A DNA stretch of 48,064 nucleotides from Pseudomonadota bacterium. GTDB taxonomy: Bacteria > Desulfobacterota > Desulfobulbia > Desulfobulbales > Desulfocapsaceae. Every line of letters starts with the position of its first letter. Position 1 is the first letter of the stretch. Where the stretch lies: assembly GCA_023412495.1 (NCBI GenBank), contig JAEYNP010000071.1, forward strand, positions 1 to 48,064. Reading direction: 5' to 3'. The notes under the pieces were generated by a model that did no database searches, was not told the origin of the DNA, and saw only the letters and a program-made list of their open reading frames with translations. The translations under genes and the position numbers were made by a program. Of the stretch, positions 1 through 48,064 are shown piece by piece.

Positions 1-1
1 G

Positions 2-229
2 AAGCTTCCTTCTCTGTCAAACATCCCCTACCTTGTTTGCCCTTGTCTTTGCCGAATTAATTCCTTTTACCACGCACCATTTGGACAGCAGCGCGCCGGG
101 TTCATTTATCCCGGTGAACGGTTACGGCTGATCAACCCAGACGGTTTTTGTCGCCATCATCTTCATGGCCCTGCCAGCATGACCAGCGCACCGCTCATGC
201 GCCTGTTTCTGGATAAGAAAGTCCGCTGA
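2..229 (+). CDS. possible 3' end of an unrecognised gene (partial)
   Basis: One forward frame stays open from base 2 to a TGA at 227-229, giving about 75 residues. Its last part is rich in Arg, Gly and Pro and ends in LDKKVR. The start would lie outside the window. I recognise no family and the composition is not compelling, so this may be chance or a decayed gene end next to mobile DNA. Between its stop and the convergent lipoprotein gene I see no other feature. Confidence 0.2.
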   Translation, partial: KLPSLSNIPYLVCPCLCRINSFYHAPFGQQRAGFIYPGERLRLINPDGFCRHHLHGPASMTSAPLMRLFLDKKVR

Positions 230-340
230 CACCTGCGCCTGCTGCTTCAGCGATCTTCTCAACAGCGCTATTTTCAACTTAAACTGGCCTCAGGTACGGG
301 TGTGCAGAAAGATGGTATCTTCTTGGTCGTCAACGAGAAC

Positions 341-1498
341 TCACTGTTGTACTTTCAACTCCAACGGCTCTTTTCTTGGTTCCTGTTCTTGAACAACTTC
401 TTTTTTGGCTTTGAGTGTGGAAAGACTTTCTGAACAATGACGCTTGACCTTTGAACTGTTTGAATTTTCTACCACTTTTACCAATGATGGTTCATATTTG
501 TCTAATCCTGATGCCGCTAATGTTTTGCATATCCAAGCAAGTTCGTCGAATTGGTTTCTATCACCTTCAGCCATATAGCTATCCATGAGTTTCGTGTTTA
601 AGAAGTCGTAGACTTCTATATCGTCAGTCGGCGATCTTTCTAGAGATTTCAATGCATTAATTCTTGTTTTGAAATCTGTTGAACGAAGTGCAGAGTAATC
701 TGCCTGTTTTTCGACCAGTTTCATAAAGTCTGGAGCCGTTAATTCAGGAATGGCGCTAGAGTCTATCTCGATGTTTGCTAGAGCTTTATACCGTGAGGAG
801 AAGGCCGGAATATCATCGGCGTGGTTGTCCAAGATAACAATTTTAATTGTCGCATTATGAAATCCTGACGCCTTCAGGACAAAACTACTGATGATTCCTA
901 AGCCATCAGATGATTTAGTCAATTGGCTTAGCGCTATCGGTTCATCGTCTGATCTTTTCTCTACAAATGACGCTTTAAAACGGCCAAGGTAGTGCACGAC
1001 ACCGGCGCGGGCAGTAAACGGAGCTTTAAAGTCGTTTGTATAGAATCTTGGGCTTGCACTCCCCACGCCTCCGGAAAGGATGCCGGGACCAAAGGCTTGA
1101 ATCGAGAGTCCACCGGTAAGGCCGATGATTTCGTAGCTCCCAGGCTCGAGATAGAAATTTAAAAAGGATAAAGTAACCCCTTTTTTTGCAAGTTTCTCTG
1201 GGGTAACAATGAAGGGCATTAAAAAAGGCTTTGGCGCACCACTTGGGTCGTCAACTCTAACAAGTTCAATCGCTTCTGGGGTAAGAAGCGCACCAGGTTT
1301 GTATTCGTTATCGAGTTCCACGGCAATAAGGACTAAAGCCTTGTCGTTGATCTCGATCTTCTGGGTGTCGGGACTCACTGCCAGACCGCCGGCGCATCCC
1401 CAAAGGAGTAGGCAAGAAAGGAGTAGGGAGAGCAACGACACTCTTACGCAGACTTCATGCAAAAAAGAATAAATCGGGTTTTTCAACAAAGTTTCCAT
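341..1498 (-). CDS. putative lipoprotein, 385 aa, unknown function
   Basis: The start at 1498 is fixed by a strong ribosome binding site (AGGAGG five bases before ATG). The N-terminus has a long hydrophobic stretch from about residue 19 ending in a lipobox, LLLWGC, with the lipidated Cys near residue 35. A secreted, membrane-anchored protein is therefore likely. The mature part is mixed alpha/beta with a Lys/Glu-rich tail; I recognise no domain. Residues around 120-180 (a Gly-rich stretch followed by a YLGRF motif) resemble the middle of the lipoprotein encoded further right (2682-3290), which has an analogous YIGNY motif, so the two may be distant relatives. The gene is more AT-rich than the core genes further right, which suits accessory DNA. 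It stands alone, bounded on the right by an IS200-like element. Confidence 0.7.
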   Translation of the reverse strand: METLLKNPIYSFLHEVCVRVSLLSLLLSCLLLWGCAGGLAVSPDTQKIEINDKALVLIAVELDNEYKPGALLTPEAIELVRVDDPSGAPKPFLMPFIVTPEKLAKKGVTLSFLNFYLEPGSYEIIGLTGGLSIQAFGPGILSGGVGSASPRFYTNDFKAPFTARAGVVHYLGRFKASFVEKRSDDEPIALSQLTKSSDGLGIISSFVLKASGFHNATIKIVILDNHADDIPAFSSRYKALANIEIDSSAIPELTAPDFMKLVEKQADYSALRSTDFKTRINALKSLERSPTDDIEVYDFLNTKLMDSYMAEGDRNQFDELAWICKTLAASGLDKYEPSLVKVVENSNSSKVKRHCSESLSTLKAKKEVVQEQEPRKEPLELKVQQ

Positions 1499-1542
1499 AA
1501 CTCCTCCTATGTGTTTTATTGTTACTGGAAAAGGTTAAAACC

Positions 1543-1559
1543 CCCGCCTTTCAGGCGGG
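1543..1559 (+). repeat. hairpin upstream of IS200-type transposase
   Basis: CCCGCC-TTTCA-GGCGGG forms a 6-bp perfect stem with a 5-nt loop, about 36 bases before the transposase ATG. IS200/IS605 elements carry subterminal hairpins that TnpA recognises as single-stranded DNA, so this is probably the left-end hairpin. It could also terminate transcription. Confidence 0.5.
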
Positions 1560-1595
1560 TAGCATTCTGCTAGCAGTTGGCTTATAATCGGCGGC

Positions 1596-2088
1596 ATGGA
1601 TTATCGCCAGGGCAGTCATACAAAATTCAAGATAGAGTACCATTTCGTTTGGGTGACCAAGATCCGCTACCATGTGCTGCAGGGAGACCTCGCCCTGAGG
1701 TTGCGCAAATTGGTTCGGCAAACATGTGAACAATTCGAAATTCAGATTCTGCGAAATGTTGTCAGCAAAGATCATGTCCATATTCTGGTTTCTGCACCAC
1801 CGGATATTTCTCCCGCTGAAATCATGCGAAGAGTGAAGGGGAGAGTTGCACGAAAGATTTTCGAGGAATTTCCGGTGATAAAGAAGCGGTACTGGGGTCG
1901 ACATTTCTTGGCGAGAGGGTATTTCTGCGTTACTTCCGGAGAACTCACGAAAGATTCAAGAATACCTGGCCCATCATTTTGAAAAAGACCCTAGTCATGT
2001 TATTTTGAAAGACATTCACAATTTTCCCGTTATCATGTTCACTATCCATGCCCATATTGTGGTGACCCAGAACCCCTTAAAGAATTAG
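1596..2088 (+). pseudogene. tnpA: IS200/IS605-family Y1 transposase tnpA, frameshifted
   Basis: The first frame (1596-1982) reads SHTKFKIEYHFVWVTK at the start and contains the HUH metal-binding motif as HVHILVS, both hallmarks of IS200-type Y1 transposases. After ...GYFCVTSGELTK, near 1945, the frame is lost and the product ends in an unrelated tail. Continuing in the next frame restores IQEYLAHHFE, which contains the expected catalytic tyrosine, and that frame runs to a TAG at 2086-2088. The gene therefore carries a one- or two-base indel that separates the HUH motif from the catalytic Tyr, so the protein should be inactive. A sequencing error or a programmed frameshift cannot be excluded. 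A TTATAAT box and a short spacer precede the ATG. Confidence 0.8.
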
Positions 2089-2518
2089 TGAGTCGAGAGC
2101 TAATTAAGCAATGGATAGGTTGATTATTATTATTGTTTCATGTGTCGTATTTTAATCTTTATCACGATGGGGCTAAAATTTATGACGAAGGCTTCGGTAA
2201 AAAAGAGAATGAAGTAAATTATGAATACACATCTGATAAAACAAAAGCAACAAATAATTCAGACTATCCATATAACATAAAACAAAATATGCCGTAAAAG
2301 AAGTTGTATATGACGTGGCGTGATTTGATGGAAAAAAAGAACCTTAATACTTATCCCAACGGGAGTATTGGTAACCGTTCTTGAACAATCTCTTTGAGAA
2401 GATCCCTTTTGTAGAATGTGAAGAGGACTACAAGGCGCTGCTGCCGATGAGTCTCAATGCAGAGCAGGTGGTCCTATCCGACAGGCCTACTGGGGATTAA
2501 TGGGCGCTTGCCGGGACA
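2089..2518. other. decayed AT-rich accessory DNA, no intact gene
   Basis: No intact gene is visible. A forward frame at about 2148-2315 has protein-like, Lys/Asn/Tyr-rich composition (YHDGAKIYDEGFGKKENE) but has no credible start and appears shifted near its end. A second short forward frame around 2379-2500 (NNLFEKIPFVECEEDYKALL) also looks like a gene fragment. I recognise neither. Together they suggest remnants left by successive insertions. Confidence 0.35.
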
Positions 2519-2706
2519 ACAAAAGTTTGACGGATCCAGAAAAATGATGAAGCCTCCGATCTTCGTGGACCGCTCAAAGTCACGAGAAAGGAGGCTTCAT
2601 GAACGACATACAATGTTTAAGCCACAAATGGGAATGCAAGTACTATATCGTGTGGATAACGAAATGCCGCAGGAAAGTTCTCTATGGGGAACTTCGGAAA
2701 AATTGA
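2519..2706 (+). mobile_element. 5' remnant of an IS200-like element (truncated tnpA)
   Basis: The stretch from AAAAGTTTGACGG onward matches the last about 75 bases of the window (47980-48064) almost base for base. It contains an inverted repeat, GAAGCCTCC...GGAGGCTTC, whose right arm holds the Shine-Dalgarno sequence of the following ATG (2599). The reading frame from 2599 gives 35 residues (SHKWECKYYIVWITKCRRKVLYG), the conserved N-terminus of IS200 transposases, then stops at 2704-2706. The HUH motif and catalytic Tyr are missing, so this is a dead fragment. Confidence 0.8.
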
Positions 2707-3290
2707 TTTTTTATTTGATGGGCTGCTGGTGCGCTGTTGATATCAAATTTTGATATCGAAGGATCTTTTTTTCTGGCTATTTCGAGATCCTGATTGGCGC
2801 GATTTTCAGTCACAAAGTAACCCCATGCGAATGAAGTCATTCCAAAACTGTTTTTGGTGGGTATTGAATTAGCCTGATAGTTCCCGATGTAAGTGACCTG
2901 ATTTGGTTTGATAGTAAAAGGGATTGAAATTGGCGTTCTTGAAGAGTAATGAATATTATTAAAATCAAATAAGTCGAAGTTAAAGATGTCATAGTCTCCA
3001 GAGGGCAGTGATGAAATGAGAATTACACCATTTTCCTTATCATTTATATAGTCCGGATCCTGAGAATAGAACAGATTTCCTTGAAAGTAGATTAGGCGGC
3101 CTGTAGCAAATTGGGATACCTGATCGATCCTTTTTTTAAATAATAATGAATAGCTTGAATAGTATGTCTCTTTAGATGCACCTATTGCGATCACGAGTTT
3201 TCCTGCATCTGCTCCTCTATAGTCCGTAGGAATAGTACTAATGGAGACACATCCGGATAACAATAAAACTGAAATAATTACGTATTTCAT
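2682..3290 (-). CDS. putative lipoprotein, about 202 aa
   Basis: A longer frame opens at 3344, but the ATG at 3290 has a near-ideal ribosome binding site (AAAGGAGAT, four bases upstream), so I place the start there. The product begins MKYVIISVLLLSGCVS, a short signal peptide with a lipobox (LLSGC, Cys at residue 12). The mature part is beta-rich with many Tyr/Asn/Asp residues; I know no function. The reading frame runs into the truncated IS200-like fragment, so the last 7-8 residues are encoded by transposon sequence and the native C-terminus was probably lost or altered. Low GC content suits recently acquired DNA. Confidence 0.7.
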   Translation of the reverse strand: MKYVIISVLLLSGCVSISTIPTDYRGADAGKLVIAIGASKETYYSSYSLLFKKRIDQVSQFATGRLIYFQGNLFYSQDPDYINDKENGVILISSLPSGDYDIFNFDLFDFNNIHYSSRTPISIPFTIKPNQVTYIGNYQANSIPTKNSFGMTSFAWGYFVTENRANQDLEIARKKDPSISKFDINSAPAAHQIKNQFFRSSP

Positions 3291-3890
3291 TTTATCTCCT
3301 TTGTGACATAACGAGTCTGCAGGAAAATGTCCTGTCTTATACAATTCATATTCTTAGGTTCATTTATGCCAGGGATTTGGTTTATTGGCCAATATATTGA
3401 TACTGATGGTTATGAATTTAAAAACTCTCGTATATCGCTCCTTTTTTACACTAGATAGCCTATTTTTCAAGTAGTTAGGTTTACTTTTGATCTAGTTGAG
3501 CGGTTTTTTCCTTTTAATTTTCGAACATGATTAAAAATTGCTGTGGTCGTTTAATTAATCACTTATTGTCGAGATTGTCGAGAGTGGACATACTCCGCAC
3601 CGTATAACAAGTGATTGAGCAGAACTGTATATCTTCCCGAATTGGGATGATATACAGAAAACTGACATCATTTTTAAACCTTTGTCGAGATCCTTACAAG
3701 AGGAGCATATTTACAAAACATCATAACCAAACCCAGTGGTTAACGACAGGATTTTTTCAGATATTTTGAGGGGACACTGAGTCTCTTAGGAAGTGCAGGT
3801 GTCCACTGGCAAGAATTTGTTTTTGCTGAATTTCACAACTTGAGACTTTTCCTGAATCGCCAATGCCGGAAGCTGTCCAGAGCTACAGAG
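3291..3890. other. 600-bp AT-rich intergenic region with one hairpin
   Basis: No gene is supported. The notable structure is an inverted repeat at 3625-3657: CTGTATATC and GATATACAG, 9 bp perfect, with an inner TCCC/GGGA pairing that extends the stem across one mismatch. It could be a terminator or a protein site. The rest is AT-rich and unremarkable. Confidence 0.5.
3625..3657. repeat. inverted repeat / hairpin
   Basis: Arms 3625-3633 and 3649-3657 are perfect complements (CTGTATATC/GATATACAG) and the inner bases TCCC/GGGA can continue the stem. There is no T-run directly after either arm, so intrinsic termination is not obvious. Confidence 0.5.
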
Positions 3891-4811
3891 TCAGGGCGAA
3901 TTTCTACGATTAGATCCATGGCCCTGGAGAGTCCATTTCCCGGCCACTGGGGTACCTTGACAAATAGCGGATGCGAGCGGGGCCAGGAATGCCTCTACCG
4001 ATAAGACGATATCATGAAATGAGTCGGGGACATGATCTTGTTGGAGGCGTTGCCGGAAAGCCGCCCATTGGATCTGCTTGGCATGTATAAAGATCTCTTC
4101 AAACGCTTCGACCTCGGCCGGGACTGCTGTTTCGCGCCGTTCGAAGGTGAGCCGGATTGCCTCGGCAAGCTTCGAACCGTCAAAATCGAACTGACGGGAG
4201 AGAAGCCAGATGTCGTAAAAATCCTTCATGCGGCTGTTTAGAACGCCGAGCTTCACCATGGTTTCGAACTTTTCGGCAATGGCGCTTTCCCGACTGTAAC
4301 AGAGGAGTCGAGGTGCGGGGAAATCCAACATGGTCGGCAAATCCGATTCCTCTGGCCCTGGATAGATGATGTCACCAAATCCGATATCGACCTGCAACGT
4401 TACTCGGGCTGAATCTAGATTTCCACGGAACCGAATTCTGATCCCTTCGTAATCCGCATCCTCGGTGATTCGCTCAGATTGGATCGAATCAGGGGTGAAT
4501 GTCAGTCCATCCGGCTCCACACGCACTGCCATGACATCTCGAATTTGCGAGACGATATTGGCTTCATCGTTGCTCGTTCTGCCCAGCATGTCGATATCCA
4601 TCGTCGGTCGGAATTCAGGAGAACGCCAGGCTCGCAACATCAGAGCGCCTTTGAGAATGAAGCGATCGGCATGGGCAGATTGAGATAAGCGGAACAAAAA
4701 CCTCTCCATTGCGTAGTACTGGAGCAGCTCGTTAAACGGTCTTTTGTCACTCCTGGCTCGGTTGAGGAGTCGATATCGAACCGAAGCCGCTACATTCCTT
4801 GCGGACTTCAC
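3891..4811 (-). CDS. abiEii: AbiEii/AbiGii-family nucleotidyltransferase toxin
   Basis: The 306-aa protein has the layout of the AbiEii nucleotidyltransferase toxins of type IV toxin-antitoxin systems. An N-terminal helix is followed by FILKGALMLR (residues 51-60) and the metal-binding motif MDIDMLG (71-77). Further on comes the conserved segment AIAEKFETMV...NSRMKDFYDIW typical of the family's lysine-rich active-site helix. Characterised relatives modify RNA or nucleotides and arrest growth, and several systems block phage. The gene starts at a GTG that overlaps the stop of the upstream antitoxin gene (GTGA), so the two are translationally coupled. All key motifs seem intact. The last about 20 residues are basic and variable. 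Confidence 0.88.
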   Translation of the reverse strand: MKSARNVAASVRYRLLNRARSDKRPFNELLQYYAMERFLFRLSQSAHADRFILKGALMLRAWRSPEFRPTMDIDMLGRTSNDEANIVSQIRDVMAVRVEPDGLTFTPDSIQSERITEDADYEGIRIRFRGNLDSARVTLQVDIGFGDIIYPGPEESDLPTMLDFPAPRLLCYSRESAIAEKFETMVKLGVLNSRMKDFYDIWLLSRQFDFDGSKLAEAIRLTFERRETAVPAEVEAFEEIFIHAKQIQWAAFRQRLQQDHVPDSFHDIVLSVEAFLAPLASAICQGTPVAGKWTLQGHGSNRRNSP

Positions 4812-5401
4812 ACACTCACCTCCAGATAGGGTCGCATCACCCTTTCAACCCGGCAGATTTTCGCATACTTGAGCAGCCTCCCTATATCGAAATTCAAGTG
4901 AGCCTTATAGAGCTTCAAGGCCTCCAGTACCACGTCCATACCGATTTTGTTTCGAAACTTGAAACAGTCGGCGAGTGTTTTTTCAGGGTTGTAGATTTTG
5001 ACCGGCACTCCGTCGATTTGCTGTTCCTCAATGCCAGCACGATACGCCGAATCGGAAAATCGATGCACGTGGAGCGGCGGATAATCAAGCGATGGCAGGC
5101 GTGAATCCCTTAAAACCGCAACGGAAACTTTATGCGGAATCTGTGTGGTGATGCCGTAGTAGGAAAGTGCGGAGATCAGGCAGATTACAGCGTTCGGAAA
5201 ACGCAGGGCGATAGTCACTAGGTCGGGGTTGCTGATGGGCGGAAGGTCAACCAGGCGGTAGATCCCTCTGCTGACCTGTTCAATCACCCCTCTGTCTCTA
5301 AGTGAATAGAGCATGTACCGGGTGATACCACACTCTATTGCCTCGCTCATTCGCAGTTGGCCACCGTGTGAGCGGAAAATGTCTTCTGGTTTTTCTTTCA
5401 C
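4808..5401 (-). CDS. abiEi: AbiEi-family antitoxin, transcriptional repressor
   Basis: This 197-aa protein has an N-terminal winged helix (about residues 5-55, EDIFRSHGGQLRMSEAIE...GIYRL) followed by the C-terminal antitoxin domain (TLADCFKFRNKIG motif) of AbiEi proteins. AbiEi antitoxins both repress their operon and neutralise AbiEii without forming a stable complex. A longer frame opens at 5509, but it would run through a perfect palindrome that is the likely operator. The GTG at 5401 is preceded by GGAG at good spacing and gives the usual family length, so I chose it. It is the first gene of a two-gene operon with the toxin. Confidence 0.85.
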   Translation of the reverse strand: MKEKPEDIFRSHGGQLRMSEAIECGITRYMLYSLRDRGVIEQVSRGIYRLVDLPPISNPDLVTIALRFPNAVICLISALSYYGITTQIPHKVSVAVLRDSRLPSLDYPPLHVHRFSDSAYRAGIEEQQIDGVPVKIYNPEKTLADCFKFRNKIGMDVVLEALKLYKAHLNFDIGRLLKYAKICRVERVMRPYLEVSV

Positions 5402-5419
5402 TCTTGACTCCAGACTAGA

Positions 5420-5447
5420 TGTCACCACATGTTCATATGTGGTGACA
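5420..5447. promoter_or_regulatory. palindromic operator of the abiE operon
   Basis: TGTCACCACAT and ATGTGGTGACA form a perfect 11-bp inverted repeat with a 6-nt spacer, about 20 bases upstream of the abiEi GTG. AbiEi proteins repress their promoter by binding inverted repeats, so this is the expected autoregulatory site. A TTGATT hexamer lies upstream on the minus strand at a spacing that could make a weak promoter. Confidence 0.75.
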
Positions 5448-5677
5448 ATATGTCTGGTTGTGGCCAAAAAATCAAGGGGCGATTCAAGACCAGGCTTTGA
5501 GGATACCACTATTTCAGAATAGGTCTTCCTGCCTCTCGGGATAAATTTGAGATACCTTTTGGCAGTTGTAAGCAGAGAGATAAGCTCATACCTTTAGATT
5601 TCCTGAAATATCTACAGCATATGAGAGCCAGTAACTGACTGGATGGTGTAGTTGGGGGGAGTTGAAGCGGTTTGATG

Positions 5678-6106
5678 TCAGATTGGATTTTTTTTGCTAT
5701 CGAAATAGTCGGCCAGAATCTTCGCATGATCAAAAGCCAACTGCGGCAGATCGTCTTCTCCGAACAATTCCGCCCGAGCCGCATCGTCGCCGGCCGTGGG
5801 CGGGCGGTCCGCCTGGCCGATATAGACAGTCGAGGCGGTGTGCATGCGGGCGTCGCGGGTCGGGTCGGAGTAGGTGTGGAACTGGCGGAGGTTACGCACC
5901 TTGAGGCCGGTCTCTTCCTCAGCCTCCCGGGCCGCGGCGGTCTTGAAGTCTTCGCCGTAGTCGACGAAGCCGCCGGGCAGGGCCCAGCCGGGAGGTGGGT
6001 TTTTGCGTTCAATGAGGACGATCTTGTCGCCGATTTCGATGATGATGTCGACGGTCGGCACCGGGTTCCTGCTTGGCACATCACCACCGCAATGCGGGCA
6101 TTTCAT
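5678..6106 (-). CDS. Nudix hydrolase
   Basis: The 142-aa protein carries a complete Nudix box at residues 46-68 (G46, E52, R60-E61, E64-E65, G67), the Mg-binding catalytic loop that cleaves nucleoside diphosphates linked to another group. An N-terminal CPHCGG resembles half of a zinc ribbon, as in several bacterial Nudix proteins of the ADP-ribose/NADH pyrophosphatase type. The substrate cannot be told from sequence. The ATG overlaps the stop of the HAD gene by four bases (ATGA), making this the last gene of a panE-HAD-Nudix operon, so a nucleotide or cofactor housekeeping role is plausible. Confidence 0.9.
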
Positions 6107-6693
6107 GGCTGCTCCTTTGTTTTTGGGGTGACAAGCGCCGCGATCTCCTGCCAGTCGGCCACCGTCGGCAGGGTGTGGCGGTTCCTGTTCCAGGGCTGGT
6201 TGAAAACATAAGGGCTGATCGCCTCTTTGGCCAGCTGAATGCAGGTCTCCGCCCGGTCGTCGATGAAGTAGCGCAGGCCGTGGTCGTGGATGTAGCGGAG
6301 CTTGTCGTTGTGGTCGCCGGTGGCCACAACCTTGATCTTATCGCGGCCGGGGCCGGTGAAGTAATGATCCAGCCAGTCGAAGACCGGACGACTGAGAGGG
6401 CGGGCGGTGATGATGGTCACGGCCGACTGCCCGGCAAACTGGGTGAGGCAATCCACCGCCCCCGGCATCGGCGCAAGGCCAGCCCCGAGGGAGTCGATCA
6501 TGATATCGGTGAATATCTTCTCCACCATGTCGCGGGGGATGTCGAGGCAGTTTTCCAGCTCGAAATTGGTGATATCGGTCAGGGTGAAGCCGCAGTAGCC
6601 GTATTCGCTGCAGGCCAGCCGAATGAAGGCCTCGGCGGTATCGGCGATCACCCCGTCGAAGTCGAAGCCGATCCGGTCGACGGTGATGGTCAT
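6103..6693 (-). CDS. HAD-superfamily phosphatase (5'-nucleotidase-like)
   Basis: Motif I is DFDGVIAD with the nucleophile Asp11 and the acid/base Asp13. Motif II is IITARP near residue 95, and motif IV is FIDDRAET, so all HAD catalytic elements are present in 196 residues. The order and spacing resemble the 5'(3')-deoxyribonucleotidase/YqfW-like branch, but the substrate is not determined. The gene overlaps panE upstream and the Nudix gene downstream by ATGA in each case, a tightly coupled three-gene operon that suggests turnover of nucleotides or coenzyme precursors. Confidence 0.85.
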
Positions 6694-7643
6694 GGCCGGG
6701 ATACCGCCCGCTGGGGGAAGGCCGCTTCGATCTCCTTCACCTGTTGGCAGAGGAGGCTGTTCTCCGGCGTTGGGATACTGTTGCGCCGGCCGAGACTCTC
6801 GACAGCCCCGTTGATCGCCTCGATCTCGGTGCGGCGCCGGTTGCGCACATCCTGAAGCATGGAGGACACGTTCTCCGCCGTTTTCTGGCAGACGGTCCGG
6901 GTCGCGAGATGCGGGTCGTCCATGATCTCGATGCCCTCCGCCTCGGCGACCCGGGCCGCCTCGGCAACGGCGTCCCGCATGCGCGTGTCGACCCCTGCGC
7001 GGGTCAGCAGCTCACCGTTTTTGCAGCCCAGGGTGGCGGTGAGGGCGTTGATCCCGACATTGATGAAAAGCTTCGCCCAGATCCGGGCGACGATGCGGTC
7101 GGTAACCTCGGCCTGGAGGCCGCCCTCGGCAAAAACCTCTCGCGTGCGGTCGAGGAGCCTGGCGAAATGCTCGGTCTGTGGCGCGGGAAAACCGAGATAG
7201 GTGACGCCGCGCCCGGCGTGGCGCACATGGCCCTGGCGGAGCAGGGTGGCGCCCTCCGTCGTCGTGCCGTAGGCGGCGGTGGCCGGGGCGAGGCGCTCGC
7301 CGAGCCCCAGGTGGCTGATGCCGTTCTGGAGGAAAACGAGCAGGGTCCCTTCGGAGAGCAGCGGCCGGCAGAAATCGAGGCTCGCCGCCACGTCGTACGA
7401 CTTCACGCAGAGCAGCACCACGTCGACCGGGGCGAGCCCCTGCGGGTCGAAAACCGCCGTCACGCCAATCGTCTCATCCGTGTCACCCAACCTGTAAAGG
7501 ATCCCCCGGTCGGTCAGGTGCTTTGCCCGGTCGCGGTTGTAGTCGAGGACGGTCAGACGATCGCTGCTGCCGGCAACGCCTTTGGTGACGACGGCGCAGA
7601 GGAGGCACCCGAGGGCGCCCGGACCTACCAGGAGAAAGTGCAT
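6690..7643 (-). CDS. panE: 2-dehydropantoate 2-reductase (ketopantoate reductase)
   Basis: The 317-aa protein begins with a Rossmann NADP-binding motif (LLVGPGALGCLL, Gly7/Gly9/Gly12). It continues with the ketopantoate-reductase signatures LLCVKSYD and, in the C-terminal helical domain, IWAKLFINVGINALTA, whose Lys and Asn bind substrate. Length and domain order match PanE/ApbA. It would reduce ketopantoate to pantoate for coenzyme A synthesis, although paralogues of unknown substrate are common in this family. It is the first gene of the operon with the HAD and Nudix genes. The ATG at 7643 has a modest purine-rich site (AAGGCGAAG) upstream. Confidence 0.87.
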   Translation of the reverse strand: MHFLLVGPGALGCLLCAVVTKGVAGSSDRLTVLDYNRDRAKHLTDRGILYRLGDTDETIGVTAVFDPQGLAPVDVVLLCVKSYDVAASLDFCRPLLSEGTLLVFLQNGISHLGLGERLAPATAAYGTTTEGATLLRQGHVRHAGRGVTYLGFPAPQTEHFARLLDRTREVFAEGGLQAEVTDRIVARIWAKLFINVGINALTATLGCKNGELLTRAGVDTRMRDAVAEAARVAEAEGIEIMDDPHLATRTVCQKTAENVSSMLQDVRNRRRTEIEAINGAVESLGRRNSIPTPENSLLCQQVKEIEAAFPQRAVSRP

Positions 7644-7663
7644 GCTTCGCCTTTGCTGTGGTT

Positions 7664-7739
7664 AGGACCTTTAGAAATTCGTTTCCGGCTCTTTAGAAAC
7701 GAATTCCGTGAAGGTACTTGTCCCCCCCTTGTAGGGGTG
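7664..7739 (-). repeat. dispersed intergenic repeat, copy 1
   Basis: Read on the minus strand, this segment (ACAAGGGGGGACAAGTACC, then TTCACG and a hairpin) matches 34640-34700 on the plus strand. Its core is a perfect 10-bp inverted repeat, AATTCGTTTC/GAAACGAATT (7676-7685 and 7696-7705). It fills the whole gap between the OB-fold gene and panE. It may act as a terminator hairpin, but there is no T-run. Confidence 0.6.
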
Positions 7740-8549
7740 TTATTTGATGAGGGCGGCCTGCTCGACGATGGCAGCATACTTGTAGCCGGCCCCGAAATCC
7801 TTGTCCTTGGCGAGGGTCCCTTCCAGGGTGACGATACTGTTCAGCTCCACCGTCTCGCCGGTGGTGACCACCAGATCATGGGTATTCTGCATGGGATTGC
7901 CGGTGCCGTCCTGAAGATGGACCCAGTTCGTGCCCATGATGTTGGGGCTGAACTTGACCACCTTGCCCTGCAGCCGGACCTTCTTGCCGTTCAGCTCGCC
8001 CGCTTTGGCGAAAATCTCTTCGACGGTGTAGCCGTTGTCCCCAGCGGCTTTCGGCACGGAGATGCCCTCCTGCAGCGGAGTGACGGCCCCGGTGCTGCCG
8101 CCGGAGGCGGACATGGTCGGTTCGGCGGCGGTCTTCTTTTGTTCCGACTGGACCGCGGACTCGAAGGAGTCATCCACCGCCGGTTTCGGTTTGGCCTCGG
8201 CGGCTTCGGCCTTGCCGCCATCCTCGACCAGTCCCGCGGAAAAGATGATGGTCTCGAAGGTCTTGTTGACAGTCTTGCTGGTGAAGTTGTTCATGGTCAT
8301 GTCCGCGGTGTAACGGACCTTGGCCCCGGTCGTGACCTTGGTTTCCGGGATCGCCACCCAGCTCTGGCCGGTCCCGTGGTCGACCAGCATGTAGGTGTAG
8401 CCCGGAACCTGCATGGTCTCGACCACAGTGCCGGTCTCCGTTCTGGCGGAATCATGGTTTTGCGGCATGGCTGTTGCCTCGCCGGTAAAGAGAGCGGTGC
8501 AGAGCAGCATGGCGGCCGACATCGTCGACTTGATAACGCGGCGATACAT
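7740..8549 (-). CDS. secreted protein with two OB-fold-like domains
   Basis: The frame extends to 8744, but the ATG at 8549 has an AGGAGGT site and begins a clear signal peptide (MYRRVIKSTMSAAMLLC...EATA), so the precursor is 269 aa. The mature protein has two similar beta-rich halves: GTVVETMQVPGYTYMLVDHG...VRYTADM, and GKVVKFSPNIMGTNWVHLQDG...VTLEGTL. They are separated by an Ala/Lys/Glu-rich linker. The second half resembles the OB-fold domains of small exported 'nucleic-acid-binding-like' proteins common in Geobacter-type genomes. Export argues against a nucleic acid ligand. Function is unknown, perhaps envelope or ligand binding. Confidence 0.75.
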   Translation of the reverse strand: MYRRVIKSTMSAAMLLCTALFTGEATAMPQNHDSARTETGTVVETMQVPGYTYMLVDHGTGQSWVAIPETKVTTGAKVRYTADMTMNNFTSKTVNKTFETIIFSAGLVEDGGKAEAAEAKPKPAVDDSFESAVQSEQKKTAAEPTMSASGGSTGAVTPLQEGISVPKAAGDNGYTVEEIFAKAGELNGKKVRLQGKVVKFSPNIMGTNWVHLQDGTGNPMQNTHDLVVTTGETVELNSIVTLEGTLAKDKDFGAGYKYAAIVEQAALIK

Positions 8550-8582
8550 GGGTACCTCCTGAATATACAGATTAATTAATAA

Positions 8583-8652
8583 CTCATTCGGGCCTACTCC
8601 AGCAACCCAGGGGCTGTCATCCCCTCCCACAGCAGAGGGAATAAGTTTCCTA
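8583..8652 (+). repeat. dispersed intergenic repeat, copy 2
   Basis: CTCATTCGGGCC...GCAACCCAGGGG...CCCCTCCCACAGCAGAGGG matches 34563-34620 at most positions, then joins AATAAGT as in the later part of that copy, as if an internal segment had been deleted between two AGGGG stretches. GGGG/CCCC pairs can fold. It spans the gap between the SGNH gene end and the OB-fold gene leader. Confidence 0.6.
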
Positions 8653-9180
8653 GTCGTCATCCTTTTCGATGAGGAAGGCGAGGTGTTCCGTAAAAGCCCG
8701 AGCCCAGAGAGAATAGGCGGTGGCGGTGAGGTGCACTCCGTCATCCTGGAAGAGTTGCTTGCCCGAATTGAGAAAACGGCGGTGAGTATCGAGATAGCAG
8801 CAGCCGGTTTTCGCGGCCAGGGCCTCTATGTGGCTGTTGAGATTTTCGACCGCATCCGCGGGAAGGTGCGGCAGGCTCATGGGGAAGAGGCTGTTGATCA
8901 GGATTTCGGCGGTCGGATAGTCGTGTCTCAGATGGACCAGGATCGATTTCAGGTTTTCCACGACGATCTCTCCCAGGCCGGAGAGCAGATCGTTGGTGCC
9001 GATCATGATCATGATAACATCGGCTGAATCGGCCTTGTTTTTGATTGTCGGCAGGGAGGCCAGCAGGTCGGTCGAAGTGGCGCCCGGAACCCCGAAATTG
9101 CGCACCCGATAGGTCGACAGATGAGCCTGCCAGTCGTAATCGGCGACCAGCGAGTCTCCCAACAGCAGGATTTTATACAT
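8650..9180 (-). CDS. SGNH/GDSL-family hydrolase
   Basis: All four SGNH blocks are present in 176 residues: GDS (Ser10), the Gly of NFGVPG (Gly30), GTND (Asn63) and DDGVH (Asp147/His150). The family comprises esterases, lipases and carbohydrate deacetylases. No signal peptide is evident, so it is probably cytoplasmic like the thioesterase I-type relatives without leader. Substrate is unknown. It is followed by a dispersed repeat and then the OB-fold gene on the same strand. Confidence 0.88.
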   Translation of the reverse strand: MYKILLLGDSLVADYDWQAHLSTYRVRNFGVPGATSTDLLASLPTIKNKADSADVIMIMIGTNDLLSGLGEIVVENLKSILVHLRHDYPTAEILINSLFPMSLPHLPADAVENLNSHIEALAAKTGCCYLDTHRRFLNSGKQLFQDDGVHLTATAYSLWARAFTEHLAFLIEKDDD

Positions 9181-9424
9181 AGTTTCTTTTCCAGAAAGAG
9201 ACAGGCCGCGGGCGGAAGCGCGGCTTCAGAAATTAAAGGGTCCAGCACACAATTAGCTCTCAAAGTAGCACAAGAAGAGGGGCCTGCCAAAGAATTTCTC
9301 TCCTGTACCGGGGTTTTCATTCCAGGGTCTAACAGGTGGTGCTCATGGAAATCCCCAGGGCTGAGATCATCGCGCATGCCTGAGTCAATGCCGAGGAAGA
9401 AACAGGAGTCAAAAGAGTTTCGCC

Positions 9425-11554
9425 TCAGGCATCTATTTTATCTGTCTTCTGTCCTCTGATTTCTGACTTCTGAAATGTGGACTGCAGAACAATGCAGGCG
9501 AAGGGTTGCACCGCGATTTTCTTGCCTTCGGCCACGGTATCGGCCTCTGTCGGCGGAAGAAAGTCAAGGGGTGACTCAGCGGCGCTGTCTATAATGCGCA
9601 GCCAGGTCTTGTCGGAGCCTTTCAGGCTCGGCGCCTCGAAATGCAGGATCTGATCCCGGCCGCCGTTCAGCATGACGAAAAAATCGCCGGCGGTATTGTC
9701 CGTCCGGTCCGCCCGCAGGAAAAAGGCCAGGCCATGGCAATCATGCCCCCAGTTCTGTTCACCGGGCGACAGATACTGCCAGGCGATCTCCGGCGGCCCA
9801 TTTCCGTCTCCGTTCTCCGCCTCGAAAAACTCGCTGCGACGGAAAACCCGGTGCGTTTTCCGCAGGGCAATGCAGAGCCGGAAAAAACGGAAGAGCTCCC
9901 GGTTGGTTGCAAGCAGCGACCAGTCGACCCAGGAGGTCGGGTTGTCCTGGCTGTAGGCGTTGTTGTTGCCGCCCTGGCTGCGCCCGAATTCGTCGCCGGC
10001 GAGGATCATGGGCACCCCCTGCGAGAGAAAGAGGATGGCGGCGAAAGTCTTCATGCGCCGGAAGCGGAGCCTCTTGACCGCCGGATCCTCTGTCTTGCCC
10101 TCATGGCCGCTGTTCCAGCTGATGTTGTGGTTGTCGCCGTCCCGGTTGGCTTCGCCGTTCTGCAGGTTCTTTTTCTCGTTGTAGCTCACCAGATCGAAGA
10201 GGGTGAAGCCGTCATGGCTGGTGACGAAGTTGATGGAGCAGAGCGGTCCCCGGCCGCTCGCCTGATAGAGGTCGGAGCTGCCGGCGATGCGGGTGGCGAG
10301 CCGGGTCACGGTGTTCTCGGCCCCGACCATGAAGGCCCGCACGTCGTCCCGGAACCTGCCGTTCCATTCCGCCCAGCGGGGGTCGGTGGAGAAGCTGCCG
10401 ACCTGGTAGAGGCCGGCGGCGTCCCAGGCCTCGGCGATCAGCTTGATGTCTCGCAGCACCGGGTCCTCGTTGATGATCTCGATCATCGGCGGGTTGGCAA
10501 GGACGTGGCCTTGCCGGTCGCGGCCGAGGATGGAGGCCAGGTCGAAGCGGAAGCCGTCGACGTGCATCTCGGTGACCCAGTAGCGCAGCGATTCCCTGAT
10601 CAGGCTGCGGACGATGGGGTGGTTGCAGTTCATGGTGTTGCCGCAGCCGGAAAAGTTGAGATACTGGTGGATCTGGTCGAGCAGGTAATAGATGGTGTTG
10701 TCTAGGCCACGAAAGCTGCTGGTGGTCCCCTTGTAGCCGCCTTCTCCGGTGTGGTTGTAGACCATGTCGAGGTAGACCTCGAGGCCGGCCTTGTGCAGCG
10801 CCTTCACCATCCTTCTGAACTCGTCGACGGCCTGATCCGGGTTTTCGGCGTAGCCGGTATTGAGGGCGAAGAAGGACACCGGGTTGTAGCCCCAGAAATT
10901 CTTCAGCCGCTCCCCGGTAAGGGGATTGAAAAAGATCGTGTCGTTCTCATCGAACTGGGTGACCGGCATGAGTTCGACGGCGGTCACTCCGAGTTCCTTG
11001 AGATAGGGGATCTTTTCGATGATGCCGAGGTAGGTGCCGGGGGCCTTCGCCCCGGAGCTGGCATCTCTCGTGAAGCCCCGCACGTGGAGCTCGTAGATGA
11101 CGGTCTCGGAGAGCGGGGTCTTGAGCGGCCGGTCGTCCTCCCAGTCGAAGTCGTGGTTGACGATCCGGCAGCAGGGTTTCACCCCGTACGGGGCCGGCTC
11201 CGCCCATTTGCGCGGGAGCAACTCATGACAGAAGGGGTCGATGAGGATCCTGCGGTAGTCGTAGAAGAGGCCGTGGCCGGTGGGGCCGTCGACGCGGTAG
11301 CCGTAGCTGAAATCCTGGCGGTGGGTCAGAAGCAGCATGTGCCACATGTCGCCCGTCCGGTTTTCCACGGGATCGAAGGGGATTTCGTGACGCACCGGTT
11401 TGTCGACCCCCTGCGGCAGATGCTCGACAACCAGGGTAACCCTTGTCGCATGCCGGGCGAAGATGGAGAAATTGATTCCATCCTTGAAAATGGTCACGCC
11501 CGCCGGCAGCGGTTGGCCTCTTTTTTTGATCTGCAATTTTTTGGTGGCGGACAT
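9425..11554 (-). CDS. glgX: glycogen debranching enzyme / isoamylase-type GH13
   Basis: The frame opens at 12022, but the first 155 residues lie opposite the next gene and have no family character. The ATG at 11554 begins an isoamylase-type protein of 709 aa. An N-terminal early-set domain (about 15-110) is followed by a GH13 barrel with region I DMVYNH (263-268), II GFRFDLA with nucleophile Asp338, III IAEAWD with acid Glu375 and IV SHD with Asp448. It would hydrolyse alpha-1,6 branches of glycogen during mobilisation. The C-terminus is odd: the last about 15 residues (SEIRGQKTDKIDA) are encoded by a tandem 7-bp repeat that has fused in frame. No good ribosome binding site is visible. Confidence 0.9.
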   Translation of the reverse strand: MSATKKLQIKKRGQPLPAGVTIFKDGINFSIFARHATRVTLVVEHLPQGVDKPVRHEIPFDPVENRTGDMWHMLLLTHRQDFSYGYRVDGPTGHGLFYDYRRILIDPFCHELLPRKWAEPAPYGVKPCCRIVNHDFDWEDDRPLKTPLSETVIYELHVRGFTRDASSGAKAPGTYLGIIEKIPYLKELGVTAVELMPVTQFDENDTIFFNPLTGERLKNFWGYNPVSFFALNTGYAENPDQAVDEFRRMVKALHKAGLEVYLDMVYNHTGEGGYKGTTSSFRGLDNTIYYLLDQIHQYLNFSGCGNTMNCNHPIVRSLIRESLRYWVTEMHVDGFRFDLASILGRDRQGHVLANPPMIEIINEDPVLRDIKLIAEAWDAAGLYQVGSFSTDPRWAEWNGRFRDDVRAFMVGAENTVTRLATRIAGSSDLYQASGRGPLCSINFVTSHDGFTLFDLVSYNEKKNLQNGEANRDGDNHNISWNSGHEGKTEDPAVKRLRFRRMKTFAAILFLSQGVPMILAGDEFGRSQGGNNNAYSQDNPTSWVDWSLLATNRELFRFFRLCIALRKTHRVFRRSEFFEAENGDGNGPPEIAWQYLSPGEQNWGHDCHGLAFFLRADRTDNTAGDFFVMLNGGRDQILHFEAPSLKGSDKTWLRIIDSAAESPLDFLPPTEADTVAEGKKIAVQPFACIVLQSTFQKSEIRGQKTDKIDA
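9441..9472 (-). repeat. CAGARGA heptamer array
   Basis: On the minus strand this reads CAGAAGT-CAGAAAT-CAGAGGA-CAGAAGA-CAGA, about 4.5 units of 7 bp. It encodes the tail of the debranching enzyme. The same family follows the dnaE2 stop at 25129-25163. Confidence 0.75.
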
Positions 11555-11608
11555 TGTGAGAATAGTTATTAATAATAGAAATTGAAACGTGCCGTCACGC
11601 GAGTTGAT

Positions 11609-11638
11609 TTTACAAGTAAACGTTACTCCAGCTACAAT
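11609..11638 (+). promoter_or_regulatory. candidate sigma-70 promoter
   Basis: TTTACA (11609-11614), an 18-bp spacer and TACAAT (11633-11638) lie about 45 bases before the start of the Lcl-domain gene, in the divergent gap with glgX. Confidence 0.45.
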
Positions 11639-11683
11639 GAATTTGGAAGGCTTGAGTAATCCACCCGCACAATGGAGGAAAAT

Positions 11684-12631
11684 ATGGGGATGTTTCACAA
11701 AGTCAAGGTTGGCAACCGGGTCATCAGTCCTATCGATTGGGAAATGAACCCGGATCTGTCCTTCGGGACGTTCGAATCCTGGGGAGGTCGCGAGAGGGTG
11801 CGGAACAACGACGAGTTCGTCTACTACTTCTTCGTCGACAACTGGGGCCCCGAGCCGAAGCTCTGCCTGATGGAGAGGGCGGTGAAGCATGCGCGGATCA
11901 TGGCGGAGATCAAGGCGCCGCCGGAAATCATCGAGAGATGCGTGAAGGAGCAGGGCCGGTCGTCCATTTTCGAGAAGAGTTACGCCATCAACGAGCAGCT
12001 CAAGAAGTGGCTGATCGACCACGTGCTGGACGAGACCGGGGACCCGGGGTTGGTGGTGCCGCGGCAGGAACGGGTCGTCAAGGAGGATATGGGGCCGCAG
12101 CTGCCGAAGGCGTCCACCCGGCCGTTCACCGGCGAGAAGATCGCCCTGCCCGCGGAACCGTCCGTGATCAACGACGGCGAGATAGAGGGCGTCCTGAGGA
12201 AGTGGAACTTTTTCGAGGCGGAGCTGAACCCTTCCGGGAAATTCGTCAATTTACTGGCCGCTGGGGACGCTCCGGGCGTGATTGTTGACCAGCGGACCTC
12301 GCTCATGTGGCAGCAGGGCGGGATAGACATCGGCTCGCTGCGCCATATCCAGAGAAACATCGAGGAGCTTAACCGCAGGAAATTCGCTGGCTTTGCCGAC
12401 TGGCGGCTACCCACCATGGAGGAGGCCATGTCGCTCATGGAGCCAGTAAAGAACGCCAAGGGGCTCTACCTCCATATGGCCTTTTCCAAAGAGCAGCCCT
12501 TCATTTTCGTTGCTGCGCAACGGCGCCCGGGAGGCTACTGGTTTGTCGACTACAAGCAGGGCCGGGCCTTCTGGTCCTCCGGCACCATTCCCGGCGGCTT
12601 CGGCCGGCTGGTCCGGGCTATCGGCGGATAA
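11684..12631 (+). CDS. Lcl C-terminal domain (DUF1566) protein
   Basis: I place the start at the ATG at 11684 because GGAGG lies six bases before it; an upstream ATG at 11672 overlaps that site. The 315-aa product has about 200 N-terminal residues of unknown fold (FVYYFFVDNWGPEPKLCLMERAVKHAR) followed by a DUF1566/Lcl domain from about residue 205 (VDQRTSLMWQQGG, GFADWRLPTMEEA, GYWFVDYKQGRAFW). Lcl domains occur in extracytoplasmic and phage-variable proteins and may bind ligands or carbohydrates, but no signal peptide is seen here. Function is unknown. Confidence 0.75.
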   Translation: MGMFHKVKVGNRVISPIDWEMNPDLSFGTFESWGGRERVRNNDEFVYYFFVDNWGPEPKLCLMERAVKHARIMAEIKAPPEIIERCVKEQGRSSIFEKSYAINEQLKKWLIDHVLDETGDPGLVVPRQERVVKEDMGPQLPKASTRPFTGEKIALPAEPSVINDGEIEGVLRKWNFFEAELNPSGKFVNLLAAGDAPGVIVDQRTSLMWQQGGIDIGSLRHIQRNIEELNRRKFAGFADWRLPTMEEAMSLMEPVKNAKGLYLHMAFSKEQPFIFVAAQRRPGGYWFVDYKQGRAFWSSGTIPGGFGRLVRAIGG

Positions 12632-12652
12632 GCGGATTCCCATCCTTCATCC

Positions 12653-12682
12653 GGCCCGTCATGTTCCCCGGCATGACGGGCC
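12653..12682 (+). terminator. strong hairpin, probable terminator
   Basis: GGCCCGTCATG and CATGACGGGCC form a perfect 11-bp stem with an 8-nt loop, 21 bases after the Lcl gene stop. The following sequence is pyrimidine-rich rather than a clean T-run, so termination may be partial. Confidence 0.55.
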
Positions 12683-13012
12683 GCCAACTTCCCGGCTCCT
12701 TCCTTTCTCTCTCCACACACTCTTCTTCGAACGCGAAAGCCCCAGTCGCTTCGAGCGCATTGGATCGTCCAAGCGCGCGGAATCGCCCGTCTCCCGCCAG
12801 ACTTATGGATAGCCTTGTGCAACATTTTTTCCCAAATATCGAAACACTGCCTCTGGCGTATGAAGTCGGGGGAAGGCCGGGCGGCCGCCGCTCGTTACGC
12901 CACCCCGGCCTTAAAACTTCGATTCCCGTTGCTTGACACAGATGAACTCTTCTCAACTATTGTCAGCTGTTGTACACTCCCAAGCATTGATCAATTTTCC
13001 TCAGGTGCAAAA
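12683..13012. other. intergenic region, possible promoter only
   Basis: No gene is supported here. A TTGACA at 12933-12938 followed by TATTGT after 19 bp could drive the DUF3011 gene. Nothing else is evident. Confidence 0.35.
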
Positions 13013-13591
13013 ATGAAGAAAGCAATTGTCTTGTCAGCAGTTTTCTGCGGCGTATTTGCAGTCTCTGCTGGAGTTTCCGAAGAAGTCGCTAAGAACTTCA
13101 GTTGCGAAAGCAAAGATTTTTCCTTGCGAGAATGCGCGTATCCTTCGAGTCCACGTGATATGGAAATCAAAGACGTAAGGCTGACCCGTCAGAATTCGTC
13201 AAAACCTTGCATAGAAGGCCAAACCTGGGAAGCACGGGAATACGGAGTCGTAGTTTCAAACGGTTGCCGAGGCGAATTCCAGGTGGTCTTCGAAGACGCG
13301 CGAGGCCCTGAACATTGGAAAAGACGTTACGACCGTCATGACCGTCATGATGGTCCGGATAAGTCATACGAACATCGGGACAGACATTCCGACGGCGATT
13401 ACTCTCACGACCGTCACTGGGACAATGATAACGAGCATTATGCAACCGATATTGTTGTGCACGTGTTCCAAGACCTCCTGGGGCGATATCCTACGAAAGG
13501 AGAACTTCGCACGTACCGTCGGCTGATTCATGAACGAAACTGGAGCGCAGGTGACGTACGAAGAGATGTCGAACGGCGGTATTTTCAATAA
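13013..13591 (+). CDS. exported DUF3011-domain protein with His/Asp-rich segment
   Basis: The frame extends upstream to 12815, but the ATG at 13013 begins a signal peptide (MKKAIVLSAVFCGVFAVSAG), giving 192 aa. The mature part starts with a Cys-containing DUF3011-like domain (FSCESKDFSLRECAY...NGCRGEF), with Cys pairs likely forming disulfides in the periplasm. A stretch of about 45 residues made of RHD/HDR/HSD repeats follows and could bind divalent metal. The C-terminal about 45 residues (VFQDLLGRYPTKGELRTYRR) form a basic helical module. Function is unknown; metal binding is inference. It stands alone, upstream of the GspE/PilB gene. Confidence 0.7.
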   Translation: MKKAIVLSAVFCGVFAVSAGVSEEVAKNFSCESKDFSLRECAYPSSPRDMEIKDVRLTRQNSSKPCIEGQTWEAREYGVVVSNGCRGEFQVVFEDARGPEHWKRRYDRHDRHDGPDKSYEHRDRHSDGDYSHDRHWDNDNEHYATDIVVHVFQDLLGRYPTKGELRTYRRLIHERNWSAGDVRRDVERRYFQ

Positions 13592-13761
13592 TGCTTTGAG
13601 TACCGTCTTTTCCTTTCGTTTCGGCTTCTTCAAGTTTTTTGAGCAGCGCTCGATTTCTGCATTTTTCTCTGCACTTTCTTTACTATTCGATACCATTTTT
13701 GTTACTGTTCGAGAATGCAAATTCGATGAGGTGTCGGAGCGTCTTCTGAAGGGTCTAATCC

Positions 13762-15630
13762 ATGGCAAATGAGCAAAAATCGGAATACGGGGAGATCGCC
13801 TCGCTGCTGCTGCGGGCGGGCATGGTCAGCGATAAGCAGCTGCGGCACGCCGAGAGGATCAGGGCGAAACTGGCCAGTCCCACGCCCCTGATCAATGTCC
13901 TGAAAGAGCTGGGGGATGTCACGGACGAAATGGTGCGCAAGGCCCTCACCGAGACCCAGCTGACCCTCCGTATCGGGGAGTTGTTGCGTGAGCTGGGCTA
14001 TATCTCGGAAGACGACCTCCAGGCCGCCTTCAATATCCAGAAGGAGCGGGAACAGGACCTGCGGCTTGGCGAGATCCTCATCAAATACAACTTCATCGAC
14101 GAGAAGGTCTTCAACCGGGTGCTCTCCATCCAGCTCGGCTTCCCCCTGGTGGACGTCAATCTCTCCCTGGTGGATCGAACCGCGGCCGGTCGGATTCCCG
14201 CCAAGGTGTTGGCGGAGTACCAGTTTTTGCCGATCATGCATGGCGACCATACCAACTTTGTCGCCTTCGCCGATCCGCTCAACAGGAAATCCCTCGATGT
14301 CGCCAGAAAATTCCTGGGCGGGCAGATCAGCCCGGCCATCGTCGAAAAGAAGGCCCTCGCCGAGACCATAGGCCTCCTTGCCAACAAAGCGGCCGGCAAG
14401 ACCATCAACGTCGATGGCCAGACGGTGGTCGGCATTGTCAACTCCATCATCATCACCGCCATCAAGGAAAACTGCTCGGACATTCACATCGAGCCCCTGG
14501 CCGACCGGGTGCAGGTCCGTTTTCGGGAAGACGGGGTGCTGCGCCACTTCAAGGATTATCCGCGGGACATCCTGCCGCCTCTGACCAGCCGGATCAAGAT
14601 CATGTGCGAGGCCGACATCGCCGAAAAAAGGCGGCACCAGGGCGGCCGGATCCTTTTCGAATACGAGGAGGGCCGGGTCGACATACGTGTCTCCTTCTAC
14701 GTCACCGTCCACGGCGAGAAGATCGTCTGCCGGGTGCTGAAGCAGAAACGTGAACTCATGGACATCCAGTCCCTCGGCATGGCCCCGAAGATGCTCACCA
14801 GGTTCCTCGAGGATGCGGTCTACCCGCCGAGCGGCGTCCTGCTGGTTACCGGGCCCACCGGCTCGGGCAAGACCTCCACCGTTTACAGCTGCATCAACCA
14901 CATCAAGAATCCGCAGATCAGCATCATCACCGCCGAGGAGCCGGTCGAATACGTTATCGACGGCATCGCTCAGTGCTCCATCGATCCAGCCATCAACCTG
15001 ACCTTCGAGGAGACGCTGCGCCATATCGTCCGCCAGGACCCGGACGTCATCGTCATCGGAGAGATCCGGGACGGAGGCTCGGCGGAAATGGCCATGCAGT
15101 CCGCGCTCACCGGCCACAAGGTGCTCTCCACCTTCCACACCGAGGACAGCATCGGCGGACTTATCCGTCTGCTCAACATGAATATCGCCCCATTCCTCAT
15201 CTCCTCGACCGTGGTGAGCGTGCTCGCCCAGCGCCTCCTGCGCCGGGTCTGCGATGCCTGCGCCAGGGAGACCGCGGCCACCCCCAGCCAGCTGCAGCGG
15301 CTGGGGGTCTCCGCGGCGGAGATTCAGGGCGCGCGGTTCAGGAAAGGCCGCGGTTGCACGGAATGCAAGCAGACCGGCTACAAGGGGCGGATGGGGGTCT
15401 TCGAGCTCCTGGTGCTCAACGAGCGGGTCAGAAGCGCCATCCTTGAACAGAAGACCAGTTACGAGATCCGCCAGATCAGTGTCGAGCATTCGGGTCTCGT
15501 GACCCTTATGGAAGACGGCCTGGTCAAGGCGGCCGCCGGCCTCACCAGCCTCGATGAAATCCTGCGGTGCCTGCCGAAGCTGAGCAAGCCCCGCCCCTTG
15601 ATGGAAATACGCCGTCTCTGCGGAGAATAA
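13762..15630 (+). CDS. gspE: GspE/PilB-type secretion or pilus assembly ATPase
   Basis: The 622-aa protein has two N-terminal GspE-N/MshEN-like segments (about 10-70 and 75-190) and a hexameric ATPase core. The core has Walker A GPTGSGKT (364-371), an Asp box, Walker B VIVIGEIRD (about 429-437), a His box and a zinc-binding tetracysteine (C497, C500, C532, C535). It would power a type II secretion system or type IV pilus from the cytoplasmic face. T2SS and T4P ATPases cannot be separated confidently here. No pseudopilin or secretin genes adjoin. The downstream HDOD and transglycosylase genes are on the same strand, and gspAB lie 20 kb away. Confidence 0.87.
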   Translation: MANEQKSEYGEIASLLLRAGMVSDKQLRHAERIRAKLASPTPLINVLKELGDVTDEMVRKALTETQLTLRIGELLRELGYISEDDLQAAFNIQKEREQDLRLGEILIKYNFIDEKVFNRVLSIQLGFPLVDVNLSLVDRTAAGRIPAKVLAEYQFLPIMHGDHTNFVAFADPLNRKSLDVARKFLGGQISPAIVEKKALAETIGLLANKAAGKTINVDGQTVVGIVNSIIITAIKENCSDIHIEPLADRVQVRFREDGVLRHFKDYPRDILPPLTSRIKIMCEADIAEKRRHQGGRILFEYEEGRVDIRVSFYVTVHGEKIVCRVLKQKRELMDIQSLGMAPKMLTRFLEDAVYPPSGVLLVTGPTGSGKTSTVYSCINHIKNPQISIITAEEPVEYVIDGIAQCSIDPAINLTFEETLRHIVRQDPDVIVIGEIRDGGSAEMAMQSALTGHKVLSTFHTEDSIGGLIRLLNMNIAPFLISSTVVSVLAQRLLRRVCDACARETAATPSQLQRLGVSAAEIQGARFRKGRGCTECKQTGYKGRMGVFELLVLNERVRSAILEQKTSYEIRQISVEHSGLVTLMEDGLVKAAAGLTSLDEILRCLPKLSKPRPLMEIRRLCGE

Positions 15631-15636
15631 AGTCCA

Positions 15637-15690
15637 ACACCCCACAAGGGGGGTACTCAGTTCAGTCTCCCCTTGAGGGGGATAAGTGCC
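15637..15690 (+). repeat. dispersed intergenic repeat, copy 3
   Basis: CCCCACAAGGGGGGTACTC, then TTCAGT and CCCCTTGAGGGGGATAAGT, match 34603-34655 closely. Two nested CCCC/GGGG hairpins directly follow the gspE stop, so this copy could also end transcription. Confidence 0.65.
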
Positions 15691-15770
15691 TTGGTGGTAT
15701 TTGGGTCATCTGTTTTCCCGAACTTATTTTCTTGTTTTTTTATGACAGCTTTTCAGGGAGTAAGGCACTA

Positions 15771-16610
15771 ATGAATAAGAGCCGTTCGTTACTTGAGGTC
15801 ATAACCGGGCACATCGAGTCCGGGAATATCGTCCTGCCGGTCTTCTCTTCCGCCGCCCTCCGGGTTCAGGAGGAACTGACCAAGAAAGAACCGGATATCA
15901 GGAAAGTGGAAAATTTTCTGGCCGCGGACCAGTCGCTCTCCAGCCAGGTCCTGCAGATGGCGAATTCCGCCTTTTACCAAGGGCTGGTCGAGGTGCTGAC
16001 GGTCCGCGCGGCGATCGTTCGCCTCGGCATGCAGGAGGTGGGGCGGATTGCCCTGATGGTGGCCCTGCAGAACCAGTTCAAGAGCCGCGACAAGGAACTC
16101 AACCTGATCATGAAAAAGCTCTGGCAGCATTCCGTGGGTTGTGCGCTCGGCGTGCGATGGCTGGCCAGGCGGTTGCACTTCGAGGAACTGGAGAACCATG
16201 TCTTTTTTGCCGGGCTCTTCCATGATGTCGGTAAACTGTTCGTGCTGATGGTCGTCGACCAGTTGCGCCGGAAGAACAACGAGTTGCCGATCACCCAGGC
16301 CCTGCTTCTCGAGGCCATGGCCGGCCTGCATGCCGAACAGGGCTACAAGCTTATGAAAAATTGGAATATGCCAGAGGAATATTGTATTGTCACCAGGGAC
16401 CATCACCGGAGCGACTACGATACCAAGAACTACATGCTCCTCCTGGTCCGGCTGGCCGATATGGCCTGCCTGAAACTGGGCATCGGCCTGGCCAAGGACG
16501 ATTCTCTGGTGCTGTCCGCGAGGGAGGAAGCCCACCTGCTGAACCTTACCGAAATCGATCTCGCCGAACTGGAGATCCATCTGGAAGACACCTCCATCCT
16601 CTTTGGCTGA
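15771..16610 (+). CDS. HDOD-domain signalling protein
   Basis: The ATG at 15771 is preceded by GGGAG; the longer frame upstream runs through a repeat and is not coding. The 279-aa product is essentially one HDOD domain, a divergent HD fold: SLSSQVLQMANSAFYQG near residue 60, IVRLGMQEVGRIAL near 90 and an HDVGK signature in the middle. HDOD proteins usually regulate or scaffold signalling, often with two-component or cyclic-di-GMP pathways. Here His-Asp of the HD motif is partly kept, so hydrolase activity is possible. It follows gspE and precedes an exported transglycosylase-like gene with a 17-bp gap. Confidence 0.82.
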   Translation: MNKSRSLLEVITGHIESGNIVLPVFSSAALRVQEELTKKEPDIRKVENFLAADQSLSSQVLQMANSAFYQGLVEVLTVRAAIVRLGMQEVGRIALMVALQNQFKSRDKELNLIMKKLWQHSVGCALGVRWLARRLHFEELENHVFFAGLFHDVGKLFVLMVVDQLRRKNNELPITQALLLEAMAGLHAEQGYKLMKNWNMPEEYCIVTRDHHRSDYDTKNYMLLLVRLADMACLKLGIGLAKDDSLVLSAREEAHLLNLTEIDLAELEIHLEDTSILFG

Positions 16611-16627
16611 AGGAGCGGCCTGCAAGA

Positions 16628-18535
16628 ATGCGAAAGGCAAGCAACTCGTGGAAATCGCGGCTGTCGTGGGCCGCTCGACTGTCGCTGGTTTCTCTTCTCC
16701 TGCTATTCCCCCTCGCGGCCCGCGCCGAACAGGTGTCCCTGCCGCTCACCTTGGACCACCGGCTGCTTACCTCCCTGGTCATCAAAGACACCTTCACCGG
16801 CAAAAATCAGAGCGCCGCCATCGTCGGCGGCCCGGGCGAATGCATCTATATCGGGCTTTCCGAGCCGAGATTCACCACGGCCGGGAGTTTTCTCCAGCTG
16901 GAAATGCGGCTGTCCATCCGGCTGGGCACCGAGCTCGGCGCGGAGTGCCTCGTGCCCCTCGAGTGGCAGGGCTATGTCACCCTGGTGCAGCAGCCGGTCT
17001 TCGACAACCAGTCCCTGGCCCTCGCCTTCCGGACCGTCGATTCGAAACTCTACAATCTCAACCGGCAGCCGGTGTCCGTCGCCTCGGTGCTCTGGGATTT
17101 CGCCAAGCCCCGGGTGATCGAGCACTTCGGCCGGGTTCGCATCAACCTCGCCCCGCCGATCCGCGAGATGCGCGACTTCCTCGCCCCGCTCTTTCACGAC
17201 CGGGAGGCGATGCAGGCCATGCTGGACAGCCTGCGCGGCGGGGCAACCCGGGTGGAAAAGGATGGAGTAGTGGTCGAGCTGACGGCCGAGGTCGAAGAGG
17301 TTTTCTCCCCGGAAGAAAAGCCGGAGAGCGCCGAGCTGACCCCCGAGGAGCACCGCTGGCTGATCCGGCTGTGGGAGACTTGGGATGCGCTCTTGGTGCA
17401 GCTCATCACCACCATCGCCATCGACTCGCCCCTGCGGCCCGAGGATCAGGAATTGCTCATCGATGTTCTGCTCGACACGCGTTATGCCTTTGTGGCGACG
17501 CTGGAGGATGAGGACCTGGACCGGGATTTCGTGCGGGAGCAGTTCGTCCAGGCCTGGCACGACCTGGGCCCGATCTTCCGGCGGCAGCTCTTCGCCCGGC
17601 TCGATACCAACAGCCTCGGCTATCTGGCCTTCTTCACCGCGGCGGACGCCCTGGCGGTATTCGACAGGATGGGTCCGACCTTCGGAGTCGAGATCAGCGA
17701 GCAGGGACTCCTGCGGCTGGCCACCATGCTGACCGGCGGGGAGACAACACTGCCCTATACCCTCGATGTCGACGACCGGCTGCGCAAGCTCCTGCAGTTG
17801 CCGATGTTGAAAAATGACGGCAGCGCCCCGGCCGTCGAAAACGAACTGGAGGAGATCGATCTGCCGATCGAAGAGAAAAAAGAGGAGGAAGACCCCTTCT
17901 CCCGGCTGTCGGATATCCTGTTTTCCCCGGCGTATGCGGCGGATTCGCCGCCCCGGGACGACATTCTCGAGTGGCGGGTGCCGCAAAAGAACATAGCCGG
18001 CTATGTGGAACGGGTAAGGAAGGTCCTCGACGAGGTCTCCCTGTCGATTGTGGCCCGCCAGCAGCTTCCCGACCAGCTCCACGGGATGTACCAGAAGATG
18101 GTCATGGCTACGGCCTGGCAGGAAAGCTGTTTTCGGCAGTTCACGGAAAAAGGCAACAAGCTTACCTACTTGTTGTCATATAACAACTCTTCGGTCGGGG
18201 TCATGCAGGTCAACGAGCGGGTATGGCGCGGCATTTACGATATCCGCAAGCTGCGCTGGGATATCCGCTACAACGCCATGGCCGGCGCCGAGATCGTCGA
18301 TCTCTACCTGCGCCGCCACGCCCTGAGCGACAAGGCTTCGGCCCGGCTCGATCCCGCACAGCTGGCCAAGGGGGTCTATGCCATGTACAACGGCGGCCCC
18401 GGGCAATACAAGAAGTACCTGGAGCGGGCCAAGACGGGCAAAACCTACCTGAGTGACCGGTCCTTTGCCGAAAAGCTGGAATGGGTGGAGAAGCGGGATT
18501 GGGAGAAGATCTCGGAATGTCTGGGGAGTGGCTGA
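16628..18535 (+). CDS. exported lytic transglycosylase-like protein
   Basis: The ATG at 16628 starts a basic, hydrophobic signal peptide (SLVSLLLLFPLAARA); an AAGGAG lies somewhat far upstream. The 635-aa protein has a large N-terminal region of unknown fold (about 30-450) with acidic Glu-rich patches. The C-terminal SLT-like domain has the catalytic Glu in TAWQESCF (Glu499), SSVGVMQVN and AMYNGGPGQY. It would cleave peptidoglycan in the periplasm, plausibly opening the wall for the secretion or pilus machine powered by the GspE-type ATPase two genes upstream. That link is inference from position. Confidence 0.8.
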   Translation: MRKASNSWKSRLSWAARLSLVSLLLLFPLAARAEQVSLPLTLDHRLLTSLVIKDTFTGKNQSAAIVGGPGECIYIGLSEPRFTTAGSFLQLEMRLSIRLGTELGAECLVPLEWQGYVTLVQQPVFDNQSLALAFRTVDSKLYNLNRQPVSVASVLWDFAKPRVIEHFGRVRINLAPPIREMRDFLAPLFHDREAMQAMLDSLRGGATRVEKDGVVVELTAEVEEVFSPEEKPESAELTPEEHRWLIRLWETWDALLVQLITTIAIDSPLRPEDQELLIDVLLDTRYAFVATLEDEDLDRDFVREQFVQAWHDLGPIFRRQLFARLDTNSLGYLAFFTAADALAVFDRMGPTFGVEISEQGLLRLATMLTGGETTLPYTLDVDDRLRKLLQLPMLKNDGSAPAVENELEEIDLPIEEKKEEEDPFSRLSDILFSPAYAADSPPRDDILEWRVPQKNIAGYVERVRKVLDEVSLSIVARQQLPDQLHGMYQKMVMATAWQESCFRQFTEKGNKLTYLLSYNNSSVGVMQVNERVWRGIYDIRKLRWDIRYNAMAGAEIVDLYLRRHALSDKASARLDPAQLAKGVYAMYNGGPGQYKKYLERAKTGKTYLSDRSFAEKLEWVEKRDWEKISECLGSG

Positions 18536-18565
18536 GAAATCGGCCGGAGGAGGGTGCCTTCCGGG

Positions 18566-18705
18566 GTCGTTGTCGTAGTCGTTGTCATTGTCGTAATCGT
18601 AGTCGTAATCGCCATAAGGCCGACCTCTTCGTGGTTTGAGCGAAACATCCAATTGCTCTGATCAGTCCCATCATTTTTTCGATTACGATTACGACAACGA
18701 CAACG
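18566..18705. repeat. inverted hexamer satellite arms around a 68-bp spacer
   Basis: The left arm (18566-18611) is about 7.7 copies of GTCGTW/ATCGTA. The right arm (18680-18705) is CGATTA-CGATTA-CGACAA-CGACAA-CG. The right arm pairs with the left arm with few mismatches, so the RNA could form a long stem with the spacer as loop. No gene lies in the spacer. The layout resembles the heptamer-flanked IVP unit at 21568-22103. Confidence 0.75.
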
Positions 18706-18775
18706 TTCCGCTACCGCTTCACTGACCACGAGGGAAGCTCATATGGCATCGCAGGGAGTCGTTTCGGTAAGTACA

Positions 18776-18803
18776 TTGACAAAACAGAATGTGCATGTAT
18801 ATT
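18776..18803 (+). promoter_or_regulatory. lexA promoter (sigma-70)
   Basis: TTGACA (18776-18781), a 16-bp spacer and TATATT (18798-18803) make a near-consensus promoter. The -10 lies inside the first of two palindromic boxes, so a bound repressor would block polymerase. Confidence 0.8.
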
Positions 18804-18826
18804 AGAGAAGAATGTACATGCACATT
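18788..18826. promoter_or_regulatory. tandem LexA operators (candidate SOS box)
   Basis: Two 16-mers, AATGTGCATGTATATT (18788-18803) and AATGTACATGCACATT (18811-18826), agree at 13 of 16 positions. Each is nearly palindromic (AATGTRCATGYAYATT) and their starts are 23 bp apart, about two helical turns. They overlap the -10 region of lexA. This is neither the E. coli CTGT-N8-ACAG box nor the GAAC-N4-GTTC box. Binding by the adjacent LexA is inferred from position and symmetry. Confidence 0.72.
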
Positions 18827-18879
18827 ATCACGAGTAATTCCATTTCCAAATCAAGATGAGAACGCGAAGGCAAGCGATC

Positions 18880-19539
18880 ATGGTGCTCACCACCAAGCAG
18901 CAACAGTTTCTGGAGTATCTCACCGAGCGCATGGACGACGAAGGGCATATCCCCACTCTGCGGCAGGCCGCCCTCGACCTGGGGGTCAGTCATACCGCGG
19001 TAGCCCAGTTGATGACCCAGCTGGAGAAAAAAGGGGTGCTGGCGCGGGAGGGCCGCTACGGCCGGACCATCCGCCTGTACTCCGATTACGGCGAGCGGCG
19101 GCGGGGCGAGCGGCGGGACATCCGGCAGGGGAGGGAGCTGCCGCTCATCGGCCAGATCACCGCCGGGCTGCCGATGTATGCCCAACAGGAATGGGAAGGC
19201 ACGGTGCTGGTCGACCCCGACATCTTCCCCGGCGAGGGTCTCTTCTGCCTGCGCATCAAGGGCGAGTCGATGCGGGACGCTGGGATTCGCGACGGCGATG
19301 TGGTGGTCTGCGAACCGCGCCAGTACGCGGAAAACGGGGAGATCGTCGCTGTCCTCATCCGAGGCGAGGAGGCGACGGTGAAACGATTTTTTTTATACTC
19401 CGATCATATCGAGCTGCGGCCGGCGAACGAGGCCTTCTCGGTGATGTGCTACCCTTTCGGCGAGCTGCTGGTCCAGGGCAAGGTGATCGGGGTGATCCGG
19501 GGCAAGCATGCGGAATTCGATGGCAAGGCAATGGAGTGA
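18880..19539 (+). CDS. lexA: LexA SOS repressor
   Basis: The start is chosen at MVLTTKQQQ (18880); an in-frame ATG at 18856 has no ribosome binding site. The 219-aa protein has the N-terminal winged helix (about 1-65), a basic hinge, the self-cleavage Ala95-Gly96 bond in ITAGLP and the S24 serine-lysine dyad Ser130 (KGESM) and Lys168 (ATVKRF). RecA filaments would trigger cleavage and derepression. The recognition helix region (LGVSHTAVAQLMTQLEKKG) differs from the E. coli type, consistent with the unusual operators upstream. It heads an operon with DUF72, imuB and dnaE2 genes, overlapping the next gene. Confidence 0.92.
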   Translation: MVLTTKQQQFLEYLTERMDDEGHIPTLRQAALDLGVSHTAVAQLMTQLEKKGVLAREGRYGRTIRLYSDYGERRRGERRDIRQGRELPLIGQITAGLPMYAQQEWEGTVLVDPDIFPGEGLFCLRIKGESMRDAGIRDGDVVVCEPRQYAENGEIVAVLIRGEEATVKRFFLYSDHIELRPANEAFSVMCYPFGELLVQGKVIGVIRGKHAEFDGKAME

Positions 19540-20401
19540 CGGCCCCGGCCGGGTGGAGATCCGCTGTCCGGCGCGAGATGGCCGGCCGGGCCGGGTCTGC
19601 CCGGTCTATGTCGGGACCTGCGGCTACTCCTATACCGAGTGGGTGGACAGCGGCTTCTATCCTGAAGGGACCAAGAGCCGCGAGATGCTCGGTCTCTACG
19701 GCCGCTCCTTCTCCATGGTCGAGCTGAACTACACCTGGTACCAGATGGCCCGGGCGGAACCGCTCGCCCGGATGCTTGAGGGGGCGCCGCCGCACCTGCT
19801 CTTCGCCGCCAAGCTCACCCGGACCATGACCCACGAGCGGGACGACAACTGGCGGGAACAGCTCGCCCTCTACCGGCAGGGCATCGCCCCGCTGAAGGAG
19901 CGCCTGGTCGCGGTGCTCGTCCAGCTGCCGCCGGATTTCGACCGCAGCATCGCAAACCGCAGCTATCTCGCGGGCTTGCTCGACGGCCTGCAGGACCTGC
20001 CGGTAGCGGTGGAATTCCGCCACCACAGCTGGGCGGTGGACTCCGTGTTTGCGGAGCTTGCGCGGCGGAAGGTGACGCTGGTCACTGTCGATGCCCCGGC
20101 CCTGCCCGGATTTGCGGGTCTTTTTCCCGCCCTTGATGTGGTGACCAATTCCGCTCTTTTCTACGCCCGTTTCCATGGCCGCAACCGCGAGGGCTGGCGA
20201 TCGTCCAACATGCAGAAGAAGTTCAACTACGACTATTCCGGCGAGGAGCTGCGGGCCTGGTGCGCGAGCCGTCTGCCCACCCTGACCGGCCAGGCCGAAA
20301 TGGGGATACTCCTCTTCAATAACCATGTCCGGGCCCAGGCCCCGAGAAACGGCCTGCGCCTCACGGAGATCCTCGGAGAATTCGGTGAGGGGGAAGGGTG
20401 A
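19508..20401 (+). CDS. DUF72 (YecE-like) protein
   Basis: The 297-aa frame overlaps the end of lexA by 32 bases; the exact start among several Met codons is uncertain because none has a good ribosome binding site. The DUF72 barrel begins at VYVGTCGYSYTEWV (about residue 33) and includes VELNYTWYQM, VAVEFRHHSW and YARFHGRN, the conserved blocks of the family. DUF72 proteins form TIM-like barrels and have been linked to nuclease or repair roles, but no reaction is established to my knowledge. Its place between lexA and imuB points to a part in the DNA damage response. Confidence 0.85.
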   Translation: MRNSMARQWSDGPGRVEIRCPARDGRPGRVCPVYVGTCGYSYTEWVDSGFYPEGTKSREMLGLYGRSFSMVELNYTWYQMARAEPLARMLEGAPPHLLFAAKLTRTMTHERDDNWREQLALYRQGIAPLKERLVAVLVQLPPDFDRSIANRSYLAGLLDGLQDLPVAVEFRHHSWAVDSVFAELARRKVTLVTVDAPALPGFAGLFPALDVVTNSALFYARFHGRNREGWRSSNMQKKFNYDYSGEELRAWCASRLPTLTGQAEMGILLFNNHVRAQAPRNGLRLTEILGEFGEGEG

Positions 20402-21585
20402 TGGGCCAGGGCTTTCGCCTGCAGGAACGCTCGGTGCTCCATTTCAATGTCGCCGATTTCGCCGTGGCTGTCGAGCAGGTGAGCGATACTTCGCTCCGCG
20501 GGCGCCCTTTGCTCATTGCGCTCCAGGCCTCGCGGGCGGTGGTTTACGACATGAGCGAAGAGGCCTACCGGGAGGGGGTGGAGAAGGGCATGGCGCTCAG
20601 AGATGCCGTGCGGCTTTGCCGGGGCGCGGCGGTGCTGCCGCCCCGGCTGGGGCTCTACCAGAAGGCGATGGCGGCTTTTTTCAAGGAACTGCAGGGCTAT
20701 TCGCCGCTCATCGAATGCGGCCGGGCGGACGGCCATTTCTTCGTCGACGTCACCGGCACCCATCGCCTGCACGGACTTGCCCCCGACATCGGCTGGCGGG
20801 TGCGGCGGGAGACCCGCGCCGCCCTCGGCATCAACCCCATCTGGACGCTGGGCACCAGCAAGCTGATCGCCAAGGTCGCTTCCCGGCTGGTCAAGCCGGT
20901 GGGCGAATACATCGTTACGCCGGGGGATGAGGAGGCCTTCCTCGCCCCCCTGCCGGTGACGGTCCTGCCCGGCCTCACCCCCGGCGAGCTCGAGAAGCTT
21001 CGGGATTTCCGGCTGACCACGGTGGGTGCCCTGGCCGGGCTCAGCCGCCACCAGCTCATGGTGCCCTTCGGCGGCCGGTCCGGCTTTCTCCACGACCTCA
21101 GCCGCGGCATCGATGAAACCCAGGTCAGGCCGGGCGCGGCGGGGGAATCTCTCGATTACGAGGAGATCTTCGCCGAGGATACCAACGACCGGCGGGAGGT
21201 GGAGAGGGCGCTTTCGGCCTTGGTAGGCCAGGCGGGGCGCGCCCTGCGCGAGAGGAAGCAGGTGGCCAGGCGGGTAGGGATCTGGCTGCGCTACTCGGAC
21301 GGCGCCCAGGTGGTCCGCCAGGCCTCCTGCAAAAGCGGCGCCTCTGGCGACTTTCTCCTCCGCAAGCTGGCTATCGAGGCCCTGCAGCGGGCCTGGCACC
21401 GGCGGACGAGGATCCGCAGCTGCCGCCTGGTCTGCGACCGGCTGCAGCGCCAGTCGCCGCAGCTGCCGCTTTTCCCCGAACCGGGTCGGGATCCCGGCCG
21501 AACCAGGATGCTGTCTGCCATGGATACTTTGCGCCACAGGTTCGGCCACAATATCATAGGGATAGGACTGAGTACTGAGTGCTGA
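20401..21585 (+). CDS. imuB: ImuB-like inactive Y-family DNA polymerase
   Basis: The 394-aa protein aligns through the palm, fingers and little finger of Y-family polymerases (HFNVADFAVAVEQ, LGTSKLIAKVAS, VKPVGEYIVTPGDE). However, the first catalytic Asp is Asn16, and the DE pair of the third motif is Asp110-Gly111. Two of three metal ligands are lost, as in ImuB, which scaffolds the DnaE2 mutasome rather than polymerising. A beta-clamp-binding motif, QLPLF, sits at 354-358. The ATG overlaps the DUF72 stop by one base. The last residues (LSTEC) are encoded by a heptamer array, so the native C-terminus may have been altered by insertion of the next element. Confidence 0.85.
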   Translation: MGQGFRLQERSVLHFNVADFAVAVEQVSDTSLRGRPLLIALQASRAVVYDMSEEAYREGVEKGMALRDAVRLCRGAAVLPPRLGLYQKAMAAFFKELQGYSPLIECGRADGHFFVDVTGTHRLHGLAPDIGWRVRRETRAALGINPIWTLGTSKLIAKVASRLVKPVGEYIVTPGDEEAFLAPLPVTVLPGLTPGELEKLRDFRLTTVGALAGLSRHQLMVPFGGRSGFLHDLSRGIDETQVRPGAAGESLDYEEIFAEDTNDRREVERALSALVGQAGRALRERKQVARRVGIWLRYSDGAQVVRQASCKSGASGDFLLRKLAIEALQRAWHRRTRIRSCRLVCDRLQRQSPQLPLFPEPGRDPGRTRMLSAMDTLRHRFGHNIIGIGLSTEC

Positions 21586-21600
21586 GTGCTGAGTGCTGAG
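21568..21600 (+). repeat. CTGAGTG heptamer array, left arm
   Basis: CTGAGTA-CTGAGTG-CTGAGTG-CTGAGTG-CTGAG, 4.7 units. It contains the imuB stop. Its full 33 bases are exactly complementary to 22052-22084. Confidence 0.9.
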
Positions 21601-21614
21601 AAAAGGAAGCCGGC

Positions 21615-22016
21615 ATGCGTAAGGTTGAAAAGTTTGAGAATCTCATAGCTTGGCAGAAGGCGCGAGAGCTGACGAAGCAAATTTACAACATTACTCGGCA
21701 GGGCGGTTTTGCCCAAGATTTTGGGCTGAAAGACCAGATACAACGGGCATCCGTTTCCGTCATGTCGAATATCGCGGAGGGATTCGAACGTGGCAGTCTG
21801 GCAGAATTTCATCAATTTCTTTCAACAGCCAAAGCTTCGTGTGCGGAGGTCCGATCACAACTTTATGTCGCTTTGGATGCAGGATATGTCTCGCAACCTG
21901 CATTTGATCAGCTTCGGTCTTTGGCAGAGGAGGTAGGCAAAGTAATCGGAGGATTGCGTGTTTCAGTGCAAAAGCGTCGCGACGAAGCACGCATTAAATT
22001 GCCTCAACCCTCATAA
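21615..22016 (+). CDS. four-helix-bundle protein (S23/IVP family)
   Basis: The 133-aa protein matches the four-helix-bundle family first found as ORFs in 23S rRNA intervening sequences: [63 protein letters not shown]. Relatives include the Avd accessory proteins of diversity-generating retroelements, which are basic nucleic-acid-binding pentamers. The role of stand-alone members is unknown. AAGGAAG precedes the ATG. The gene lies between imuB and dnaE2, enclosed by inverted heptamer arrays that could form a long stem with the gene in its loop. This suggests a later insertion into the SOS operon rather than an original member. Confidence 0.9.
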
Positions 22017-22103
22017 CTCAGCTCTCATAACTCAGCCCTCAGTACTCAACACTCAGCACTCAGCACTCAGCACTCAGTACTCAGCACTCAGCACTCAGCA
22101 CTC
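22014..22103 (+). repeat. ACTCAGC heptamer array, right arm
   Basis: About 12.7 units of CACTCAG and variants fill the space between the IVP stop and the dnaE2 start. Bases 22052-22084 are the exact reverse complement of the left arm. The array ends 11 bases before the dnaE2 ATG and leaves no ribosome binding site for it. Confidence 0.9.
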
Positions 22104-22114
22104 TTTTATTGTCG

Positions 22115-25100
22115 ATGTTTCCCTTACGCCTAAGATCCTACTATTCCCTGCTGCAAGGCACCGCATCCCCGGCCGCGCTGTGCCGCCGGGCGAAAGAACT
22201 GGGGTACCCCGGTCTTGCATTGACCGACCGGGACAATCTCTACGGGCTGTGGGATTTCCTGAAAGCCTGCCGACGGGAAGGCCTGCGGCCGGTGGTGGGG
22301 GCAGAAGTCTCGGAGCCGGGTTCGGACCGGGTGGTGACCTGCCTGGTGCGAGGTCAGGGCGGCTACGCCAATCTCTGCAGACTACTGACCCGGCGGCATA
22401 TGGAAGAGGGGACGTTCAGCCTTTCCGGGGACCTGTCGCCGTTTGCCGACGGCCTGCTGCTGCTCTGCCGCGATATCCCGCTGCTCGAGGAATACCGGCG
22501 GCTGGGTCTGACCGTTGCGGCCGATCTCGGCGCCGTACCCGACGCTGAAGCCCGGCGTCTGCGGGCCTTCGCCGGGGAGCATGACCTGCCGGTTGTGGTT
22601 ACGCCCGACAGCGATCTCTCGGAGGAGAGCGAGGCTGACCGGCGCCTCCACGCCCTCCTCCAGGCGATCCGCAAAGCCGAGACCATCAGCGCGGCCATGC
22701 GTGACGGAGCGGCGGGGAAGCATGAGGTTCATGCCTTCCTCGGACCTGAGGCCTACCGGCAGCGCTTCGCCATCTGGCCGGAGGCGGTGGCGGAGACGCT
22801 GCGTCTCGCCGAAAGCTGCGCCTTCAGCGGGCCAGAATTCGGCATTGTCATGCCCCCCTGGCGGGCCGGGGAAGGGCGCGATGCGGCGGCCGTGCTGCGG
22901 GAGAAGGCCTATCTCGGAGCGCAGGCGCGATACGGCGAGGACCTGGGCGAGCCGGTGGTCGAGCGGCTCGAACACGAGCTGAAGATCATCGAGCAGATGG
23001 GCTTTTCCTCCTATTTTCTCGTGGTGCGGGACATCGTCCACCGCCGGGGGCCGGACGGCCGCCGGAAAAAGCGGCGGATCTGCGGGCGCGGCTCGGGGGC
23101 GGCGTCGCTCGTCGCCTACTGCCTCGACATCACCAATGTCTGCCCAATCAAGTACAACCTCTACTTCGAGCGTTTCCTCAACCCCGGCCGGACCGACCCC
23201 CCGGACATCGACATCGATTTCGCCTGGGACGAGCGGGACGAGGTGCTGGCCGAGGTGCTGGCGGACTTCCCCGGTCATTCCGCCATGGTCTGCAACCACG
23301 TCTTTTTCCAGCCCCGCATGGCCATTCGGGAGACTGCCAAGGCCTTCGGCCTGCCCGGCTACGAAATTTCCCGGCTGACCAAGCGGATCCCCTGGCTGCA
23401 CGCCGGCGACGATCTGGCCGAGAGCCTCTCCGAGCTGCCGACCCTGAGGGACCAGGACCTGAGCCCGCCCTGGCCGGAGATCCTCGCGCTCGCCGGCCGG
23501 CTGATCGGCCTGCCGCGCCATCTCTCGGTCCATCCGGGCGGGGTGATCATTACCCCAAAGCCCATCCACCAATACGTTCCCGTCGAGCGGGCCGCCAAGG
23601 GGGTGCCGATCATCCAGTGGGAGAAGGACGGGGCCGAGGAGGCGGGGCTGGTGAAGATCGACCTCCTCGGCAACCGGAGCCTCGGGGTGATCCGCGACTG
23701 CGTCGCCGCCGTTCGCGCCGCCGGCAAGCGTTTCGACGAGAGCCGCTGGCAGCCGGAGGACGACCCGGCCACCAGGATGCTCCTTGCCGAAGGGGGCGCC
23801 ATGGGCTGTTTCTACATCGAGAGCCCGGCCATGCGGCTTCTCGAAAAAAAGGCCGGGACCGGCGATTTTGAGCAGCTGGTCATCCAGTCGTCGATCATCC
23901 GCCCGGCGGCCAACGAGTTCGTCCGGGAGTACGTGCGGCGGTTGCACGGCGGGGCCTGGCAGCCCCTCTGTCCCGAAGTGGGCGACGTTCTCGACGAGAC
24001 CTTCGGGATCATGGTCTATCAGGAGGATGTCTCGAAGGTCGCCGTGGCGCTCGCCGGCTTCAGCGCCGCCGACGCCGATGGCCTGCGCAAGATCATGTCC
24101 AAGAAGGACAAGATGCAGCGTCTGGAAAACTACCGCGCCATGTTCTTCTCCGGCTGCGCCGAGCGAGGGGTGTCCGCCGAGGCGGCGGCAGAGGCCTGGC
24201 GGATGATGCTCAGCTTCGACGGCTACTCCTTCTGCAAGCCCCACTCCGCCTCCTACGCCCGGGTCTCCTTCCAGGCCGCCTACCTGAAACGGCATTATCC
24301 GGCCCCCTTCATGGCCGCGGTGATCTCCAACCAGGGCGGCTACTATTCGACCTTCGCCTACGTCTCCGAGGCCAAACGGCTGGGCCTGAAAGTGCTGCCG
24401 CCGGATGTCCGCGCAAGCGGCATCCACTGGACCGGAGCGGGCAGTCAGATCCGGGTCGGCCTTATGGCGGTGCAGGGTCTGTCGGCGGAATTTCTCGCCC
24501 GGTTGTTCGCGGCCAGGGAAGAACGAAAATTTGCCGATCTCGGCGACTTCTTCCACCGCACCCGGCCCGCCGACAACGAGGCCTGCGCCCTCATCCATGC
24601 CGGTGCCCTGGACGGCTTCGAACCCGCTCAGGGCAACCGGACGGTGCTCCTCTGGCAGTGGGCGAGTTTCCAGCGGGCCCTCCAGGACAAACGGTGCCTG
24701 ACCCTTTTCGGGGTGAAACTGCCGCCCGCGCCGCCCCTGCCGCCCCCCGACGCCAGGAGCCGAGCCCGCCGGGAATTCGCCATCCTGGGATTCCTCTGCG
24801 AGGGCCACCCGTTGCGGTTTCTTCGATTGCCGGCGAAGGGTCGGGTGGAGATTGCGGACTTGCCCCGCTGTGTCGGCCGGCAGGTGAGCCTCGCCGCCTG
24901 GCTGTTGACCGGCAAGCTGGTCTCCACCAAGACTGGCGAGGCCATGGAGTTCCTTACCTTCGAGGATGAAAGCGGCCAGGTCGAAACCACCTTCTTTCCG
25001 GAGGTCTACCGCCGGTACGCCCACCTTCTGCGGAGCGGCCGGGGGTATCTCCTGACTGGCCTCGTCGAGGAGGATTTCGGGGCGATAACGCTCACCGTCG

Positions 25101-25126
25101 ACCGCTTGCAGCCGCTGGCGGCGTAG
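22115..25126 (+). CDS. dnaE2: error-prone DNA polymerase III alpha subunit (DnaE2/ImuC)
   Basis: The 1003-aa protein is a C-family polymerase of the short DnaE2 type. An N-terminal PHP domain is followed by the palm with FLNPGRTDPP and the catalytic DIDID (364-368), a helix-hairpin-helix and an OB fold at the C-terminus (MEFLTFEDESGQVETTFF). The PHP metal site is degenerate: RSYYSLL where HxH is expected and TDRDN where TDHDN is expected. It would do mutagenic translesion synthesis with ImuB and the clamp after SOS induction. The ATG at 22115 (or TTG at 22109) has no ribosome binding site because a heptamer array abuts it. Translation may therefore depend on RNA structure or readthrough. Confidence 0.92.
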   Translation: MFPLRLRSYYSLLQGTASPAALCRRAKELGYPGLALTDRDNLYGLWDFLKACRREGLRPVVGAEVSEPGSDRVVTCLVRGQGGYANLCRLLTRRHMEEGTFSLSGDLSPFADGLLLLCRDIPLLEEYRRLGLTVAADLGAVPDAEARRLRAFAGEHDLPVVVTPDSDLSEESEADRRLHALLQAIRKAETISAAMRDGAAGKHEVHAFLGPEAYRQRFAIWPEAVAETLRLAESCAFSGPEFGIVMPPWRAGEGRDAAAVLREKAYLGAQARYGEDLGEPVVERLEHELKIIEQMGFSSYFLVVRDIVHRRGPDGRRKKRRICGRGSGAASLVAYCLDITNVCPIKYNLYFERFLNPGRTDPPDIDIDFAWDERDEVLAEVLADFPGHSAMVCNHVFFQPRMAIRETAKAFGLPGYEISRLTKRIPWLHAGDDLAESLSELPTLRDQDLSPPWPEILALAGRLIGLPRHLSVHPGGVIITPKPIHQYVPVERAAKGVPIIQWEKDGAEEAGLVKIDLLGNRSLGVIRDCVAAVRAAGKRFDESRWQPEDDPATRMLLAEGGAMGCFYIESPAMRLLEKKAGTGDFEQLVIQSSIIRPAANEFVREYVRRLHGGAWQPLCPEVGDVLDETFGIMVYQEDVSKVAVALAGFSAADADGLRKIMSKKDKMQRLENYRAMFFSGCAERGVSAEAAAEAWRMMLSFDGYSFCKPHSASYARVSFQAAYLKRHYPAPFMAAVISNQGGYYSTFAYVSEAKRLGLKVLPPDVRASGIHWTGAGSQIRVGLMAVQGLSAEFLARLFAAREERKFADLGDFFHRTRPADNEACALIHAGALDGFEPAQGNRTVLLWQWASFQRALQDKRCLTLFGVKLPPAPPLPPPDARSRARREFAILGFLCEGHPLRFLRLPAKGRVEIADLPRCVGRQVSLAAWLLTGKLVSTKTGEAMEFLTFEDESGQVETTFFPEVYRRYAHLLRSGRGYLLTGLVEEDFGAITLTVDRLQPLAA

Positions 25127-25128
25127 AT

Positions 25129-25163
25129 CAGAAGCCAGAAGACAGAGGACAGAGGACAGACAG
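25129..25163 (+). repeat. CAGARGA heptamer array
   Basis: CAGAAGC-CAGAAGA-CAGAGGA-CAGAGGA-CAGACAG, five 7-bp units starting right after the dnaE2 stop. The same family as the array fused to the 3' end of glgX. Confidence 0.75.
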
Positions 25164-25304
25164 TATGGTCGCCGGAGGCGACATTCGATTCCGGCTTTTC
25201 AACTTACACGAGCGGGCGGGAGTGAAAAATCCGGTTTGAAAATATCGCGAGTGACGGTATAAAGGCAAAAAGTCGCTTTCTTTTTCCGGATTAGGACGAC
25301 CACT

Positions 25305-25682
25305 ATGGATAGAGTCAAACGCATTCTTATTATAGACGACGAACCCGCCGCCGTCAGTCTGCTGCGCCGGATTCTGGAAATGCACGGATACGAAGTGCTG
25401 GACGCAGCCGACGGCATCGAAGGCGTCCAACTGTTCCGCAACAACGTCTGCGATCTGGTCATCACCGATATGGTCATGCCGAGGAAAGACGGGCTGCAGA
25501 CCATCCTCGAACTGCGCGATGGCTATCCCGATCTGCCGATCATCGCCATTTCCGGCGGCGGGACGATCTCCAAGGAACGCTACCTCACCGTTGCCGGCTA
25601 CCTGGACAAGGTGCTCACCGTCGCCAAACCCTTTTCCGTCGAAGATATTCTGGGGGCTGTGAAAGAGCTCCTGCCGGATTGA
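25305..25682 (+). CDS. single-domain response regulator (CheY-like)
   Basis: The 125-aa protein is a receiver domain alone, with the acidic pair Asp11-Asp12, phosphoacceptor Asp55 (LVITDMVMP), a Ser/Thr position in AISGGG and Lys107 (VAKPF). Without an output domain it probably acts by protein interaction or in a phosphorelay; its kinase is not in this window. A TATAAA lies about 30 bases upstream as a possible -10. It is followed by a terminator, so it is likely transcribed alone. Confidence 0.9.
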   Translation: MDRVKRILIIDDEPAAVSLLRRILEMHGYEVLDAADGIEGVQLFRNNVCDLVITDMVMPRKDGLQTILELRDGYPDLPIIAISGGGTISKERYLTVAGYLDKVLTVAKPFSVEDILGAVKELLPD

Positions 25683-25685
25683 AAT

Positions 25686-25706
25686 CCCGAGCTCGGGGCA
25701 ATTTTT
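25686..25706 (+). terminator. intrinsic terminator
   Basis: CCCGAGCTCGGG is a self-complementary stem followed by GCAATTTTT, four bases after the response regulator stop. Confidence 0.65.
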
Positions 25707-25809
25707 CGGTTCCTTCAGTATCCTCTCTCCGGCGTCGAGTCCGGAAGCGCCTGATTCCACTTCCTGAGAATTTTCCGGTGTTTTCATTGCGCCCGGCCGA
25801 TTCCCGAGA

Positions 25810-25838
25810 TTGACCTGAATAGTCGTTTTAGGTAGAAT
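25810..25838 (+). promoter_or_regulatory. sigma-70 promoter of the acyl-CoA synthetase gene
   Basis: TTGACC (25810-25815), exactly 17 bp, then TAGAAT (25833-25838). It lies about 70 bases before the start codon, with no competing gene between. Confidence 0.75.
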
Positions 25839-25909
25839 ACCCGAGTATTACCGCAGGTTGCGACAATAAGCCGGAAATCCGGGCAATGCCTGAACGGACA
25901 GGGGCAACA

Positions 25910-27622
25910 ATGACAGAGGTGCATATGAATTCGGCTGTTGAGGTCGGCATGACCCTCAATTACGTGATCGATTCCAGTTGTTCCAAATACAAGGACTTGC
26001 CAGCGATAGGCATGGCCATGGAAAAGCCTCTTACCTACGGTGAGTTCCACCGTTGCATTCTGGCTCTCGCCGCCCGACTGCGGGAGGAAGGGGTGGGGAA
26101 GGGGGACCGTATCGCCATTCTCGGCGAGAATTCCCACAACTGGGGCATGGCCTATCTGGCCACGGTCCGCCTTGGCGCTGTCGCCGTGCCCATTCTGCCC
26201 GACTTGCCGGAGGCCGACGTCCACCACATTCTAGGCGAGATGCGGGTCAAGGCCCTCTTCACCACCCAGAAACAGATCGAGAAGATTTACGAATTGCGCC
26301 CGGAATTAACCGGCCCGATCATCACCCTGGACGATCACGAGGGCGATCTGGCCGTGGTCGAGGTGCAGGCCTTCTCGGTTTACCTGCAGGTGGCCCTGGA
26401 AAAATTCCAGGCCATGTCTGAGACGCCGGTCTTCGAACCGGCGGGAGAAGAGGATCTGGCTTCCATCCTCTATACCTCCGGCACCTCCGGCTACTCCAAG
26501 GCCGTTATGCTCAGCCATAAGAACCTGACGTCCAACGCCTATGCCGGGTCGAGCCTCATGGCCATCAAGCCTGGGTCGGTCTGGCTGTCCATCCTGCCCA
26601 TGTCCCATACCTACGAATTCACCTGCGGCTTCATCCTGCCGCTCTTGTGCGGGGCCCGCATCGCCTACGCCGGTAAGTCGCCGACGCCGGCAATCCTCCA
26701 GAAACTCTGCGAGCACGAAAAACCTTTTGCCATCTTCGCGGTCCCGCTGGTGCTGGAGAAGATTTACAAGAAGCGGGTCCTGCCCCAGGTGGAAAAGAGC
26801 GGCCTCCTGAAGCTGGCCTGCCGATTTGGGCCGAGCCGGCGGCTCATCTACCGCAAGATCGGCAAAAAGCTCCGCGACTTCTTCGGAGGGAAACTGCAAC
26901 TGATGGGGATCGGCGGGGCGGCCCTCAACCCCGAGGTGGAGAAGTTTCTCCATGAGGCAGGGTTCCCTTATCTCATCGGCTACGGGATGACCGAGTCGGC
27001 GCCCCTTATTTCCGGGGGGCCGTTCGGCGACAGGACAATTGCCATCGGCTCCGCAGGAAAGCCGCTCCCCGGCGTCCAGGTCAAGATAGCCAACCCCGAT
27101 CCTGAGACCGGCATCGGCGAGATCACCGTCTGCGGACCCAATGTCATGCAGGGCTACTTCAACGACTCGGAGGCCAGCGCGGCGGTCCTGAGCGCCGACG
27201 GCTGGCTGTCCACCGGCGATCTCGGGCGCTTCGACGACCAGCACAACCTCTATGTCTGCGGCCGCTCGAAGAACGTCATCGTTCTGCAGAGCGGCGAGAA
27301 TGTCTACCCCGAGGCCATCGAACATAAGATCAATACCCACACCTGGGTGGTGGAGAGCCTGGTGGTCGAGAACAACGGCCAGATCGAGGCCTGGGTTTAT
27401 CCCGATTACGAAGTAATCGACGAGGCAACCGCCGGCATCTCGCGCAGCGAACGGCGGGCCTATATCGAAAAACTTCTGGAAGACCTGCGGCTGGAATTGA
27501 ACGAGCAGCTGGCAAAATCCGCCCGGCTGAGCAGGATCTTCGAACGCCGGGAACCGTTCATCAAGACCGCCACCCACAAGATCAAGCGCTATCTGTACAG
27601 CGGCGGCACGATGATTCTATAA
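25910..27622 (+). CDS. long-chain acyl-CoA synthetase / AMP-dependent ligase
   Basis: I favour the ATG at 25910 (AGGGGC upstream) over the one at 25886. The 570-aa protein is an ANL-superfamily adenylating enzyme: P-loop YTSGTSGYSK (from residue 188), MSHTYE, adenine-binding GYGMTES, the STGDLG hinge region and a C-terminal HKIKRY with the expected catalytic Lys. It resembles bacterial FACS/FadD-type proteins that activate fatty or aryl acids with CoA; the substrate is not certain. It has its own promoter and a terminator and probably stands alone. Confidence 0.87.
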   Translation: MTEVHMNSAVEVGMTLNYVIDSSCSKYKDLPAIGMAMEKPLTYGEFHRCILALAARLREEGVGKGDRIAILGENSHNWGMAYLATVRLGAVAVPILPDLPEADVHHILGEMRVKALFTTQKQIEKIYELRPELTGPIITLDDHEGDLAVVEVQAFSVYLQVALEKFQAMSETPVFEPAGEEDLASILYTSGTSGYSKAVMLSHKNLTSNAYAGSSLMAIKPGSVWLSILPMSHTYEFTCGFILPLLCGARIAYAGKSPTPAILQKLCEHEKPFAIFAVPLVLEKIYKKRVLPQVEKSGLLKLACRFGPSRRLIYRKIGKKLRDFFGGKLQLMGIGGAALNPEVEKFLHEAGFPYLIGYGMTESAPLISGGPFGDRTIAIGSAGKPLPGVQVKIANPDPETGIGEITVCGPNVMQGYFNDSEASAAVLSADGWLSTGDLGRFDDQHNLYVCGRSKNVIVLQSGENVYPEAIEHKINTHTWVVESLVVENNGQIEAWVYPDYEVIDEATAGISRSERRAYIEKLLEDLRLELNEQLAKSARLSRIFERREPFIKTATHKIKRYLYSGGTMIL

Positions 27623-27634
27623 AGACAAAATAAG

Positions 27635-27768
27635 TACTGAGTGCTGAGTACTGAGTACTGAGTAAAAACAAGATGTTATCACTCAGCGCTCTCAGGGACC
27701 TCGGGTCTCCCGTTTTATTTGACTCTGGTGCGCTTGCGCATGATAACTCAGCACTCAGCACTCAGTAC
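27635..27768. repeat. inverted heptamer arms around a 78-bp spacer
   Basis: Left arm 27637-27664 is CTGAGTG plus three CTGAGTA units. Right arm 27743-27768 is the inverted form (ACTCAGC units) and ends CAGTACTT, mirroring AAGTACTG at the left edge. Over 25 bases the arms pair with about two mismatches. It uses the same unit as the arrays around the IVP gene, but the spacer holds no gene. Confidence 0.85.
27695..27720 (+). terminator. possible intrinsic terminator in the array spacer
   Basis: GGGACC...GGTCTCCC with a two-base bulge, followed by GTTTTATTT, 70 bases after the synthetase stop. Confidence 0.45.
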
Positions 27769-27783
27769 TTAAACATAAGAGAT

Positions 27784-29805
27784 ATGTGCACTGAATATAA
27801 AAAAACCATCTGTCCTTTAGACTGCCCGGACAGTTGCGGGATGATCGCGACCGTCACGGGCGGCCGGGTGACGAGGCTTTCCGGCGACAAGGAGCACCCG
27901 TACACCAACGGCTTCATCTGCCGAAAGATGCAGGGGTATCCGAGGCGGGTGTACGGGGCGAACCGGATTCACTTCCCCCAGCTGCGGGAGGGGAAGAAGG
28001 GGGAGGGGCGGTTTCGGCGCATCGGCTGGGACGAGGCCCTCGATATCCTCTCCGACCGGCTGCGGGAGACTGCCGCCCGCTTCGGCGGCGAGTCGATCCT
28101 GCCTTACGCCTACGCGGGCAACATGGGGATGGTCAGCCGCTTCGCGGGGTTTCCACTCTTTCATAAGCTGGGGGCCTCGCAGCTCGATCAGACCATCTGC
28201 TCGGCCACGGCCGGGGCAGGCTGGGCCGGCCAGTGCGGCGAGATTCCCGGCTGCCCGCCGGAAAACGCCGGAGAGGCCGAGCTCATCGTCGCCTGGGGCA
28301 TCAATATCCGGGTGACCAATGTCCATTTCTGGCAGTACGTGGCCGCCGCCCGGAAGAAGGGGGGACGGCTGGTGGTGATCGATCCATACCGCAACGAAAC
28401 GGCCAGGTCCGCCGATTTTTACTTTCCGGTGTTGCCGGGCGGCGACGGGGCATTGGCGCTCGGCATCATGAAGTCGCTTGTCGGACGTGGCCTGGTTGAC
28501 CGGGAGTTTATCGACCGCGAAACGGAAGGTTTTCCGATTCTCGCGCAATATCTGGCCTGTCTCGATTGGGGCGAGTTGGTCACGGACAGCGGTCTTTCTC
28601 GCGAGCAGATGGAGGAAATGGCGGATCTTGTGTCCGGCGTGAAGAAGACCTTCTTCCGGATCGGCATCGGCCTCTCCCGCCACAGCCGGGGCGGGATGGC
28701 GGTGCGGGCCATCGCCTCGCTTGCCGCCTGTCTCGGCCTCTTCGCCGGAGGTTCGGGCCGGGGAGTTTTGCTCACCAGCGGGGCCTTCCGAGGCGACAAG
28801 GGCAAACTTACCTGGCCGTCCCTTGCAACCGGCAAGACCCGCACCGTCAATATGATCCACCTGGGGCATGCCCTGAACGCCCTTCAGCCGCCGGTGAAGC
28901 TGCTTTTTGTTTACAACTGCAATCCCGCAAGCGTCAATCCCGATGCCTCGATGGTCCGCAGGGGCCTGCTGCGGGAGGACCTGTTCACCGTGGTCCACGA
29001 GCTGGTGATGACGCCCACCGCCCGTTACGCCGACCTGCTGCTGCCGGCCACGACCTTTCTGGAGAACCGGGATCTGTATACGGCCTACGGCCATTTTCAT
29101 CTCGGGGTGACGACCCCGGTCATCTTCCCGGTGGGCGAGTCGCGGTCGAATTTCGACCTGTTCCAGGACCTGGCAAAAAAGATGGGATTTGACGATCCGC
29201 CTTTCTCACAGAGCTGCGAGGAACGGATCGCCGACTATCTGGGAACCCTGCAGGGGCTACCGGATGGCTGCGACATCCAGGAGATCATGGCCGGCCGGTA
29301 TATCCTCTCCAGCAACCACCGCAAGGACGGTCGGGTCCTGGACGAGAAGGGCAAGTTCCGTTTCTCCCCGGGCGGCGCATCCGGAGAATCCGTCTGCCGT
29401 CTCACCCGGGCCGGAGAAAGCGCGGATCCGGATCTCCTGAGCCGCTTTCCCTTCCGGCTGATCGTCCCGCCCCACGCCGATCTGTTGAACAGCACCTTCG
29501 GCGAACGCTATCAGGGTTGGCCGGGCGAGGTGCTCATCCACCCCGAGGACGCGAGGCGCTGGGGGGTCACGGAGGGGGAGCTGGTGACCCTCAAGAATCA
29601 TCGCGGCACCAGTCCCAGAATCGCCCGGCCGACCACTGACACCCGCCCCGGCGTGCTGGTTGCCGAAGGCATTTTCTGGCCGGTGGGAGAGGAAGAAAAC
29701 GGCATAAACGACCTCACCTCGCAGAAGCCCTCCGATATGGGCGGCGGCGCGACCTTTCACGAGTCGCTGGTGACATTGGCCGGAAAATCGCCTGTTCAGG
29801 TTTGA
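27784..29805 (+). CDS. molybdopterin oxidoreductase (DMSO reductase family)
   Basis: The ATG at 27784 gives 673 aa beginning with the 4Fe-4S motif CPLDCPDSCGM...CRK, then the three molybdopterin domains and a C-terminal molydopterin-dinucleotide-binding domain (FRLIVPPHADLLNSTFGER, VTLKNHRG). The region before it contains repeat arrays and is not coding. No twin-arginine leader is present, so the enzyme is probably cytoplasmic. No electron-transfer or chaperone subunit lies beside it. The substrate is unknown; the sequence resembles the anaerobic-dehydrogenase group with formate dehydrogenase and thiosulfate/polysulfide reductases, without a clear assignment. Confidence 0.87.
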   Translation: MCTEYKKTICPLDCPDSCGMIATVTGGRVTRLSGDKEHPYTNGFICRKMQGYPRRVYGANRIHFPQLREGKKGEGRFRRIGWDEALDILSDRLRETAARFGGESILPYAYAGNMGMVSRFAGFPLFHKLGASQLDQTICSATAGAGWAGQCGEIPGCPPENAGEAELIVAWGINIRVTNVHFWQYVAAARKKGGRLVVIDPYRNETARSADFYFPVLPGGDGALALGIMKSLVGRGLVDREFIDRETEGFPILAQYLACLDWGELVTDSGLSREQMEEMADLVSGVKKTFFRIGIGLSRHSRGGMAVRAIASLAACLGLFAGGSGRGVLLTSGAFRGDKGKLTWPSLATGKTRTVNMIHLGHALNALQPPVKLLFVYNCNPASVNPDASMVRRGLLREDLFTVVHELVMTPTARYADLLLPATTFLENRDLYTAYGHFHLGVTTPVIFPVGESRSNFDLFQDLAKKMGFDDPPFSQSCEERIADYLGTLQGLPDGCDIQEIMAGRYILSSNHRKDGRVLDEKGKFRFSPGGASGESVCRLTRAGESADPDLLSRFPFRLIVPPHADLLNSTFGERYQGWPGEVLIHPEDARRWGVTEGELVTLKNHRGTSPRIARPTTDTRPGVLVAEGIFWPVGEEENGINDLTSQKPSDMGGGATFHESLVTLAGKSPVQV

Positions 29806-29894
29806 GCCATCTGGATTGTTTGCACTCCCTTCAGTATTGCCCGAGCCTCCGGTAACATTGTATTTGGAATGAAATTTTAAGGTGGAGAGATGTT

Positions 29895-30563
29895 ATGAAG
29901 AAGAAAATCGTTACGACCACTATGGCATTGGCTGTCGTGGCCTCCCTGCCCCACACGGTGCTCGCCGCCGGGTTCGGCACCGGCATCAAGGTGTCGACCT
30001 TGGGTCCCGGCGTCGAAATCGAAGGACGAATGAATGACAACCTCGGTTTACGCGCTAATGCCAATTACCTGCCGTTCAGTGTCTCCGTAACAGCCGACGA
30101 TGTTGACTATGACGCAGATTTTTCATGGAAAAGCGGCGGGGCAATGGTCGATTTCTACCCCTTCTCAGGCATCTTCCGCATCACCGGCGGTCTGTTCTAC
30201 AACGGCAACGATGTGGACCTCTCGGCGACTCCGAGCAGTAACGTGACCGTCGGGGACAGCACCTACACTCCTGCCCAGATCGGCAGTATCGACGGCAGCC
30301 TGGATTTCAACACCATCGCCCCCTACGCCGGCCTTGGCTGGAGCGGTGGCAAGGCCGCCAGCGGTAATTGGACGGTCAGTTTCGATGTGGGCGTGCTGTT
30401 TCAGGGGTCGCCGAGCGTGGACGAACTTACCGCTTCGGGAGACTTGGCTGGGAACGCGGCCTTTATTGCGGATCTGGAAAAGGAAAAGGCGGAAATCGAA
30501 GATGAGATGGAGCCGTTCCAGTACTACCCGGTTTTGGCCCTGACTGTCTCATATTTCTGGTAG
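29895..30563 (+). CDS. outer-membrane beta-barrel protein
   Basis: The 222-aa protein has a clear signal peptide (MKKKIVTTTMALAVVASLPHTVLA) and GGAGAG before the ATG. The mature part alternates polar and hydrophobic residues with many Gly/Tyr/Asp and ends in an aromatic residue (TVSYFW), as expected for a BamA-inserted barrel. GVEIEGRMNDNLGLRANANYLPF resembles the opening of OmpW/OmpA-like small barrels that appear as exported hypothetical proteins in this lineage. Function is unknown. Confidence 0.8.
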   Translation: MKKKIVTTTMALAVVASLPHTVLAAGFGTGIKVSTLGPGVEIEGRMNDNLGLRANANYLPFSVSVTADDVDYDADFSWKSGGAMVDFYPFSGIFRITGGLFYNGNDVDLSATPSSNVTVGDSTYTPAQIGSIDGSLDFNTIAPYAGLGWSGGKAASGNWTVSFDVGVLFQGSPSVDELTASGDLAGNAAFIADLEKEKAEIEDEMEPFQYYPVLALTVSYFW

Positions 30564-30647
30564 GCAGGTAGGTGAGTCACGCTGCTTAGCAAAAACCGCA
30601 ACGGGTATAACGGGCGAAGCTTTGCACGGGCGAACCTTTGCGGCAAA

Positions 30648-30684
30648 ATTCTTCCGGCAGTTGCATGAGTGCTGTCGGAAGAAT
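30648..30684. terminator. hairpin between convergent genes
   Basis: ATTCTTCCGGCAG (30648-30660) and CTGTCGGAAGAAT (30672-30684) pair over 13 bp with one G-T wobble. It sits between the outer-membrane gene and archease, so it may terminate in both directions, although T-runs are weak. Confidence 0.5.
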
Positions 30685-30764
30685 CATCCGGCTGATCCTG
30701 TCCCCTCGGCGGTGAGATGTTCTTCGAAAGGTGAAGGGAATTTTTAGCACTGAGCCGTATCCCT

Positions 30765-31196
30765 TCAAATATCCAGCACCACTGTCGCGGTCCATCCTTC
30801 CGCCGTCTCTTCCACCTTGAAGCGATGCATGGTCACGGCCTTGACATCCACCAGAAGTTCGTGCCTCTCCCGATCGATCTCCTCGCCGTATGCTTCGGCG
30901 GTCACGATGGTCCGGCCGCCCTCGCTGGTTATCGTCACCTTGGAGAGCCGCAGCAGCAGCTCATCCGCGTCCTTGTAGTAGATCAATTCCTGGAGCAGGT
31001 CGAACAGGGCCATGTCCAGCGCAGCAGCCTGGACCCGAATGTCCTTCGTTTGCTGTCCGGCGATGGCGGACAGATCCTCCACCATGACGTTCATGGTGGC
31101 ATCGGCGGCGGCTATCATGAGTTCTTCCGGCGTCCTGCCGTAGGCGGTGAAGCCGATATCGGCCGTGAATTCGTCTTCGAAGAATGTGTGTCCCAT
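30765..31196 (-). CDS. archease, RtcB activator
   Basis: The 143-aa protein shows the archease signatures: an N-terminal acidic FEDEFTADIGF (metal-binding Asp13) and a C-terminal KAVTMHRFKVEETAEGWTATVVLDI, including the conserved terminal Asp. Archease speeds guanylylation of RtcB and widens its nucleotide use by positioning metal and GTP. An alternative ATG at 31208 overlaps the upstream GTPase gene by 11 bases; 31196 follows its stop directly. It is the third gene of the rtcB operon. Confidence 0.9.
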   Translation of the reverse strand: MGHTFFEDEFTADIGFTAYGRTPEELMIAAADATMNVMVEDLSAIAGQQTKDIRVQAAALDMALFDLLQELIYYKDADELLLRLSKVTITSEGGRTIVTAEAYGEEIDRERHELLVDVKAVTMHRFKVEETAEGWTATVVLDI

Positions 31197-31197
31197 C

Positions 31198-32100
31198 TCA
31201 CCGCTCACATTGTTGCAATCCCTGGATAATCAGGTCCATCTCGTTCCTGACCCGCCGGCCGATGAAGACCAGTTCCGTGTTCTTTGCCGGGAATTCTTCC
31301 AGCTCCCACCGGCCGGCCACGGCGTTGAAGAGATATCCCGTCCCGTTCAGCCGCAGAAAACCCTTTGCCCGAAAGACCTGCGGCGGCAGACTGTCCGCCC
31401 AAACCTCGAAGGAGCTCCTGTCCATCTCGCGTGCGGAAGAATAGGTGAAGGACTGCAGCTCCGCCTCCTCGGTATGCGGGCGACCGGCGGCGGCCCGGGG
31501 TCTTGTCGTGGCCGGCCGTTCCGAAAGGGCGGTCCACAGCTCCTCCACACCGGCGCACCGCTCGGTCGCCAGGATGGCCGCATGCTCGTTGTAGCGGCGG
31601 ATCTGGCCGGTGACCGCGGCGGTCTCTTCCTCGGAGATGAGGTCTCTCTTGTTGATCAGGACGATGTCGGCCTGCTGGAGCTGGACCCGGCCCACGTAGC
31701 CGACCTGGGGGTACTTGATGCTGGCGTAGCCGTCGACGATGCAGACCACGCTGTCCAGGCGCGCCCGCGTAAGTTCCTCCTCCACCTCGTAGACCAGGGC
31801 GTCGGCTTCGGCCACACCGGTGGCTTCCAGAACTATCAGCTCGGGCCGGTACCTGTCGATCAGCTCGTTCACCGCCGCGACGAATTCCCCGGCCAGCTCG
31901 CAGCAGACGCAGCCGCCGGCCAGCTCGACGATCCGGGTGTGCTCGCCCTCGATGATCCTGCTGTCGATGGCGATTTCACCGAACTCGTTCATCAGCACGG
32001 CGAGCCTGCGGTCGGCCATGGCAATGAGCCGCTTGACCAGCGTGGTCTTGCCGCTGCCCAGGGTTCCGGTGATCAGTGCGATGGGGGTGCGCGTGCTCAT
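31198..32100 (-). CDS. COG0523 (CobW-family) metal-chaperone GTPase
   Basis: The 300-aa protein is a G3E GTPase: Walker A GTLGSGKTT (12-20), the hallmark metal site GGCVCC (Cys64, Cys66, Cys67), the guanine motif NKRD and a C-terminal CobW_C domain (SSFEVWADSLPPQVFRAKGFLRL). COG0523 proteins bind Zn, Co or other metals and deliver them to enzymes in a GTP-dependent manner. Lying between rtcB and archease, with 12- and about 2-bp gaps, it is a candidate to supply or check the Mn(II) or other metal of RtcB. That role is inference. The GTP requirement of both proteins is suggestive. Confidence 0.88.
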   Translation of the reverse strand: MSTRTPIALITGTLGSGKTTLVKRLIAMADRRLAVLMNEFGEIAIDSRIIEGEHTRIVELAGGCVCCELAGEFVAAVNELIDRYRPELIVLEATGVAEADALVYEVEEELTRARLDSVVCIVDGYASIKYPQVGYVGRVQLQQADIVLINKRDLISEEETAAVTGQIRRYNEHAAILATERCAGVEELWTALSERPATTRPRAAAGRPHTEEAELQSFTYSSAREMDRSSFEVWADSLPPQVFRAKGFLRLNGTGYLFNAVAGRWELEEFPAKNTELVFIGRRVRNEMDLIIQGLQQCER

Positions 32101-32112
32101 GGTGCTTCCTCG

Positions 32113-33570
32113 TCATCCCTTGATGTTTCCGACGGGTGCGAAGCGGCAGACAGGTCTGCTGATTTCCGCCTGCGCCGCCGCCCGGATCACCTCGTCGATG
32201 TCCTTGTAGGCCCCGCCCGCCTCCTCTGCGAGCCCCGACCACGAGGTGCTGCGGACATAGATGCCGCGCTTCTCCATTTCCGCCTGGAGCTCTTTGCCCC
32301 GGTACATCCGCTTGGCCTTGCGGCGGCTCATGGTCCGGCCGCTGCCGTGGGCAGTGGAGTAGAAGGTCGCGGCGCCTCCGGGCGTGCCCGAAAGCAGGTA
32401 GGAGCCGGTTTCCATGCTGCCGCCGATGATCACCGGCTGCCCGGTCTTGCTGTATTTTTCCGGCACTCCTTCCATGCCGGGGCCGAAGGCGCGGGTGGCG
32501 CCCTTTCTATGCACCAGCACCTCGCGCATCGTTCCGTCAACCTCGTGCCGCTCGAGTTTGGCGGTATTGTGGGCCACGTCGTAGACCTGGTGGAGGCCGA
32601 GGTCGGCGGGGTCTCTGTGCATGACGTCGGAGAAGACCTCGCGGATGCGGTGCAGGATCACCTGGCGGTTGGCGAACGACATGTTGATGGCGCACTTCAT
32701 CGCCGCGAAATAGTCCTGGCCCTCCGGCGAGCGGAACGGCGCACAGGCGAGCTCCCGGTCGAGGATCCTGATGCCGTACTTGGACTCCATGACATCGAGG
32801 AAGAGGCGAAGATAGTCGGTCGCCACCTGATGGCCGAAGCCGCGGCTGCCGCAGTGGAACATGATCACCACCTGGTTGGGGATGTGGATGCCGAAGGCTC
32901 GCGCCACTTCGGGATCATGAATGTCCTCCGGCCGGGCGATCTGGATCTCCAAATAATGGTTGCCCGAGCCGAGGGTCCCCAGCTGCTTGTAGCCCCTCTC
33001 CACCGCCCGGTCGCTGACCTTCGCCGCGTCGGCGCCCAGGATCCTGCCGGTCTCCTCGGTGACCGCGAGGTCTTCGGGCCGGCCGAGCCCCCGTTCGATG
33101 CACCAGTGGGCGCCCTGCTCGATCACCTCGCGGAATTCATCGGGCGAGAGGCGGATGAAGCCCCGGCAGCCGACCCCGGCAGGGACCCGCGCAAACAGCC
33201 GGTCGACCAGCTGTCGGAGGTGCGGCAGGATTTCGTCGTAGGTGAGGTTGGTGGTCACCAGGCGCATACCGCAATTCACGTCGAAGCCGATGCCGCCGGG
33301 GGAGATGACCCCGGTCTCGGCATCCATGGCGGCCACGCCGCCGATGGGAAAGCCGTAGCCCCAGTGCCCGTCGGGCATGCAGTAGGCGTATTTCTGGATG
33401 CCCGGCAGGGTGGCCACATTGGTCACCTGGTCGAAGACGCCTATATCCATCTCCGAGACGAGTTTTTCGGTGGCGTAGATGCGGGCCGGCACGCGCATGC
33501 CCTCCTTGAAAGAGGTGGGCAATTCCCAGACGGTGTCGGAGATTCTGATGAGTTCGGGTGGAATCGGCAT
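32113..33570 (-). CDS. rtcB: RtcB RNA-splicing ligase
   Basis: The 485-aa protein matches RtcB along its length. The metal-binding GFDVNCG (Asp97, Cys100), GSGNHYLEIQ, HCGSRGFGHQ and the guanylylation site HGSGRTMSRRKA with nucleophile His408 are all intact. RtcB joins RNA 2',3'-cyclic phosphate or 3'-phosphate ends to 5'-OH ends with GTP and Mn(II), repairing cleaved tRNA and rRNA. The ATG is preceded by GGGAAG. It heads an operon with a COG0523 GTPase and archease; no rtcR or rtcA is seen. Confidence 0.95.
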   Translation of the reverse strand: MPIPPELIRISDTVWELPTSFKEGMRVPARIYATEKLVSEMDIGVFDQVTNVATLPGIQKYAYCMPDGHWGYGFPIGGVAAMDAETGVISPGGIGFDVNCGMRLVTTNLTYDEILPHLRQLVDRLFARVPAGVGCRGFIRLSPDEFREVIEQGAHWCIERGLGRPEDLAVTEETGRILGADAAKVSDRAVERGYKQLGTLGSGNHYLEIQIARPEDIHDPEVARAFGIHIPNQVVIMFHCGSRGFGHQVATDYLRLFLDVMESKYGIRILDRELACAPFRSPEGQDYFAAMKCAINMSFANRQVILHRIREVFSDVMHRDPADLGLHQVYDVAHNTAKLERHEVDGTMREVLVHRKGATRAFGPGMEGVPEKYSKTGQPVIIGGSMETGSYLLSGTPGGAATFYSTAHGSGRTMSRRKAKRMYRGKELQAEMEKRGIYVRSTSWSGLAEEAGGAYKDIDEVIRAAAQAEISRPVCRFAPVGNIKG

Positions 33571-33732
33571 GGCGTATCTTCCCTGCTTGCGGAAATCGCT
33601 CTTTTCCGGGCGATCCCCGGAATGAGTGTTTCTTGCGTCGCAGAGAAAAAGCTAACCACAATTTGGTGCCGATTCAAGCACGATCGCTCGCGGGAAGACC
33701 GCCGTCGATTTCCGCAAATCCGTTTGGAGCAA

Positions 33733-34371
33733 CTACGACAGCAGCAGGCTGTGGGCGAATTTGATGATCGGCAGGATCACCTTGGAGAGGATGCCGGAGA
33801 AGGCGAGGATCAGGATGAGAATGAATCCGAAACGCTCGAATTGCAGATAGGAGGCCGCCAGCCTATCCGGCAGCAAGCCGGTCAGGATCCGGCTGCCGTC
33901 GAGCGGCGGGATGGGCAGGAAGTTGAAGATGCAGAGCACCAGATTGATCCAGACGCTAGCGACCAGCATGTGACTGAAGGGCACCAGGATGGCCTCGGCC
34001 GCAATCGAATACGGCATGACCTCGGCGATAAACCAGACAGCCTTGGCGGCGATCGCGCTCACTACGGCAAGTCCGAGATTGGTGACGGGGCCGGCCATGG
34101 CCACCCACAGCATATCTTGCCGCGGATTGCGGAAATAGACGGGATTGACCGGCACCGGCTTGGCCCAGCCGATCTTGATGAGAAAGAAGGCGATGGTCCC
34201 GATGGGGTCGAGGTGGCTGAGCGGGTTGAGGGTCAATCTTCCGGCCCGCTGCGCCGTCGGATCTCCCAGCCGGTACGCCACCACCCCGTGGGCGAATTCA
34301 TGGAGGGTCAGGGCGAGCAGGAGCGGCGGGGCGAGAATGATGAGTTCCGTGATAAAGTCTGTCATTGGCAT
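33733..34371 (-). CDS. site-2 protease family (M50) membrane metalloprotease
   Basis: The protein starts at one of two adjacent ATGs (34371 or 34365); a longer frame to 34515 has no family character. In 212 aa it shows the zinc motif HEFAH (His24, Glu25, His28) in the first membrane segment, NPLSHLDPIGTIAF, a GPVTNL turn and the third ligand region PPLDGSRI in a later membrane segment. This is the compact SpoIVFB/YwhC-like branch with four to five membrane helices and no PDZ or CBS domain. The substrate is unknown. Confidence 0.9.
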   Translation of the reverse strand: MPMTDFITELIILAPPLLLALTLHEFAHGVVAYRLGDPTAQRAGRLTLNPLSHLDPIGTIAFFLIKIGWAKPVPVNPVYFRNPRQDMLWVAMAGPVTNLGLAVVSAIAAKAVWFIAEVMPYSIAAEAILVPFSHMLVASVWINLVLCIFNFLPIPPLDGSRILTGLLPDRLAASYLQFERFGFILILILAFSGILSKVILPIIKFAHSLLLS

Positions 34372-34562
34372 TGAAGCAGGATGAATGAAAAACCGGGGCA
34401 AGATGCCGGGGCCGCCCCATATCCTAAGTATAATCTGGCTTTTTACAACTTGAATTTGCGCGGGGCGCCTCTTTCGAGCCGGATCGTGTCGGGTCGGCCG
34501 GAGAGTTTTGCCCATCGGCGGGGAAATCCAGCGATTCCTGTCTGCAGTCTTGCCCCGTTTCT

Positions 34563-34700
34563 CTCATGCGAGCTAACGCCCGCAACCCAAGGGTTATTAG
34601 CCCCTCCCACACCAGAGGGGACTCTTTTCAGTACCACCTTGAGGGGTATAAGTACATTCACGAAATTCATTCTCAAAAAACAAGAAATGAATTTCTAAGG
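34563..34700 (+). repeat. dispersed intergenic repeat, copy 4 (longest)
   Basis: This 138-bp copy contains both parts seen separately elsewhere. Its first part (to about 34620) matches 8583-8640. Its second part matches 15650-15690 and the reverse complement of 7664-7739. The end carries an inverted repeat, GAAATTCATT/AATGAATTTC, equivalent to the hairpin of copy 1. Confidence 0.7.
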
Positions 34701-34702
34701 TA

Positions 34703-34869
34703 CTAGTGTCCTGTAAGCATCATCTGTTATATCTTGCTTGTCCTTTTGGCTTCCTGGCTTCGTTACTCTTTCGGTCACATAGCGCTGCTATGCTCCCTCA
34801 ATCGTGCCTTTGCAGGAAGCCAAAATTACTGCGCAATATTACAACATCTGAAACTTGACATGACACTAG
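34703..34869. mobile_element. MITE-like palindromic element, 167 bp
   Basis: The ends are CTAGTGTCCTGT (34703-34714) and the inverse of CTAGTGTCATGT (34858-34869), 11 of 12 identical. Inside, TTTTGGCTTCCTG (34744-34756) and CAGGAAGCCAAAA (34813-34825) are perfect complements, and CATAGCGCTGCTATG forms the tip. The whole unit can fold into one long hairpin and encodes nothing, which is typical of a non-autonomous element. No transposase with matching ends is in the window. Confidence 0.65.
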
Positions 34870-35036
34870 GATGAAAAGGATGAAATGTTGAGACGACGAT
34901 CAGCAAAAAAATTGCAAAATTTGAGATGAAAGGGTAGCCTGACAGCCGTGGATCATGCGGCTTTCAGCGTAGGATTTTCCGGGTGGCCCTTGGAAACTGC
35001 ACTAATCCGATCCATTCATTTGCCCGACGAGCAGCT

Positions 35037-36083
35037 ATGTACAAACGGTATTTCGGCCTGAAAGAGAAACCCTTCCGCATCGCCCCGACCCCGCGCTATC
35101 TCTATCTGAGCGATCTGCATCGGGAGGCCCTGGTGCATCTGCTTTACGGGATCAACGGCGAGGGATGCATCATCCTGCTGACCGGGGAGGTGGGCACGGG
35201 CAAGACCATGATTTGCCGAAGCCTCATCGAGAGACTGCCTGAAACGACTGACTTCGCTCTTATCCTCAACCCCATCCTGACCATCACCGACCTGCTGCAG
35301 ACGATCTGCGAAGAACTCCACATCGCGATCGACGAGAATTCGCCCTCGGCGAAGATCTATATCGACAGGCTCAATCGCCATCTGCTGGAGGCGCACGCCC
35401 GAGGGCGCAACACCGCGCTCATCATCGATGAGGCCCAGAATCTGGATATGGAGATTCTGGAACAGCTGCGGCTTTTAACCAACCTCGAGACCGATACCCA
35501 TAAACTGCTGCAGATCGTGCTGATCGGCCAGCCCGAGCTCTTGAAGACGCTGAGCGACCCAAAATACGCACAGATAAATCAGAGGATCACGACCCGGTAC
35601 CATTTGTCCCCGCTCCGGCCGGACGACGTACCTCCCTACATCCTGCACCGGATCGCCATGGCCGGCGGCGAAGGTTATGCCCGGATCTTCAGCAAGGCCG
35701 CTCTCCGCTATGTGGCAAAAATCACCAAGGGCGTCCCCAGGAGAATCAACATCCTCTGCGACCGCGCCCTTCTCGGTGCCTACGCTGAAAACAGGGATCA
35801 CGTCGATCTGAGAATAGTGCGCAAGGCCGCCCGGGAGATCGACGGCCCCCTCGACCGTTTCTGGTGGGCGCCCAAGGCCGCCCTCGCCGTGGCCGCTCTT
35901 CTTCTGGCCATCGCTTTGCCTGCCACGATCTACTTCGCGCCCCGCGTGCCGGGACTGGCGGCGATGAAAGCTAGTTTCCTCTCCATCGTCGGTTTCGAGA
36001 CCACTCCGCCGCCGGCGTCCCCGGTCGCCCAGGCGGATCCCGTCGGGTCCCCTGAGACAAAAATTTCACAAAAAAAAGATTGA
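35037..36083 (+). CDS. gspA: GspA/ExeA-family AAA ATPase
   Basis: The ATG at 35037 gives the family's typical start MYKRYFGLKEKPF. The 348-aa protein has a P-loop LLTGEVGTGKT (Walker A about 50-57), Walker B ALIIDEAQ and sensor residues of the ExeA/MSHA-type ATPases. One membrane segment follows near residues 283-303, then a short Pro-rich periplasmic tail. In Aeromonas, ExeA with ExeB binds peptidoglycan and helps multimerise the type II secretin ExeD. The usual C-terminal peptidoglycan-binding domain is missing here, so the short tail may only anchor. gspB follows after three bases. Confidence 0.85.
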   Translation: MYKRYFGLKEKPFRIAPTPRYLYLSDLHREALVHLLYGINGEGCIILLTGEVGTGKTMICRSLIERLPETTDFALILNPILTITDLLQTICEELHIAIDENSPSAKIYIDRLNRHLLEAHARGRNTALIIDEAQNLDMEILEQLRLLTNLETDTHKLLQIVLIGQPELLKTLSDPKYAQINQRITTRYHLSPLRPDDVPPYILHRIAMAGGEGYARIFSKAALRYVAKITKGVPRRINILCDRALLGAYAENRDHVDLRIVRKAAREIDGPLDRFWWAPKAALAVAALLLAIALPATIYFAPRVPGLAAMKASFLSIVGFETTPPPASPVAQADPVGSPETKISQKKD

Positions 36084-36086
36084 GAC

Positions 36087-37046
36087 ATGTCCTACATTCT
36101 CGACGCTTTAAAAAAATCCGATCGGGAAAGGCAGCAGGAGCCTGCCCTGCACCTGCAACCTCTCTGCGAGACCTCGCCGTCATTCAAGGCGGGTAGCGGC
36201 CCCCGGAGACGCCGTTGGGCTTTTTTATTTATCTTCGGGCTCTTGTGCATGGGTATGCTGCTGAAATGGTCGGATTGGAGTCCTTGGACCGGAAAAAACG
36301 GGCAGGGGCCCGAAGCAAACACGCCCCGGCTCGAGCCCGCGGAGTCTGGTGGATTGCCTGCTGTTGCCGAAACCGATAAAAGCCTTCATCCCCTGAAGGT
36401 TCAGGCGGAGCGGTTCGATGACTGGGCGCAGCACTTGCCGAAAAATGACAGCCCGCTGCCCCCGGAGAAAAACGTTTCGCCGGATGAGGCGGAACCGGAA
36501 GGACTCCCGCCGGTGGTGAAGCTTGCCGCCATCCCGGGCAAAAAATCCACCGGTCTCGTCAGGATAAAAAGGGAACGGGAAAAAGTTTTCATGGCCCCGC
36601 AGGAAGGCTCCACCGTCATCAGTCAGTCTCCGCCCGCCGCTGTCGTCCAGGCCGAACCGCTCGTAGCCGTCACCTCTCCGACTGTTTCGGGGTCGGCCGG
36701 GCCCGCTTCGACCCCGATGGCAGAGCCCCGGCCCTCCCAGCCCGCGCGACAGCCTCAGCCGGTCGCCTCCGCTTTCGGTCAGCCGGAACCCGCCCCGTCG
36801 AAAAAGCCCGGGAGCAATCTTCCCTATTTGCAAGATCTGCCGTATCAGGTGCGGACAGAGATACCGAAACTGCAGTTCGCCGGGCACGCCTATGCTGTCG
36901 ATCCGGCACAGAGGTTGATCGTCGTCAACGGGACGATCATGCGGGAGGGCGACCATATCGATGCCGTGACGAGACTCGCGGAAATTACCTGGGAAGGGGT
37001 GGTCATCGACCGAAAAGGCGTCAGATTCCAGGTGAAGTGCTACTGA
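36087..37046 (+). CDS. gspB: GspB-like general secretion pathway protein B
   Basis: The 319-aa protein begins MSYILDALKKSDRERQ, the diagnostic cytoplasmic N-terminus of GspB/ExeB. One membrane segment lies at about residues 47-66. A long Pro/Ala/Glu-rich periplasmic linker leads to the C-terminal GspB domain (LPYQVRTEIPKLQFAGHAYAVDP...VNGTIMREGD). It should work with GspA to place the outer-membrane secretin. It is immediately downstream of gspA in an operon that ends at a long AT-rich hairpin. Confidence 0.87.
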   Translation: MSYILDALKKSDRERQQEPALHLQPLCETSPSFKAGSGPRRRRWAFLFIFGLLCMGMLLKWSDWSPWTGKNGQGPEANTPRLEPAESGGLPAVAETDKSLHPLKVQAERFDDWAQHLPKNDSPLPPEKNVSPDEAEPEGLPPVVKLAAIPGKKSTGLVRIKREREKVFMAPQEGSTVISQSPPAAVVQAEPLVAVTSPTVSGSAGPASTPMAEPRPSQPARQPQPVASAFGQPEPAPSKKPGSNLPYLQDLPYQVRTEIPKLQFAGHAYAVDPAQRLIVVNGTIMREGDHIDAVTRLAEITWEGVVIDRKGVRFQVKCY

Positions 37047-37483
37047 AGACGGCAGGCCCCTGGTTGCTTGTAATTGCCATCCCGGTGGGCTTGCAGCGTA
37101 TATACACATGGCCCGGCGTACCTTGGTTCCCGCCTTGGAGTCTGACGGATTATGCCCTTTTCCCCCCAATATCTTCGCTAAACTCGAAAAAATTATCCTC
37201 GAAATATTAAGGGTAATTTTTTTCGAGTTTGCCTCGATCTGAGAAAAAATTGCTATAATCCGGCAAACTCCTCGACCTTATAACTGAAAAAGCCGCATGC
37301 CTGACAAGATGAAGGCTTGAAGATATGTCTCGTTGCCTGTACAACTAACCCAGCTGATTTGGATGCACCTTCGCGAAAATTTTCCAAGGTACTGACATCA
37401 GTAAGCAGTATACGAGGCCGCCAGAAGACAGTTCCCCAGGAACTGCGGCTTCTTCCCTCGTCCCCACAACAAAGGAGCATGCC
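37047..37483. other. 437-bp intergenic region with hairpin and possible promoter
   Basis: No gene is supported. The region contains a long hairpin (37180-37230) and TATAAT at 37254-37259 that could be a -10 for the downstream oxidoreductase operon, with a poor -35 (TTGCCT, 19 bp upstream). At about 37345-37362 lies CTAACCCAGCTGATTTGG, which recurs with one change near 43571. Confidence 0.5.
37180..37230 (+). terminator. long AT-rich hairpin after gspB
   Basis: AAACTCGAAAAAATTATCCT (37180-37199) pairs with the segment 37209-37230 over about 20 bp with one or two mismatches. The right arm holds a run of seven T, so a bidirectional terminator is plausible. It may also extrude as a cruciform. 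Confidence 0.6.
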
Positions 37484-37960
37484 ATGACTGAAGATATCCG
37501 CTTCACCCTGAACGGCGAGCCACGGACCATCCCGGTGGACGGCGAGCGTCCGCTCTTGTGGGTCATCCGCCAGGACTTGGGCCTGACCGGCACCAAATAC
37601 GGCTGCGGCGAGGGGGTGTGCGGCTCATGCACTGTGCTGGTCGACGGCCTCGCCGTCCGTTCCTGTCAGACGCCTGTCCGGGAGGTGGAGGGCAGGGAGG
37701 TCGTTACCATCGAGGGGCTGGCGGCGGGCGACAAGCTTCACCCGGTCCAGCAAGCCTTCATCGAGCACGACGCCCTCCAGTGCGGCTACTGCACGCCCGG
37801 CATGATCATGCAGGCGGCCTCCTTTTTGAAACAAAATTCCCAGCCCGGCAGGGCCGAAATCACCAGGGCCATGGAAGAGAACCTGTGCCGCTGCGGGGCG
37901 CACAAACGCATCGTGGCGGCTATCGAGGCGGCCGCGGCAACCATGAAAGGAGGTGGCTGA
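37484..37960 (+). CDS. iorA: 2Fe-2S subunit of molybdenum hydroxylase (IorA-like)
   Basis: AAAGGAG precedes the ATG. The 158-aa protein has the plant-type ferredoxin cluster (Cys41, Cys46, Cys49, Cys61) and the second, helical 2Fe-2S site (Cys100, Cys103, Cys135, Cys137; CGYCTPG and CRCG). This is the small subunit of xanthine oxidase-family enzymes, closest in layout to isoquinoline 1-oxidoreductase alpha. It would pass electrons from the molybdenum subunit encoded next. The exact substrate, an N-heterocycle or an aldehyde, is unknown. Confidence 0.9.
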   Translation: MTEDIRFTLNGEPRTIPVDGERPLLWVIRQDLGLTGTKYGCGEGVCGSCTVLVDGLAVRSCQTPVREVEGREVVTIEGLAAGDKLHPVQQAFIEHDALQCGYCTPGMIMQAASFLKQNSQPGRAEITRAMEENLCRCGAHKRIVAAIEAAAATMKGGG

Positions 37961-37961
37961 A

Positions 37962-40097
37962 ATGGCAAAAGATCATGAAAATCTGTCGCCATCCCCTGCG
38001 TTCTCGCGCCGCGATTTCCTGAAGGGCGCCTGCGGCCTGTTCGTTTTCTTCGTTGCCGGGGACTTCCTCCTGTTTTCCGGGGAGGGCGAAGGCGCCCCGC
38101 TGCCATCCGACTTCAACGCCTTTCTGAAAATCGGCGCGGACGGCCGGGTGGCCTGCTACACCGGTAAGATCGAAATGGGCCAAGGGATTGTCACCTCGCT
38201 TGCCCAGATGCTCGCAGACGAACTGGACGTGAGCTTCGACAGCATTGACGTGGTCATGGGCGACACCGACCTCTGCCCGTACGACCGGGGGACCTTCGGC
38301 AGCCTGACCACCCGGGCCTTCGGTCCGGCCTTGCGCCAGGCCGGGGCCGAGGCAAGGGCGGTGCTCCTGGGGCTCGCCGCCGAGCGTCTTCACGCGCCGG
38401 TAGAGAGCCTGGCCGTGGAGAGGGGCCGGATCTTTGTGAAAGATTCGCCGGAAAAGCGCATCTCCTACGCCGAGCTGACCGAAGGAAAGCGCATCGAGCA
38501 CTTCGTGCAGGGTCAAGCGGAACCGAAGAACCCTGAAGTATTCAAGCTGATGAACCGCCCGCGCCTGCGGGCCGACGCCCTGGCCAAGGTGACCGGGCAG
38601 GCCCAATACGCCGGAGACATCCGGCTGCCGGGCATGCTCTGCGCCCGTATCCTGCGACCTCCCGCCCATGGAGCGAAGCTGCTCTCCGTAGATTCCAGCG
38701 AGGCGGAGCGTCAGGACGGCGTCAGGATCGTCCGCGACGGCGAGATGGTGGCGGTGCTCCACGAGAAATGGGATGTGGCCGATGCCGCACTGCGCAGTAT
38801 CAAGGCCACCTTCGACAGGCCCGAGCCGGCCGTCGATACTGAAACGATCTTCGACCACCTCCTGAAGGTGGCCCCGGCAGGGTCGACCATCGCCGAGGGC
38901 GGCAATATCGAGGACGGGGCGAGGCAGGCCGGGGCCGTGATGGACTCAACCTTTCTGGACGGCTACGTGGCCCACGCCCCCATCGAGCCCCACACCGCCA
39001 CGGTGCATCTCGAAAACGGCAGGGCGACCGTCTGGCCCTCAAGCCAGACACCCTTTCCCGCCAGGGATGAGGTAGCCGGTGTGCTTGGGTTGCCGCCGGA
39101 GAAAGTACATGTCGTATCGCCCTTTCTCGGCGGCGGTTTCGGCGGCAAGACTCGCAATCTTCAAGTTGTGGAGGCCGCCCGGCTGTCCAAACTGACCGGC
39201 AGGCCGGTGCAGGTGGCCTGGAGCAGGGAGGATGAGTTTTTCCATGATTCCTTCCGCCCGGCGGCGGTGGTGAAAATCCGCTCCGGGCTCGCCTCCGAGG
39301 GCGGCCGCATCGGCTTCTGGGACTATCACGTCTATTTCGCCGGAGATCGCGGCGCCGCCCACTTTTACGACATCGCCAACCACCGCACCCAGATGCACGG
39401 CGCTCTCTGGGGCGTCCCGCCCGGCGTCCATCCCTTCGCAGTGGGGGCCTGGCGCGCTCCGGCCAACAACACCAACACCTTCGCCCGCGAGTCGCAGATC
39501 GACATCATGGCGGCCGGTGCTGGTATCGACCCTTTGGCCTTTCGCCTGCAGAACCTGAAGGACCAAAAAATGAGGCGGTTGATCGAGGCAGCGGCCGCCA
39601 GGTTCGGCTGGAAAAGCGCACCCGGGCCGAGCGGCAGGGGGCAGGGCATGGCCTGCGGCATCGACGCCGGGACCCTGGTGGCCACTATGGCCGAGGTGGA
39701 GGTAAACAAAAATACCGGCGCCGTGGCGGTAAAACGCGTGGTTTCCGCCCAGGACATGGGCCTGTGCGTGAATCCCGAGGGCGCCGCCATCCAGATGGAG
39801 GGCTGCATAACCATGGGGCTCGGCTATGCCCTCTCCGAAGAAGTCGAATTCCGGGGAGGCGAGATTCTAACCCGCAACTTCGACACTTACGAAATCCCGA
39901 GGTTTTCAGACCTGCCGGAGATCGAAACGGTCATCATCGACAACACCGGGTCCGCTCCGCAGGGAGGTGGCGAACCGGGCATCGTCACCATGGGCGGAGC
40001 CATCGCCAATGCCATCTTCGATGCCTGCGGTGCAAGGCTGTTTCGGCTGCCCATGACGCCTGGGCGGGTGAAAAAGGCGATTGAGGCGGCTGGGTAA
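37962..40097 (+). CDS. iorB: molybdopterin subunit of molybdenum hydroxylase (IorB-like)
   Basis: The start at 37962 has GGAGG eight bases upstream and lies two bases after the iorA stop. The 711-aa protein begins with a twin-arginine signal (SRRDFLKGACG, Arg16-Arg17), so the complex is probably exported folded to the periplasm. IEMGQGIVTSLAQMLADEL, FLGGGFGGKTR, WRAPANNTNTFA and the catalytic Glu in GGGEPGIVT (near residue 670) are the expected molybdenum-cofactor and active-site segments. The IorB-type fused arrangement lacks an FAD subunit. The electron acceptor is not encoded nearby. Confidence 0.9.
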   Translation: MAKDHENLSPSPAFSRRDFLKGACGLFVFFVAGDFLLFSGEGEGAPLPSDFNAFLKIGADGRVACYTGKIEMGQGIVTSLAQMLADELDVSFDSIDVVMGDTDLCPYDRGTFGSLTTRAFGPALRQAGAEARAVLLGLAAERLHAPVESLAVERGRIFVKDSPEKRISYAELTEGKRIEHFVQGQAEPKNPEVFKLMNRPRLRADALAKVTGQAQYAGDIRLPGMLCARILRPPAHGAKLLSVDSSEAERQDGVRIVRDGEMVAVLHEKWDVADAALRSIKATFDRPEPAVDTETIFDHLLKVAPAGSTIAEGGNIEDGARQAGAVMDSTFLDGYVAHAPIEPHTATVHLENGRATVWPSSQTPFPARDEVAGVLGLPPEKVHVVSPFLGGGFGGKTRNLQVVEAARLSKLTGRPVQVAWSREDEFFHDSFRPAAVVKIRSGLASEGGRIGFWDYHVYFAGDRGAAHFYDIANHRTQMHGALWGVPPGVHPFAVGAWRAPANNTNTFARESQIDIMAAGAGIDPLAFRLQNLKDQKMRRLIEAAAARFGWKSAPGPSGRGQGMACGIDAGTLVATMAEVEVNKNTGAVAVKRVVSAQDMGLCVNPEGAAIQMEGCITMGLGYALSEEVEFRGGEILTRNFDTYEIPRFSDLPEIETVIIDNTGSAPQGGGEPGIVTMGGAIANAIFDACGARLFRLPMTPGRVKKAIEAAG

Positions 40098-40277
40098 CGA
40101 GGCCCTTTATTGCGGTTCTGGAGATCCGACAAGAATGGGGATCTCTGAAAAACCTTGTCGAATCCGGCGGCAGAGAGTACCTTTTGCCTCCGTTATGTCA
40201 GCGGGTAGGAGCAAAGGAAACGCGAACCCGAATATACTTTTTCCATTTCCCCATTGTCATCATCACCTCGCCTTTTC

Positions 40278-42428
40278 ATGAAAAATCCCGCTGCCGAGAA
40301 CCCATCGCATCAATATCTTCCGAGTATCGATGGACTCCGGGCAGTGGCTGTTCTGTCCGTCATTTTTTTTCATCTGAGTCCCGCTCATCTCCCCGGAGGT
40401 TTTCTCGGTGTCGATATCTTTTTCGTCATCTCCGGGTATTTGATAACCGGCATTATTGTCAGAGAAAAACTTTCGGCTCGTTTTTCCTACGCAAATTTTT
40501 ATGCCCGAAGGATAAAGAGGATTTTCCCGGCACTGTTCGTCGTTCTTTTTCTCTGCGCTCTTGTCGGAATTGCTCTGCTGACTCCGGAAACCTATGTCAA
40601 TTTAATGAAATCGGCCCGGTATGCCTCGGCTCAATTCGCGAATTTCTTTTTTTTCAGGAAGGTCCGTTATTTTGAAGAAGGATTCTCGGGGCAACCTCTT
40701 CTGCATACCTGGTCATTAGGCGTAGAAGAGCAGTTTTATCTGTTTTGGCCGATCCTCGTTGTTGGTTGTATTGCCTTTTTGGCACGATTCGGAGCGGATG
40801 CAAAAACAACAGTTCAATCAGCGGGCAGCGGGACTGCCACGGAACAGGATTCTTCGCTCAACCTGGATGCAAGAACCAACCTTTCGCTTCTCTTTGTTTT
40901 TCTGACCGTCATCTCCTTTTCATGGTGTTCGCTCTTGTCGAAGACCGATAGTCACCTGGCCTTTTATATGTTTTATGCGCGGGCCTGGGAGTTTTGCGTC
41001 GGCGGCCTTGTCGCGTTGCGTATAATACCGAGACCGGAAAAAGCATGGACTGTGAATGTATTGGAATGGACCGGATTTTTCCTGATACTCGCAAGTGTTG
41101 CGATTGTTGCTCAAGAGTGGCATGCCGTTTCCTTTCTTCGTTTCGGAGTTATCCTTCCCTGCCTTGGCACGGCAATTCTTCTGCATTGCAGCGGCCGGAA
41201 CGGAATCGTCACCTCTTTTCTGTCGACTCAGGTTCCTGTTTTTCTCGGCAGGATATCGTACTCCCTGTACCTGTATCACTGGCCGCTCATTATCTTTTTC
41301 AAGATTGTCTCAGGCACGCAGGAGTTGAGCTTCGGGATTGCGCTGGTGATTCTCTTGCTCTCGTTCTTGCTTGCGATACTTAGTTATTTCTTCATTGAGC
41401 GCCCGGCGCGAAGGACAGGGGTGTCGGACCGGACTGTCCTCATTATCGGAGCCGCCGTCAGCCTTGTTTGCGTTGTCGCCTTCCGCAATCTGGAGCAGTT
41501 CGCTGAGGCTTCCTGGCGCATTACCCGGTATGCGAACGGGCAGAATGCTCCTCCTGACCGATTCCCTGCCGAATGTTCCGGATATGTGAAGAATGGCGTA
41601 CAGTACTGTGATTGCAAAATGGCGGAACCCGATGCGCCGATGGTTGCGTTGGTCGGCGACAGCCATGCGCCCCATTATCTGCAGGCGGTGGCAGCCTGGG
41701 CAGGCCGTAATGGATATAATGTCAGGCACCTTGGGGTTCAAGCTTGTCCGATGCTTCTGGGCGACATCCGGATCGACAGCAGAATCGAAGATTATCACAA
41801 CAAGGAATGCAGCAGCGCTCTTCCGTTCTTTGCTGAGGAAATCGTAGACAATCCCAATATTCGTTTGATCTTCCTCGCGCAACGGTTCGATCTTTTTTAT
41901 GACGGGAAGGGGTATCTCAATCCAAACAGAGTGTTCTTTTTCAAGGATCGGGACGGGGAGAACATCGTCGACCACACCGCGTATTATAAAGAACAGCTGA
42001 TATACATGGCCGAGAGGATGAGAGAGAAAGGCAAGGATTTTATCGTCCTCGGACAGGTTCCGATCTTAGGCAATGTCAATGATTGCGAATGGGAACCTCT
42101 TTGGAAGAGGGTGTTGTCGATGGAAAGGAAGTGCGCGTACGATTATGGATTTATAGAAAAGTGGCAAAAACCGAGCATGGATTTTGTCAATGAATTCGTA
42201 ACCACCCATCATATTCCCGTATTTGACCCGACTCCATTTTTCAAGGAGCCTCTCGACAAAGGCATAAGCCTTTATCAGAACAGGGACCATCTCAATTCAT
42301 ATGGCTACCGGTTTCTTGTCCCGTATTTCGTCCGGGAAATGGATGGAATTATGGCGGGATCTTCTTCGCAGCAATCCCGCCTTCCGAATGGATCCGGGCG
42401 GCAAGATAAAATTGTTGCTCATCCGTAG
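40278..42428 (+). CDS. OafA/YrhL-type acyltransferase with SGNH domain
   Basis: The ATG at 40278 starts the conserved YLPSIDGLRAVAVLSVIFFHL; another at 40254 is possible and neither has a good ribosome binding site. The 716-aa protein has about ten membrane segments with the acyltransferase-3 signatures (FFVISGYL, YARRIKRIFPAL, HTWSLGVEEQFYLFWP). A C-terminal SGNH domain follows, with LVGDSHAPHYLQA and a closing DHLNSYGY. Such proteins O-acetylate lipopolysaccharide, peptidoglycan or exopolysaccharide: the membrane part brings the acyl group across and the SGNH part transfers it. The gene is more AT-rich than its left neighbours and not linked to sugar genes here. A terminator follows. Confidence 0.9.
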   Translation: MKNPAAENPSHQYLPSIDGLRAVAVLSVIFFHLSPAHLPGGFLGVDIFFVISGYLITGIIVREKLSARFSYANFYARRIKRIFPALFVVLFLCALVGIALLTPETYVNLMKSARYASAQFANFFFFRKVRYFEEGFSGQPLLHTWSLGVEEQFYLFWPILVVGCIAFLARFGADAKTTVQSAGSGTATEQDSSLNLDARTNLSLLFVFLTVISFSWCSLLSKTDSHLAFYMFYARAWEFCVGGLVALRIIPRPEKAWTVNVLEWTGFFLILASVAIVAQEWHAVSFLRFGVILPCLGTAILLHCSGRNGIVTSFLSTQVPVFLGRISYSLYLYHWPLIIFFKIVSGTQELSFGIALVILLLSFLLAILSYFFIERPARRTGVSDRTVLIIGAAVSLVCVVAFRNLEQFAEASWRITRYANGQNAPPDRFPAECSGYVKNGVQYCDCKMAEPDAPMVALVGDSHAPHYLQAVAAWAGRNGYNVRHLGVQACPMLLGDIRIDSRIEDYHNKECSSALPFFAEEIVDNPNIRLIFLAQRFDLFYDGKGYLNPNRVFFFKDRDGENIVDHTAYYKEQLIYMAERMREKGKDFIVLGQVPILGNVNDCEWEPLWKRVLSMERKCAYDYGFIEKWQKPSMDFVNEFVTTHHIPVFDPTPFFKEPLDKGISLYQNRDHLNSYGYRFLVPYFVREMDGIMAGSSSQQSRLPNGSGRQDKIVAHP

Positions 42429-42437
42429 AAGATTGTC

Positions 42438-42461
42438 GGCTGCATTTTCAGCAGCCTTTTT
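42438..42461 (+). terminator. intrinsic terminator
   Basis: GGCTGC-ATTTTCA-GCAGCC followed by TTTTT, ten bases after the acyltransferase stop: a canonical rho-independent terminator. Confidence 0.85.
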
Positions 42462-42618
42462 AAGGCTCTACATCAAATATCCACCACTTCCGGGGTGGTG
42501 CCGGGATCTTCGCCGATGTCTGCGCCGAAATGCTGTTCAGGCTGCCGCCATGCCTCCGACCAAAAGAGCGTTGGAATCTGACTGGATAGCCGCTTCTGTA
42601 AACGGTCTTACGGGCGGA

Positions 42619-43293
42619 TCAATAGAGCCGTGAGCCCTGATGCCGGCCCCTGCTGCGGCCCATCAGGTAGCCGATCAGCCAGGTACCGAGGACAACTCCG
42701 GCACCGCTCAGGAACCACTTCAGGTAGGTATTGTTTCGAAGTTCCTTATTCTCCTGGCTGATACGTTCCAGATCGGCTTCAGCCTTCTGGAGTTTTTCCT
42801 GGGCCTCGGCGTGCTGTTGCTTGATCGTGAGCACATCGGCGGCATCGGACTCGAGAGTCGTATGCTTATCCTTCAGTTCCTGATGCTCTTTTTCGATACT
42901 CGCCAGGGCTTCCTGCAGGGAAATTTTTTCCTTCTCCAACGAATCTATCTGACCGGAGGCTCCGCCCGACAATGCCTCCAACTGTTCGTTGCGCTTCGTC
43001 AGTTTCTGAATCTGCACGCTCTTCGGCGTTTCCTGGGAGACGTATCTTTTGAGCACCCAGCCCTCGTCTCCCTTCCTGGTGCGCACCCGCAGCCAGTTCT
43101 CCTGTTCTTCCAGCACCTCCAGCGGTTCATCCGATGAAATCATCTTTGTGACTCTGTGGCCGCTGCTCGGGCCCGTCCGCAGGGTTATCTCGACAGTATC
43201 GGCGACATAGAAAGTCTGCCCCCATGCTTGCTGCATGCCGGGCAGGAGGAGTAAGGTCAACAGGGCAAGTGTAAGGAATGTAGTTTTCGTCAT
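42619..43293 (-). CDS. SH3 and anchor domain envelope protein (TIGR04211/YgiM-like)
   Basis: The 224-aa protein has a signal peptide (MTKTTFLTLALLTLLLLPGMQQAWG), a bacterial SH3 domain (about 27-87, YVADTVEITLRTGPSS...GWVLKRYV), a coiled coil (about 95-190) and one C-terminal membrane segment near 195-213 followed by a basic tail. This is the TIGR04211 layout. SH3b domains bind peptidoglycan or peptides, so it probably sits in the inner membrane facing the wall. Its exact role is unknown. It ends against a convergent terminator region of the acyltransferase. Confidence 0.88.
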   Translation of the reverse strand: MTKTTFLTLALLTLLLLPGMQQAWGQTFYVADTVEITLRTGPSSGHRVTKMISSDEPLEVLEEQENWLRVRTRKGDEGWVLKRYVSQETPKSVQIQKLTKRNEQLEALSGGASGQIDSLEKEKISLQEALASIEKEHQELKDKHTTLESDAADVLTIKQQHAEAQEKLQKAEADLERISQENKELRNNTYLKWFLSGAGVVLGTWLIGYLMGRSRGRHQGSRLY

Positions 43294-43875
43294 GCGTTTC
43301 TCGATGTGTTGTTCGTGTTGCAGTCGTCCGCAGGGAATCCCGAAAGGGATCCATTTGCTGCAAGGATTCCTGTAAAATCGTATTCAGCAGTAGCCAAGGG
43401 GCGGGTGCCGACTTTGCGCAAAAAGGTGGCACAAAAGAATGTGAGCCGGCCGGCTGGAGAAAGCTGGATGTTTCAGGTCGTACCTGTCGTGCACAAAGCT
43501 GGTATCGCTGAACGCTTATTTAACAATCTCCCATGGTAGCCTGTTCCGGGAATCGAGACAACCCTAAAATCCTAACCCAGCTGAGTTGGTGAAAACCCAA
43601 AACAGTATGCAGGTCTTTGTCTTGAGCCATTCCCGGATTGATAATGGACGGCAACTCGCGCTCCCTGGCGCTAATGAGGTACAAATAGCTGCACCGCCAC
43701 CGGAATCGCCACTTGTGACGAACGCGATTTTGTCTTGGATGCGGGGATCGATCTTTTTCTACTGAATGTGTTGCCTGCCGGACCAGCTACTGTGCCGCCA
43801 ACTGACCGCCGCCAAGCGGTGCAAATTTTAACCGCGTGGTTGCAGATCCGACGTGGAACCATACGTCTGCTGAGT
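43294..43875. other. 582-bp intergenic region
   Basis: No convincing gene is present. The sequence at about 43571-43588, CTAACCCAGCTGAGTTGG, repeats a segment near 37345 with one change. One short forward frame is listed separately. The rest is featureless. Confidence 0.45.
43607..43765 (+). CDS. possible small ORF or gene remnant, 52 aa
   Basis: ATG at 43607 opens a 52-codon frame, MQVFVLSHSRIDNGRQLALP...ILSWMRGSIFFY. The composition is protein-like but no ribosome binding site or family is seen. It may be a fragment of a lost gene. Confidence 0.2.
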   Translation: MQVFVLSHSRIDNGRQLALPGANEVQIAAPPPESPLVTNAILSWMRGSIFFY

Positions 43876-44619
43876 TTATAATTCAAGCATACCATCATAA
43901 TGGATGAATGCCATGTTTCCGGAGATCTTGCACCTCATAGGCATTCCCAACTGATCAAAAACAGCCTTGATTTCCGCTATATCTCTCGCTATCACTTCAC
44001 CTGCATTTTCCCATGCCTTGAGGTACCTGTCAGCAATACGGTTGCTTCGGACCAGACTGGTCAATGTTATTGAACCGTCTTCCGTCAATACATGCTTCAG
44101 CCCATTCAAGGCGGTCGCCACATCATCCAGAACGTGCAAGAGGTTTAAAGAGATGATTGTTTTAAAGCTTCTTGGTTTGAACGGCAACCGGAGAGCGTCA
44201 CCATGAAGAAAAAGCATATTGGGAGGAATGCTTCCATGCATTTTTGTTAATCTCGATTTGGCTATCCTGAGCAGTTTAAGGGATTGATCCAGGAAGATCA
44301 CAGGCCGATCGAGATACGTGCTGTACGTGCCTGCGGTAAAAGCCAGGGAGCCGCAACCTGCATCCAGTACGAATCCGTCCTTTGATGATCTCAGGGCTTC
44401 ATGGGTGGAAACGGCAAAATCGCTGATCGAATACCCCCAGACAAGTCGGTTATAGAAGCGGTTGCATGCTACCCAGTCGTAAATATTCCCGAATCTCCTG
44501 TCATACGAGTTCGAGTTTTCAAGGTCCTGGCAAACCGAGTAGATGTGCGACTCTACGAGTTTGAGGCATGTATCATTCTTGAGCAATGCCGATAAACTGC
44601 CTTCGTTGATTGTTGCCAT
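43876..44619 (-). CDS. class I SAM-dependent methyltransferase
   Basis: The frame opens at 44676, but GGAG seven bases before the ATG at 44619 makes that the likely start (247 aa). The SAM-binding motif I is FVLDAGCGS (83-91), followed by FLDQSLKLLRIAK, GDALRLPFKPRSFKTIISLNLLHVLDD and LTEDGSITLTSLVR. This is the order of UbiE/Methyltransf_11-type enzymes acting on small molecules. The substrate is unknown. GC content is low relative to the core genes. The gene lies near the cassette array on the same strand, but I find no attC directly after it. Confidence 0.85.
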   Translation of the reverse strand: MATINEGSLSALLKNDTCLKLVESHIYSVCQDLENSNSYDRRFGNIYDWVACNRFYNRLVWGYSISDFAVSTHEALRSSKDGFVLDAGCGSLAFTAGTYSTYLDRPVIFLDQSLKLLRIAKSRLTKMHGSIPPNMLFLHGDALRLPFKPRSFKTIISLNLLHVLDDVATALNGLKHVLTEDGSITLTSLVRSNRIADRYLKAWENAGEVIARDIAEIKAVFDQLGMPMRCKISGNMAFIHYDGMLEL

Positions 44620-45355
44620 CGGTTTCTCCATTGTGTGAACAGCCAAAGAGAGTTCGGAATAAAAAAATCGGTTCATCCGGCAAACGAGTACCTGAGGATG
44701 TCATCAGCGTCTAAAAGATGCTCCGCGAGCCAAGTTCGAAGACAACTTTTCTCTTCCGCGAAAAAGCCTATCAGGTTCAGTGAAAGCGAGGCTTTTAGAC
44801 GAAAGAGAAAAATTGGAGAAAGGGGGTTAGTTCCAAGAATGCACGCTTTCCTTTTAACCAAAGCCCTGACGTCTGGGTACGCGGTTTCCGGATGAGCCAA
44901 AAAATCCCTTTATGCTCCCCGAAGCTACATGCTGATAGGCTTTGCTAATCCTCCTGACAAATGAGGCTTTCAGGGTTGTCGACAATGATGTCGACCCTCG
45001 CCTGATCAAGCCGCAGTGTCCGGTTGGCTTCTCTTGTGAGAGTCGCCCTGCTCGCCCTGTCGAGAACGAGAAAGGGTCCGGACGAGGCATCCAGATCGCG
45101 ATAGAGCGCGGGGGTCCGCAGTGTCGGCGTCAGAAAAACGAGAACCCTCCAGCAATAAGGAGGCAGCCAGAAATCTCTTTTCATTCATCCCGATGGTAGG
45201 CACATCCTGCCCTATCTGGCTAATGGTCAGATTGCCGAAACGGGAACGCCAGCGCCCGGATTTTCAGCGCCGGTTAAGCCGGCTGCACTATTCTCCAAAC
45301 CGCGCTTTTTGATTACCATGTGTCCCACCCCCGTGTCCCAATCAAAACTATGCGC
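44620..45355. other. 736-bp region with decayed minus-strand coding
   Basis: No intact gene is supported. On the minus strand, two overlapping frames (45006-45203 and 44945-45184) carry protein-like sequence: ...GMNEKRFLAASLLL in one, and FLTPTLRTPALYRDLDASSGPFLVL...RVDIIVDNPESL in the other. This suggests a frameshifted gene in the cassette that follows attC 45356-45438. I do not recognise the product. The part below 44940 shows nothing. Confidence 0.35.
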
Positions 45356-45438
45356 GACCAACGTCGAATTAAGTGGCGCGCTTGGGATCATTAAAAACAG
45401 CTAACTTAGCCACGTCCGCTTGAAGGGAGTTGTTGAAT
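45356..45438 (-). repeat. integron attC site 1
   Basis: Read on the minus strand: R'' ATTCAAC (45432-45438), L'' CTTCAAGCGG, a variable centre, L' CCACTTAATTC and R' GTTGGTC (45356-45362, one mismatch to GTTRRRY). The left arm has one extra base relative to the right (TTCAAGCGG against TTAAGTGG), the extrahelical base expected in canonical attC orientation. It lies just downstream of the minus-strand cassette gene at 45479, where an attC should be. It closely matches attC site 2. Confidence 0.8.
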
Positions 45439-45478
45439 ATATAATAAAAAAGTTACTAATCCAGTTAGCAAAAAGAAT

Positions 45479-46111
45479 TTAACGTTTCGTCACCATAATG
45501 TTCTTTATCAGCAAAAGATTGGGATTTGTGACTATAGAATTTATTGCAAGACATATTGAACATGTCTCTATAAATTGCAAATTGTAACGGAATTCGCATA
45601 ATAAGAATAAAATGCTCAAAAGGACAGTACTTTGAATACTTTGAATAATACTTTGGATATCAACATTATCGTCTGAAATGTTGTTTTCGGAAATAATACC
45701 ATGCTTTGCGCATAATAATGTACCAATTCCATTTAAAATGTTTAAAATCGGAAAAGGATAAAGCCAGATATTATTATGGTTAATAGCTACTGCGCCAGCT
45801 CCTATGGCAATCGCACAATTCGAAAGTACTGCAAATAGTAACATAGGCGTTTTTTCGATTTCCCATTTCTTTCTTTTTGAGAAAGCATGGTAAATATTTA
45901 AAGCCATAATTGAAAAAGATATGAGCAAAACCAGAGCTACTTGCGGAACTTCTTTTGATGTGTGATCAGGAAAAACTAGCTTTATAAAATCTCTAAATTT
46001 GAATATTATACCGAGCAAGAAACAATAGGTAATTGAATATAATGAAAGTTCATCATATTTTGGATTAAAGAATATTCTTAATATTCCTTTAAAAGTTTTG
46101 AAGCAGTTCAT
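45479..46111 (-). CDS. cassette-encoded integral membrane protein
   Basis: A start at 46138 would lie inside the upstream attC, so I prefer the ATG at 46111 (MNCFKTFKGILRIF), although neither has a clear ribosome binding site, which is common in gene cassettes. The 210-aa protein has about six hydrophobic segments (YSITYCFLLGIIF, VALVLLISFSIMALNIY, MLLFAVLSNCAIAIGAGAVAI, LLSILFLL) and very low GC content. No family is recognised. It occupies one cassette between attC 2 and attC 1, in the normal orientation with attC at its 3' end. Confidence 0.7.
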   Translation of the reverse strand: MNCFKTFKGILRIFFNPKYDELSLYSITYCFLLGIIFKFRDFIKLVFPDHTSKEVPQVALVLLISFSIMALNIYHAFSKRKKWEIEKTPMLLFAVLSNCAIAIGAGAVAINHNNIWLYPFPILNILNGIGTLLCAKHGIISENNISDDNVDIQSIIQSIQSTVLLSILFLLCEFRYNLQFIETCSICLAINSIVTNPNLLLIKNIMVTKR

Positions 46112-46126
46112 TTTCTGTATCTTTGA

Positions 46127-46209
46127 ATCCAACGTCAAATTCAGCGGCGCGCTTGCGACCTTTGAAATTTAGAAGCAGGATCTTCCCGCGTCCGCTGGAA
46201 AGTACTTGT
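46127..46209 (-). repeat. integron attC site 2 (interrupted by intron)
   Basis: On the minus strand: R'' ATTCAAC, whose bases are split between 46910-46914 and 46208-46209 by the intron; L'' TTCCAGCGGACGCG; L' GCGCCGCTGAATTTG; and a perfect R' GTTGGAT (46127-46133). TTCCAGCGG against TTCAGCGG shows the extrahelical base. Joining the two sides restores CTTGTTGAATC on the plus strand, matching AGTTGTTGAATA in attC 1. Confidence 0.85.
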
Positions 46210-46909
46210 GTACGCCCGGCACGGGCGTGATCTTATGGGGTGCAAGTCCCCTGTTTGTAAACCCCTGTTACTGTCGTGATGACAGGAACATAAATACTAG
46301 CCGAAAGCAAGGGCGATCCCGTGAGGCCTCGTCCGGAGGAAGCTGGAGTGCAAACCTATGAGCCGACGGACAGAAATGGCATACAAGGCCGAGTCTCCGG
46401 GTAAGTCAGCACGACATGACAAAGCCTTGGGTTGAGGAGATACGGTAAATGCCACTGTTGCATAGTGAAAGATTACGTTCTTATCCGGGAGGTCTGTTCA
46501 ACGAGCGGTCATTGTATCGGCAGCGCATTGTGTGGCAACATGCAGGGAGTTTGGGGCAGGAGCCAGCAGAGGCCATATTAGGCGAAGGAAGTCACCATGC
46601 AGGGGCAATGGGGACTGGAAACGAGCCCGGCGAATAGAAAAGCCGGGAGGTTCACCCCGCTGAAGGGCCGAACTCATAGAGGAAAGTGAGATTTTATAAG
46701 CTCTGCCGCGCGTCTCGCCGGACCGGGGGAGCGAATCGGCAGGTGCGATGCAAGCACTATCACACTTTCAGGTATTATTTGCAGTTGCCGCCTTCTTGCT
46801 GTCAAAGAGTTGCGGATATACTTCATCCGATTACGTCCGATGTTCTTTGGGAACCGCCTGGTGCGGACCCGCATGCCAGGTGGTGTGGGGGATCCCCCGG
46901 CTACCCGAT
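46210..46909 (+). ncRNA. group IIC intron without ORF, inserted in attC
   Basis: The 5' end reads GTACGCCCGGCACGGGCGTG, followed by TGCAAGTCCC, as in domain I of class C introns such as the Oceanobacillus iheyensis intron. TTCTTATCCGGGAGGTCTG and CCAGCAGAGGCCAT are further matching blocks. Domain V is at about 46850-46889: GAACCGCCTGG...CCAGGTGGTGTG, with the CGC triad of class C. A short domain VI ends in CTACCCGAT. No reverse transcriptase frame is present in the 700 nt; domain IV is only about 200 nt. Such an intron needs a maturase in trans to splice or move. The exact first base is uncertain by two positions. Confidence 0.87.
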
Positions 46910-46917
46910 TGAATCTT

Positions 46918-47466
46918 TTATTTTATAAATCCCTGTATATAGCTCAACAATTCGTCGTGTTTGCCAGAATTGATTTCGTTTGTCATTAAGCTAAAACCCA
47001 GGACGGAGTCTTTGGAAAGGCGAACCATACCCCTAGTTAGATATTTGAATTGTTTGGGAGGTATTGTTTTAGCAGATGCCAAAGTAGAATCTGTGAGAAT
47101 GCAATAGCTTCCATACTGACCTTTCCAGTCAATATTTACCAACTTCACATCCTTTTCAATTACATAAGGAAGGTATTTTCTTGACGATCTGATCACAGAG
47201 TTTTGAATCTTTGTAGGATTATCAAACTGTGAAAGATCTTCTGTGTCACATTTGAAATATAGCATCATATTGAAACTATCATCATTTCTTGGTGTGACTT
47301 TAACGTCTGCGAATCTTAATATTAGCTCCCTCTCTACTTCAATCTTTATATCATTGGTTTCTTGTATAACATATTCGTCCCCAAGTGATATGAGGAACTT
47401 AAATTCTTTTGAGAGACAAGGTGTTGAGATCAACAGTAGCAATAATAGGAGAATATGAGTTTTCAT
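46918..47466 (-). CDS. cassette-encoded secreted protein
   Basis: The 182-aa protein begins with a signal peptide (MKTHILLLLLLLISTPCLS). The mature part is mixed alpha/beta (FKFLISLGDEYVIQETND...LILRFADVKVTPRND...CILTDSTLAS) without a family I know. The start has no clear ribosome binding site. The stop lies two or three bases before the R'' core of attC 2, and attC 3 lies just upstream of the start. The gene thus fills one cassette in the normal orientation, with the intron sitting between it and the rest of its own attC. Low GC content. Confidence 0.75.
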   Translation of the reverse strand: MKTHILLLLLLLISTPCLSKEFKFLISLGDEYVIQETNDIKIEVERELILRFADVKVTPRNDDSFNMMLYFKCDTEDLSQFDNPTKIQNSVIRSSRKYLPYVIEKDVKLVNIDWKGQYGSYCILTDSTLASAKTIPPKQFKYLTRGMVRLSKDSVLGFSLMTNEINSGKHDELLSYIQGFIK

Positions 47467-47476
47467 TTTTCTTGAG

Positions 47477-47540
47477 ATTTAAAGTGGAATACACAGGAAG
47501 CCGCGCTGTTTGCGGCTTCCTGTGGAATGACTTGTTAAGC
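47477..47540 (-). repeat. integron attC site 3
   Basis: On the minus strand: perfect R'' GCTTAAC (47534-47540), then CACAGGAAGCCGC paired with GCGGCTTCCTGTG (13 bp perfect, arms 47492-47504 and 47512-47524), then a degenerate R' TTTAAAT at 47477-47483. The short 64-nt form is within the known attC size range. It borders the start of the cassette gene at 46918-47466. Without R' it would look like a plain hairpin, so confidence is lower than for sites 1 and 2. Confidence 0.6.
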
Positions 47541-47574
47541 AAATTATATTATTTCTAATTTCACTACTGTGATT

Positions 47575-47652
47575 CACAGGGGACACCATCGTTATTCCCA
47601 TCGATTTGTACTCGGGCTGTTTGCGTGGTCCGCGTGGAGCCTGTCGTTATGC
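47575..47652 (-). repeat. possible degenerate attC site 4
   Basis: On the minus strand GCATAAC (47646-47652) overlaps the stop codon of the truncated gene, as R'' cores often do, and is followed by a CCACGCGGACC-type L'' arm. No matching right arm or R' is found, so the site is truncated or not an attC. Confidence 0.3.
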
Positions 47653-47955
47653 ATTTTTTAATATTGATATGTAGTATTTCAATAAACTCTCAACATTATA
47701 TCCAAAGGATTTTTCAAACTGTTTTTCGAACTTTCTACCGTCTTGCAATCCTTTTAATAATGTTTCAAATTTTTCCGGATATTCATTGGCTATGAATGTC
47801 ACGAACATGCCACTTTGGCTATAAAACATTTTAGGGCCAATGTCTGCAGTTGATTTTAGATTTCTATTTAATATTGTGCCTGTCGACTCAGGCACAAAAT
47901 GTTTACCATCGAGAAACATAGATTTAGTTTCTTGATCATAATTTCCTTTAGGTAA
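47647..47955 (-). pseudogene. truncated cassette gene, peptidase-like C-terminus
   Basis: The frame is open on the minus strand from the IS200-like hairpin at about 47956 to a TAA at 47647, about 102 codons; the ATG at 47919 is internal. The visible part (MFYSQSGMFVTFIANEYPEKFETLLKGLQDGRKFEKQFEKSFGYNVESL) resembles the closing helices of gluzincin-type 'peptidase MA-like' proteins, with a downstream Tyr/Phe-rich end. The N-terminal zinc-binding part is missing, evidently removed by the mobile element inserted at its 5' side. The assignment is tentative. Confidence 0.5.
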
Positions 47956-47956
47956 A

Positions 47957-48064
47957 CCCCCGGCTTTGCCGGGGGACTACAAAAAGTTTGACGGTTCCAG
48001 AAAAATGAAGAAGCCTCCGTTCCCGTGGACCGCTCAAAGTCACGAGAAGGAGGCTTCATGAACA
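47957..48064 (+). mobile_element. left end of an IS200-like element (cut by window end)
   Basis: A strong hairpin CCCCCGGC-TTT-GCCGGGGG (47957-47975) is followed by the same leader as at 2519-2601: AAAAGTTTGACGG, then GAAGCCTCC...GGAGGCTTC, then ATG at 48058. The transposase frame leaves the window after two codons. As in IS200, the ribosome binding site lies in the right arm of a hairpin, which would limit transposase translation. This copy may be intact beyond the window. Confidence 0.75.

Follow-up and report, generated by a model that had tools for sequence, protein, structure and literature searches.

MITEs and REP/REPIN sequences are short, scattered through intergenic DNA, and bounded by inverted ends. 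The intervening sequence (IVS) in the 23S rRNA of Coxiella bears an IVP gene and is excised by RNase III, and the accessible portion of the report describes its ORF as undergoing reductive evolution (PMC4990558). In the available parts of two further papers, the PF05635 family is called functionally uncharacterised (PMC11270868), and homology between it and Avd of diversity-generating retroelements is suggested (PMC10053308). The heptamers GGGAATC and GGGGA(C/T)T of Xanthomonas and Nostoc occur in arrays, some of which form close convergent (inverted) pairs, 70 in Xcc and 75 in Xac; the accessible part of that paper treats them as G-quadruplex repeats, generally without association with mobile elements, and names no enclosed gene family (PMC4692102). 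In Beggiatoaceae, TAACTGA occurs as short intergenic heptamers, often just upstream of start codons, and as direct repeats with one inverted case in the portion of the paper available, in whose text "S23" and "IVP" have 0 occurrences (PMC4679880).

The element described here is located in a 48,064-nucleotide stretch of DNA that was analysed as a whole (the window). A row of genes on the + strand contains lexA (18856-19539), a DUF72 gene assigned with Pfam (19508-20401), a Y-family polymerase gene with the Pfam domains IMS and IMS_C (imuB, 20398-21585), the gene for a four-helix-bundle protein of 133 aa (the IVP gene, 21615-22016), and a DNA polymerase III alpha-type gene (dnaE2, ORF 22109-25126). 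The names imuB and dnaE2 rest on the gene layout; no NCBIfam model named imuB or dnaE2 reached its cut-off on the two polymerase genes. The best DnaE2 match to the dnaE2 product is at 62%, and no DnaE2 relative was confirmed in viral contigs. Two heptamer arrays flank the IVP gene on the same strand, the left one (21568-21600) with 4.7 copies of CTGAGTG units and 96% matches, and the right one (22016-22103) with 12.6 copies of ACTCAGC units and 82% matches. The left array and positions 22052-22084 of the right array are exact reverse complements over 33 bp. The first-pass annotation had described an IVP gene enclosed by exact 33-bp inverted heptamer arms with co-directional imuB and dnaE2 on either side, and this layout was confirmed.

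The IVP protein belongs to PF05635 (23S_rRNA_IVP): the match has an E-value of 8.7e-37 and 126 bits against a curated cut-off of 33.8, and positions 1-105 of the 106 in the profile are covered. It also matches the NCBIfam four helix bundle model TIGR02436 with 114.7 bits (cut-off 24). Identity to relatives is 67-84% among the best 120 listed. Its PDB relatives are 2GSC and 2RLD, of which 2GSC is XCC0516 of Xanthomonas, the genus with the GGGAATC arrays. Matches to Avd models were below threshold (bAvd, 27.5 against 40 bits; NF033474, 24.9 against 80). Like the 23S rRNA IVS, the window element has an IVP-family gene between inverted arms able to form a stem; unlike it, the element lies between two polymerase genes and not in a 23S rRNA gene, its arms are tandem arrays, and its gene appears to be under purifying selection (see below), whereas the accessible part of PMC4990558 describes reduction of the Coxiella ORF. 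It shares inverted ends with MITEs and REP/REPIN sequences, but its own ends are tandem arrays with a lineage-specific unit, without target duplication. Heptamer arrays, some of them in inverted pairs, are what it has in common with the Xanthomonas and Nostoc repeats as presented in the available part of PMC4692102; the Beggiatoaceae repeats are likewise heptamers, but direct ones apart from a single inverted case.

The first-pass annotation took the left arm to be the source of the imuB stop and the right arm to have removed the dnaE2 ribosome binding site, and the first of these points was borne out. The imuB stop codon TGA (21583-21585) lies inside the left array; the ImuB region alignable to relatives stops at residue 390 (nt 21567), and the five extra codons beyond it give an array-derived tail, LSTEC. 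The probable start of dnaE2 is ATG 22115, with a TTG in frame upstream at 22109, and no Shine-Dalgarno (SD)-like sequence was seen by eye before ATG 22115. An SD-like AAGGAAG is present upstream of the IVP gene (by eye). An in-frame join of dnaE2 with an ATG at the end of the IVP gene is absent from the window.

To survey other IVP genes, genome contigs were scanned with an IVP alignment, and the best 80 of at least 587 loci, from many phyla as judged by record titles, were kept. Within 200 bp on each side of the gene, inverted matches with a score of at least 12 were counted as arms. After a duplicate (L006) and a locus with a short flank (L008) were dropped from the 81 rows (80 loci plus the window), inverted arms were present in 65 of the 79 remaining rows (78 IVP loci plus the window). 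The inverted match exceeded the direct match in 71/79 rows. Because several loci occupy a common site, the rows were also counted per site: arms were present in 52/59 if any member counts and in 46/59 if every member must have them. The arms match one another better within a locus (mean 19.0) than across loci (mean 11.5; 0/10000 permutations), with a locus's own partner arm being the best match of all in only 21/79 rows and among the top four in 37/79. A second sample of 27 new and more divergent loci (L241-L267), the top Pfam hits in another class of genomes, had inverted arms in 21/27, leaving 6/27 top hits without arms; its units include AGGCACAA, AGCTGTT, and AGGGATC. Seven further scored loci, from six genomes chosen for their many arrays (one locus repeats L002), were kept apart from the 21/27; five had arms and two were without a match. 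A layout particular to the SOS operon was not supported, as IVP elements sit between inverted arms at many other gene junctions. SOS-specific regulation was set aside as the main reading because the elements adjoin other genes too.

Matches to PF05635 were found in 195 of the 291 genomes of one class that were searched, 184 of them above the cut-off. The dN/dS values of the IVP gene range from 0.03 to 0.20 in 12 pairs (dS is saturated in some), which indicates that the gene is under purifying selection.

The same flank analysis was extended to other gene families. GxxExxY genes (PDDEXK_3, PF13366) had inverted flanks at 26 of 30 top loci (L268-L297; 147 genomes), most of them consisting of repeated short units, for example CACGAAGAA; the inverted repeat at L275 is without clear units. 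The layout resembles that of the IVP element, but the protein is unrelated, the periods are mostly 8-10 nt, and the units are few. With the same script, the 30 top PIN (PF01850) loci gave inverted flanks in 0/30. A Y1 transposase was considered as the owner of the arrays and found no support in the 29 scored top Y1_Tnp loci: tandem arrays were present at 0/29, and 9/29 had other inverted flanks with low period scores. A literature search, mostly without subscription journals, returned no link of IVP or GxxExxY genes to inverted arrays.

Repeat units vary in step with the IVP lineage. Between non-orthologous sites, IVP identity correlates with the similarity of the arm units (Spearman 0.58, 91 loci, 0/2000 permutations), a value that was helped by the difference between the two samples; in the first sample alone, the coefficient is 0.31 (66 loci, 0/2000 permutations). 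Orthologous pairs were taken out by hand for this comparison, from a list of sites common to related genomes. Pairs with similar arms make up 0.6% at 45-55% IVP identity, 25.6% at 55-65%, and 65% above 75%. This relationship suggests that the gene and its arrays travel together. Genomes with the TGAG pattern also had an IVP match more often (68/80) than genomes without it (127/211; p 4.3e-5, 291 genomes). A reversed control pattern was matched in some genomes as well (e.g., G098 and G255), so not every array match in the genome scan is of this type.

Occupied and empty sites were compared at two junctions. The imuB-dnaE2 survey covered 31 DnaE2 loci, namely, the 30 best matches among 121 matching genomes plus L081. 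Both genes were found in 27 loci, with a gap of 6-47 nt in 15/27 and a longer one in 12/27; in the window, the gap is 548 in the same measure (by subtraction). This comparison with related operons lacking the insert, proposed in the first-pass annotation, indicates that the window dnaE2 no longer lies as near to imuB as in 15/27 relatives. Ten of the long gaps were inspected, and several carry other inverted repeats (by eye). An IVP gene between imuB and dnaE2 without inverted arrays, which the first-pass annotation named as a refuting case, was absent in the 31 loci, in a search with 18 sequences of one lineage that could miss a distant IVP; the sole further IVP detected in these loci, a decayed copy at the L106 junction, is accompanied by inverted arrays (by eye). 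The L097 and L104 junctions each carry a short insert; by eye, both inserts have ACTTTAG-type repeats and resemble each other in the interior.

The rfbB-rfbA survey covered 30 loci, the best matches among 101 of the 120 genomes from the family to which L057, a Sideroxydans record, belongs and which we take to be Gallionellaceae. The names RfbB and RfbA pass NCBIfam cut-offs in L057. Six loci carry an IVP element, 17 are empty, and 7 have other inserts or no rfbA nearby. The empty junctions measure 17 nt in 16 cases and 26 nt in one, and the occupied gaps measure 444-615 bp. In the rfbB tree, the occupied sites are scattered; the IVP label requires 6 changes, and at least 5 gains or losses are forced. 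Homologous recombination of polysaccharide genes could also explain this pattern. Further IVP sites are common to related genomes. No target-site duplication was detected (53 rows, mean 0.25 versus 0.37 in permutations), although the fuzzy array ends could hide short ones, and neither a transposase or recombinase for the element nor any movement was found. The element ends vary with the IVP lineage, and many begin with AG and end with CT (by eye). We infer mobility from these site patterns.

By a longest-ORF rule, which miscalled imuB itself, the IVP gene and the ORF upstream of it point the same way in 65/75 loci; both neighbours are co-directional in 48/73 and both opposed in 3/73. In the window, the left array has stop codons in all three frames (2/1/2 per frame over 21564-21600), and the right array has none (0/0/0 over 22038-22103). 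In the 58 loci with both arrays, with at most 24 nt of each array counted, left arrays have stops in three frames in 34, in two frames in 15, and in one or none in 9; right arrays are stop-free in 48 and contain a stop in 10. This pattern follows from the TGAG unit and the polarity that the loci share, and through common ancestry the loci are not independent of one another.

Of 51 eligible loci, 31 have an ATG in the interval from the IVP stop to the right array, and in 20 of these 31 loci, the first such ATG is in frame and open into the downstream gene. Counted by site, the in-frame fit is 11/20 (p 0.04), or 10/20 (p 0.09) if every member must fit, an excess that we regard as modest. Among ATGA overlaps, the count is 12/15 loci. 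Individual cases are stronger. In L005, L007, L009, L016, L022, L023, L043, and L055, the ATG at the IVP stop is followed by no other ATG, GTG, or TTG in its frame over 100 nt or more. The Gmd model TIGR01472, which passes its cut-off in L023, aligns there from its position 1 right after the array. The six elements at rfbB-rfbA likewise keep the frame (five by script and L215 by eye), and rfbA of L232 is without an ATG of its own. At several sites, the right array is read as the N-terminus of the downstream protein, from an ATG that overlaps or lies near the IVP stop.

We interpret the window element as a mobile, largely frame-tolerant cassette, consisting of the IVP gene and two inverted heptamer arrays as one unit, at the junction of imuB and dnaE2. 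We assign this reading a probability of about 0.62 and consider it likelier than an RNA switch specific to the SOS operon. The IVP gene and both arrays would have been inserted together where the imuB stop and the dnaE2 start meet. The left array, with stops in all three frames, ends imuB after five extra codons, and the stop-free right array would let a downstream gene be read through as an N-terminal linker. As 7 is not divisible by 3, the gain or loss of one unit would shift the downstream frame, and slippage could therefore tune the join after insertion. The arrays may also be the ends recognised in movement, as a DNA or RNA hairpin to which the IVP protein perhaps binds, while an enzyme acting in trans cuts and joins. 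For the window operon, the insertion would set imuB and dnaE2 apart, with translation of dnaE2 probably reduced or uncoupled.

The first-pass annotation had favoured an IVS-like RNA element, in which the stem with the IVP gene in its loop is cut by RNase III and the imuB and dnaE2 messages are split. We regard this as unlikely, although it is compatible with the cassette reading. The fold that it proposed for the transcript is present in the predicted RNA, where the arm stem closes around the IVP gene (-217.9 versus -175.3 +/- 6.7 kcal/mol, z -6.35); a low folding energy is, however, expected of any long inverted repeat. The better match of arms within than across loci agrees with a stem, as does the RNase III excision of the IVP-bearing Coxiella IVS, as given in the accessible part of PMC4990558. 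Selection on a sense-RNA stem should leave more G.U than A.C mismatches between the arms, and the reverse was observed on the sense strand (122 A.C versus 35 G.U in 69 rows; 30 rows versus 11), so such selection was rejected as a candidate; looser constraint on the left arm may explain the imbalance. Together with the reading of the right arm as downstream coding frame at several sites, the mismatches argue against RNase III excision as the point of the element. That same position of the array within the downstream frame would suit a phase-variable or regulatory linker, an element kept because slippage in the right array toggles the frame, and the array length does differ between orthologous sites (by eye). 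The downstream genes, however, include the biosynthetic rfbA and gmd, where a benefit of switching is not obvious, and we consider this explanation very unlikely.

The arrays might instead spread independently by means of some other enzyme, with IVP genes as passengers. Arrays can far outnumber IVP genes (163 + 164 pattern hits and 2 IVP matches in genome G002; 42 + 64 pattern hits and no IVP match in G171), and short array hairpins without an IVP gene exist, two of them near-identical. We find this improbable nonetheless, given that unit and IVP lineage vary together, that the 30 PIN genes of the same class are without such arms, and that the IVP gene is apparently under purifying selection. 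The near-identical hairpins, L197 and L198, are both in genome G123 and have an extra end in common. The possibility that a simple-sequence expansion flanks an ordinary gene on both sides by chance is practically negligible, even though many bacterial genomes contain an excess of heptameric repeats according to the available part of PMC4692102. The 33-bp inversion of the arms is the longest exact inverted repeat of the window, compared with 14-20 bp in 20 dinucleotide shuffles, and the pattern (TGAGNNN)x3+TGAG with at most 2 mismatches has 19 overlapping matches in the window versus 0.00 expected. Arms were obtained in 0/79 rows when one flank was shuffled letter by letter and at 0/204 random positions in the first-sample loci, and the layout recurs across phyla. 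Chance repeats were rejected on the exact inversion, the pattern excess, and these controls.

If the cassette reading is correct, the element could be inserted into an operon while leaving both adjoining genes intact. PF05635 would gain a concrete role, as the protein carried by a mobile cassette through which the ends of neighbouring proteins are rewritten. The basis would be a defined DNA unit whose ends match, the existence of empty sites, and arrays that are translated in part. The cassette would also explain some bacterial heptamer arrays and odd N-termini such as MTQHSALSTQHS. More tentatively, and at somewhat less than even odds, there may be a large unrecognised class of mobile elements, which could be called inverted-array cassettes, with either an IVP gene (7-8-nt units) or a gene for a GxxExxY protein of PD-(D/E)XK nuclease fold (8-10-nt units). 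In this class, the arrays would be protein-recognised, lineage-specific ends that also provide an upstream stop and a stop-free downstream linker, which would make entry into operon junctions almost silent, and gene-less hairpins would be non-autonomous copies.

The window contains other arrays. An inverted pair with the same heptamers on the + strand (27633-27664 and 27746-27769) has no IVP gene and separates an AMP-binding gene from a molybdopterin oxidoreductase gene; the ORF of the latter, from ATG 27673, reads in frame through the right array. Ahead of lexA, after the stop of the preceding ORF, an array of 6-nt units (GTCGTA type) and an inverted partner, seen by eye, occupy 18566-18705. 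A one-sided 7-nt array (CAGAAGA/AGAGGAC type; 25129-25160) follows immediately after the dnaE2 stop. At gathering scores, Rfam gives a single match within the window, to the group II intron D1-D4 model (RF02001, 118.6 bits), at 46315-46479.
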